Shown here piece by piece: positions 1-35,291 of a stretch of 35,291 nt of DNA (positions within the stretch are counted from its first letter, which is position 1; each line of letters opens with the position of its first letter). A model generated the notes under the pieces. It worked only from the letters and a program-made list of their open reading frames with translations. It ran no database searches and had not been told where the DNA came from. A program made the position numbers and the translations under genes. Source of the stretch: a bacterium HR15 (lineage in GTDB: Bacteria > Armatimonadota > Fimbriimonadia > Fimbriimonadales > GBS-DC); the NCBI GenBank assembly GCA_002898555.1, contig BEHR01000033.1, positions 1-35,291 on the forward strand, given 5' to 3'.

Positions 1-1
1 G

Positions 2-436
2 TGCTACTATCCGCTCTTGCTGTACGAGACGAACCCCGACTATCGTCGCCTGTGGCTGATGAGCCTGGAACGCAGCTGGCAGATCGAGCGACCGGAGCGT
101 AGCCCGCTGTTTAATTTTATTTACGGCGCGGTGACAGGCAAGCCGTGCGATGTGGAAGCGGCGGTGCAGACGCTGCAGGAATATCCGCTGGATCTGCGCA
201 ACTGGGAGTGTCGCAATAGCCATCGGTTGGACATCATACTCAACACCAGTTCAGGGCGGTTCGGGGAAGCACAATCGGTGGCGATAGTGCCCTACAGCGA
301 ACGCGCCATAATGCGCTGGAACGGCAATCCCTATCAGCTGGACGGGGGCGACCCACTGGGCAGACGCGAGGATGACGGCACCGTCTTTCTCTTGCCCTAC
401 TGGATGGGAAGATATCACCGATTGATTGAAGAGTGA
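2..436 (+). CDS. C-terminal part of a conserved hypothetical protein
   Basis: The reading frame is open from the window edge (codons in frame with base 2) to a TGA at 434-436, so the true start lies upstream and only about 144 residues are visible. A TTG at 17 could serve as a start, but the open frame before it makes a truncated gene more likely. The visible part is rich in Trp, Tyr and Arg, with a stretch reading LERSWQIERPERSPLFNFIY. It resembles the C-terminal region of large uncharacterised proteins from planctomycete-like bacteria that I recall only vaguely. No catalytic motif is recognised and no function is proposed. The hisC promoter and start codon follow within 20 bp. Confidence 0.7.
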   Translation, partial: CYYPLLLYETNPDYRRLWLMSLERSWQIERPERSPLFNFIYGAVTGKPCDVEAAVQTLQEYPLDLRNWECRNSHRLDIILNTSSGRFGEAQSVAIVPYSERAIMRWNGNPYQLDGGDPLGRREDDGTVFLLPYWMGRYHRLIEE

Positions 437-442
437 GAGGGG

Positions 443-448
443 TATACT
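443..448 (+). promoter_or_regulatory. -10 box (TATACT) of hisC, leaderless type
   Basis: TATACT ends 6 nt before the hisC ATG at 455, so the expected transcription start coincides with the start codon. There is no purine-rich ribosome site between the two. A weak TTGATT lies about 15 nt upstream of the hexamer, across the end of the previous gene. Confidence 0.6.
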
Positions 449-454
449 CCTGCT

Positions 455-1546
455 ATGCGTGCGCGCCCGAATGTGCTGCAACTGGAGCCATACCAACCTG
501 GCAAGTCGCTGGAGGAGCTGAAGATGGAATTGGGGCTAAGGGACATTATACGCCTTTCCGCGAACGAGAACCCACTGGGAGCGTCGCCCCGTGTCCTGCA
601 AGCTGTTCAGCAGTTCCTGCCCTTGATCCATCTCTATCCCGACGGCTATTGCCAGCATCTGCGCCATGCACTCGCTGCGTTCTATCAACTGCCGCCTGAC
701 CATTTCGCTTTCGGCAACGGTTCGGACGAACTCATCCACTTTCTGGGGCTGGCGTATCTGGAGCCAGGCGATGAAGTGATAGTTGCCCATCCTTCCTTCG
801 TCCGCTACGACGCGGCTGCGCTGCTCAATAACGCGACGCTCCATCGCGTGCCGCTTACCCCCGACTACCGCCACGACCTGCCCGCGATGCAGGCGCGTGT
901 GAACGAACGCACCAAACTGCTCTTTATCGCCAACCCGAATAACCCGACAGGCACACTGGTCTACCGGGAGGAGGTGGAACGCCTGCTGAACACCCTGCCA
1001 CCGCATGTGCTGGTCATCTTGGACGAGGCGTATCACGAATATGTGGATCATCCCGACTATCCCGACGGGCTGGACTATGTGCGCGCGGGATATAATGTGG
1101 TTGTGCTGCGCACCTTTTCCAAAGCATATGGGCTGGCGGGGCTACGCGTCGGCTATGCCGTTGCTCGCCCTGAGATTCTGGAGCCGTTGGAGCGTGTGCG
1201 TGAGCCATTCAATGTGAACTCCGTCGCGCAGGTCGCTGCTGCCGCCGCGCTCACCGATCAGGAACATGTGCGGCGCACTCGCGAACTGAACCGTCATGGG
1301 CTGAACTATTTCTATCAGCTCTGCGAGCGACTCGGACTGCGCTACATCCCTTCATGGGCGAACTTTGTGATGATCGATTTAGGCCGGGACAGCCGTGCGG
1401 TGTTTCAGGTATTGCTGCAGCAAGGGGTGCTGGTGCGCACAGGCGATATTTTCGGCATGCCCACTTTCATTCGAGTCAACACAGGCACGCCCGAAGGGAA
1501 CACTCGCTTTGCCGAAGCGCTGCAGATGGCTCTTTCCGAACAGTAA
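455..1546 (+). CDS. hisC: Histidinol-phosphate aminotransferase
   Basis: This PLP-dependent class I/II aminotransferase converts imidazole-acetol phosphate plus glutamate to L-histidinol phosphate plus 2-oxoglutarate in cytoplasmic histidine synthesis. The 363-residue length is normal for HisC. The N-terminus carries the substrate/cofactor segment LSANENPLG (about residues 34-42). NPNNPTG is at about 160-166, the PLP-ring Asp in ILDEAYHEY at about 190, and the Schiff-base lysine in RTFSKAYGLAGLRVGYA at about 223. A conserved Arg for the phosphate/carboxylate lies in the C-terminal FIRVNTGTPE segment. The ATG at 455 is chosen because it sits 6 nt after a TATACT box and begins the family's usual N-terminus. 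The gene stands alone, with no other his genes in the window. HisC-family members can also act on aromatic substrates, which the sequence cannot exclude. Confidence 0.95.
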   Translation: MRARPNVLQLEPYQPGKSLEELKMELGLRDIIRLSANENPLGASPRVLQAVQQFLPLIHLYPDGYCQHLRHALAAFYQLPPDHFAFGNGSDELIHFLGLAYLEPGDEVIVAHPSFVRYDAAALLNNATLHRVPLTPDYRHDLPAMQARVNERTKLLFIANPNNPTGTLVYREEVERLLNTLPPHVLVILDEAYHEYVDHPDYPDGLDYVRAGYNVVVLRTFSKAYGLAGLRVGYAVARPEILEPLERVREPFNVNSVAQVAAAAALTDQEHVRRTRELNRHGLNYFYQLCERLGLRYIPSWANFVMIDLGRDSRAVFQVLLQQGVLVRTGDIFGMPTFIRVNTGTPEGNTRFAEALQMALSEQ

Positions 1547-1549
1547 GGG

Positions 1550-1555
1550 TATACT
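1550..1555 (+). promoter_or_regulatory. -10 box (TATACT) of the DNA methyltransferase
   Basis: TATACT begins 4 nt after the hisC stop codon and ends 9 nt before the ATG at 1565 (15 nt before the alternative ATG at 1571). No Shine-Dalgarno sequence is visible, so the transcript would have a very short leader or none. Confidence 0.5.
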
Positions 1556-1564
1556 TTATTTGAC

Positions 1565-2380
1565 ATGGCGATGCGCATCGAAATCGACCACATCTATCTG
1601 ATGGACTGCCGGGAGGGTATGCGTTTGATGCCCGCCGGGTGTGTTGACCTTGTGGTTACCGATCCACCATTTGCTATCGATTTTCGTGCCAAACGCTCCA
1701 ACTACAACCGTACACATTCGCGAGTTCTGGAAGGCTATAATGAGATCCCTAAGGAAGAATATTATAGCTTTACCCTTTCATGGATGCACGAGGTATATCG
1801 CGTGCTTAAAGATTCAGGAAGCATGTATGTCTTTTCTGGTTGGAATAATTTACGGGATATACTGAATGCTCTTGAAGAGATAGGGTTTGAGATTATCAAT
1901 CATATTATATGGAAATATCAATTTGGTGTGTTCACACGTCGTCGCTTTGTTACCTCACACTACCATTGCCTCTATGTTTGCAAAGATGATCGGCTGAGAA
2001 GATTTTATCCAGATAGCCGCTTTCCAGCGGATGCGCGTGATTCCGAAGGAGGCAATGCTCGTTATCGCGATATGGAAGATGTCTGGTTTATTCCACGCGA
2101 GTACTGGAATGGGGATGTCAAAACGCCCACCAAGCTACCTGCAGCGCTGGTTCAAAAAATCTTGCAATACTCGTCTGTTGAGGGGGATGTCGTTCTTGAC
2201 CCATTTCTCGGATCAGGGCAAGTTGCGGTGGTCGCTCAACAGATGAAACGCCGTTACATTGGGTTTGAGATTGTGCCTGAGTATTATCATTTTGCTTTGC
2301 GCAGGTTGCAGGAGGGAGTTTATCGGATTAAAGCGGATCCCATCGAGCCCGCAGAAGATTTACGACTTCCACTGGAGTAG
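1565..2380 (+). CDS. Site-specific DNA methyltransferase, beta-class (probable N6-adenine)
   Basis: This is a SAM-dependent DNA methyltransferase of the N6/N4 family (PF01555 type), about 271 residues. The catalytic motif IV reads VTDPPFAIDF (about residues 31-40) and precedes the SAM-binding motif I LDPFLGSGQVAVVA (about 211-224). That order, with a target-recognition region in between, is the beta class. DPPF favours adenine-N6 over cytosine-N4 methylation, although only biochemistry would prove it. KTPTKLPAALVQKIL before motif I is the usual motif X region. The gene is visibly richer in A/T than hisC and accAD. It converges, 1 bp apart at the stops, on a gene that looks like a restriction endonuclease, so the pair is probably a Type II restriction-modification system acquired by transfer. 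Two in-frame ATGs (1565 and 1571) are possible starts. Confidence 0.9.
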   Translation: MAMRIEIDHIYLMDCREGMRLMPAGCVDLVVTDPPFAIDFRAKRSNYNRTHSRVLEGYNEIPKEEYYSFTLSWMHEVYRVLKDSGSMYVFSGWNNLRDILNALEEIGFEIINHIIWKYQFGVFTRRRFVTSHYHCLYVCKDDRLRRFYPDSRFPADARDSEGGNARYRDMEDVWFIPREYWNGDVKTPTKLPAALVQKILQYSSVEGDVVLDPFLGSGQVAVVAQQMKRRYIGFEIVPEYYHFALRRLQEGVYRIKADPIEPAEDLRLPLE

Positions 2381-2381
2381 C

Positions 2382-3002
2382 CTATGGGATGTAGTTGACT
2401 AAAATTTTTGTATCCTTTAATATCTCCTTGGCAACAACACGGCTTACCAACTCACTGGATGCAGTATCTTGCATGGACGATGGAACGGCACACTGAATCA
2501 GATACTGTGGGTGTTGTTCCAGGAAGTTTCGTAAAGCTGTATAGCGTAGAACTATTGCATCAGTAGCACGCCTAATATGCTCTCGACCGATAAGTTCGGG
2601 ATCAGCATATCCAATGCCAACTTTGTGCAACACAAAGATGGTCGCTGTCTCCCAAGCCGTTTCAGAAGATGCACCAAGTACATTGATCAACCGAATATCA
2701 CCCGCACTGCTGAAGTGGCCTTTAACCGAAAAGCCGCCCTGTGGTATCTTGATATCGATTCGTTGCTCGGTCATGCCGACATCCTGTGCTTGAACACCAG
2801 CAGCGCGCAGCGCGGTCACTAAAATGACCTCAAGTACTCCACCCACGATGAACCGGTTTTCGCGGATTGAGGTCGCAAATCGCCCAAGCAGCTGCTGAAG
2901 GGTCTGCTCAATATCCTCGCGTAGCCCGGGATTGTTCTCTACTTCATGCTTCAGTTGAGCGAATGCTTGGCGTTCTCTTGTAAACTTGAATGTCTTTGCC
3001 AT
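2382..3002 (-). CDS. Putative Type II restriction endonuclease, partner of the adjacent methyltransferase
   Basis: This 206-residue protein converges on the methyltransferase. I recognise no exact family; the restriction-enzyme call rests mainly on position and A/T-rich base composition. Possible PD-(D/E)XK-like elements are a helix with Glu58 (VGGVLEVIL), Asp83 in RIDIKIP, and Lys94 in FSVKGHF, with Ser where Glu or Asp usually stands two residues before the lysine. The ATG at 3002 is preferred because GGGAGA lies just upstream on its strand and the protein then begins MAKTFKFTRERQ; a longer frame would overlap the cstA end. It follows cstA on the same strand, its start codon lying 14 bp past the cstA stop. 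It could also be an uncharacterised accessory gene. Confidence is high that it is a gene and moderate for the function. Confidence 0.6.
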   Translation of the reverse strand: MAKTFKFTRERQAFAQLKHEVENNPGLREDIEQTLQQLLGRFATSIRENRFIVGGVLEVILVTALRAAGVQAQDVGMTEQRIDIKIPQGGFSVKGHFSSAGDIRLINVLGASSETAWETATIFVLHKVGIGYADPELIGREHIRRATDAIVLRYTALRNFLEQHPQYLIQCAVPSSMQDTASSELVSRVVAKEILKDTKILVNYIP

Positions 3003-3016
3003 ATCATTCTCCCGGC

Positions 3017-4738
3017 TCACTCCCTGCCGCTGGAACCCTCCACGCGCACTGCTATACCGCCACGCTGCCATGCCAGCAACGCCTCGCCCACCAGCCAGAG
3101 CGCAAGCAGCAAAATCACCCCGCTGAAACCGAACAGGAGCCAGTTACCTTGCGCCCAGAAGCCCTGCATGCCCAGCACCAACGCGGAGATGGTCACCACC
3201 AGCATAAACGCCATCGGCAGCAGGGTGTAGCGCGTCGGACGCCCCAACGAGCGTAGATAGAGCGAGACGACCAGCAACGCCAGTGCTGCCAGCAGCTGAT
3301 TTGACGCACCAAACAGACTCCACAAAATCGTGCCCACCGACTTCATCTGCCCAGTGACAGGATCGGGCGCCTTGAGCAGGGCAAAGAAGCCGATAATGCT
3401 TACAGTAACTACCGTTGCAAGGTAGGGATTGCCCAAAGCGGGCAGGCGCAATGCACGGCTCAGCTCTTGCGTGTTGTAGCGGATAAGGCGTGCGCCTGTG
3501 TCCAGCGTGGTCAACGCGAAGCCGATGGCGACCGTCGCCACGAACACCTTCGCCACCTCCAGCGGTATGCCCGTCATGCTCACAATTGCGCCCGCGCCAT
3601 GCACGAAGTTCGCCAGGGCATTTTTGCCCGCGATGAGCCAGTCGCTATAACGCGTGCCCCACTCCGCGCCCAGTCCCGCCGCGACTGCCATCAGCGCGAG
3701 CGTTGCCAGCAAGCCCTCCGTCAACATCGCGCCATAGCCGATAGGCAGCGCGTGCGACTCGCGAGCCAGCTGGCGCGAGGTGGTGCCCGATGCAACCAGT
3801 GAATGAAACCCCGACACCGCCCCGCATGCGACCGTGATGAACAGAATCGGGAACAACGGCTGCAGATTCTTCGCTTCAAAGTAGAACGCGGGGGCAGTGA
3901 TTTGCGGGCGGCCAAGCAGCACGCCCACCAATAGCAGTCCCATGCCCAAGAAAAGCTGAAACGAGTTCAGATAGTCGCGCGGCTGCAACAGCAGCCATAC
4001 AGGCAACACCGCTGCCAGAAAGGCGTACACCAACAGAATAATTGTCCAGCGGTCAGCGGTCAGTTCAAAGCCGCCAATTGTCGTTATCGGCATGCGCACG
4101 CCCAGCCACACAAACAGCAAACTCAGCATCACTCCGCCCAGCGTGAGCCAACCCAGTTGGGCACGCAGCCGATAGAATAGCAATCCTATCGCCACCGCAA
4201 TCGCGACCAACATCGCGCTGGGCAGCACCGCTTCAGGCACATGACCGCTTTCTGCCCCACCTAAGCCGGGCGCAAAGAGATTGGCAATATTAATTACAAA
4301 CACCCCCATCGCCAGCCCTATTGCAAAGATACCAAACAGTAAAAAGAGTACCCGCGCTCGCGCCCCCGCCACATCATAGGCAATATCGGCAACGGTGCGC
4401 CCTTGATTGCGAATCGAGCTGTACAGACAGCCCAAATCATGCACCGCGCCAATCAGGATACAGCCCAACACAATCCACAGCAGGGCAGGAACCCAACCCC
4501 AGATGACCGCAATCGCCGGTCCGAGCAGCGGCCCCAGCCCGGCGATGGAAGCGAAGTGATGCCCAAATAGCACGAGAGGCGGCGCCGGTACATAGTCCAC
4601 CTCGTCGCGAAGGGTGTGGGCGGGTGTCGGCTGCGAATCATCTAACGGGAACACCCTTCGCGCCAGGAACCGCCCGTAAACGCGATACGCCAGCCCCAAT
4701 AGCACCGCAACACTTAGCACAATCAGCAGCGCGTTCAT
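3017..4738 (-). CDS. cstA: CstA-family carbon-starvation / peptide-pyruvate permease
   Basis: This is a multi-pass inner-membrane protein of about 573 residues and more than a dozen hydrophobic segments. It is shorter than E. coli CstA (about 700) but like the short CstA forms of other phyla. The diagnostic N-terminal block FGHHFASIAGLGPLLGPAIA is present, followed by VHDLGCLYSSIRNQGRTVADI. A further conserved block, CGAVSGFHSLVASGTTSRQL, lies mid-protein. Family members import peptides or pyruvate when carbon is limiting; the substrate here is not determinable. The ATG at 4738 is chosen because GAGAGGCGG precedes it and a TATAAT box lies 18 nt upstream; a longer frame would run through that promoter. 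The gene lies 81 bp downstream of mutS2 with its own promoter. Confidence 0.9.
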   Translation of the reverse strand: MNALLIVLSVAVLLGLAYRVYGRFLARRVFPLDDSQPTPAHTLRDEVDYVPAPPLVLFGHHFASIAGLGPLLGPAIAVIWGWVPALLWIVLGCILIGAVHDLGCLYSSIRNQGRTVADIAYDVAGARARVLFLLFGIFAIGLAMGVFVINIANLFAPGLGGAESGHVPEAVLPSAMLVAIAVAIGLLFYRLRAQLGWLTLGGVMLSLLFVWLGVRMPITTIGGFELTADRWTIILLVYAFLAAVLPVWLLLQPRDYLNSFQLFLGMGLLLVGVLLGRPQITAPAFYFEAKNLQPLFPILFITVACGAVSGFHSLVASGTTSRQLARESHALPIGYGAMLTEGLLATLALMAVAAGLGAEWGTRYSDWLIAGKNALANFVHGAGAIVSMTGIPLEVAKVFVATVAIGFALTTLDTGARLIRYNTQELSRALRLPALGNPYLATVVTVSIIGFFALLKAPDPVTGQMKSVGTILWSLFGASNQLLAALALLVVSLYLRSLGRPTRYTLLPMAFMLVVTISALVLGMQGFWAQGNWLLFGFSGVILLLALWLVGEALLAWQRGGIAVRVEGSSGRE

Positions 4739-4756
4739 CCGCCTCTCACCGTCTAT

Positions 4757-4762
4757 ATTATA
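4757..4762 (-). promoter_or_regulatory. -10 box (TATAAT) of cstA
   Basis: A perfect TATAAT on the minus strand ends 18 nt before the cstA ATG. The expected transcription start would leave a leader of about 12 nt just containing the GAGAGGCGG ribosome site. A clear TTGACA is not seen at -35. Confidence 0.6.
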
Positions 4763-4819
4763 CACATCGGCGAGCGAGCACGAAGCCTCGTCCTCCAAAG
4801 GGGCATATTCCGCGTGTGT

Positions 4820-7159
4820 CTATTTGAACCGCACAATCGTTACACCCTCGCCACCTTGTTCGCGAGGAGCTAATTGGAACGAAGCGACTTGCGGGTGTCC
4901 GCTTAGATACTCATGCACAGCCCGACGCAGTGTGCCTGTGCCTCGCCCATGCAGCACCCGCACCATGTCGTAGCCTGCAAGCAGGGCGTCATCCAGATAC
5001 TTCTCCAGCAGGGGCAACGCCTCGTCCACGCGCAGCTGACGAATGACCAGCTCCGGCGGCACAGGCTGTGACGGACGGGGGCGCTTCGCCTTAACACGCG
5101 ATTGAGGCGCGGGAGGCGCGACAGGCTCCAAGTCGTCCAGTTCGACGGGAATGCGCAGCTTGCCGACAAACACGGTGGCTTTGCCCTCGCATGGCAGCTC
5201 CGCCAGCACACCCACCTGACTCAGTGAGCGAATGCGCACCTGCATGCCAGGGGTTAGAGATTGAGAAGTGGGGATTGGCGATTGGAGATCGGAAGGAGAT
5301 GAGGCGACCTGCTCACGGGCACGTTGTTGCAACGCTTGCAGTTGTTCCCGGATTTGGCTGGTCTGTTTGCTCTCGCGCGTCGCTTGGCGCAGCTGTTGAA
5401 ACAGGGCGTCCGCCTCCTCGCGAATCTGTTTGAGCAGGGCTTCCATCTCTTGCTGGGCCTGTTGACGAGCGGTGCGGCGTGCCTGCTCAGCAGCCGTCAG
5501 CTCTTTTTGGAGGCGTTGCTGCAGCTGCTTTACCTCTTCGCTTCGAGCGCGCCACTCGGCTTCCGCCTGCTCTGCCGCACGCTGGGCAGCCTCCATCTTG
5601 CGCAACATCTGCATTATATCGATCTGCTGCGTGCCCAGCGAGTGGTACGCTGCCTGCACCACAGGTTCTGGAAGTCCTAATCGCTGTGCAATCTCGATCG
5701 CGTGGCTTGCGCCTGGTACGCCCATGCGCAGGCGATAGGTAGGCTGCAGTGTCTCCAAATCGAACTCCATCGAGGCGTTTTGCAGCTGGGGATGCTCATA
5801 GGCAAAGGCTTTCAGCTCGCCATAGTGCGTAGTCGCCAGCACCCGCGCCCCCCGCTCCAGCAGGCTGGACAGGATGGCTCTTGCCAGCGCCGCGCCTTCG
5901 GTCGGATCTGTGCCCGCGCCAATTTCGTCCAACAGCACGAGGCTGTTGCGCTGTGCCATCTTCAGAAAGCGGGCGATATGGCGGATATGCCCTGAAAAAG
6001 TGGACAGCGACTGCTGCAGGCTCTGCTCATCGCCAATATCGGCATAGAGGCCGCACGGAATGGCGATCTGCGTGCCCTCGCGTGCGGGCAAATGCAATCC
6101 CAGCAGGGTCATCAGCGTAAAAAGCCCCAGCGTTTTGAGCGTCACGGTCTTGCCGCCCGTGTTGGGACCCGTGATGAGCAGTCCTGTAAACGCGCGCCCA
6201 AGCTCCAGATCGATAGGCACCACCTGCTCACGCGGGATCATCGGATGGCGGGCACCACGCAGCTGCCAGTAGCCCTCCGCGTTGATAGTGGGGCAAGTGC
6301 AGTCCCAGTCCAGCGCAAGTCGTCCCGCCGCCAGAACCGCATCCAGCTCGCCCAGCGCGTCGACACTTTCGCTCAGGCGCACACTTTCCGCCTCTACTGC
6401 GCGGGATAGTCCATACAAGATCGCCTCGATCTCCTCCTGCTCCAACGATTGCAACTCGCGTAAGCGGTTGCCCATCTCCACGATGGGCTCCGGTTCCACG
6501 AAGAGAGTTGCGCCGCTCATACTGGTGTCGTGCACGATGCCGCGTATGCGTCCGCGAAACTCGCTGCGCAGGGGCAGGCAGTAGCGTCCTGAACGCAGGG
6601 TATAGATTGGCTCCTGCAACAGTTCCCGCCAGCGATGGATAAGTTCCTGCAGCTGCTCGGTGATGCGTTTCTGGATGCGGTGCTGGTCGCGTCGCAGCTG
6701 GGCAAGCCGCTCGCTGGCGGTGTCCAGTATCTCGCCGGAGGGCGCGATGCAGGTGCGAATCTGTCGCTCCAGCGCGCTGAAGGTATGCAGTCGTTGGGCG
6801 TACAGTGCTAATGCAGGGTAGCGTGCTGCACGGGGCAGCAGATGCTCTTTATACTGGCGTGAGGTCTGCATTAGTTCGAGCAGGCAGAGCAGCTCTTCAG
6901 GGGCAAGCAGTCCGCCTTTTTGCGCTTTCTGAAGGAATGGGCGCACCTCGCGCAGAGGCATCGGGGGCGGTGGCTCGCGTTGCAACAGGCGCGCTGCCTC
7001 GTCTGTCTCTTGCAGCCGTTGCGCCACCCGCCTCGGATCGTCGCTGAGGGGACGCTCCAGGGCACGCTCTCTACCAAACGGTGTTTCCGTGCGTCGTGCC
7101 CATTCCCCCCGTACAAACTCCAACTCCAACACCTGCACGCTATGCGCGTCCCACTCCAT
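4820..7159 (-). CDS. mutS2: Endonuclease MutS2
   Basis: MutS2 is a cytoplasmic MutS-like ATPase that suppresses homologous recombination and acts on branched DNA or stalled ribosomes. The 779-residue length is typical. An N-terminal core/lever region is followed by the ATPase with Walker A GPNTGGKTVTLKT (about 331-343) and Walker B LVLLDEIGAGTDPTEGA (about 407-423). A long Gln/Glu/Arg-rich coiled coil spans about 510-620, then a KOW-like segment, then a C-terminal Smr domain (about 701-779) with HGRGTGTLRRAV. The first Smr motif, normally LDLRG, reads LVIRQ, so the acidic residue implicated in nuclease activity appears lost (see findings). The promoter region is shared with the divergent DtxR-family gene. 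The ATG at 7159 follows a TAAAAT box by 9 nt. Confidence 0.95.
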   Translation of the reverse strand: MEWDAHSVQVLELEFVRGEWARRTETPFGRERALERPLSDDPRRVAQRLQETDEAARLLQREPPPPMPLREVRPFLQKAQKGGLLAPEELLCLLELMQTSRQYKEHLLPRAARYPALALYAQRLHTFSALERQIRTCIAPSGEILDTASERLAQLRRDQHRIQKRITEQLQELIHRWRELLQEPIYTLRSGRYCLPLRSEFRGRIRGIVHDTSMSGATLFVEPEPIVEMGNRLRELQSLEQEEIEAILYGLSRAVEAESVRLSESVDALGELDAVLAAGRLALDWDCTCPTINAEGYWQLRGARHPMIPREQVVPIDLELGRAFTGLLITGPNTGGKTVTLKTLGLFTLMTLLGLHLPAREGTQIAIPCGLYADIGDEQSLQQSLSTFSGHIRHIARFLKMAQRNSLVLLDEIGAGTDPTEGAALARAILSSLLERGARVLATTHYGELKAFAYEHPQLQNASMEFDLETLQPTYRLRMGVPGASHAIEIAQRLGLPEPVVQAAYHSLGTQQIDIMQMLRKMEAAQRAAEQAEAEWRARSEEVKQLQQRLQKELTAAEQARRTARQQAQQEMEALLKQIREEADALFQQLRQATRESKQTSQIREQLQALQQRAREQVASSPSDLQSPIPTSQSLTPGMQVRIRSLSQVGVLAELPCEGKATVFVGKLRIPVELDDLEPVAPPAPQSRVKAKRPRPSQPVPPELVIRQLRVDEALPLLEKYLDDALLAGYDMVRVLHGRGTGTLRRAVHEYLSGHPQVASFQLAPREQGGEGVTIVRFK

Positions 7160-7168
7160 CAGAAAGGA

Positions 7169-7174
7169 ATTTTA
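7169..7174 (-). promoter_or_regulatory. -10 box (TAAAAT) of mutS2
   Basis: On the minus strand TAAAAT ends 9 nt before the mutS2 ATG at 7159. It lies in the 63-bp divergent spacer shared with the DtxR-family gene, whose -10 box is at 7210-7215. Confidence 0.45.
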
Positions 7175-7209
7175 CCTTGTTTTGGCTTAAAAAACGGGCT
7201 GAGAACAGG

Positions 7210-7215
7210 TATACT
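7210..7215 (+). promoter_or_regulatory. -10 box (TATACT) of the DtxR-family regulator, leaderless type
   Basis: TATACT ends 7 nt before a GTG at 7223. This placement decides the start, because the open frame continues far upstream through the antisense of mutS2. No ribosome site lies between box and codon. Confidence 0.6.
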
Positions 7216-7222
7216 CCACGCG

Positions 7223-7651
7223 GTGGAACGCAAAGTTGGCAGCCGGGTTTCGGTGGAGGATTATCTGAAAGCCATCTTGCACCTGTCGGAAGGTGGGGAA
7301 CTGGTGAGTACGACCGCGCTCGCCCAACGCCTCGATTGCACCCCCGCCGCCGTCACGCAGATGTGCAAGTCGCTGGCGCAACAGGGGCTGGTGCAACATC
7401 AGCCCTATCGGGGCGTGCGCCTAACCGAACAGGGGCGCGCCTACGCAGAAGAGATCGTGCGCCATCACCGCCTACTGGAACGCTACCTGTGCGATCATCT
7501 CGGCTTCAGCCCCGAAGACGCACACGCCGAGGCAGAACGACTGGAACATCACATCTCCGAGGAGTTCGAAGACCGTATCGCGCAGCTCATGAACGAACCA
7601 GCCACCTGCCCACACGGGCAACCCATTCCACCAAAGCGTCCCGTCGGGTAA
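7223..7651 (+). CDS. DtxR/MntR-family metal-dependent transcriptional regulator
   Basis: A 142-residue regulator with an N-terminal winged helix (VEDYLKAILHLSEGG, then TALAQRLDCTPAAVTQMCKSL as the recognition region). The metal-binding dimerisation domain is HHRLLERYLCDHLGF, EAERLEHHISEEFEDRI and the family-typical CPHGQPIP near the C-terminus. There is no C-terminal SH3/FeoA-like domain, so the short MntR-like architecture fits best. It should act as a repressor or activator of iron or manganese genes; the metal cannot be read from the sequence. A GTG start at 7223 is chosen because the family's N-terminus begins here and a TATACT box ends 7 nt before it. The stop codon at 7649-7651 lies inside the -10 box of accD. 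Confidence 0.9.
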   Translation: MERKVGSRVSVEDYLKAILHLSEGGELVSTTALAQRLDCTPAAVTQMCKSLAQQGLVQHQPYRGVRLTEQGRAYAEEIVRHHRLLERYLCDHLGFSPEDAHAEAERLEHHISEEFEDRIAQLMNEPATCPHGQPIPPKRPVG

Positions 7652-7654
7652 AAT
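7649..7654 (+). promoter_or_regulatory. -10 box (TAAAAT) of accD overlapping the preceding stop codon
   Basis: TAAAAT ends 7 nt before the accD ATG at 7662, and its first three bases are the TAA stop of the DtxR-family gene. No ribosome site is present between box and ATG, so a leaderless accD mRNA is predicted. Confidence 0.55.
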
Positions 7655-7661
7655 CCCTGCT

Positions 7662-8462
7662 ATGCAAAGGCGGGCTGCCGTGCAGATGAACGCGGAGCAG
7701 TGGGTGCAGTGCGCGAAATGCAAAAAGATTCTTTTCAGGAACGATTTCGAACGCGCACTGAAGGTTTGCAGCCATTGCGGGCATCATCATCGGCTGCGGG
7801 CGCGCGAGCGAATCGCCCTCACGGCGGATCCCGATACCTTCGTAGAAACGGACACCGACCTTGTGGCGGATAATCCCCTCGATTTTCCCGACTATCCCGA
7901 CAAACTGGCGAAGGGTTGGCAAACGACAGGCGAGCAGGAAGCCATTCTCACGGGCAAGGCACAAATCGGAGGCGTGCCGGTGGTGCTGGGCGTGATGGAT
8001 TTCGCCTTTATGGGCGGCAGCATGGGGTCGGTGGTGGGTGAGAAGGTCACTCGCTGCTTCGAACGCGCCGTGGACGAACGGTTGCCCGTGGTGATGTTCT
8101 GCGCATCGGGCGGCGCGCGAATGCAAGAAGGGCTGATCTCGCTGATGCAAATGGCAAAGACCACCGCAGCGGTCTCGCGCCATCATCGGGCACATCTGCC
8201 CTATCTCGCTGTGTTCACAGACCCGACGATGGCGGGTGTATTGGCAAGCTTCGCCTCGCTGGCAGATGTGATTCTTGCCGAGCCGGGCGCCCTGGTCGGG
8301 TTCGCTGGGCAGCGTGTCGCGGCGCAAGCCAGCGTCGGGAAAACACCGCCGAACTTCCAGACCGCTGAGTTCCAGTATGAACATGGCATGATCGACCTCA
8401 TCGTGCCGCGCCGCCAAGTCCGTCCCACGCTCGTCTACCTGCTGGAGATGTTTCAATCCTGA
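7662..8462 (+). CDS. accD: Acetyl-CoA carboxylase carboxyltransferase beta subunit
   Basis: The beta subunit of the heterotetrameric carboxyltransferase moves CO2 from carboxybiotin to acetyl-CoA, giving malonyl-CoA for fatty-acid synthesis. The N-terminal zinc ribbon is complete: CAKC (Cys17, Cys20) and CSHC (Cys36, Cys39). The crotonase-type core follows with FMGGSMGSVVGEK and FCASGGARMQEGLISLMQMAKT. The 266-residue length is on the short side but within range. The ATG at 7662 is set by the -10 box 7 nt upstream; a second ATG at 7686 is possible. accA follows after 15 bp, so both subunits should be made from one transcript. Confidence 0.95.
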   Translation: MQRRAAVQMNAEQWVQCAKCKKILFRNDFERALKVCSHCGHHHRLRARERIALTADPDTFVETDTDLVADNPLDFPDYPDKLAKGWQTTGEQEAILTGKAQIGGVPVVLGVMDFAFMGGSMGSVVGEKVTRCFERAVDERLPVVMFCASGGARMQEGLISLMQMAKTTAAVSRHHRAHLPYLAVFTDPTMAGVLASFASLADVILAEPGALVGFAGQRVAAQASVGKTPPNFQTAEFQYEHGMIDLIVPRRQVRPTLVYLLEMFQS

Positions 8463-8477
8463 CAGGAGGGCGACACG

Positions 8478-9434
8478 ATGACCATTTTCGATTTCGAAAA
8501 ACCGATTACTGAGCTGGAGAACGCCATCGAGGAGTTGCGTCGGCTGGCTGCCGAGAAGGGCATCGACCGCTCACGCGAAATTGCCGAACTGGAGAGCCAG
8601 CGCGAGCGACTGCTGCGCCAGATCTTCGCGCACCTCAAACCCTGGGACAAGGTGCTGCTGGCACGCCATCCCAAACGACCTTATGCAATGGACTATATCC
8701 GATTGATGTGCGAGCAGTTTTTGGAGCTGCATGGCGACCGACTGGGCTTCGATGACCCCGCGATGGTGGCAGGGCTGGCGAGGCTGGGTGCTTATCGGCT
8801 CGTGGTGGTCGGTCAGCAAAAGGGGCGCGACCTGAAAGAGCGCCAAAAGCGCAACTTCGGCATGGCAAAGCCCGAGGGCTACCGAAAGGCGATGCGCATG
8901 TTCCAACTCGCCGAGAAGTTCCGCCTGCCCGTGCTGACGCTGGTGGACACACCTGCTGCCGACCCGGGCGTCGAATCGGAATCGCGCGGCATCAGCGAGG
9001 CCATTGCTCGCTCCATGCTCACCCTGTTCGACCTCACCGTGCCCACCGTCTCGGTGATCATAGGTGAGGGCGGCAGTGGCGGTGCCATTGCTTTGGCAGC
9101 CACCAATCGCGTGCTGATGCTTGAACATGCCATCTATTCAGTGATTCCGCCCGAAGGGTGCGCCGCGATTCTGTGGCGGGACGCCAACCGAGCGCCCCAA
9201 GCGGCTGAGGCGCTGCGCCTGACCGCCGAGGACGCTTTGCAGATGGGGCTCATCGATATGATTATCCCGGAGCCACTGGGCGCTGCCCACCGTGACCCGC
9301 AAACGACCGCGCTTAGCATCCGAACAGCGGTGTTGCAACAATTGGATGAGCTAAGCGCGATGGAGCCCGACACCCTGCGCGAGCAACGCTATCAGCGCTT
9401 CCGCCATATCGGGGTCTATCAACTTACTCGCTGA
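8478..9434 (+). CDS. accA: Acetyl-CoA carboxylase carboxyltransferase alpha subunit
   Basis: The alpha subunit of the carboxyltransferase, 318 residues, normal length. The N-terminus MTIFDFEKPITELENAIEEL and the block RHPKRPYAMDYI are family signatures. The biotin/CoA-site loops GRDLKERQKRNFGMAKPEGY and IGEGGSGGAIALAATNRVLM, with VIPPEGCAAILWRD, are intact. Unlike many genes in this window it has a strong internal ribosome site (AGGAGGG, 13-7 nt upstream of the ATG), as expected for translation inside an operon behind accD. It ends 37 bp from the convergent sensor kinase stop. The spacer holds only a short imperfect GTAGG...CCTAC stem and no clear T-run terminator. Confidence 0.96.
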   Translation: MTIFDFEKPITELENAIEELRRLAAEKGIDRSREIAELESQRERLLRQIFAHLKPWDKVLLARHPKRPYAMDYIRLMCEQFLELHGDRLGFDDPAMVAGLARLGAYRLVVVGQQKGRDLKERQKRNFGMAKPEGYRKAMRMFQLAEKFRLPVLTLVDTPAADPGVESESRGISEAIARSMLTLFDLTVPTVSVIIGEGGSGGAIALAATNRVLMLEHAIYSVIPPEGCAAILWRDANRAPQAAEALRLTAEDALQMGLIDMIIPEPLGAAHRDPQTTALSIRTAVLQQLDELSAMEPDTLREQRYQRFRHIGVYQLTR

Positions 9435-9471
9435 AACGCGACTCACCGTAGGGGCACGGCGCACCATGGGC

Positions 9472-11253
9472 CTACATCTCTCCACAGGGGCGCGGGAATA
9501 GCACGGTTGCCACCGTGCGCTCTTCATCGCTGGCGAGCGTGAACCGCCCGCGTAGCGTACCCCGCACCAGATTGTCTATAATGCGCACCCCAAGCGTGTT
9601 GCTGCGTGCTGCGTCGAAATCGGGCGGCAATGGCTCCCCGTCGTTGCTCACCTCCAGCAATACCTCGCCGTTGATATGCTGCACGCGCACATCGATCTGA
9701 CCCGCGTCGCGGTCCTTGAAACCATGCTCAATCGCGTTCTGAATGAGTTCGTTGAGAATCAGGGCGACCGCCGTCGCCTGCTGCAGCGGCAGCAACACAT
9801 CGTCGCCCTCCACCGTGCTGCGCACCTGCTTGCCGGGCGGCACCAGCGCTTGCTTCGTGTTGTGCAGGATGCTGGACGCTATCTTGCGCAGGCTTACCAT
9901 GTCTAAATCCTCGCGGGAGAGCAGCTCATGCACCTGCGCAATCGCCAAAATGCGGCTGAGGCTGTCCTGAATCACCTCCTCCACCGTCTTATAGCGTGAA
10001 TAGTGCATCTGCAGGCGCAGCAGGCTGGCAATTTGCTGGAGGTTGTTCTTCACGCGATGATGCATCTCTTGCAGGATCGCGCTGCGCACCATCAGTTTGG
10101 CATGATCGATAGCGAGCGCGGCGTGGTTTGCCACAGCTTCTAAGGTGCGCAGCTCCTCGTCGGTAAAGAGATGGGGGCGGTCGGTGTAACAGTTGAGCGT
10201 GCCGATGACCCGCTCGCGCACGCGCAGGGGCACGCACGCCATCGAGTGGAGTCCCGCTTTCTGCGCAATATCGGGGAAGCGATAGTCTGGATGCGCCTGC
10301 ACATCGGGAATAACCAAGATACGGTTCTCCGCCACGGCACGCCCCGCGATACTTTCACCCACGCGCAACGGCGGCTTCTGACGATATTCCTCACTATCGG
10401 CTTGGGTCGCTTTGAGCACCAGTTCGCCCCGCTCTTCATCCAGCAGCAGCACCGTCACGACTTTATAGCCCAGTGTCTGCGCGGTCATGTTCACCAGCAG
10501 CTGCAGCACCTCTTCCAGATAGAGGTTGCCCGTGAGGGTGCGACTAATTTCCGAAAGGGTAGCCACCTGACTCGCTTGGCGTTCCAGCTGTTCGATGCGG
10601 CTGAGCTGTTTCAGTGCGCCTGCCAGATGGCTGGCGATGCCCGATAGCAGGCGGATTTGCTCCTGCTTATACTCTTTCGGCTTGCGCGTGCGCACGCTGA
10701 TGACGCCAATCACCTCGCTATTGACCATCAGCGGCACGGCGAGCATACTTTCGTATTGCTCCTCGTTGAGTTGGGGATAGAGTTTGAAGCGGTGGTCTTT
10801 ATAGGCTTCGCGATGGATGGCGACGGGGCGTCGCTCGCGTGCGACCCAGCCAGTGATGCCCTCGCCTGGTTTGAGCCGAATCTTGCCGATGAATTCGCGG
10901 TCGTCGCCCGTCGCAGCGCGTAGCACCAGCTCCTCACGGTTCTCATCGAACAGAAAGATGTGGCAGATGTCGGCGTCGGTGATGCGCATCGCGATAGCAG
11001 CGATGGATTGGAGCATCTCTTCGGAGGCGAAGGCAGCGCCGGTCGCTTCGCTGATGCGATGCAGCGCCTCGATTTCGGCTTCGCGGTCTGCCAGCCGTGC
11101 CTCCAGCCGACGAATATAGTCCTGCGCTTCTTGCAGCTCGCGCTCCTTCCGTTCCAGTTCGTCCAGCAGGTGCGCTGGGTTCGTTAGATCGATGCGGGCG
11201 CGTCGTCGCCGCTTGAGCTGGGTACGCCATCGCCATGGGCGAAGGTATCGCAT
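9472..11253 (-). CDS. GAF-GAF sensor histidine kinase, HisKA_2 family
   Basis: A cytoplasmic 593-residue kinase without membrane segments. A basic N-terminus leads into a coiled coil (about 30-70). Two GAF domains follow: GAF1 at about 75-215 (GEGITGWVARERRPVAI) and GAF2 at about 235-385 (GESIAGRAVAENRILVIPDV). The HisKA_2 phosphoacceptor segment is EMHHRVKNNLQQIASLLRLQ, with the likely His at 399. An HWE/HATPase-type ATP domain follows, with N-box LILNELIQNAIEHGF (about 498-512), NDG at 537-539 and TLGVRIIDNLV. Such kinases sense small ligands, light or redox through GAF domains and signal to unlinked response regulators; none is adjacent. The ATG at 11253 lies 6 nt after TAAACT, just inside a palindromic repeat. 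Confidence 0.92.
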   Translation of the reverse strand: MRYLRPWRWRTQLKRRRRARIDLTNPAHLLDELERKERELQEAQDYIRRLEARLADREAEIEALHRISEATGAAFASEEMLQSIAAIAMRITDADICHIFLFDENREELVLRAATGDDREFIGKIRLKPGEGITGWVARERRPVAIHREAYKDHRFKLYPQLNEEQYESMLAVPLMVNSEVIGVISVRTRKPKEYKQEQIRLLSGIASHLAGALKQLSRIEQLERQASQVATLSEISRTLTGNLYLEEVLQLLVNMTAQTLGYKVVTVLLLDEERGELVLKATQADSEEYRQKPPLRVGESIAGRAVAENRILVIPDVQAHPDYRFPDIAQKAGLHSMACVPLRVRERVIGTLNCYTDRPHLFTDEELRTLEAVANHAALAIDHAKLMVRSAILQEMHHRVKNNLQQIASLLRLQMHYSRYKTVEEVIQDSLSRILAIAQVHELLSREDLDMVSLRKIASSILHNTKQALVPPGKQVRSTVEGDDVLLPLQQATAVALILNELIQNAIEHGFKDRDAGQIDVRVQHINGEVLLEVSNDGEPLPPDFDAARSNTLGVRIIDNLVRGTLRGRFTLASDEERTVATVLFPRPCGEM

Positions 11254-11259
11254 GGCATG

Positions 11260-11265
11260 AGTTTA
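11260..11265 (-). promoter_or_regulatory. -10 box (TAAACT) of the sensor kinase, abutting a palindromic repeat
   Basis: On the minus strand TAAACT ends 6 nt before the ATG at 11253. Its upstream edge is 1 bp from the arm of the repeat at 11267-11316, so the repeat occupies the whole -35 region. Confidence 0.5.
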
Positions 11266-11266
11266 C

Positions 11267-11316
11267 CAGAATTTTCTTCTCCGGGGTACCCGACTGGGTC
11301 GGCGAAGAAAATTCTG
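11267..11316. repeat. Palindromic interspersed repeat, copy A
   Basis: Perfect 13-bp inverted arms CAGAATTTTCTTC (11267-11279) and GAAGAAAATTCTG (11304-11316) enclose a core TCCGGGGTACCCGACTGGGT followed by CGGC. The core holds the palindrome GGGTACCC and a smaller CCGAC/GTCGG stem. The same layout recurs at 20452-20501, 26093-26140 and 35105-35203. Confidence 0.85.
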
Positions 11317-11593
11317 CAGCGTCGGGCAGCGCTGCAACCTGATGTCCCAGCACCGCAAGCCCACTGCGACTAGCAAAAAGCCAACACCCCTTGCCGATGA
11401 CGAAGGAGGGTCATCGTCGACAGTGGCCACAGCACAAATTGATGGGGTGGATTAAGCATAAAGGGATAGCTAGGTGAGAGGAAAGAGGCAAATTGCCCTG
11501 ATTCAGGGAGGATTTTTTACCTTTCCATCCGTCCTCTGTCCTTCACAGGGGAGATACAAAGGCGTGGGGCTTGTTCGTAGCTCAAAATAGCGG
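11317..11593. other. Non-coding spacer with hairpins, possible small RNA
   Basis: No credible coding frame is seen. A perfect 7-bp hairpin CGATGAC/GTCATCG (11395-11416) presents GAAGGAGG in its loop. A GGCAAATTGCC palindrome lies at 11488-11498. A CCCTG-ATT-CAGGG stem (11496-11508) is followed by TTTTTT at 11513-11518, resembling a weak intrinsic terminator reading rightwards. There is no rightward gene upstream to terminate, so a short RNA is possible but unproven. The promoter of the acyltransferase gene (TTGTTC at 11571-11576) occupies the right end. Confidence 0.35.
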
Positions 11594-11599
11594 TATAAT
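11571..11599 (+). promoter_or_regulatory. Sigma70-like promoter of the acyltransferase-waaA operon
   Basis: TTGTTC (11571-11576), a 17-bp spacer and a perfect TATAAT (11594-11599). The hexamer ends 6 nt before a GTG at 11606, predicting a leaderless message initiated at GTG. Confidence 0.65.
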
Positions 11600-11605
11600 T
11601 GGGGT

Positions 11606-12301
11606 GTGGAGTCGCATTCGGAGCGTGTGAAGCGTCGGGCGAAACGGCTCGGCAGGCTTATTTACCTTCTGGCACGCGGACTGGGGCGCACCCTACGCCT
11701 CTCGGTGGAGGGTTGGGAACCCATCGAACGACACCTGCAGGAGGGTACAGGCGCGGTGATGGTCACCTGGCATGGACGCACCCTCATCCCCGCCAACTAC
11801 ATGAAGGGCAAGGGTTTCTGGGCGCTCATTTCGCTCTCACGCGATGGCGAGGTGCAGGCGGAGATTTTTCGGCGGTTCGGTTTCCAGATTCTGCGCGGTT
11901 CCACCAGTCGTGGTGGGGTGCGTGCGGCATTAGAAGCCGCGCGTGTGGTCAAAGGAGGTGGCATCCTTGCCTTCACGCCCGACGGACCACGCGGACCGAG
12001 CAAGAAGTTCCAGCCCGGCGCATTACTGATCGCCCAGAAAGCGGGCGTACCTATCTATCCCGCCGGTATCGCCGCCTATCCGCGTATCCTGCTGCCCACA
12101 TGGGACCATTATCTTATCCCGCTGCCTTTTGCCCGCGCTGTTTTTCTGGTGGGCGAGCCGGTCTGGGTGCCGCCGGAAGCCGATAAAGACGACTTTGCTC
12201 GCCTTGCGGAACAGTTGGAAGGGGCGATCAACGCGCTGGAAGCCCGTGCCGAGCATCTCGCCCGCTACGGCAGACGCGCCTCCAGGGAGGGAACACCATG
12301 A
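11606..12301 (+). CDS. DUF374-family lysophospholipid acyltransferase-like protein
   Basis: A 231-residue protein of the DUF374 group within the PlsC/LPLAT superfamily. HGRTLIP replaces the HX4D acceptor motif (TWHGRTLIPANYMKGKG, about residues 52-68). The block LSRDGEVQAEIFRRFGFQ and the very characteristic TPDGPRGPSKKFQPGALLIAQ follow. Family members probably acylate lipid A precursors or related outer-membrane lipids, though the reaction is not settled. The adjoining KDO transferase gene, overlapped ATGA-style, supports a role in lipid A/LPS assembly. The GTG start at 11606 rests on the TATAAT box 6 nt upstream. Confidence 0.88.
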   Translation: MESHSERVKRRAKRLGRLIYLLARGLGRTLRLSVEGWEPIERHLQEGTGAVMVTWHGRTLIPANYMKGKGFWALISLSRDGEVQAEIFRRFGFQILRGSTSRGGVRAALEAARVVKGGGILAFTPDGPRGPSKKFQPGALLIAQKAGVPIYPAGIAAYPRILLPTWDHYLIPLPFARAVFLVGEPVWVPPEADKDDFARLAEQLEGAINALEARAEHLARYGRRASREGTP

Positions 12302-13611
12302 GACTCCTCTATAACCTATTTCTGCTGCTGTCATCGCCCCTTTGGCTGGCATACACCCTGGCGCGTATCCTCGGTGGCTCATGGCGCGAGCGTTGGTGGG
12401 AGCGGTTCGGCTTCCTGTCGATCCCGCCACCAACGCACAGACGCCGTCTGTGGGTGCATTGTGTCTCGGTGGGCGAGACGCTTGCCGCGTTGCCCGTGCT
12501 GAAAGAGCTGCGCAAAGCGCTGCCCGATTACGAAATCGTGCTGACCACGACGACGCCCACGGGTCAGCGCACGGCGCGCGACTCGGCACACTCTTGGGTG
12601 GATTATATCGCCTACTTTCCCCTGGATCTGCCCTTCGCGGTGAATCGCGCCCTGTCGCGCATTCAGCCCGACGCGCTGCTGCTGTTTGAGACGGAGCTGT
12701 GGCTCAACCTGGTGCATGCCCAGCATCGGCGGGGTGGGCTGGTGCTCATCCTGAATGGACGATTGAGCGACCGCAGCTTCCGACGAGCGCACTCTCTGCG
12801 GGCATTCTATCGGACCGTGCTGCGTTTCATCGATTTCGCCTGCGTGCAGTCGCCCACCGACGCGCTGCGCTTCATCGAGCTGGGTCTGTCCCCCTCGCGC
12901 GTGGAGGTAGTGGGCAACACGAAGTTTGATCAAGCGCTGGAAGCCACCGATGCCAACCCTGACGAATGGCGGGCGCGCCTTTCGCTGCCTCCCGATGCCC
13001 CTGTGATTGTGGTCGGCAGCACACGCACCCCCGATGAGGAGCGATTGATTGCCGAAGCGTATCGGGAGGTTCGAAACGCCCTGCCACAGACCTGCCTGGT
13101 GCTTGCGCCGCGCCATCTGGAGCGTGTGCCCGAAGTGGAGCGCCTATTGCAAGAGCAAGGACTAACCCCTGTACGCCGCACGCAACTGCCCCTGCCCATA
13201 GGGCAATTCGCACAGGTGGTGCTGGTAGACACCTTTGGTGAATTGGCGCATATCTATAGCGTTGCGGATGTGGCGGTGGTGGGCGGCGCGTTCGCCCCCT
13301 TAGGGGGACAGAACTTGTTCCAGCCGCTGGCGCACGGCAAGCCCGTCTTTTTTGGTCCGCACACGCACAACTTTCGTGATATTGCCCAACTGGCAAAAGA
13401 GGCGGGAGTCGGCTTCGAGGTGCATACCGCAGGCGAACTCAGCGAAGGGATCCTGCGCCTCCTGCGCGGCGAAAAAGCGCGTCAGGACATCGAGACGCGC
13501 GCCCGTGAACTGATTGCTCGCCACCGTGGCGCTGCCCGCCGCTGCGCCCAGTATGTCAAGCAATGGATCGAACGTACCCATCACACCTTTGCGAAGATGA
13601 AGTGGGTATAA
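12298..13611 (+). CDS. waaA: 3-deoxy-D-manno-octulosonic acid (KDO) transferase
   Basis: A GT30-family transferase adds KDO from CMP-KDO to lipid IVA at the inner face of the cytoplasmic membrane. The 437-residue length is typical. An N-terminal hydrophobic anchor (about residues 3-22) precedes the GT-B fold. The catalytic-base segment WVHCVSVGETLAALPVL is present, with the family glutamate in VGE. LTTTTPTGQRTA, LLLFETELWLNL, LILNGRLSDRSF and VVGNTKFD are further hallmarks. The C-terminal donor domain has VVGSTRTPDEE, LVLAPRHLERV and the acidic/Gly-rich VVGGAFAPLGGQNLFQPLAHG. The ATG overlaps the stop of the acyltransferase gene and has AGGGAGGG upstream, so the two are translated together. 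The stop codon lies inside a TATAAT box that serves the next gene. Confidence 0.95.
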   Translation: MRLLYNLFLLLSSPLWLAYTLARILGGSWRERWWERFGFLSIPPPTHRRRLWVHCVSVGETLAALPVLKELRKALPDYEIVLTTTTPTGQRTARDSAHSWVDYIAYFPLDLPFAVNRALSRIQPDALLLFETELWLNLVHAQHRRGGLVLILNGRLSDRSFRRAHSLRAFYRTVLRFIDFACVQSPTDALRFIELGLSPSRVEVVGNTKFDQALEATDANPDEWRARLSLPPDAPVIVVGSTRTPDEERLIAEAYREVRNALPQTCLVLAPRHLERVPEVERLLQEQGLTPVRRTQLPLPIGQFAQVVLVDTFGELAHIYSVADVAVVGGAFAPLGGQNLFQPLAHGKPVFFGPHTHNFRDIAQLAKEAGVGFEVHTAGELSEGILRLLRGEKARQDIETRARELIARHRGAARRCAQYVKQWIERTHHTFAKMKWV

Positions 13612-13612
13612 T
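13607..13612 (+). promoter_or_regulatory. -10 box (TATAAT) overlapping the waaA stop codon
   Basis: A perfect TATAAT contains the waaA TAA (13609-13611). The predicted start near 13619 gives a leader of about 70 nt before the ATG at 13688, which has a good GGAGGT ribosome site. This gene is therefore leadered, unlike many neighbours. Confidence 0.5.
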
Positions 13613-13687
13613 TCGCGCGAGCATGCACTGATGCGAAGGCTTAGTATATCGCAATCGGTGGAAACGAGGCGACGATGGAGGTAAGCG

Positions 13688-16600
13688 ATGCCGACATTTA
13701 AGGAAGTAATTCGTGAGATACAAAGTAGGACCGTGCAGATCTATAGGGAGGAGCCTTCTCGCATCGAACGGGATGCGCGTACCACCCAAAGCACTATTCA
13801 GGATTATATTGGTCGCTGGCTGTGGGAGCTACTTCAAAACTGTGACGATGCACACGCCGACAAAGTACATATTTATGTATCTAAAGAGGAGAAAGTGTGT
13901 CTCGTTGCAGACAATGGGCATGGTTTCAAAGCGGAATCGATAGAGGCGATTCGTGGCGCGCATTTTTCCGACAAAAAAGAGGGAGGCACCATCGGGCGTA
14001 AGGGCGTTGGATTCAAATCGGTCTATCATATTACCCAATCGCCCAAAATCGTTCTTGTAAATGGTGAAGGTGTGGAGTTCGATAGTTGCAAATGTCAGCA
14101 GTGGATGAGAAAGCATAAATTGAACAACAAGTACAACCCTTATCATTGGGTCCCCTTTCTCGTCCGCTGGAAAGAATTGGCGAATCGCTTCCCCAAGCTA
14201 CAGCAACTGTGTGATGAATACAAAACGGTGGTGATTTTACCCTACAAGGGAATGGATACCCACACCAATATCATTCAGGAACTAAAAAACCTGAAGCCCT
14301 ATTTCCTGCTTACCTTCCACCACTTGCAATCCATCATTATCGAGATGGATGGTAAGACGCGACATCTTCAGATTACCCCCAGAAAGGAGCCAGAAAGTAC
14401 GGGATGGATAGAAAGGACCATAACAGATAGTGGCAAGCAGACCACTTTTCGTGTTATGGAACAACTAATAAAAGGCGAAGAACTTCCTGATGAATATATT
14501 AATGATTTAGATGAAGATAGCCGAAGTTTCATTCGTAAAGGAGGTATTTCTCTGTTGGTTGCTGCCCACATGGAGGAAAGCAGAGTGAATCCTTGCGACG
14601 GCTATTATCCAATACATGTTTTTTATCCCACCAACCACATTGCTCCTGTTCCTTTGCTACTCCATGGCGAGTTCCTTATTAAGAGCGACCGAACTACCAT
14701 GCTACCGATAAAACAAACGCCCCTGAACGACTGGGTTGCGCAACAATTGGCAAAGCTGGTACTTGAGTTTGTAGATAAAGCCCACTCGGAGAAGACTCCC
14801 AGCCACTACCTCACTCTACTCACGCCGTATCAGCATATGGATGACGATGCAAAATGTATTTGGGAATATATCGTGAAGGAAGCAAAGCAGCATCTAAAGC
14901 TTCCCGACTTGGATGGGGCAAAAACGCTTACCTGTGAAGAGGCAGTTTTTATTGCTGGAAATTGTACCGACCATTCAAGGGCGCGGCAGATCATTGAGGG
15001 AACAGACGATAAGAAAAAGCTAATTCATGCATCTACTGATAGCAATGCAAAAGCAATTGGAACGCTTAACGCCATTGGGGTCAAAGCAATCATGGACGAA
15101 CAAGTTATTAGTCGCATTCGCAAGAATGCCCAGCAAAAAGCAGGTGACTATGACTGGCTTTGGACCTGCTGGCAGTGGGTGAGCCGATGGCTTATGAAGG
15201 ATTATTACCGGAGGCGTTGCGACGTACGCAGCCTACCTCTGATCCCTGTTAATGGAACAGTTTACAGCTACGATAAAATAAAAGACGCCGTATTTGCCTT
15301 GCCGAGCAAATACAGCAGCGATCTTCCATCTTGGCTGATTGCCCCGTCGGGCCCCGCATATATTGTGGATGTAGGCTTCGCAGAAAAGTTAGCTAAGGCG
15401 ACTGCAAATGGGAATGAAAAACGGCTCATTGATGTACTGGAACTGCGAGGGTTTGATGAAGATAAATTAATAGATGCATTAAAAAAAGCGATAAAAACTT
15501 TCTGGGAAGATAATCAGAAGGCGGAGCCTTACCGCTTTATCCAATTCATCCTCCAGCGTGCCAAGAAGCATGGATGGCAACGCCTTTCCGATCTCGGGGA
15601 CTGCCCTGTACCTGCATATGAGGTCACGAATCCGAATGTGATACAACCCGTCCAAGCCCAGTGGGTCTACTTTGGAGCGGAGTGGGGCAACCAAGAGATG
15701 GAAGAGTTTTATAGAGGTGTGAGTGGTGTTTACTTTTTGCATGCAGATGAAACTTTAAAAATTGCTAATATGAAGAAGAAGATAAAAGCTATCCTTCAGC
15801 AGATAGGAGTTAAGGCACACCCAATAGTTTGTTATACATGGACTACTGCTTGGCAAGCTATGGAGTGTCCTGAATGCTCACAAGAATGGAGTAGATATTT
15901 TCAAGAGCAGCGTGAAAATAGTACTCGCGATGAGCAAGTGCAAATCATGTATCTCGATAGCATAGATTTTGAAAGATTAAAATCTCAATCAATTTATTTG
16001 ATTAAAATCATATCAAAAAACTGGAATAATTATTATAAAAATAGATCAAAAGCAGAATATAAATGGTTTTATTATCATCGGGAAAGCAAGCAAATCGATG
16101 CTTGCTGGTGGTATGACCTTCGATTCAAGCTTTGCCTGCCGTTAAAGGGAAGGTATTGGCAAGGTAAGCGCATCCCTCTCTCCAAGTGCTGGCTGCCTGA
16201 CAAAGAAACAGAGGAGAAGCTGGGAAATTTCTTACCTATAATTGACCTCTCCAAGTTTGGCGATGAGCAAACAAGTAAACAAATAGCGGACTGGCTAATC
16301 AGGGAGGTCGGTGTGCGTACACGGATAGCAGAGCTGACAGGAGATGATTGGTATCAGATTATTGCGCATCACCTCCCTGCGCAGGTATCGGAAGAGAAAG
16401 CCAATCGATCAGAAGAGTGTCGTAAACGGGCATATAACTGCTACAAAGCTTTCCTTGACTGGGCTCAGGATCGGCAAGAGGTTGACCAGAAGTTTAAAAA
16501 ATGTAAGTTGTTATGTCGATATCAAGGTAAATATACATATAAACTTACAAGGAGTGTTATCTATTTCGATGACGATCCCGACAGAACACAACACTTCATG

Positions 16601-17944
16601 GATACAATCTGCGTTTTTGATCTGCCCTCAAACTACAAGTCACCAGCCGAGAAATATTTTGGAATCGTTCCTGTAAGCAAGGAAATCAAACGAGAGATTA
16701 TTCATGGCGACAATTGCAAATTGCTGGATGAGCAGTATAGGGAACAGGTCAATAGGGTTTTGCCCTATATTTATGCGGTACGCTGTCACGAGGCGCCCAA
16801 GAGTGCTGAAGAGACGCTTAAAAAGTTGAAAAATCTGGAATTCTATGTTGAGGATTCACTTGGCGAACGACTATCTCTGGCAGGTTATACCAAAGAAGTT
16901 AGTGATATCGGATGGGCTTGTGAGGAGATTAAACAGAACGGAAAAATCCGTATCTATCTGAAGCAGGCACAGAAACACTATATCGCTTCGGCGATTGCTG
17001 AGGTGTTAGGTGTACCCACGCAAGCAGACTTTTATGAGAACTTGCTGGGCACTCAAGAGGAAAGAGATATAGAGAAACGCTTGTTTAAAAAAGGATTGAA
17101 TTCGAGTGATGTCAAAGACGCATTGAATAGATGGCGCGATGATGAACGGCGTGAACACCGTGATGAGGAGCAGCATGAGCACATCGATAGTGAACAGCAG
17201 GAACACATCAGCGAGAGTCTCACCTCCACCGATGATATTCAAAACTTGCAGGATGAGTTGCTACCATCCAACGCAAAATCCAGGGAAATGTCCGTCAGGA
17301 TTCCTCACGAATCGAAACCGACTGGTGGCACGACTGTCGGTGGCGGTCTACAAAGAGGTGGTGGGGCATCCCCGCCGCCGGGGTCGCCTGCCTCCGATGG
17401 TGAGCTGCACCTTATAGATCCTGAAAATTGCTCTTATGGTGTTAAGGTTGGTGTTAAGGTCGGCAGGTTAGAAAACCTACCGCCTAAGGAATTCTATGAT
17501 TCCGATCACGGCACGAGGGCATCTGATGCTCATCCACAATCCCGCTTGACCCCTGAACAGCGGGAGCTGGTGGAGCAAACTGGGCGACAGCTGGTTCTTC
17601 GGTACCTTAGAGAGCAAGGTTATGAAGTGAAGGAACAGCCTACCTCCCAACCTGGCTACGACATTTTAGCGAAAAAAGATGGGCAGGAATATCATATCGA
17701 AGTGAAAGCCCATATTGGCAAGGCATGGACGGTCACCTTGACGGTGAGGGAGTACCACGAGTACGCAAGCCAGCAGGGCTATCGATGGCAACTGTGGAAT
17801 GTGGAAGATCTCGAGGCAGGCAAAACCCCCATGATAACCATCTATACAGATATACCCGTCGAAGCGTTAGAAGCGCAATCCTTTAAGGTTGACCTTCGTC
17901 GTTGTTCAGGTTTAATCGCGGATGAAAGGGAGAGGGCACCTTAG
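13688..17944 (+). CDS. Giant sacsin/MORC-like GHKL ATPase with C-terminal DUF3883-like PD-(D/E)XK nuclease domain
   Basis: A 1418-residue protein. The N-terminal GHKL (Bergerat) ATPase is complete: N-box WELLQNCDDAHA with Glu47, Asn51 and Asp54; G1 box DNGHGF (75-80); G2 loop GRKGVGFKS (103-111). This is the arrangement of sacsin and of plant NO VEIN-type proteins. The middle (about 250-1130) is unassigned and rich in Trp, Lys and Tyr. A charged His/Glu-rich linker and a Gly/Pro stretch (about 1140-1240) lead to a C-terminal domain (about 1285-1400). There Asp1325 (GYDIL), Glu1338 and Lys1340 (IEVKAH) form a D...ExK nuclease-like triad, as in DUF3883. There are no membrane segments. Base composition is clearly A/T-richer than the flanking genes, so it was probably acquired. 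A defence or DNA-processing role is inferred from architecture only. The start is set by GGAGGT 13-8 nt upstream. Confidence 0.85.
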   Translation: MPTFKEVIREIQSRTVQIYREEPSRIERDARTTQSTIQDYIGRWLWELLQNCDDAHADKVHIYVSKEEKVCLVADNGHGFKAESIEAIRGAHFSDKKEGGTIGRKGVGFKSVYHITQSPKIVLVNGEGVEFDSCKCQQWMRKHKLNNKYNPYHWVPFLVRWKELANRFPKLQQLCDEYKTVVILPYKGMDTHTNIIQELKNLKPYFLLTFHHLQSIIIEMDGKTRHLQITPRKEPESTGWIERTITDSGKQTTFRVMEQLIKGEELPDEYINDLDEDSRSFIRKGGISLLVAAHMEESRVNPCDGYYPIHVFYPTNHIAPVPLLLHGEFLIKSDRTTMLPIKQTPLNDWVAQQLAKLVLEFVDKAHSEKTPSHYLTLLTPYQHMDDDAKCIWEYIVKEAKQHLKLPDLDGAKTLTCEEAVFIAGNCTDHSRARQIIEGTDDKKKLIHASTDSNAKAIGTLNAIGVKAIMDEQVISRIRKNAQQKAGDYDWLWTCWQWVSRWLMKDYYRRRCDVRSLPLIPVNGTVYSYDKIKDAVFALPSKYSSDLPSWLIAPSGPAYIVDVGFAEKLAKATANGNEKRLIDVLELRGFDEDKLIDALKKAIKTFWEDNQKAEPYRFIQFILQRAKKHGWQRLSDLGDCPVPAYEVTNPNVIQPVQAQWVYFGAEWGNQEMEEFYRGVSGVYFLHADETLKIANMKKKIKAILQQIGVKAHPIVCYTWTTAWQAMECPECSQEWSRYFQEQRENSTRDEQVQIMYLDSIDFERLKSQSIYLIKIISKNWNNYYKNRSKAEYKWFYYHRESKQIDACWWYDLRFKLCLPLKGRYWQGKRIPLSKCWLPDKETEEKLGNFLPIIDLSKFGDEQTSKQIADWLIREVGVRTRIAELTGDDWYQIIAHHLPAQVSEEKANRSEECRKRAYNCYKAFLDWAQDRQEVDQKFKKCKLLCRYQGKYTYKLTRSVIYFDDDPDRTQHFMDTICVFDLPSNYKSPAEKYFGIVPVSKEIKREIIHGDNCKLLDEQYREQVNRVLPYIYAVRCHEAPKSAEETLKKLKNLEFYVEDSLGERLSLAGYTKEVSDIGWACEEIKQNGKIRIYLKQAQKHYIASAIAEVLGVPTQADFYENLLGTQEERDIEKRLFKKGLNSSDVKDALNRWRDDERREHRDEEQHEHIDSEQQEHISESLTSTDDIQNLQDELLPSNAKSREMSVRIPHESKPTGGTTVGGGLQRGGGASPPPGSPASDGELHLIDPENCSYGVKVGVKVGRLENLPPKEFYDSDHGTRASDAHPQSRLTPEQRELVEQTGRQLVLRYLREQGYEVKEQPTSQPGYDILAKKDGQEYHIEVKAHIGKAWTVTLTVREYHEYASQQGYRWQLWNVEDLEAGKTPMITIYTDIPVEALEAQSFKVDLRRCSGLIADERERAP
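17438..17461 (+). repeat. 12-bp tandem duplication in the linker of the GHKL-DUF3883 gene
   Basis: GGTGTTAAGGTT is followed directly by GGTGTTAAGGTC, giving the peptide repeat GVKVGVKVG between the Gly/Pro-rich linker and the nuclease-like domain. It is in frame and probably neutral. Confidence 0.7.
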
Positions 17945-17973
17945 AGCAGTAAACCGAAGCCATCCGCGACGGG

Positions 17974-17979
17974 TATAAT
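17974..17979 (+). promoter_or_regulatory. -10 box (TATAAT) of the M48 protease gene
   Basis: A perfect TATAAT ends 16 nt before the ATG at 17996. The predicted leader of about 10 nt contains GGAGGC, so this is a short-leadered rather than leaderless gene. Confidence 0.6.
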
Positions 17980-17995
17980 TCCTCTTTGGAGGCAA

Positions 17996-18739
17996 ATGAT
18001 GAGGCGCACAGGCAAATGGAGGTGGCTGCTCCTTCTGCCATTGGCAGGGTTAGCCCTCACAGGCTGTAAAGGCACCCTCTGGAGCAAAAAGGATGAGGTG
18101 CGCATCGGCAAAGAGGTCAGCCTTGAGGTCGAGAAAGCCTATAAACTGGACCCGAACCCCGCGCATCAGCAGCGGGTGCAGCTTATTGGGCAGCGGTTGC
18201 TGACCGTCGCCAAAGTGGAGCCTTATGAATACACCTTCAAGGTGCTGGACTCTGAAGAGGTGAACGCCTTCGCCCTGCCAGGAGGTCCCGTCTATGTGAT
18301 GCGCGGGCTGCTGGAGATGGTGGGCAACGACGACGATGAACTGGCTTGCGTCATCGGACACGAGTTGGCACACATCAACCGCCGCCATGCTGCCAAACAG
18401 GTCACGCGCGGCACATGGGCAAGCGTCCTTATCGCCCTCGGCACCAAAGGCAAGGTGCGCGACATCGCCGAGATCTCCGCCGCGTTGCTCCAGCTCAAAT
18501 ACAGTCGCAATCAGGAGTATGAAGCCGACCGCTTAGGACTGGAATACGCCTATCAATCGGGTTATGACCCCAACGGCATGATTCGCTTTTTCCAGAAGCT
18601 GCTGGCGAAGCAGAAGGAAGGCGACAAGGGTATCCTGGCAAACTTGCGCACCCACCCGCTGACCGAGAACCGCATCTGGCGTGCCCGCCAGCATATCGAA
18701 AAGCTCACTGGGAAGCCTGCGCAGGAGGCGAAGCCGTGA
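17996..18739 (+). CDS. M48-family zinc metalloprotease, lipoprotein
   Basis: A 247-residue protein with a lipoprotein signal peptide: basic MMRRTGKWRW, hydrophobic core, lipobox LTGC with Cys24. It should be anchored to a membrane facing the periplasm. The zinc site HELAH (His122, Glu123, His126) lies in CVIGHELAHINRRHAAKQV, and the downstream acidic ligand is in RNQEYEADRLGLEYA. The FALPGGPVYVMRGLLEMV segment upstream is typical of the Oma1/BepA-like M48 branch. The C-terminus LRTHPLTENRIWRARQH is also typical. It lacks the TPR extension of BepA, so a small Oma1/LoiP-like quality-control protease is the closest analogy. The next gene starts inside its stop codon (GTGA), so the two form an operon. 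Confidence 0.92.
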   Translation: MMRRTGKWRWLLLLPLAGLALTGCKGTLWSKKDEVRIGKEVSLEVEKAYKLDPNPAHQQRVQLIGQRLLTVAKVEPYEYTFKVLDSEEVNAFALPGGPVYVMRGLLEMVGNDDDELACVIGHELAHINRRHAAKQVTRGTWASVLIALGTKGKVRDIAEISAALLQLKYSRNQEYEADRLGLEYAYQSGYDPNGMIRFFQKLLAKQKEGDKGILANLRTHPLTENRIWRARQHIEKLTGKPAQEAKP

Positions 18740-19422
18740 AAGTGGCTGCGGTCGTGCCTGCCTATAATGAGGCGACACGCTTGCCGCGCGTGTTGCAAGT
18801 GTTGACGGCATGCGACTGCCTGCACGAGATTATCGTGGTGAACGATGGCAGCACAGACAACACCGCCGAAGTCGCGCAGGGGTTTGCCCGCGTGCGCGTG
18901 CTGAACCTGCCAGTCAATCGGGGCAAGGGCGGCGCGATGTTCGCCGGTGCAACCGCCACCGATGCCGAAGTAATTGTGTTTTTTGATGCCGATTTGATCG
19001 GGCTGAAGCCCGAGCATGTTGACATGCTGCTGACGCCGGTGCTGTCGGGGGAGGTGGCGATGGCGATTGGCGTGTTTCGGGGCGGACGGTTCAGCACCGA
19101 CCTCGCCCAGATCCTGGTGCCCTACATCAGTGGGCAGCGCGCCCTGCTGCGCGACCTCTTTCTGGAGGTGCCGGGCATCGAAAGCACACGCTCGGGGGTG
19201 GAAATCGCGCTCACGCTGCACTTTTTGCGTCAGCGCTACCCGGTAGCGCAGGTGGTGCTGACGGGCATCACCCACACGATGAAAGAGGAGAAGCTGGGCT
19301 GGTTGCGCGGCACGCTTGCCCGCTGGAAAATGTATGCCGAGATTGCCCGCGCCTTTGCCCGCTACACCCGCCTGCGCGACCTGCGCTACGCTTTTAGCCT
19401 GCGTGGGAAACAGGGTGATTAA
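18736..19422 (+). CDS. Family 2 glycosyltransferase
   Basis: A 228-residue GT-A fold enzyme starting at a GTG that overlaps the M48 stop. The nucleotide-sugar site is seen in VVPAYNEATRLPRVL, then IIVVNDGSTDNTAEVA and the metal-binding DXD-like FFDADLIG. The C-terminal part has no clear transmembrane segment, only KWKMYAEIARAFARYTRLRD-type amphipathic helices, so it is probably a soluble or peripheral dolichol-phosphate-mannose-synthase-like transferase. The acceptor is unknown. Translational coupling to a surface lipoprotein protease hints at an envelope role but does not prove it. Its end is 6 bp from the convergent aldo/keto reductase stop. Confidence 0.88.
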   Translation: MKVAAVVPAYNEATRLPRVLQVLTACDCLHEIIVVNDGSTDNTAEVAQGFARVRVLNLPVNRGKGGAMFAGATATDAEVIVFFDADLIGLKPEHVDMLLTPVLSGEVAMAIGVFRGGRFSTDLAQILVPYISGQRALLRDLFLEVPGIESTRSGVEIALTLHFLRQRYPVAQVVLTGITHTMKEEKLGWLRGTLARWKMYAEIARAFARYTRLRDLRYAFSLRGKQGD

Positions 19423-19428
19423 CCCTCT

Positions 19429-20400
19429 CTACCACGCAAATGCCTCCGGCGCGGGCCCACCTGGACCAGGGAAGATTTCATCCAGCCGCTTCAGCGTCGC
19501 TTCATCCAGCTTAATCTCCAGCGCACGGACGATGCCCTCTAACTGTTCCACCGTGCGGGGACCGATAATGGGTGCGGTGACGGCGCGCTGATGCAGTAGC
19601 CACGCAATCGCGACATGAGCAGGTTCCTCGTCCAGCTCTTCACAGAGCCGCTCATAGGACTCGATACGCTCGCGATGCTTCTCCAGTGCTTTTTGGACTC
19701 CTTCGGAGGCGCGTCGCCCCTCGCGCATACCGCGCAGCACACCACCCAGCAGCCCACCTGCCAGCGGACTCCACGGAATCACGCCCAGCCCGTACGCCTC
19801 GCAGGCAGGCAGCACCTCCAACTCCACCATGCGTGCGTTCAGATTATACAGGCACTGCTCCGAGACCAGCCCCATAAAGTGGCGCTGTTTGGCGATCTCT
19901 TGGGCTTGTGCGATGTGCCAGCCCGCGAAGTTGCTGCTGCCCACATAGAGAATCTTGCCCTCGTAATAGAGCTGCTCCATCGCCTGCCAGATCTCCTCCC
20001 ACGGGCACTCGCGGTCAATATGGTGCATCTGATAGAGATCGATCCAGTCGGTTTGCAAGCGGCGCAGGCTATCCTCACAGGCGCGTTTGATATGGCGGGC
20101 GGAGAGGCGCGATTCGTTGGGCCAATCGCCCATCACACCGTACACTTTGGTCGCAATCACCACCTTCTCGCGTCGTCCGCCCCCTTTGGCGAACCAGCGA
20201 CCGATAATCTGCTCCGTCCAACCTTCGCCCTTGCGCCAGCCGTATGTGTTTGCCGTGTCGAAAAAGTTGATGCCCAGTTCCAGGGCACGATCCATAATGC
20301 GGTGTGAGTCCTCCTCGCTGGTGTGCGGCCCGAAGTTCATCGTGCCGAGGCACAATCGGCTCACCAGCAGACCCGAACGCCCGAGATGAACATATTGCAT
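19429..20400 (-). CDS. Aldo/keto reductase
   Basis: A 323-residue NADPH-dependent oxidoreductase of the AKR superfamily ((beta/alpha)8 barrel). The catalytic tetrad is recognisable: Asp in NFFDTANTYG, Tyr in the same segment, Lys in VIATKVYG and His in LYQMHHID. The C-terminal cofactor segment VTAPIIGPRTVEQLEG is the usual phosphate-binding loop. Similarity to YajO/YhdN-type general-stress reductases is evident; the substrate is unknown. The start at 20400 gives the family N-terminus MQYVHLGRSGLLVSRLCLGT and has GGGAGGT 16-10 nt upstream. An earlier in-frame Met is possible but would swallow that site. A palindromic repeat lies 50 bp upstream, between this gene and the divergent TPM operon. 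Confidence 0.93.
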   Translation of the reverse strand: MQYVHLGRSGLLVSRLCLGTMNFGPHTSEEDSHRIMDRALELGINFFDTANTYGWRKGEGWTEQIIGRWFAKGGGRREKVVIATKVYGVMGDWPNESRLSARHIKRACEDSLRRLQTDWIDLYQMHHIDRECPWEEIWQAMEQLYYEGKILYVGSSNFAGWHIAQAQEIAKQRHFMGLVSEQCLYNLNARMVELEVLPACEAYGLGVIPWSPLAGGLLGGVLRGMREGRRASEGVQKALEKHRERIESYERLCEELDEEPAHVAIAWLLHQRAVTAPIIGPRTVEQLEGIVRALEIKLDEATLKRLDEIFPGPGGPAPEAFAW

Positions 20401-20451
20401 TTGCCATACACCTCCCGGCATGGGGGTTCGACATGGGATGCGGTTCTCCTC

Positions 20452-20501
20452 CAGAATTTTCTTCTCCGACGCAGATGGGCACCCCGGCGAAAAAAAAATT
20501 T
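20452..20501. repeat. Palindromic interspersed repeat, copy B (inverted orientation)
   Basis: The left end CAGAATTTTCTTCTCCG is identical over 17 bp to copy A, and the right arm is an A/T run ending AAATTT. Read on the minus strand the core is CCGGGGTGCCCATCTGCGTC, close to the family core CCGGGGTACCCGTCTGGGTC. The copy sits in the 120-bp divergent spacer and ends 6 bp before a -10 box. Confidence 0.75.
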
Positions 20502-20507
20502 GGCGGG

Positions 20508-20513
20508 TACAAT
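20508..20513 (+). promoter_or_regulatory. -10 box (TACAAT) of the TPM-LemA operon, leaderless type
   Basis: TACAAT ends 7 nt before the ATG at 20521. The -35 region falls within palindromic repeat copy B. This position decides the start, because the frame is open far upstream. Confidence 0.55.
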
Positions 20514-20520
20514 TCTGCTG

Positions 20521-21033
20521 ATGAAGTGCCCGCGCTGTGGCTGGATAGCGGAGCAGGTGGTGGCGGTCTGCCCCGGATGCGGCTTCACGCTGCCCAAACT
20601 GCATGTGCCCGCGCATCTGCGCCTTGCCCGACAGGACACCGTAAACGACTTCGCAGGGCTGTTCAGCGAATCGGAACACACGCAGCTGGCTGAACGCATC
20701 CATACGCTCAGCGAGATGATGAACGGACCGCTGGTGCTGGCAACCGTCCACAGCGTCGCGCCGCTCAAGCCCAGTGAGTACGCCTTCTGGCTCTATCACC
20801 ACTGGGAACTACCCCCGAACGGACTGCTCCTATTGATTGCCCTGAAGGAGCGACATATCGAGAGCGAGGTTGGGGTGGCGTGGGAGCCGTTTTTGAGCGA
20901 TGTGGAAACGGGCGAGGCGTTGCAAGCTGCCCTGCCCCTGCTGAGAGAGGGGCGCTACGCTGAAGGGCTGCTCATCGCTCTGCAGGTCATCGAGCAATAT
21001 TATCAGGCGCGTCGGGAGGCAAGGCAACCGTGA
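20521..21033 (+). CDS. Zinc-ribbon TPM-domain protein
   Basis: A 170-residue protein. A two-CxxC zinc ribbon (Cys3, Cys6, Cys17, Cys20; MKCPRCGWIAEQVVAVCPGC) is followed by a TPM_phosphatase-like domain. That domain begins DTVNDFAGLFSESEHTQLAERI and includes NGLLLLIALKERHIESEVGVAWEP, the usual central strand-helix of TPM/YgcG proteins. No signal peptide or membrane segment is seen, so it is probably cytoplasmic, an unusual place for a TPM domain. It is the first gene of a three-gene operon and its stop overlaps the GTG of the next gene. TPM domains have been linked to phosphatase activity in photosystem-II assembly and to membrane stress complexes with LemA. The exact role here is unknown. 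Confidence 0.82.
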   Translation: MKCPRCGWIAEQVVAVCPGCGFTLPKLHVPAHLRLARQDTVNDFAGLFSESEHTQLAERIHTLSEMMNGPLVLATVHSVAPLKPSEYAFWLYHHWELPPNGLLLLIALKERHIESEVGVAWEPFLSDVETGEALQAALPLLREGRYAEGLLIALQVIEQYYQARREARQP

Positions 21034-22142
21034 GAGGGATTGGCATCCTTGTGCTGGCATTGTTATTAACAGGCACATGGGCACAGCGCGTGGCGGATGT
21101 GCCCAACCCACGCCAAACTGAGGGCGGCTGGGTGGTCGATATGGCGGACATCCTGACCACCGCCCAGAAGCAGCAGCTGAACGCTATGCTCAGCGCGCTG
21201 GAACGCGACACAGGTGCGGAGATGGCGGTGGTGATTGTTCAGCGTACCCTCGATGCCGAACCGAAAGAGTTTGCCACCGAGCTGTTCAACCGTTGGGGCG
21301 TCGGCAAGAAGGGCGAGGATAACGGCGTGCTGGTGCTGGTCGCTCTGCAGCAGCGGCGTATTGAGGTAGAGACGGGCTACAGCATCGAAGGCATCCTGCC
21401 CGATTCGGAGGTAGGCACCCTACTACAGGATGTGGTTGTGCCCGCTTTCCGCAGAGGCGATTATGCCGGCGGACTGATTGCGCTGGTAAACGAGCTGATC
21501 CAGCGCATCCGTGATCGCTCCCCCGGTGCATATACCCCTCCTGAAACGCCTCGTAGCATCCCAATCGGTTCCCTCCTGGGCACACTGCTGATATTCGGTG
21601 GTTTGGGGGCGCTTGTCTGGTTTCTGCTGGGCGAGCGTGCGCCCCGCTGCCCTACCTGCCTCAAACCGATGCGCCTGCTCAACGAAAAGCAGGATAACGC
21701 CTATCTCAGTCCCCTGCAATTAACCGAGGAACGGCTGGGCAGCGTGGACTACCGGGTCTGGCGATGCGACACTTGCCAGACCGTAGAGATCCGCCCGCGC
21801 ATCCAGTGGTTCTCTGGCTATGAGGTGTGCCCGAAATGCAACGGACGCACCCTGAAAACGACCAGCCATGTGGTGCGCGAGCCGACCTACCGACGCGCCG
21901 GGCTGGAACTGATTCGCAAGGTCTGCAAGAACCCGAAATGTGGCTATAAAGATGAGCAGCAGCGCATCCTGCCACGCCGCGAGTACAGTCCCGATGTGAT
22001 TGTCTTAGGCGGTGGTTCGGGAGGAGGTGGTGGCTGGTTTGGCGGTTCCTCCAGCGGCAGCGGGGGAGGGGGTTGGTCAGGCGGTGGCGGCAGCTTTGGT
22101 GGGGGTAGCTCAGGAGGCGGAGGCGCAGGCGCGAGCTGGTGA
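21030..22142 (+). CDS. YgcG-like TPM-domain membrane protein with zinc ribbons and Gly/Ser tail
   Basis: About 370 residues, starting at a GTG overlapping the previous stop. A signal peptide or anchor (about 1-18, ending TWAQ) leads to a canonical TPM domain (about 30-165): VVDMADILTTAQKQQLNAML, AEMAVVIVQRTL, FNRWGVGKKGEDNGVLVLVA and DVVVPAFRRGDYAGGL. One membrane helix (about 185-207) follows. A cytoplasmic part then carries CxxC pairs (CPTC, CDTC, CPKC and CKNPKC), consistent with zinc ribbons. The tail is almost purely Gly/Ser with Trp and Phe, and ends GAGASW. This domain order is the classic YgcG/TPM membrane protein, usually paired with LemA, and a LemA-like gene follows immediately. 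Confidence 0.9.
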   Translation: MRGIGILVLALLLTGTWAQRVADVPNPRQTEGGWVVDMADILTTAQKQQLNAMLSALERDTGAEMAVVIVQRTLDAEPKEFATELFNRWGVGKKGEDNGVLVLVALQQRRIEVETGYSIEGILPDSEVGTLLQDVVVPAFRRGDYAGGLIALVNELIQRIRDRSPGAYTPPETPRSIPIGSLLGTLLIFGGLGALVWFLLGERAPRCPTCLKPMRLLNEKQDNAYLSPLQLTEERLGSVDYRVWRCDTCQTVEIRPRIQWFSGYEVCPKCNGRTLKTTSHVVREPTYRRAGLELIRKVCKNPKCGYKDEQQRILPRREYSPDVIVLGGGSGGGGGWFGGSSSGSGGGGWSGGGGSFGGGSSGGGGAGASW

Positions 22143-22816
22143 AAACGATGGACAAGCGGTTCGAACAGGAAGAGGCACAAGAGGTGATTCGGGAGGCGGT
22201 ACGGCTCCAGCAGGAGTATGAGGAAGGCGTGTCGCAGCAGGTGCTGGAGCAAAGCGCGGCAGAGCTGGGCATCGAGCCAGAACGGCTGCGTGAAGCGGTG
22301 CGCCGCGTGGAGCAGGAGCGCGAACGGCGCGCCCGTATCCGACGCAACACGCTTATCGCTCTCGGCGTCGCTGCCCTGCTGATGGTGCTGAACTTGCTTT
22401 ATAGCCACTTTGCACTCAACAGCGCGTGGGCAGAAGTGCAGATGCGCAAAGCGCAGGTGGAGAATGTCATTCAGCGACGGCAGGAACTTATCCCGCGCCT
22501 CGAATCGCTGGTACAGCAGGCGAACGCTGCCCAGCGCAAACAGTTGCAGCAGGTGCTGGACGCTTTGCGTCAGTCGGACCATAGCGCCCAATCGGTGCGC
22601 CCCGCTCTGGAACACCTGCTTGCCGATCCCGCTTTCCGGAGCGACCGCTTCACTCTGGCACTCATGTATGAGATTACCGGGGCTGAAAACCGCATCGCGG
22701 TGGAACGTAAACGCTATGCCGAGGCAGCAGCCCGCTATAACCGCATCGCCTCACGCTTTCCCATCGTGCTTGCACGCCCCTTGCTGGGTTATCCCGCCCA
22801 AGCGCCTCGCTTGTAG
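22139..22816 (+). CDS. LemA-like membrane protein with N-terminal helical domain
   Basis: About 225 residues, start GTG at 22139 overlapping the previous stop (an ATG at 22148 is an alternative). An N-terminal helical module (about 8-65; EAQEVIREAVRLQQEYEEGV then LEQSAAELGIEPERLREAVR) of a type often fused to membrane domains precedes one membrane helix (about 72-92). The remainder matches the ends of LemA: WAEVQMRKAQVENVIQRRQELIPRLESL at the start, and EITGAENRIAVERKRYAEAA then ARYNRIASRFPIVLARPLLG at the end. The central helices are shortened. LemA proteins are coiled-coil membrane proteins co-inherited with TPM proteins; together the three genes look like one membrane complex of unknown function. 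Confidence 0.8.
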   Translation: MKTMDKRFEQEEAQEVIREAVRLQQEYEEGVSQQVLEQSAAELGIEPERLREAVRRVEQERERRARIRRNTLIALGVAALLMVLNLLYSHFALNSAWAEVQMRKAQVENVIQRRQELIPRLESLVQQANAAQRKQLQQVLDALRQSDHSAQSVRPALEHLLADPAFRSDRFTLALMYEITGAENRIAVERKRYAEAAARYNRIASRFPIVLARPLLGYPAQAPRL

Positions 22817-22897
22817 TGCCTATAGGGCGCCGACGAAACACCTCGACGAGTGGGCTAATACCCTTTGCCAAATCAAACAGCACTTTCGAGCGACAGG

Positions 22898-22996
22898 ATG
22901 CTGACGATACATGCGCTCTGCAAGCATTGTGGGAGATGCAACGAGAAATTCATCTTTGCTCTATCGGTTGATGAGGAAGCGGAGAGGGTCTCTTGA
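22898..22996 (+). CDS. Possible 32-residue Cys-rich microprotein
   Basis: A short frame downstream of the LemA-like gene encodes a peptide with a CKHCGRC cluster near its N-terminal third, followed by NEKFIFALSVDEEAERVS. The three cysteines could bind a metal. The ribosome site is poor (ACAGG directly before the ATG) and no close -10 box is seen, so this may be chance. The stop overlaps the edge of a half palindromic repeat. Confidence 0.2.
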   Translation: MLTIHALCKHCGRCNEKFIFALSVDEEAERVS

Positions 22997-23015
22997 AAAA
23001 ATTTTTTCTGACCCG
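22996..23015. repeat. Half copy (E) of the palindromic repeat
   Basis: AAAAAATTTTTTCTGACCCG matches the inverted right half of the repeat family (compare the right end of the 35105-35203 copy, which reads GGGTCAGAAAAAAATTTCG). The partner arm and GGTACC core are absent. Confidence 0.5.
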
Positions 23016-23074
23016 GCTTCGCTCAAAATGTTCATCGGTTTAGATGTCCACAGCACCCAAGCTTAGCAGAACCC

Positions 23075-25021
23075 TTAGCTGCTCCGCAATTGCTGAATCG
23101 CATCCACGCTGCGTGGATTTTCCAGCGCGCTTAGGTCGCCTGTTGGCTCGCCCAGATAGGCGGCGCGAAGGACGCGGCGCATGATTTTGGCGTTGCGCGT
23201 TTTGGGGAGTTCAGGCACGGCATGGATCGCTTTGGGCATCAAAGGCTTGCCCATCCGTTGTGCGACGAGTTGCAGCAGTTCCTGCGCCAGGGCATCGCTC
23301 CATGCATAGCCCGGTTTCAGCACGACGAAAGCGACGGCTGCCTGTCCTTTAATTTCATCGGGCACGCCGATCACGCCCGCCTCCACCACCGCTGGATGTT
23401 CCACCAGCACGCTTTCGATCTCAGCGGGACCGACCCGCTTGCCTGCGATTTTGAGGGTATCGTCCGCGCGGCCCAGGATGTACCAGTAGCCGTCGGCATC
23501 GATGAGGCACAGGTCGCCGTGGTCCCAGACGCCCTCCCAGCGGCTCCAGTAGGTTTGCAGGTAGCGTTCGGGATCGCGCCAGAAGCCGCGCGTCATCCCG
23601 GGGTTCACATTACGCACCACGAGGTAGCCCACTTCGCCCTGCACGGGGTCACCTGCCTCGTTGAACACGGCAGCGTCCACACCGGGCACGACAGTGTTGA
23701 AACTGCAGGGCTTGAGAGGGCGCAGCACGACGCAACCGAGAATGCCGCCCGAAATCTCGGTGCCCCCGGAGTAGTTGATAATCGGCGCGCGCCGCTTGCC
23801 CACCCGCTCAAAGGTCCATAGCCACGGCTCCGGGTTCCACGGCTCGCCCGTGGAACCGAGCAGGCGCAAGCTCGGCATCGGATGGCGGTCAGCATACTCA
23901 TCACCCTCGCGCATCAGCGCGCGAATCAAGGAGGGAGTGATGCCCAGTACCGTGATCTGATGCCGCTCTACCAGCGTCCACAAGCGGTCCGGCGCGGGAT
24001 AGTCGGGCGAACCGTCATACATGAACACAGTTGCGCCCAGGATCAATCCCCCCATAATCAGCCAGGGACCCATCATCCAGCCGATGTCGGTCAGCCAGCT
24101 GATGGTGTCGCTCGGTTTCAGGTCGAACAGGTGATACATATCTTGGGCTGCTTTAATGGGGAACCCTGCATGCACATGGAATGCCGCTTTCGGTTTGCCC
24201 GTCGTGCCGGAGGTGTAAATCATCATGCAGGGATGGTCGCTGTCGAAGGCGGGTGGCTCGAACGCTCCCGGCTGCAGTAAGTCGGTATAGCCTATTTCAC
24301 GCTGGGGGTTCAGTGTCAGCCCGCGCCCTGCACGTTCCACCACGATCACTCGTTCCACCGTGTCTATCGTTGGCAGCACGGTGTCGGCAACCTCCTTCAT
24401 CGGGACGGTCTTCCCGCGTCGTGGGAAACCGTCCGCCACGAAGAGCCAGCGGGCTTCCGCATCCTGCAAACGAGTCTGCACCGGTTCCGGACCAAACCCG
24501 GAGAAGAGCGGCAGCGCAACGGCTCCGATACGCGAGACCGCTAACAAGGCAATAGCCACTTCGGGCGTGAAGGGCAGAAACAGCCCCACACGATCACCCG
24601 GCTGAACCCCCAGCGCCATCAACCCGCGCGAAAGAGCATTCACCTCGTCCCTGAGCTGGCGATAGGTGTACTGGCGCGTGCTACCCTCCTCGCCTTCCCA
24701 AATGAGCGCAAGCCGTTCCCCATCGCCCGCCTGCACATGCCTGTCCAACGCATTATAGGTCCAGTTCAGGCGTCCGCCGACGAACCATTTCGCCCATGGC
24801 TTACCCAAGCTCAGGTCCAGAGTCTGCCGATAAGGCGTGTGCCAGTGGAAGCCGATGGACTCGAAAAAGGCTTGCCAGAACCAGTCGGGGTCATCGATGG
24901 AGCGCTGCAGAAACGCCTCATAGGAACCGATGCCGTATTGGCGCATCTGCGCCGTGATGTTTGCCTGGGCAATCAGCTCTTCCTCAGGCGCCCACGCAAT
25001 AGGTAGATTGAATTCCTGCAT
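23075..25021 (-). CDS. Acetyl-CoA synthetase-like AMP-forming acyl-CoA ligase
   Basis: A 648-residue member of the ANL superfamily, the length of acetyl-CoA synthetase (Acs). It has an Acs-type N-terminus (IGSYEAFLQRSIDDPDWFWQAFFESIGFHW). The AMP-binding P-loop is YTSGTTGKPKA, followed by WLTDIGWMMGPWLIMG and LLGSTGEPWNPEPWLW. The A5 motif reads YSGGTEISGGIL, where true Acs has a WQTETG-type sequence. The hinge/A8 region is WYILGRADDTLKIAGKRVGPAEIE, and the catalytic lysine is in KTRNAKIMRR near the C-terminus. It should form acyl-AMP then acyl-CoA from a short carboxylic acid; because A5 differs, the substrate may be propionate or another acid. The start at 25021 has GGCGGAGGT upstream. Confidence 0.92.
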   Translation of the reverse strand: MQEFNLPIAWAPEEELIAQANITAQMRQYGIGSYEAFLQRSIDDPDWFWQAFFESIGFHWHTPYRQTLDLSLGKPWAKWFVGGRLNWTYNALDRHVQAGDGERLALIWEGEEGSTRQYTYRQLRDEVNALSRGLMALGVQPGDRVGLFLPFTPEVAIALLAVSRIGAVALPLFSGFGPEPVQTRLQDAEARWLFVADGFPRRGKTVPMKEVADTVLPTIDTVERVIVVERAGRGLTLNPQREIGYTDLLQPGAFEPPAFDSDHPCMMIYTSGTTGKPKAAFHVHAGFPIKAAQDMYHLFDLKPSDTISWLTDIGWMMGPWLIMGGLILGATVFMYDGSPDYPAPDRLWTLVERHQITVLGITPSLIRALMREGDEYADRHPMPSLRLLGSTGEPWNPEPWLWTFERVGKRRAPIINYSGGTEISGGILGCVVLRPLKPCSFNTVVPGVDAAVFNEAGDPVQGEVGYLVVRNVNPGMTRGFWRDPERYLQTYWSRWEGVWDHGDLCLIDADGYWYILGRADDTLKIAGKRVGPAEIESVLVEHPAVVEAGVIGVPDEIKGQAAVAFVVLKPGYAWSDALAQELLQLVAQRMGKPLMPKAIHAVPELPKTRNAKIMRRVLRAAYLGEPTGDLSALENPRSVDAIQQLRSS

Positions 25022-25106
25022 CGTCGCTGACCTCCGCCGAGGAAGGATACCCGATTCCTCAGGATTTTTGTGGTCTCGGTGTCCCTCACGCGGCGGAGGA
25101 AAGCGG

Positions 25107-25313
25107 TTATGCTACCTTGCGCTCCAAGATATTCACGCTTACGATGCGGTCCAGTCGGATCTCACCATAGTCCGTGACGAGGCACAGCCCATAGAGAGGG
25201 ACAAAGGTTACATCCGTCACAAACACCTGTCGTGTCTGCAGCTCCCCGCGCCGGTCGCGATAAGCGACTTCACAGCTCATGCCGATATATTGTTGCGCCT
25301 CCTTGAAACTCAT
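25107..25313 (-). CDS. Small conserved-looking beta-rich protein of unknown function
   Basis: A 68-residue protein starting MSFKEAQQYIGMSCEVAY, chosen because a GGGGAGGTT ribosome site precedes the ATG at 25313; the longer open frame upstream would run through the divergent nuoE promoter. It alternates polar and hydrophobic residues as in a small SH3-like or Sm-like barrel (CEVAYRDRRGELQTRQVFV, then LCLVTDYGEIRLDRIVSV). The GEIRLDRI tail is reminiscent of the end of WYL domains, but the rest is too short for one. No cofactor motif is seen. It lies between the acyl-CoA ligase and the divergent nuoE. Confidence 0.65.
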   Translation of the reverse strand: MSFKEAQQYIGMSCEVAYRDRRGELQTRQVFVTDVTFVPLYGLCLVTDYGEIRLDRIVSVNILERKVA

Positions 25314-25401
25314 CGTCACAACCTCCCCTGTCGGTGATGTGCTGAAGAGGGTTATGCCATTCGAGCGCGGCTCCCGCTTCAGCCAAAATACGGGTTTTGG
25401 G

Positions 25402-25407
25402 TACAAT
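25402..25407 (+). promoter_or_regulatory. -10 box (TACAAT) of nuoE, leaderless type
   Basis: TACAAT ends 7 nt before the ATG at 25415. No purine-rich site intervenes. A weak TTCAGC lies 18 bp upstream as a possible -35. Confidence 0.55.
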
Positions 25408-25414
25408 AAGGCGG

Positions 25415-26029
25415 ATGAATGGGCAAGCGATTCGGCTAACGGTGCGACCACGCCCTCCACGCCCGGAGGAGCTGACACTGCGCTTTTCGGAACGCGCCAT
25501 TAAGGAGCTGGAGACCATTTTGCGGCACTATCCCGACCGCAAATCGGCGATGCTACCCGCGCTCTGGATTGCCCAGCGCGAGTATGGTGGCTATCTGCCA
25601 CCCGAAGCGATTGCCGAGGTCGCCTATCGGCTTGGACGCTCCTATGCCGAAGTGGAAGGGGTTGCCACCTTCTATACGATGTATAATAAGCAGCCTGTCG
25701 GCAAATATATGCTGGAGGTCTGTACCAATCTCAGCTGTATGTTGTGTGGGGCTTACCGCATTCTGGAATACCTGCAGCAGAAGCTGGGCATCCAATTGGG
25801 TGAGACCACGCCCGATGGGCTGTTCACCTTGACCGAGGTGGAGTGCCTGAACAATTGTGGTGATGCGCCCGTGATGCAAGTGGGCGATATCTACTGCCGA
25901 CAACTTACGCCCGAAAAGATCGACGCGATTCTGGAGCAGCTGCGCAACGGGGATGAACATACCGTTCTACAGCTGGCGGAGGTAGAGGTACAGCTCCATC
26001 TAAGTGAGCAGGAACGCGCGTCACTCTGA
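25415..26029 (+). CDS. nuoE: NADH-quinone oxidoreductase subunit E (24-kDa, 2Fe-2S)
   Basis: A 204-residue thioredoxin-like ferredoxin subunit of complex I, or of a related NAD-dependent hydrogenase or formate dehydrogenase. The N-terminal helical part LRHYPDRKSAMLPALWIAQ and YAEVEGVATFYTMYNKQPVGK are family signatures. The four 2Fe-2S cysteines are present: Cys103 and Cys108 (CTNLSC), Cys144 and Cys148 (CLNNC). The C-terminal tail is about 25-30 residues longer than usual (GDEHTVLQLAEVEVQLHLSEQ). The ATG at 25415 follows a TACAAT box by 7 nt. No nuoF or nuoG lies next to it in this window, which is unusual; a palindromic repeat begins 63 bp after the stop. Confidence 0.93.
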   Translation: MNGQAIRLTVRPRPPRPEELTLRFSERAIKELETILRHYPDRKSAMLPALWIAQREYGGYLPPEAIAEVAYRLGRSYAEVEGVATFYTMYNKQPVGKYMLEVCTNLSCMLCGAYRILEYLQQKLGIQLGETTPDGLFTLTEVECLNNCGDAPVMQVGDIYCRQLTPEKIDAILEQLRNGDEHTVLQLAEVEVQLHLSEQERASL

Positions 26030-26092
26030 GACCCTAAGGTATTCGAAAAATCGTGGAGCGGGAATATAAAAATTTTCCATGACCTAATCGGT

Positions 26093-26140
26093 AAAATCTT
26101 TTTTCCGGGGTACCCTACTGGGTCGGAAAAGAAAATTTTG
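26093..26140. repeat. Palindromic interspersed repeat, copy C
   Basis: Left arm AAAATCTTTTTTCCG (26093-26107), right arm CGGAAAAGAAAATTTTG (26124-26140), core GGGGTACCCTACTGGG. It lies 63 bp after the nuoE stop, where its transcript would fold with a U-rich flank and could act as a terminator. Confidence 0.8.
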
Positions 26141-26239
26141 TCTGCTCCCAAAAACCTTTGCCAATATTCTTTAAAGGCTCGTCGGGAGCCCCAGCCTCCA
26201 GCGAGCCGCATGAATTTTCGAACACCCTCTCCCACCCCC

Positions 26240-26269
26240 TTGACAAATGCCCTTGCGATAGGGTATAGT
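26240..26269 (+). promoter_or_regulatory. Strong sigma70-type promoter of the propeller-dockerin gene
   Basis: A perfect TTGACA (26240-26245), an 18-bp spacer and TATAGT (26264-26269). The predicted start near 26276 leaves a long leader of about 190 nt, unlike the leaderless genes of this window. Confidence 0.7.
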
Positions 26270-26293
26270 GACAATATCCTGCCAAAGGAGCAA

Positions 26294-26407
26294 GCAATCC
26301 TTTGCGAGGAGGTCCTGAACAAGGAGAGGATTGCCTCATCCAAGAAGGGATGGCACTAACCGATGCAGATATGGTGACGCATTGCTGTCAGGCAACCGTG
26401 CCTGGCA
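26294..26407 (+). promoter_or_regulatory. Structured 5' leader with two stem-loops
   Basis: Stem 1 pairs GCAATCCT (26294-26301) with AGGATTGC (26327-26334), and an inner TCCT/AGGA stem (26313-26316 with 26322-26325) closes a five-base loop. Stem 2 pairs TGTCAGGCA (26386-26394) with TGCCTGGCA (26399-26407), one G-U pair, with a four-base loop. No known riboswitch consensus was recognised. Confidence 0.45.
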
Positions 26408-26464
26408 GAGCGCCTTTGTTCCTATCTTGGGTGGGCGAATCCTGCTTGAATGGAGGGAACGATA

Positions 26465-28762
26465 ATGCAACGGGCACGATTAATTGGGGCGTTAATGATG
26501 CTGACGATGGTGGCATGCCTGTCAGCCCAGCAGATCTCTCTGGTCACGGAATTCCAGCATATCCCTTTTGGAGTGGGTATTGGTGCCACCGGCTTGATGG
26601 CTTCCGACTTGGATCAGGACGGACGCGATGAGATTATTGCGGGCGCCTCTTGGGGCACTGTGTTTGGTGCGAATAACTTCTGGTATGTGCTGAAGCGTCG
26701 AGGCACAGGCATGGAAATGGTTTATGTCTCGCCTCTCTACGCAGCATCCATTACTTGTGTTCGTGTGGCGGACATTAGCGGCGACGGACGCGATGAGATC
26801 GTGATTGCTTCGGGCAACACATTGTACGCTTATGATGGGTGTGACTTCCACGAGGTTCGCCGCACAATCACATCCGCCTCCGGAATCAGGGCGCTTAACA
26901 TCATTGATGTCGATTCAGACGGCGTGTTGGAGTATGTATTCACGAGTGACTCCGCCCTTTACATCTATAATGTTGCGACGGGCGCCCTCGAATACCAGAG
27001 CGCGACCTACCGGGGGGCAGATGTAGCGGTTGGCAATGTGGACACGGACGATGATTTGGAAATTGTGGTGGCAACGGGCGACACGAGCACGGGCTATGTG
27101 CTCAATGGGCGAACACGCGCCGTTGAATGGGCTCATCCCAATGGCTTTGGCAGTATGGCCCGAATCGGGGATGTCAATTCTCAGTTCGCCGGCAACGAGA
27201 TTGTCGGAGCACGGATCTGGGGAGCAATCACTGTCTATAATGCAGCGGTACGCTCGCCCCTATACGAGCAGCCCTCGTTTAACAACGCCGCCATCAAGCT
27301 CGCCGATGTCAATCGAGATGGGCGACTTGAGATTGTGCATGGCGACGCCCAGTGGGGCGCAATCTGGGTCCGGGATGGTGAAACCCTGGCCCTGCTCGGC
27401 TCGATTAACAACCCTGAGCATGGCGTGACCGATATAGCAATTGCTGATACCGATGGGGATAGTACGAACGAGGTGCTGTGGGGAGCGGGCTATAGCTCAA
27501 CAGGGCCCGATTACCTATTTATCGGGGATCTCGAAACCTATCAAATCGTGTGGCAGAGCCAAGACATCGTGCCGCCTTTCTACGCCATCGCCTATGGTGA
27601 TCTGGACAACGATGGCATTGCCGAACTGGTCTATGGAAGTGTCGAGTCGGACAGCGGCTATGCAGGTGGCACCTGGTTTGTGCGCAACTCGGCCACCTGG
27701 GAGTTGCTTTACGCCTCACCACCCGATCAGGCAGCCTTTACCCCCTTGATGCGCCTTGCTGTTGCCAATGTGGATGACGATCCGCAAGCGGAAATCTTTG
27801 TCGGCAGTTCTTCAGGATATACGGGGTACATCGTCTGCTACGATTCACAAACCCATCAGCGCCAGTATCAGACCGCTGGATTGGACGGGCTGTCGATTTG
27901 GGGCATCCAGGTAGCGGATCTGAATCGAGACGGTACGCCTGAGTTAATCGTGTCGACGCGGCGCGAGCATACAGGGGCACAAGGTACCTATGTCTACATT
28001 TACAACGCCCGCACAGGGGCATATATTTGGCGCAGTGTGAATTTGGGACTCAACCAATGGAACCCACTGGCATACCTCAGAGTCGGGAATATCGACACCG
28101 ATGACGCGTTGGAGATCGTGGTCGCTGAAGAAACGGGCCAGATTGTGATTTACGATGGAGTTACACGTTTGCAACAGTTAGCTACACCTGCGCGTGAAGT
28201 CACAGCCCTCGAGCTCGCCGATCTCAACGCCGATGGGATTCAAGAGATTCTCGTGGGAACAGCTAATGGTGCCCTCTATCTTCTCAATCCAAGCACGGGC
28301 GGCATTTTGCAAGGGCTGGGCAACTACGGCGGGCGTATTGACGGGTTGCAGGTCGCCGATGTGCTGGGCACACCGGATCCGGACCTCATTTTCTGTGTGA
28401 ATAGTCAGCTCCATGTGCGCTACATCGACGCCACGACGAACCAAACCCTCATCTGGCGGAGCCCTTCGTTGGGGCAGGATGCATGCAGATCGGATAGTTT
28501 ACGGGTCGCCGATCTTAATCGTGATGGACGCCCAGAAATTATCGCCAATGTAGGGTTTGGCTTACGTGTGTTCCATCTTGTTACAGAAACACCTAACGGA
28601 GACATCAATCGCGATGGCTGTGTCGATGACGCGGATCTTCTGATTCTCCTGTGCGAGTTCGGTGCATCGGGCAGTAATCTACCGGCCGATATCAATCGCG
28701 ACGGTCGCGTGGACGATAGTGATCTGTTGCAACTCCTGTTCCAATTCGGCTCCGGCTGTTGA
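26465..28762 (+). CDS. Secreted FG-GAP/VCBS beta-propeller protein with C-terminal dockerin-like repeats
   Basis: A 765-residue exported protein. The signal peptide is MQRARLIGALMMLTMVACLSA. Fourteen FG-GAP-type calcium repeats follow at roughly 45-60-residue spacing, for example SDLDQDGRDEIIAGA, ADISGDGRDEIVIAS, ADVNRDGRLEIVHGD, GDLDNDGIAELVYGS and ADLNRDGRPEIIANV. Fourteen repeats would fit two seven-bladed propellers. The C-terminus (about 715-765) has two dockerin type I-like EF-hand repeats, GDINRDGCVDDADLLILLCE and ADINRDGRVDDSDLLQLLFQ. No cohesin or cellulase is nearby, so the module probably anchors or stabilises rather than builds a cellulosome. The ATG at 26465 is preferred to the one at 26450 because GGAGGG lies between them, 7 nt before it. 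A G/C-rich hairpin follows the stop. Confidence 0.9.
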   Translation: MQRARLIGALMMLTMVACLSAQQISLVTEFQHIPFGVGIGATGLMASDLDQDGRDEIIAGASWGTVFGANNFWYVLKRRGTGMEMVYVSPLYAASITCVRVADISGDGRDEIVIASGNTLYAYDGCDFHEVRRTITSASGIRALNIIDVDSDGVLEYVFTSDSALYIYNVATGALEYQSATYRGADVAVGNVDTDDDLEIVVATGDTSTGYVLNGRTRAVEWAHPNGFGSMARIGDVNSQFAGNEIVGARIWGAITVYNAAVRSPLYEQPSFNNAAIKLADVNRDGRLEIVHGDAQWGAIWVRDGETLALLGSINNPEHGVTDIAIADTDGDSTNEVLWGAGYSSTGPDYLFIGDLETYQIVWQSQDIVPPFYAIAYGDLDNDGIAELVYGSVESDSGYAGGTWFVRNSATWELLYASPPDQAAFTPLMRLAVANVDDDPQAEIFVGSSSGYTGYIVCYDSQTHQRQYQTAGLDGLSIWGIQVADLNRDGTPELIVSTRREHTGAQGTYVYIYNARTGAYIWRSVNLGLNQWNPLAYLRVGNIDTDDALEIVVAEETGQIVIYDGVTRLQQLATPAREVTALELADLNADGIQEILVGTANGALYLLNPSTGGILQGLGNYGGRIDGLQVADVLGTPDPDLIFCVNSQLHVRYIDATTNQTLIWRSPSLGQDACRSDSLRVADLNRDGRPEIIANVGFGLRVFHLVTETPNGDINRDGCVDDADLLILLCEFGASGSNLPADINRDGRVDDSDLLQLLFQFGSGC

Positions 28763-28770
28763 TACTCGCT

Positions 28771-28797
28771 GGCAGGGGGTTTAGTCAGCCCCCTGCC
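28771..28797 (+). terminator. Stem-loop after the propeller-dockerin gene
   Basis: A perfect 9-bp stem GGCAGGGGG (28771-28779) / CCCCCTGCC (28789-28797) with a 9-nt loop begins 8 bp after the stop codon. There is no T-run, so it is either a U-tract-independent terminator or a 3'-end stabiliser. Confidence 0.55.
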
Positions 28798-29056
28798 ACT
28801 ACACAGGTTCCCCTGTTTGCAGAGGCATCTTCCACAGCGTACCCGTTTACGCACCGCAACGCTCCCCACGCTCTTGGCGGAAGCTCTTTCAAACACCTTT
28901 ATCTCGTTTCTACCCTTTTGCCGAAATCCCCAAAACTGGCATGTTTGCTGGGACACTTGGGGCGCGTTTGGGCGTATTATACAGTAGGACGCGCATCGAT
29001 GGAGCTGCTGCTCCTGGTGCGCCTGTCTCTGGTTGATTCAGCGGGGTGAACTCTAA

Positions 29057-29899
29057 TTGCGAGCGCTAACTGTTTGTTTGCTCATAGCGATGCTGACACC
29101 TGTTGCCCACAAGGAGCAGGGAACCGCTATTGCCGCGTCGAAATCGCTTGGCAGGATCGGAGCAAAAGCGTCGGTGGTTCATTCGGTGGTCGCCTCTTAT
29201 CGAAAGGTGCTGGGTATTCCTGTGCGCGTGATTTGGGTGGATTTGAACAACCCTCAGGTGCGCGTGGGGGTGGTCACGGCACGGCACATCGGCATGGCGG
29301 AATCGATCTGGGAGTTGCTGGCACGTGCCCGCCCGACAGCAGCAGTAACGGGCACCTACTTCAGCACCCGTTCCAAAATCCCGATTGGCGATATCGTGAT
29401 TGAGGGCGAGCGTGTGCATTTTGGCGGGTTAGGGATTGCCCTCTGTATCACCTACGACAATCAGGTTCGGTTCGTGCGTCCACCGCGCCATCGGCAGGTC
29501 AGCTGGAGCGAATATCGCGTGGTGCTGGGTGCGGGTCCGCGCCTGTTGCAAGCAGGAAGGGTTGCGCTCTATCCCCCAGGCGAGGGCTTCCGCGACCCGC
29601 GTGTCTATGCCGCTGTGCCACGCACCGCCGTCGGAGTCACGCGCCACAACAAGCTGTTGATGGTGGTGGTCACGCGCCCCGTGTGCCTGCGCACGCTGGC
29701 GAAAATCATGCAGCAGTTAGGGGCGAGCGACGCTATCGCCTTAGACGGCGGCTCCTCCACGAGTTTTTACTATCGGCGCACGCTGAGTGTTGTGCCCCGG
29801 CGCAAGCTGACCAATCTCTTGGTGGTCTATGAGCGCAGTGACGATTATGAGCGCGTGGTGTCGCGCCTGAAGCCTGTGCGTCGCTATGCGCGCCGCTAA
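29057..29899 (+). CDS. NAGPA-domain phosphodiester glycosidase family protein, exported
   Basis: A 280-residue protein with a signal peptide (MRALTVCLLIAMLTPVAH) and a NAGPA/DUF2233 domain, the fold of the mammalian mannose-6-phosphate uncovering enzyme and of bacterial spore or exopolysaccharide proteins. Family hallmarks are the early VDLNNPQVRVGVV segment, AAVTGTYFSTRSKIPIGDIV, PRTAVGVTRHNKLLMVVV and the near-C-terminal ALDGGSSTSFYYRR (the DGG(S/G)S motif). Bacterial members are thought to cleave sugar phosphodiesters or trim cell-surface polymers. The start is a TTG at 29057 with GGGGTGA 15-9 nt upstream; the ATG at 29087 would lose most of the signal peptide. The gene ends in a 4-bp overlap with the convergent lytic transglycosylase. 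Confidence 0.85.
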   Translation: MRALTVCLLIAMLTPVAHKEQGTAIAASKSLGRIGAKASVVHSVVASYRKVLGIPVRVIWVDLNNPQVRVGVVTARHIGMAESIWELLARARPTAAVTGTYFSTRSKIPIGDIVIEGERVHFGGLGIALCITYDNQVRFVRPPRHRQVSWSEYRVVLGAGPRLLQAGRVALYPPGEGFRDPRVYAAVPRTAVGVTRHNKLLMVVVTRPVCLRTLAKIMQQLGASDAIALDGGSSTSFYYRRTLSVVPRRKLTNLLVVYERSDDYERVVSRLKPVRRYARR

Positions 29900-30939
29900 G
29901 ATTTCAGCCCACATAGCCGCTTGTAGACGGCGATCACCTTGCGGATATAGTTTTGGGTCTCTTTATAAGGGGGTACACCGCCGTGCTTGCGCACGGCGCC
30001 CGAACCTGCATTATAGGCTGCCAGTGCCAGGACGACATGCTCCCATGTGTTGGGGTCGCCGCCGACCTGCTGCCAGTAGCGCTCCAGATGCCCGCGCACA
30101 AGGCGCACGGTGCCCGCCAGATTCTGGATGGGGTCATAAGGGTCCACCACGCCCAGACCGCGCGCCGTGCCGGGCATCAACTGCCCAAGCCCCATCGCAC
30201 CCTTGCGCGAAGTCGCGTTCGGATTAAAACCCGATTCGACCAGCACGATTGCCATGATAAAGCGCGGGTCTACGCCGTAGTGCGCACTGAAGCGCAAAAT
30301 GGCCCGTGCAATCTGCTCGGCTTGCTGGGCCGGTAGGCGCGGGTTGAACTGGCGAATCGCCTGATAGTAATAGGGTACATAGAGTTCAAGATTAGCAGCG
30401 AAGCTCTGCCAGTCGGTGATGGTGGGCGCTTGAGAGTGCGCCCCACGGCTGGCAAGCGATTTGCCGCGGGCAGGGGGACTGGTACGGGGTGTCTGGCTTT
30501 GCGCAGATGGTCGCGAGGGGGGCTGAGGACGCGCCCGCTCCTCTGCCTCATAGCGAGCGAACACGCTCGCGGGAACCGCCCCAATCAGCCGATAGTCGGG
30601 CGTGACCAGTGCGCTCTCACGCACAACTTGCACCAGCGCCCGAATGCGGAACTGCCCGTTGGTCAGCCAGCGGTCTGGTTCGCTAATCTGGATGACGAGG
30701 GTGCGTGTCGGCTCCACTTCCAGTAAAATGGAGCGCTGCGTCTCCACCGCCACCGAGCCGCGCACGACACCCTCCACCTCCAGAACCCGCTTCCCAACGC
30801 TCAGCTCCAGCGCACCGACAGGGGTCAGCCCCTGCACCTTGTGCAGGCGACGCAGATGCAGATAACGCTCCAATTCCTGCGCCGCTGCTTGAGCCACCAT
30901 TAAACCAAGCCCGATGCCAATCAACCACGCGCGTCCCAT
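29896..30939 (-). CDS. Lytic transglycosylase (SLT domain), exported
   Basis: A 347-residue protein. A signal peptide (about 1-20, ending AQAAAQ) is followed by a beta-rich region (about 40-125) and a Pro/Ser/Arg-rich linker (about 133-175). The C-terminal SLT domain (about 205-345) has catalytic Glu235 in IVLVESGFNPNATSRKGAMG, then LGQLMPGTARGLGV and LALAAYNAGSGAVRKHGGVP, the standard GLMQ-like and AYNAG motifs. It cleaves peptidoglycan glycan strands, forming 1,6-anhydro ends, in the periplasm. It is divergent from a small membrane protein gene and convergent with the NAGPA gene, so the region is biased to envelope remodelling. Confidence 0.93.
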   Translation of the reverse strand: MGRAWLIGIGLGLMVAQAAAQELERYLHLRRLHKVQGLTPVGALELSVGKRVLEVEGVVRGSVAVETQRSILLEVEPTRTLVIQISEPDRWLTNGQFRIRALVQVVRESALVTPDYRLIGAVPASVFARYEAEERARPQPPSRPSAQSQTPRTSPPARGKSLASRGAHSQAPTITDWQSFAANLELYVPYYYQAIRQFNPRLPAQQAEQIARAILRFSAHYGVDPRFIMAIVLVESGFNPNATSRKGAMGLGQLMPGTARGLGVVDPYDPIQNLAGTVRLVRGHLERYWQQVGGDPNTWEHVVLALAAYNAGSGAVRKHGGVPPYKETQNYIRKVIAVYKRLCGLKS

Positions 30940-30970
30940 CGTGCCTTAAGTATTCCACATCCGCGTGGGG

Positions 30971-30976
30971 TATCCT
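30971..30976 (+). promoter_or_regulatory. -10 box (TATCCT) of the small membrane protein gene
   Basis: TATCCT ends 8 nt before the ATG at 30985, in the same leaderless arrangement as other genes here. The hexamer is a poorer match than TATAAT. Confidence 0.35.
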
Positions 30977-30984
30977 TGCATAAC

Positions 30985-31209
30985 ATGGAGCAGACACACA
31001 CCATGGAGGGCATTCGGCAAGCGGTACGAGTGGTGTCGGTCATTCTGCTGGTGCAGCTTGTTGCGCTGGTGGTTGGATTCTTGCTTATCTATCGCACCCA
31101 GCTCCAAATCGTGCAGCGGTTGGACACGATTCGGCAGGAGATGCAAACGACCAACCAGCACATGCATGACCTGAAAACGGGCTTGCAACGGCTTATTCCT
31201 GGCATCTGA
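30985..31209 (+). CDS. Small single-pass membrane protein with coiled-coil tail
   Basis: A 74-residue protein: a short charged N-terminus, one membrane helix (VVSVILLVQLVALVVGFLLI, about 16-35), then a heptad-like helix rich in Gln, Leu and Met (QIVQRLDTIRQEMQTTNQHM). No family was recognised. It would be a membrane-anchored coiled coil facing one side of the membrane. The ATG at 30985 is favoured by the -10 box 8 nt upstream; an ATG at 31003 is possible. It is divergent from the lytic transglycosylase and convergent with flhB. Confidence 0.6.
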   Translation: MEQTHTMEGIRQAVRVVSVILLVQLVALVVGFLLIYRTQLQIVQRLDTIRQEMQTTNQHMHDLKTGLQRLIPGI

Positions 31210-31235
31210 ATGACAGGGCGGACGGAACGGCAGAA

Positions 31236-31261
31236 CAAAATTTCTTTCTCTGACCCAGACG
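31236..31261. repeat. Half copy (F) of the palindromic repeat
   Basis: The stretch from CAAAATTTCTTTCTC to GACCCAGACG is the inverted right half of the repeat family; TCTGACCCAGACG is the exact complement of CGTCTGGGTCAGA in the 35105-35203 copy. The other arm and the GGTACC core are missing. It lies between the convergent small membrane protein gene and flhB. Confidence 0.6.
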
Positions 31262-31284
31262 CAAGAGGTGCGTAGCGGGTTAAG

Positions 31285-32319
31285 TTAGCGTCGTCCGCGG
31301 CGCAGGCGATAGACATACGCCAGCACCTCGGCGACCGCTTGATAGAGTGCGCTGGGGATTTCCTGCCCCACTTCTACTTGCGCGTAGAGGCTACGCGCAA
31401 GGGGCGGATTCGGCACAATCGGCACATGCCAGCGGAGGGCTTCCTCGCGAAGTCGCTGCGCCAGCCAACCCCTGCCTTTGGCGACTACACGCGGCGCACG
31501 CATACGCACCCGATCATAGCGCAACGCCACCGCGTAGGTCACCGGGTTCGTAATCATCACATCGGCACGGCGCACCTCCTGAATCATGCGCGCGCGGGCA
31601 ATCTGTTGCATGCGCTGACGCTGGCGCATGCGCACATGAGGGTCACCCTCCGTTTGGCGGAACTCCTCTTTGAGTTCATAGCGCGACATTCGAATACTTT
31701 TTTCAAACTCCCACCGCTGATAGAGATAGTCCAGCAGCGCGAGTATCAGCCAGAGCAGCCCCACCCGCAAACCGACTTGATAGAGGGTGTTGCCGATGGA
31801 GGCGAGCGCGTCGGGCAACGGCATGCGTGCTGTCGCCATCAAGGTGTCCATCTCATCTTGCAGCGTGCGCCACGCCACCCACGCTATGATGCCAAACTTC
31901 AGGAGCGACTTGAACAGTTCCATGAGTGCGCGGGTGGAGAAGAGTCGCTGAAAGCCTTTGATCGGGTCGATTCGGTTCAAGTCGGGCTGCAGTGGATAGG
32001 CAGAGAGGGTAAATCCGACCTGCAGGAGGTTCGTGATGAGCGCGACGAGCAGTGCCAGCCCCATAATGGGCGTGAGCATCGCCAGCGCGCTCCACAGCAC
32101 TGCGTCGGAGGGGCGCATCGCACCCGCTGCTATTAAGCCGTGCTGCATCGTGAGCAGCAATCGCTCACCACCCCAGCGCAAAACGAGCGGCAAAATCAGG
32201 ATGAACGCCAGAAAGAGGCACGCAGCGTTCACCTCCGCGGAGCGTGCGACCTGCCCCTTGCGCCGCGCCTCCTGCCGCTTGCGCGGCGTCGCCTGTTCCG
32301 TGCGCTCCTCGTCCGCCAC
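31285..32319 (-). CDS. flhB: Flagellar export switch protein FlhB (orphan, variant autocleavage motif)
   Basis: A 344-residue protein with the FlhB start ERTEQATPRKRQEARRKGQV, four membrane segments in about 30-205, the linker segment DPIKGFQRLFS and the cytoplasmic domain from about 210. FlhB controls the substrate switch of the flagellar type III export gate and normally self-cleaves between Asn and Pro of NPTH. Here the motif is NPVT (Asn258, Pro259, Val260, Thr261) in ADVMITNPVTYAVALRYD, so the Thr and His are replaced. No other flagellar gene is in the window. The GTG start at 32319 follows GATAAT by 8 nt and gives the expected N-terminus. The type III secretion homologue YscU is an alternative, but the N-terminus reads as FlhB. 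Confidence 0.9.
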   Translation of the reverse strand: MADEERTEQATPRKRQEARRKGQVARSAEVNAACLFLAFILILPLVLRWGGERLLLTMQHGLIAAGAMRPSDAVLWSALAMLTPIMGLALLVALITNLLQVGFTLSAYPLQPDLNRIDPIKGFQRLFSTRALMELFKSLLKFGIIAWVAWRTLQDEMDTLMATARMPLPDALASIGNTLYQVGLRVGLLWLILALLDYLYQRWEFEKSIRMSRYELKEEFRQTEGDPHVRMRQRQRMQQIARARMIQEVRRADVMITNPVTYAVALRYDRVRMRAPRVVAKGRGWLAQRLREEALRWHVPIVPNPPLARSLYAQVEVGQEIPSALYQAVAEVLAYVYRLRRGRR

Positions 32320-32327
32320 CAGAGAGA

Positions 32328-32333
32328 ATTATC
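32328..32333 (-). promoter_or_regulatory. -10 box (GATAAT) of flhB, leaderless type
   Basis: On the minus strand GATAAT ends 8 nt before the flhB GTG at 32319; no ribosome site intervenes. It lies in the 45-bp gap after thyX. Confidence 0.45.
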
Positions 32334-32364
32334 GGCATGGTGCCCACGCACGGCTCATCATGGG

Positions 32365-33153
32365 CTACTTGCCTCGCTCTATCAGCTTGCCCTGCTTATA
32401 GAGTTCCCACACGCGAAAGACCGAGTTGCGGTGCGGACGAATCTTGCAGTGTTCGTCCTCGTTGCGCTTCTCATCGCAATAGCCCAGCGGCACGCATTTG
32501 GGCACGAGCAACCTGCCAAAGTAGGGGTCTGCTTGCATCAACTCCTTGCGAATCAGCTTGAAAAGCTGCCGAATCTCCCATTGTGCGAGGGTGCAAAGGC
32601 GCAATCCTGCCATGTGCATCAGCTGGCGCAGGTTCACCGTCATGATGAGGTTGGTCGTGACGGCATTCGGGAACACGAAGCGGGCATCCTCGGCGGGAAT
32701 GCCCATCTCCAGAAAGCGGTGATAGACGGCTTCGCTGGTGTCGCGCAGTCGCTCAAACTCCTGCAAGGCATCGGGGTTCTGCTCGATGGAAGGGGGCGTT
32801 ACATAGAGGGCTTCCTTGTATTTCACATAGCGCTGGCTCTGCTGGTCGAAGGCGACCCCGATCCGATGGCGCACCAACTGATGCGAGAGCGCACGGCTCA
32901 CCCCTGAAATGGCGAAGGTGAAGCTGATATGCTCAATCGTGCTATGATGCCCCGACTCGATGACATGCGTGAGCAGGCTATGCACGCGCTCGGGAGGCAC
33001 TTTGTCAGAGAGGAACTCATCCCAGATTTGCTGGGGCGTCTTTTCGCTGTAGCAGGTACGCGCCGCCAGATAGATCAGCCCCTTGTAGTATCGCTGGATG
33101 ATCTCGGCGGGCGGGAAGATGAGCGACACCTCCATCACGCCGCGCTTGGCCAT
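32365..33153 (-). CDS. thyX: Flavin-dependent thymidylate synthase
   Basis: ThyX makes dTMP from dUMP with methylene-tetrahydrofolate and FAD/NADPH. The 262-residue length fits. Recognisable blocks are ARTCYSEKTPQQIW, ESGHHSTIEHISFTFAISGV, SRALSHQLVRHR and, near the C-terminus, LRQLMHMAGLRLCTLAQWEI. The signature RHR...S is present, but with eight residues between (RHRIGVAFDQQSQRY, Arg95 to Ser106) where the family motif is RHRX7S. The C-terminal tail has CVPLGYCDEKRNEDEHC, with clustered cysteines and a histidine. No thyA is seen in the window. The ATG at 33153 follows TAGATT by 6 nt (or TAGAAT by 11 nt). Confidence 0.93.
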   Translation of the reverse strand: MAKRGVMEVSLIFPPAEIIQRYYKGLIYLAARTCYSEKTPQQIWDEFLSDKVPPERVHSLLTHVIESGHHSTIEHISFTFAISGVSRALSHQLVRHRIGVAFDQQSQRYVKYKEALYVTPPSIEQNPDALQEFERLRDTSEAVYHRFLEMGIPAEDARFVFPNAVTTNLIMTVNLRQLMHMAGLRLCTLAQWEIRQLFKLIRKELMQADPYFGRLLVPKCVPLGYCDEKRNEDEHCKIRPHRNSVFRVWELYKQGKLIERGK

Positions 33154-33159
33154 ATAGAC

Positions 33160-33170
33160 AATCTATTCTA
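33160..33170 (-). promoter_or_regulatory. Overlapping -10 boxes (TAGAAT, TAGATT) of thyX
   Basis: On the minus strand TAGAAT and TAGATT share one base and end 11 and 6 nt before the thyX ATG at 33153. Either would give a very short leader or none. Confidence 0.4.
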
Positions 33171-33205
33171 CCTGGCAGCGACATTCCCTGCCGTCCCCCG
33201 CACCC

Positions 33206-34957
33206 CTACTGCACAGGGAACGCCACTACGATACCCTGGGTATTCGTGCCCGCATAAGCCTGCTTCTGAAACACCAAACAGAAGCTGCCCACAGCGTCTC
33301 CCGTGAACGCAATGGTAGGTAGATACTCGGATTGAGAACCCATCTGCGTTTCAGACGCCTCATAGCGATTATAGGGGTTCCGCACGGTGACCATCACGAA
33401 TCGCCCCTGAGTGGCGCTGCTGCCGCTCATCTCCTGCTGTGCCAGCACATAGGCATAGGGTGATTTGCGGTCGGTGCGGCGCAGCGTCGCAATAGTCGCT
33501 CGCTGCAGCGGTTGCCCAGTGAAGATCTGCTGTGGATAGTACGGGCATAGCGTGCCAGTGGAACCGCTAAATGCATAGAGCCATCCTGATCGGGTGAGCA
33601 GCAGCACCGAATCGGTCGTCGGTTCATACGCCAGCGGGGAGACCACCGCATCGGGCAAGCTGACCAGCCAGTAGGTCGTGCCTTGCGACGCGGTGAGCGC
33701 GGCTACACGCGTGCTGCCAATCTGCACCAGCAGATAGCGCTCGTCACGGGTGATGCAAAGGCTCCTAACAGGCTCGGTGCCTACCTGACGCGCGAGGCGA
33801 ACCCCACCGGTGACCAGATCGAACGCCACGACATAGCCGCTCGAAGTGCCCACCACGATTGCGCGACTGGTCAGCAGAGGCGGGCAGGAGATGTTGCCCA
33901 CCGTGCTGCTCGGTCGCGCACTCTGCGTAATCCATGCACCTGCGGAAGAAAGTACATGGAGCCGATTATCGTTGCCCACCAGATAGAGACGCGAGCGGTA
34001 TACTATCGGCTGCAAGTCAAGACGCGGTTGCACCCCGCCAGGCAAATTCACCTGCTGATAGGGGTCGCTGCTGGTGTCATTGTTCAAAATGCGTGGCATA
34101 TCCAGTCGAAGCAAGCGTCCGTCCGAAGTGCCCACGAACCAGCCGTTGTCCACCAGCACGCTGAATCCGTTCGGGACAAAGCTCAGCGTGCGCCCGTAGA
34201 GTGCTCGGTTGTTGCTGAGGGTGCCCCCTGGTTGATCGATGCGGTTCGGTGTGTAAAAGATACGGGTGCGGTTGCTTGAATCGGTGCCCATCCAGAACAC
34301 GCGCCCCTCGTAAAACACCGCAGGTACATACATCCAGTAGTCCCTATAGGCATAGCCCCGACTATGCGCGTTGATGTTTCGCAGCACGCCCGCCACATAC
34401 TCTACCGTTAGGTACGCGCCCTGCCCCGCGCTGGAACGTGCAGCAACTCCTGCCCAGACACCATCGGTCGGAGTGGAGGAAGAAGGTGGACGCGCTCTCA
34501 GTAAATAAGTCATTCCCTCGACTGGCGCCAGCAAGCTCCCCTGAACATTGACCTGTTCACCACCATCCGCGATGCCGTTCCCGTTGCGATCCTCAAACAG
34601 AGTGACTTGCCACACGGGCGTTTCGGTCAGCTCCTCTTGCCAACCAAAGAACTTCGCGCTGTCGAAGCCGTTGCCCATGTTGATGAGTTGGAACCGGAAT
34701 AGTCCATCGCCGGAGGCAACGCTCATCCCCACTGGCGGCATCGTTTGAATCTGCCAGTTGTAGACCTGCCCCACGCGCACCAAGGCTTGTCCCGAGTTGC
34801 TGAGCAGCACGCCACCGTAGGAAGCGGTCGCCTGCATGGTCAAAGTAGTACCTGCCCAAAGCATCCCATGCGGCGTGCGCATGGCAGAAGCCGGTTCATC
34901 AGCATAGAGCGCATAAACGAACGCGAAACCCAGTGCTGCTCCCCAAAAGCGTTTCAT
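33206..34957 (-). CDS. Exported PQQ-like beta-propeller protein
   Basis: A 583-residue protein with a signal peptide (MKRFWGAALGFAFVYALYA, likely cut after ASA near residue 25). An N-terminal beta-sandwich-like region contains a calcium-loop-like segment, DRNGNGIADGGEQ (about 130-142). From about residue 225 on it shows repeated propeller strands of the PQQ/quinoprotein-like type, for example DGRLLRLDMP, NDNRLHVLSSAGAW, SGYVVAFDLVTGGVR, STRVAALTASQGTTYWL and SGWLYAFSGSTGTLCP. There is no PQQ-binding Trp-docking motif that I can be sure of, so it is probably a structural or binding propeller rather than a dehydrogenase. The ATG at 34957 has GGAGGGAGC upstream; a longer frame runs through the upstream repeat cluster and is rejected. 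Confidence 0.82.
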   Translation of the reverse strand: MKRFWGAALGFAFVYALYADEPASAMRTPHGMLWAGTTLTMQATASYGGVLLSNSGQALVRVGQVYNWQIQTMPPVGMSVASGDGLFRFQLINMGNGFDSAKFFGWQEELTETPVWQVTLFEDRNGNGIADGGEQVNVQGSLLAPVEGMTYLLRARPPSSSTPTDGVWAGVAARSSAGQGAYLTVEYVAGVLRNINAHSRGYAYRDYWMYVPAVFYEGRVFWMGTDSSNRTRIFYTPNRIDQPGGTLSNNRALYGRTLSFVPNGFSVLVDNGWFVGTSDGRLLRLDMPRILNNDTSSDPYQQVNLPGGVQPRLDLQPIVYRSRLYLVGNDNRLHVLSSAGAWITQSARPSSTVGNISCPPLLTSRAIVVGTSSGYVVAFDLVTGGVRLARQVGTEPVRSLCITRDERYLLVQIGSTRVAALTASQGTTYWLVSLPDAVVSPLAYEPTTDSVLLLTRSGWLYAFSGSTGTLCPYYPQQIFTGQPLQRATIATLRRTDRKSPYAYVLAQQEMSGSSATQGRFVMVTVRNPYNRYEASETQMGSQSEYLPTIAFTGDAVGSFCLVFQKQAYAGTNTQGIVVAFPVQ

Positions 34958-35104
34958 GCTGGTCGCTCCCTCCTGCAGGAGGCTATTCCACAGGAGAGGC
35001 GACCCAACACAGGTGGAAATACGGTGGGTAGCGAGTGGTAAATGGCAAGTGGATGAGATTTTACTTGCTGCTCGCCCGATCAACGCTGCGCTCAGAATGT
35101 CCAC

Positions 35105-35203
35105 CGAAATTTTTTTCTCCGGGGTACCCCAAAATTTTTTCTCTGGGGTACCCGTCTGGGTTGGAAAAGAAAATTTTGCCGTCTGGGTCAGAAAAAAATT
35201 TCG
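35105..35203. repeat. Palindromic interspersed repeat, copy D (outer, interrupted)
   Basis: Perfect 14-bp arms CGAAATTTTTTTCT (35105-35118) and AGAAAAAAATTTCG (35190-35203). The core is split: CCGGGGTACCC ends at 35129, and CCGTCTGGGTC resumes at 35179, with a second complete repeat in between. Removing the insert plus two duplicated bases restores a standard copy of about 48 bp. Confidence 0.85.
35130..35178. repeat. Palindromic interspersed repeat, inner copy nested in copy D
   Basis: A complete 49-bp copy: left arm CAAAATTTTTTCTC, core TGGGGTACCCGTCTGGGTTG, right arm GAAAAGAAAATTTTG. It interrupts the outer copy inside its GGGTACCC/GTCTGGG core and is flanked on both sides by CC, consistent with a 2-bp target duplication. 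Confidence 0.85.
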
Positions 35204-35211
35204 CCGGAGCC

Positions 35212-35291
35212 TTAGCCAGAAAAAAGGGCGTCGATAGGCAGGCGCGAAACAGCTCCTTTCCGTCGCCGAGCCGCCAAGCGGAAAGCCTCAT
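35212..35291 (-). CDS. Possible C-terminal end of a gene entering from the right edge
   Basis: On the minus strand a frame open at the window edge reads EAFRLAARRRKGAVSRLPID and ends ALFSG then TAA. It has ordinary codon use and would place the repeat cluster just after its stop. Only about 25 residues are visible and no family can be named. A different minus-strand frame running through the repeats is considered spurious. Confidence 0.25.
   Translation of the reverse strand, partial: EAFRLAARRRKGAVSRLPIDALFSG

What the first reader, a model, noticed from the sequence alone, without database searches (positions are those of the whole stretch)
13688..17944. Single-gene GHKL ATPase plus PD-(D/E)XK nuclease: candidate undescribed defence system
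Seen: intact Bergerat ATPase boxes at residues 47-111, an ~900-residue unassigned middle, a disordered linker, and a C-terminal GYD...IEVK triad (Asp1325, Glu1338, Lys1340). Known: GHKL ATPases (MORC, MutL, Hsp90, sacsin) act as ATP-driven clamps, and DUF3883 domains occur in NO VEIN-like and defence-associated proteins. Inferred: ATP-gated DNA clamp delivering a nuclease, restricting phage or plasmids as a stand-alone gene. It is A/T-richer than its neighbours and sits between housekeeping envelope genes, as a cargo gene would.
Basis: partly seen in the sequence, partly recalled or inferred. Interest (0 to 1): 0.8.

Follow-up and report, generated by a model that had tools for sequence, protein, structure and literature searches.

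The report
Tiamat-family single-gene anti-phage ATPase–nuclease
A bacterial genome carries, dropped between two cell-envelope genes, one large gene for an Hsp90-like ATPase joined to a DNA-cutting domain; it belongs to the already described but mechanistically unexplained Tiamat family of anti-phage proteins, so it is a useful clean example rather than a new system.

Summary
ORF 13688-17944 (1418 aa) has all four Bergerat (GHKL) motifs at its N-terminus and a C-terminal NOV_C/DUF3883 domain with the E1296–D1325–E1338-x-K1340 nuclease motif. AlphaFold models give a GHKL-plus-transducer module (residues ~20-413, closest to Hsp90 and sacsin) and a Holliday-resolvase-like PD-(D/E)XK fold. 'Undescribed' does not hold: the protein matches PADLOC's TmtA (Tiamat) models over nearly its whole length (E=6e-97; E=4e-65 over 98% of one profile). 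A GHKL ATPase fused to a PD-(D/E)XK nuclease is already published as a defence protein (VcSduA, both active sites needed). The gene is a low-GC insertion: three genera of the same family have the waaA–M48 pair with nothing between, and an 11-bp direct repeat flanks the insert. About eleven homologues are scattered over several phyla; in two, the gene or a remnant sits directly upstream of type I-E cas genes. Broader homologues lie next to R-M and DISARM genes; matched control stretches do not. Best reading: a horizontally acquired Tiamat protein, an ATP-gated dimeric clamp controlling a nuclease. The defence role is well supported by context; the mechanism is inferred. New member of a known kind.

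The parts
13688..17944 (+). tmtA-like gene, 1418 aa: GHKL/sacsin-type ATPase plus NOV_C PD-(D/E)XK nuclease
   Evidence: ORF; Pfam, NCBIfam, PADLOC TmtA matches; full-length homologues
13745..14926 (+). residues 20-413: GHKL ATPase plus S5/transducer-type middle module
   Evidence: AlphaFold model pLDDT 85.7; VIA-align Z 16.3 to HSP90B over 20-407 (rmsd 4.8, 294 aligned), 15.2 to sacsin SR1 (rmsd 2.8, 179 aligned), 14.7 to MORC4, 14.1 to MutL
13826..14020 (+). residues 47-111: Bergerat motifs I-III (E47/N51, D75-G77-G79, G103-G108)
   Evidence: E47, N51, G103, G106, G108 invariant across nine distant homologues
14927..17089 (+). residues 414-1134: ordered alpha/beta middle region, no named family
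   Evidence: ordered in the model, no Pfam family above its curated cut-off; not folded or searched on its own
17102..17218 (+). residues 1139-1177: one long helix before the linker
   Evidence: DSSP of the model
17546..17914 (+). residues 1287-1409: NOV_C/DUF3883 PD-(D/E)XK nuclease domain (E1296, D1325, E1338, K1340)
   Evidence: AlphaFold model; VIA-align Z 10.6 to the SPARDA nuclease (rmsd 3.4, 113 aligned), 9.9 to Hjc (rmsd 2.5, 107 aligned), 8.9 to DpnI; E-D-ExK invariant in seven homologues
13604..13614 (+). left copy of GGGTATAATTC, overlapping the waaA stop codon; likely a -10 element or insertion-site repeat
17971..17981 (+). right copy of GGGTATAATTC, just upstream of the M48 gene's GGAGG
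12298..13611 (+). left flank: waaA/kdtA (KDO transferase)
   Evidence: Pfam Glycos_transf_N 1.3e-61; neighbour of the M48 gene with nothing between in G001, G005, G002
17996..18739 (+). right flank: M48 peptidase
   Evidence: Pfam Peptidase_M48 2.2e-34

Best explanation
The gene encodes a Tiamat (TmtA) family single-gene anti-phage protein acquired by horizontal transfer. The N-terminal GHKL ATPase with its Hsp90-like middle module dimerises when ATP binds and closes as a clamp on a target (phage DNA, or a phage-specific nucleic-acid or protein complex). The large middle region recognises the target, and the ATP cycle positions or unleashes the C-terminal Hjc-like PD-(D/E)XK nuclease, which cleaves nucleic acid. 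Shown here: the architecture, intact active-site residues, predicted folds, family membership, insertion, and defence-type neighbourhoods of relatives. Inferred: dimerisation, gating, the target and phage restriction.
For: TmtA profiles match over 4-1188 (6e-97) and 5-1384 (3.7e-65, profile 4-1279 of 1302); no other PADLOC family matches at E<=1. Folds. Both active sites are conserved in homologues from other phyla. Insertion into a conserved gene pair. Scattered distribution: none in 17 other genomes of the same family, near-full-length relatives in Nitrospinota, Planctomycetota and BRC1 MAGs. Subfamily members sit directly upstream of type I-E cas genes in L114 and L118. 84 ORFs around eight broader homologues match 60 PADLOC models at E<=1e-20, with type I R-M, DrmA and DrmD among the leaders, against 7 for 84 ORFs from control stretches of the same genomes. 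Published analogue: VcSduA needs both its GHKL and its nuclease residues (PMC12137116).
Against: No activity has been measured for this protein. In this window its neighbours are housekeeping genes, not defence genes. The TmtA models are broad: all nine match the window protein, and a survey using Tiamat models picked up plant genes (PMC12409356). The cas adjacency is seen in only two related lineages, with one copy frame-broken and one a remnant. The PADLOC count is inflated by redundant methyltransferase models and rests on broad homologues, not the core subfamily.
Confidence: 0.75

Rival explanations
1. Abortive infection: ATP turnover and the middle region detect a phage product, after which the nuclease degrades DNA or RNA indiscriminately and the cell dies or stalls.
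For: The nuclease domain's best structural match is the SPARDA nuclease, solved as activated filaments (titles); some relatives replace the nuclease with an SF2 helicase (L088, L089), as expected of a sensor with exchangeable effectors.
Against: The best architectural analogue, VcSduA, protects at all tested multiplicities with the host surviving (PMC12137116). The next structural matches are structure-specific or target-specific nucleases (Hjc, DpnI).
Confidence: 0.3
2. Housekeeping DNA repair or chaperone function (MutL-, Hsp90- or Hjc-like) rather than defence.
For: The folds are those of MutL/Hsp90 and Holliday-junction resolvases; neighbours in the window are envelope genes.
Against: No match in 17 other genomes of the family, different base composition, an insertion into a conserved gene pair, relatives in cas, R-M and DISARM contexts.
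Confidence: 0.1
3. A decayed or passenger gene with no present function.
For: Base composition not adapted to the host; related copies in L114 and L116 are frame-broken and L118 is a remnant.
Against: 1418 open codons, all catalytic residues retained, full-length alignment to homologues.
Confidence: 0.07

Closest known systems
Tiamat (TmtA; Millman et al. 2022, named from own knowledge and from PMC12926258 and PMC10482375)
   Same: Single large GHKL/sacsin-type ATPase; near-full-length profile match including the NOV_C end (PDLC03972)
   Different: The core subfamily here (28-43% identity to the window protein) is divergent; the best-scoring TmtA profile (PDLC03964) covers only residues 4-1188 in one stretch
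VcSduA / Shedu type I-D (paraMORC3)
   Same: N-terminal GHKL ATPase, clamp-like middle, C-terminal PD-(D/E)XK nuclease, one stand-alone gene, both active sites essential (PMC12137116)
   Different: Its nuclease is DUF4263, not NOV_C; VcSduA's catalytic lysine is K557 against K1340 here, so the window protein has a far longer middle
NO VEIN (plant) and other DUF3883 proteins
   Same: NOV_C domain above Pfam cut-off; DUF3883 was proposed as a novel restriction-endonuclease domain fused to SNF2 helicases (PMC3710099)
   Different: NO VEIN is a plant developmental protein (own knowledge); helicase-fused DUF3883 proteins lack the GHKL ATPase
Sacsin
   Same: SACS-type ATPase domain, Z 15.2 to the SR1 structure
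   Different: No repeated SACS units, J domain or HEPN domain found here; has a nuclease instead

Membership tests
Tiamat (TmtA) | Match to curated TmtA profile over most of its length | tested here: met
   PDLC03972 profile 4-1279/1302, E 3.7e-65; PDLC03964 9-1185/1538, E 6e-97; all eight core members match
Tiamat (TmtA) | Single gene, no partner gene beside it | tested here: met
   The insert between waaA and the M48 gene contains only this gene
Tiamat (TmtA) | Protects against phage | not testable with these tools
   Needs plaque assays
GHKL (Bergerat) ATPase | Motifs I-IV and Bergerat fold | tested here: met
PD-(D/E)XK nuclease | E-D-ExK motif and alpha-beta core fold | tested here: met
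   (predicted model, pLDDT above 90 over most of the core)
Shedu (SduA) | DUF4263 nuclease domain | tested here: not met
   No DUF4263 in Pfam at E<=0.1, no SduA in PADLOC at E<=1
DISARM / type I R-M | Partner helicase, methyltransferase or specificity genes beside it | tested here: not met
   The genes directly on either side are waaA, an M48 peptidase and a glycosyltransferase
paraMORC3 | Membership of the paraMORC3 sequence family | not tested
   No paraMORC3 profile at hand; shares the architecture described in PMC2292703

The most novel reading that the evidence does not exclude
The core subfamily (window plus about eleven homologues) is a distinct Tiamat branch whose NOV_C nuclease is gated by an Hsp90-like ATPase cycle and which, in some lineages, works together with type I-E CRISPR-Cas, for example by processing Cascade- or Cas3-generated DNA.
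Probability: 0.08. Interest if true: 0.65.

Novelty: new member of a known kind. Interest (0 to 1): 0.35.

Why it matters
Tiamat is listed among systems of unknown mechanism (PMC10482375, PMC12926258). This gene and its close relatives keep both the ATPase and nuclease residues across phyla, and the window copy sits alone in a clean insertion. That makes 'ATP-gated nuclease' a directly testable mechanism with two point variants. The link to plant NO VEIN through the shared NOV_C domain may also explain why Tiamat models pick up plant genes in metagenomes (PMC12409356).

Tried and rejected
A single-protein scan of genome and viral collections found no relatives; an alignment-based scan was needed. 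No match in phage records and only partial, mostly N-terminal matches on plasmids. No tRNA or Rfam RNA in the window; promoter and terminator scans gave counts near those of shuffles. The 11-bp repeat as proof of a target-site duplication: rejected as proof, because the same motif occurs 10 times in the genome against 0 for the reversed control, as a -10 element would, and random window pairs share 11 bases in 8 of 1958 draws. A profile match of the middle region to cysteine desulfurase (E 0.004-0.006) was treated as chance. Residues 414-1180 were not folded or searched separately, so no claim of a new fold is made; the VIA-align list contains only GHKL-family chains for the N-terminal model, which is not evidence of absence for the rest.

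Full report
Observation. The ORF at 13688-17944 is real, 1418 codons, ATG start, with a GGAGG just upstream. Pfam finds SACS/HATPase_c_3 within 44-123 and NOV_C at 1296-1380, all above gathering score; NCBIfam calls the N-terminus a sacsin-type ATP-binding domain. Motifs are E47/N51, D75-G77-G79, G103-G106-G108 and T180.

What it is. PADLOC's TmtA (Tiamat) profiles match over nearly the whole protein: PDLC03964 at 6e-97 over 4-1188, PDLC03972 at 3.7e-65 over 5-1384 covering 98% of the profile. Nothing else in PADLOC matches at E<=1. All eight members of the core alignment match TmtA profiles. Tiamat is listed as a defence system of unknown mechanism (PMC10482375; PMC12926258) and is found in genomic-island hotspots (PMC12629846).

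Folds. AlphaFold on residues 1-1180 with 30 sequences gives mean pLDDT 85.7. Foldseek and VIA-align match residues 20 to about 413 to GHKL-plus-transducer modules: Hsp90 Z 16.3, sacsin SR1 15.2, MORC4 14.7, GyrB 14.4, MutL 14.1. These values are close together, so the module is GHKL-type without a clear nearest subfamily by fold. Residues 1230-1418 give mean pLDDT 78, above 90 across most of the nuclease core. They match archaeal Hjc (E 3.6e-4; Z 9.9), the SPARDA nuclease (Z 10.6) and DpnI (Z 8.9). D1325, E1338 and K1340 (model residues 96, 109, 111) lie at or on the two core strands. The middle region 414-1134 is ordered but unassigned and was not searched alone.

Insertion. GC is 45.5% against 59.0% in the rest of the window, GC3 47% against 72-78% in the flanking genes. 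In G001, G005 and G002 (three genera of the same family) waaA is followed directly by the M48 peptidase gene, with about 70-140 bases between the homology matches. In the window the 4.3-kb gene lies between them. In G001 a single TATAATTC lies between waaA and the M48 ribosome-binding site. In the window GGGTATAATTC occurs on both sides of the insert (13604 and 17971). This fits an insertion with an 11-bp flanking repeat, but the motif is also a common promoter-like element in this genome (10 copies against 0 for the reversed control), so it is suggestive only. No match to the protein was found in 17 other genomes of the same family.

Relatives. An alignment-guided scan found a coherent subfamily in MAGs of Nitrospinota, Phycisphaerales, other Planctomycetota, BRC1, Binatia, Glassbacteria and Deltaproteobacteria. 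Three members align over nearly the full length (L108, L109, L111; L108's first ~30 residues read out of frame); others lack one end (L110, L112, L113, L115, L117) or are broken (L114, L116, L118). L114's copy is directly followed by cas3, cas8e, cas11e, cas7e, cas5e and cas6e; L118 has a remnant followed by cas3 and cas8e. L117 lies on a short contig with a WYL regulator. L111, like the window, appears to sit among housekeeping genes (reading of the ORF sequences, not scanned). Broader homologues occur on haloarchaeal and bacterial plasmids, one beside SAVED-domain, nucleotidyltransferase and brxL genes. Some carry an SF2 helicase instead of the nuclease (L088, L089).

Neighbourhood test. I took 84 ORFs around eight broader homologues and 84 ORFs from other stretches of the same eight genomes. 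The first set matched 60 PADLOC models at E<=1e-20, including type I methyltransferase (4 proteins), mad2 (4), type I restriction (3), DrmD and DrmA (2 each); the second set matched 7, led by mad3 (3). The model counts are inflated by redundant models, the control ORFs are on average longer genes picked by the same rule but trimmed to 84, and these homologues are not core-subfamily members, so this supports the superfamily rather than this gene itself.

Mechanism. The closest tested analogue is VcSduA: GHKL ATPase, clamp-like middle, C-terminal PD-(D/E)XK nuclease. E27A and K557A each abolish protection, and the host survives (PMC12137116). GHKL proteins with C-terminal restriction-endonuclease domains were predicted in 2008, partly as stand-alone genes (PMC2292703). 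DUF3883 was called a novel restriction-endonuclease domain in 2013 (PMC3710099). By analogy the window protein most likely uses ATP-driven dimer closure to control its nuclease. Target, trigger and whether the cell survives are unknown. It is not a Shedu member because DUF4263 is absent.

Verdict.

Noticed in passing
window 1565-2380 (+) and 2382-3071 (-): A second low-GC patch (46-51%) holds an N6/N4 DNA methyltransferase gene (Pfam 8.5e-44; best PADLOC type II MTase 1.4e-65; nearest solved structure CcrM) facing a 229-aa ORF with no match in Pfam, PADLOC or the PDB: possibly an orphan methyltransferase or a type II R-M pair with an unrecognised endonuclease.
   Followed up: partly
L114 237-11927 and L118 291-4391: tmtA copy or remnant directly upstream of type I-E cas genes in two deltaproteobacterial MAGs.
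   Followed up: partly
L088 9720-13640 and L089 9211-13881: TmtA-like N-termini fused to an SF2 (ResIII-type) helicase instead of NOV_C, suggesting exchangeable C-terminal effectors.
   Followed up: partly
L085 7944-9368 (Hymenobacter plasmid NZ_CP053905.1): A 474-aa sacsin-type ATPase follows SAVED and nucleotidyltransferase genes, with brxL nearby, and may be part of a CBASS-like operon.
   Followed up: no
PMC12409356 (literature, not a locus): A metagenome survey assigned all its plant-sample Tiamat hits to plant genomes; the plant protein NO VEIN, which shares the NOV_C domain, is a likely explanation (inference).
   Followed up: no
window 13604-13614 and 17971-17981, plus 8 other places in the genome: The extended -10-like motif GGGTATAATTC occurs 10 times in 3.04 Mb against 0 for the reversed control, so it is probably a promoter element of this organism.
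   Followed up: partly
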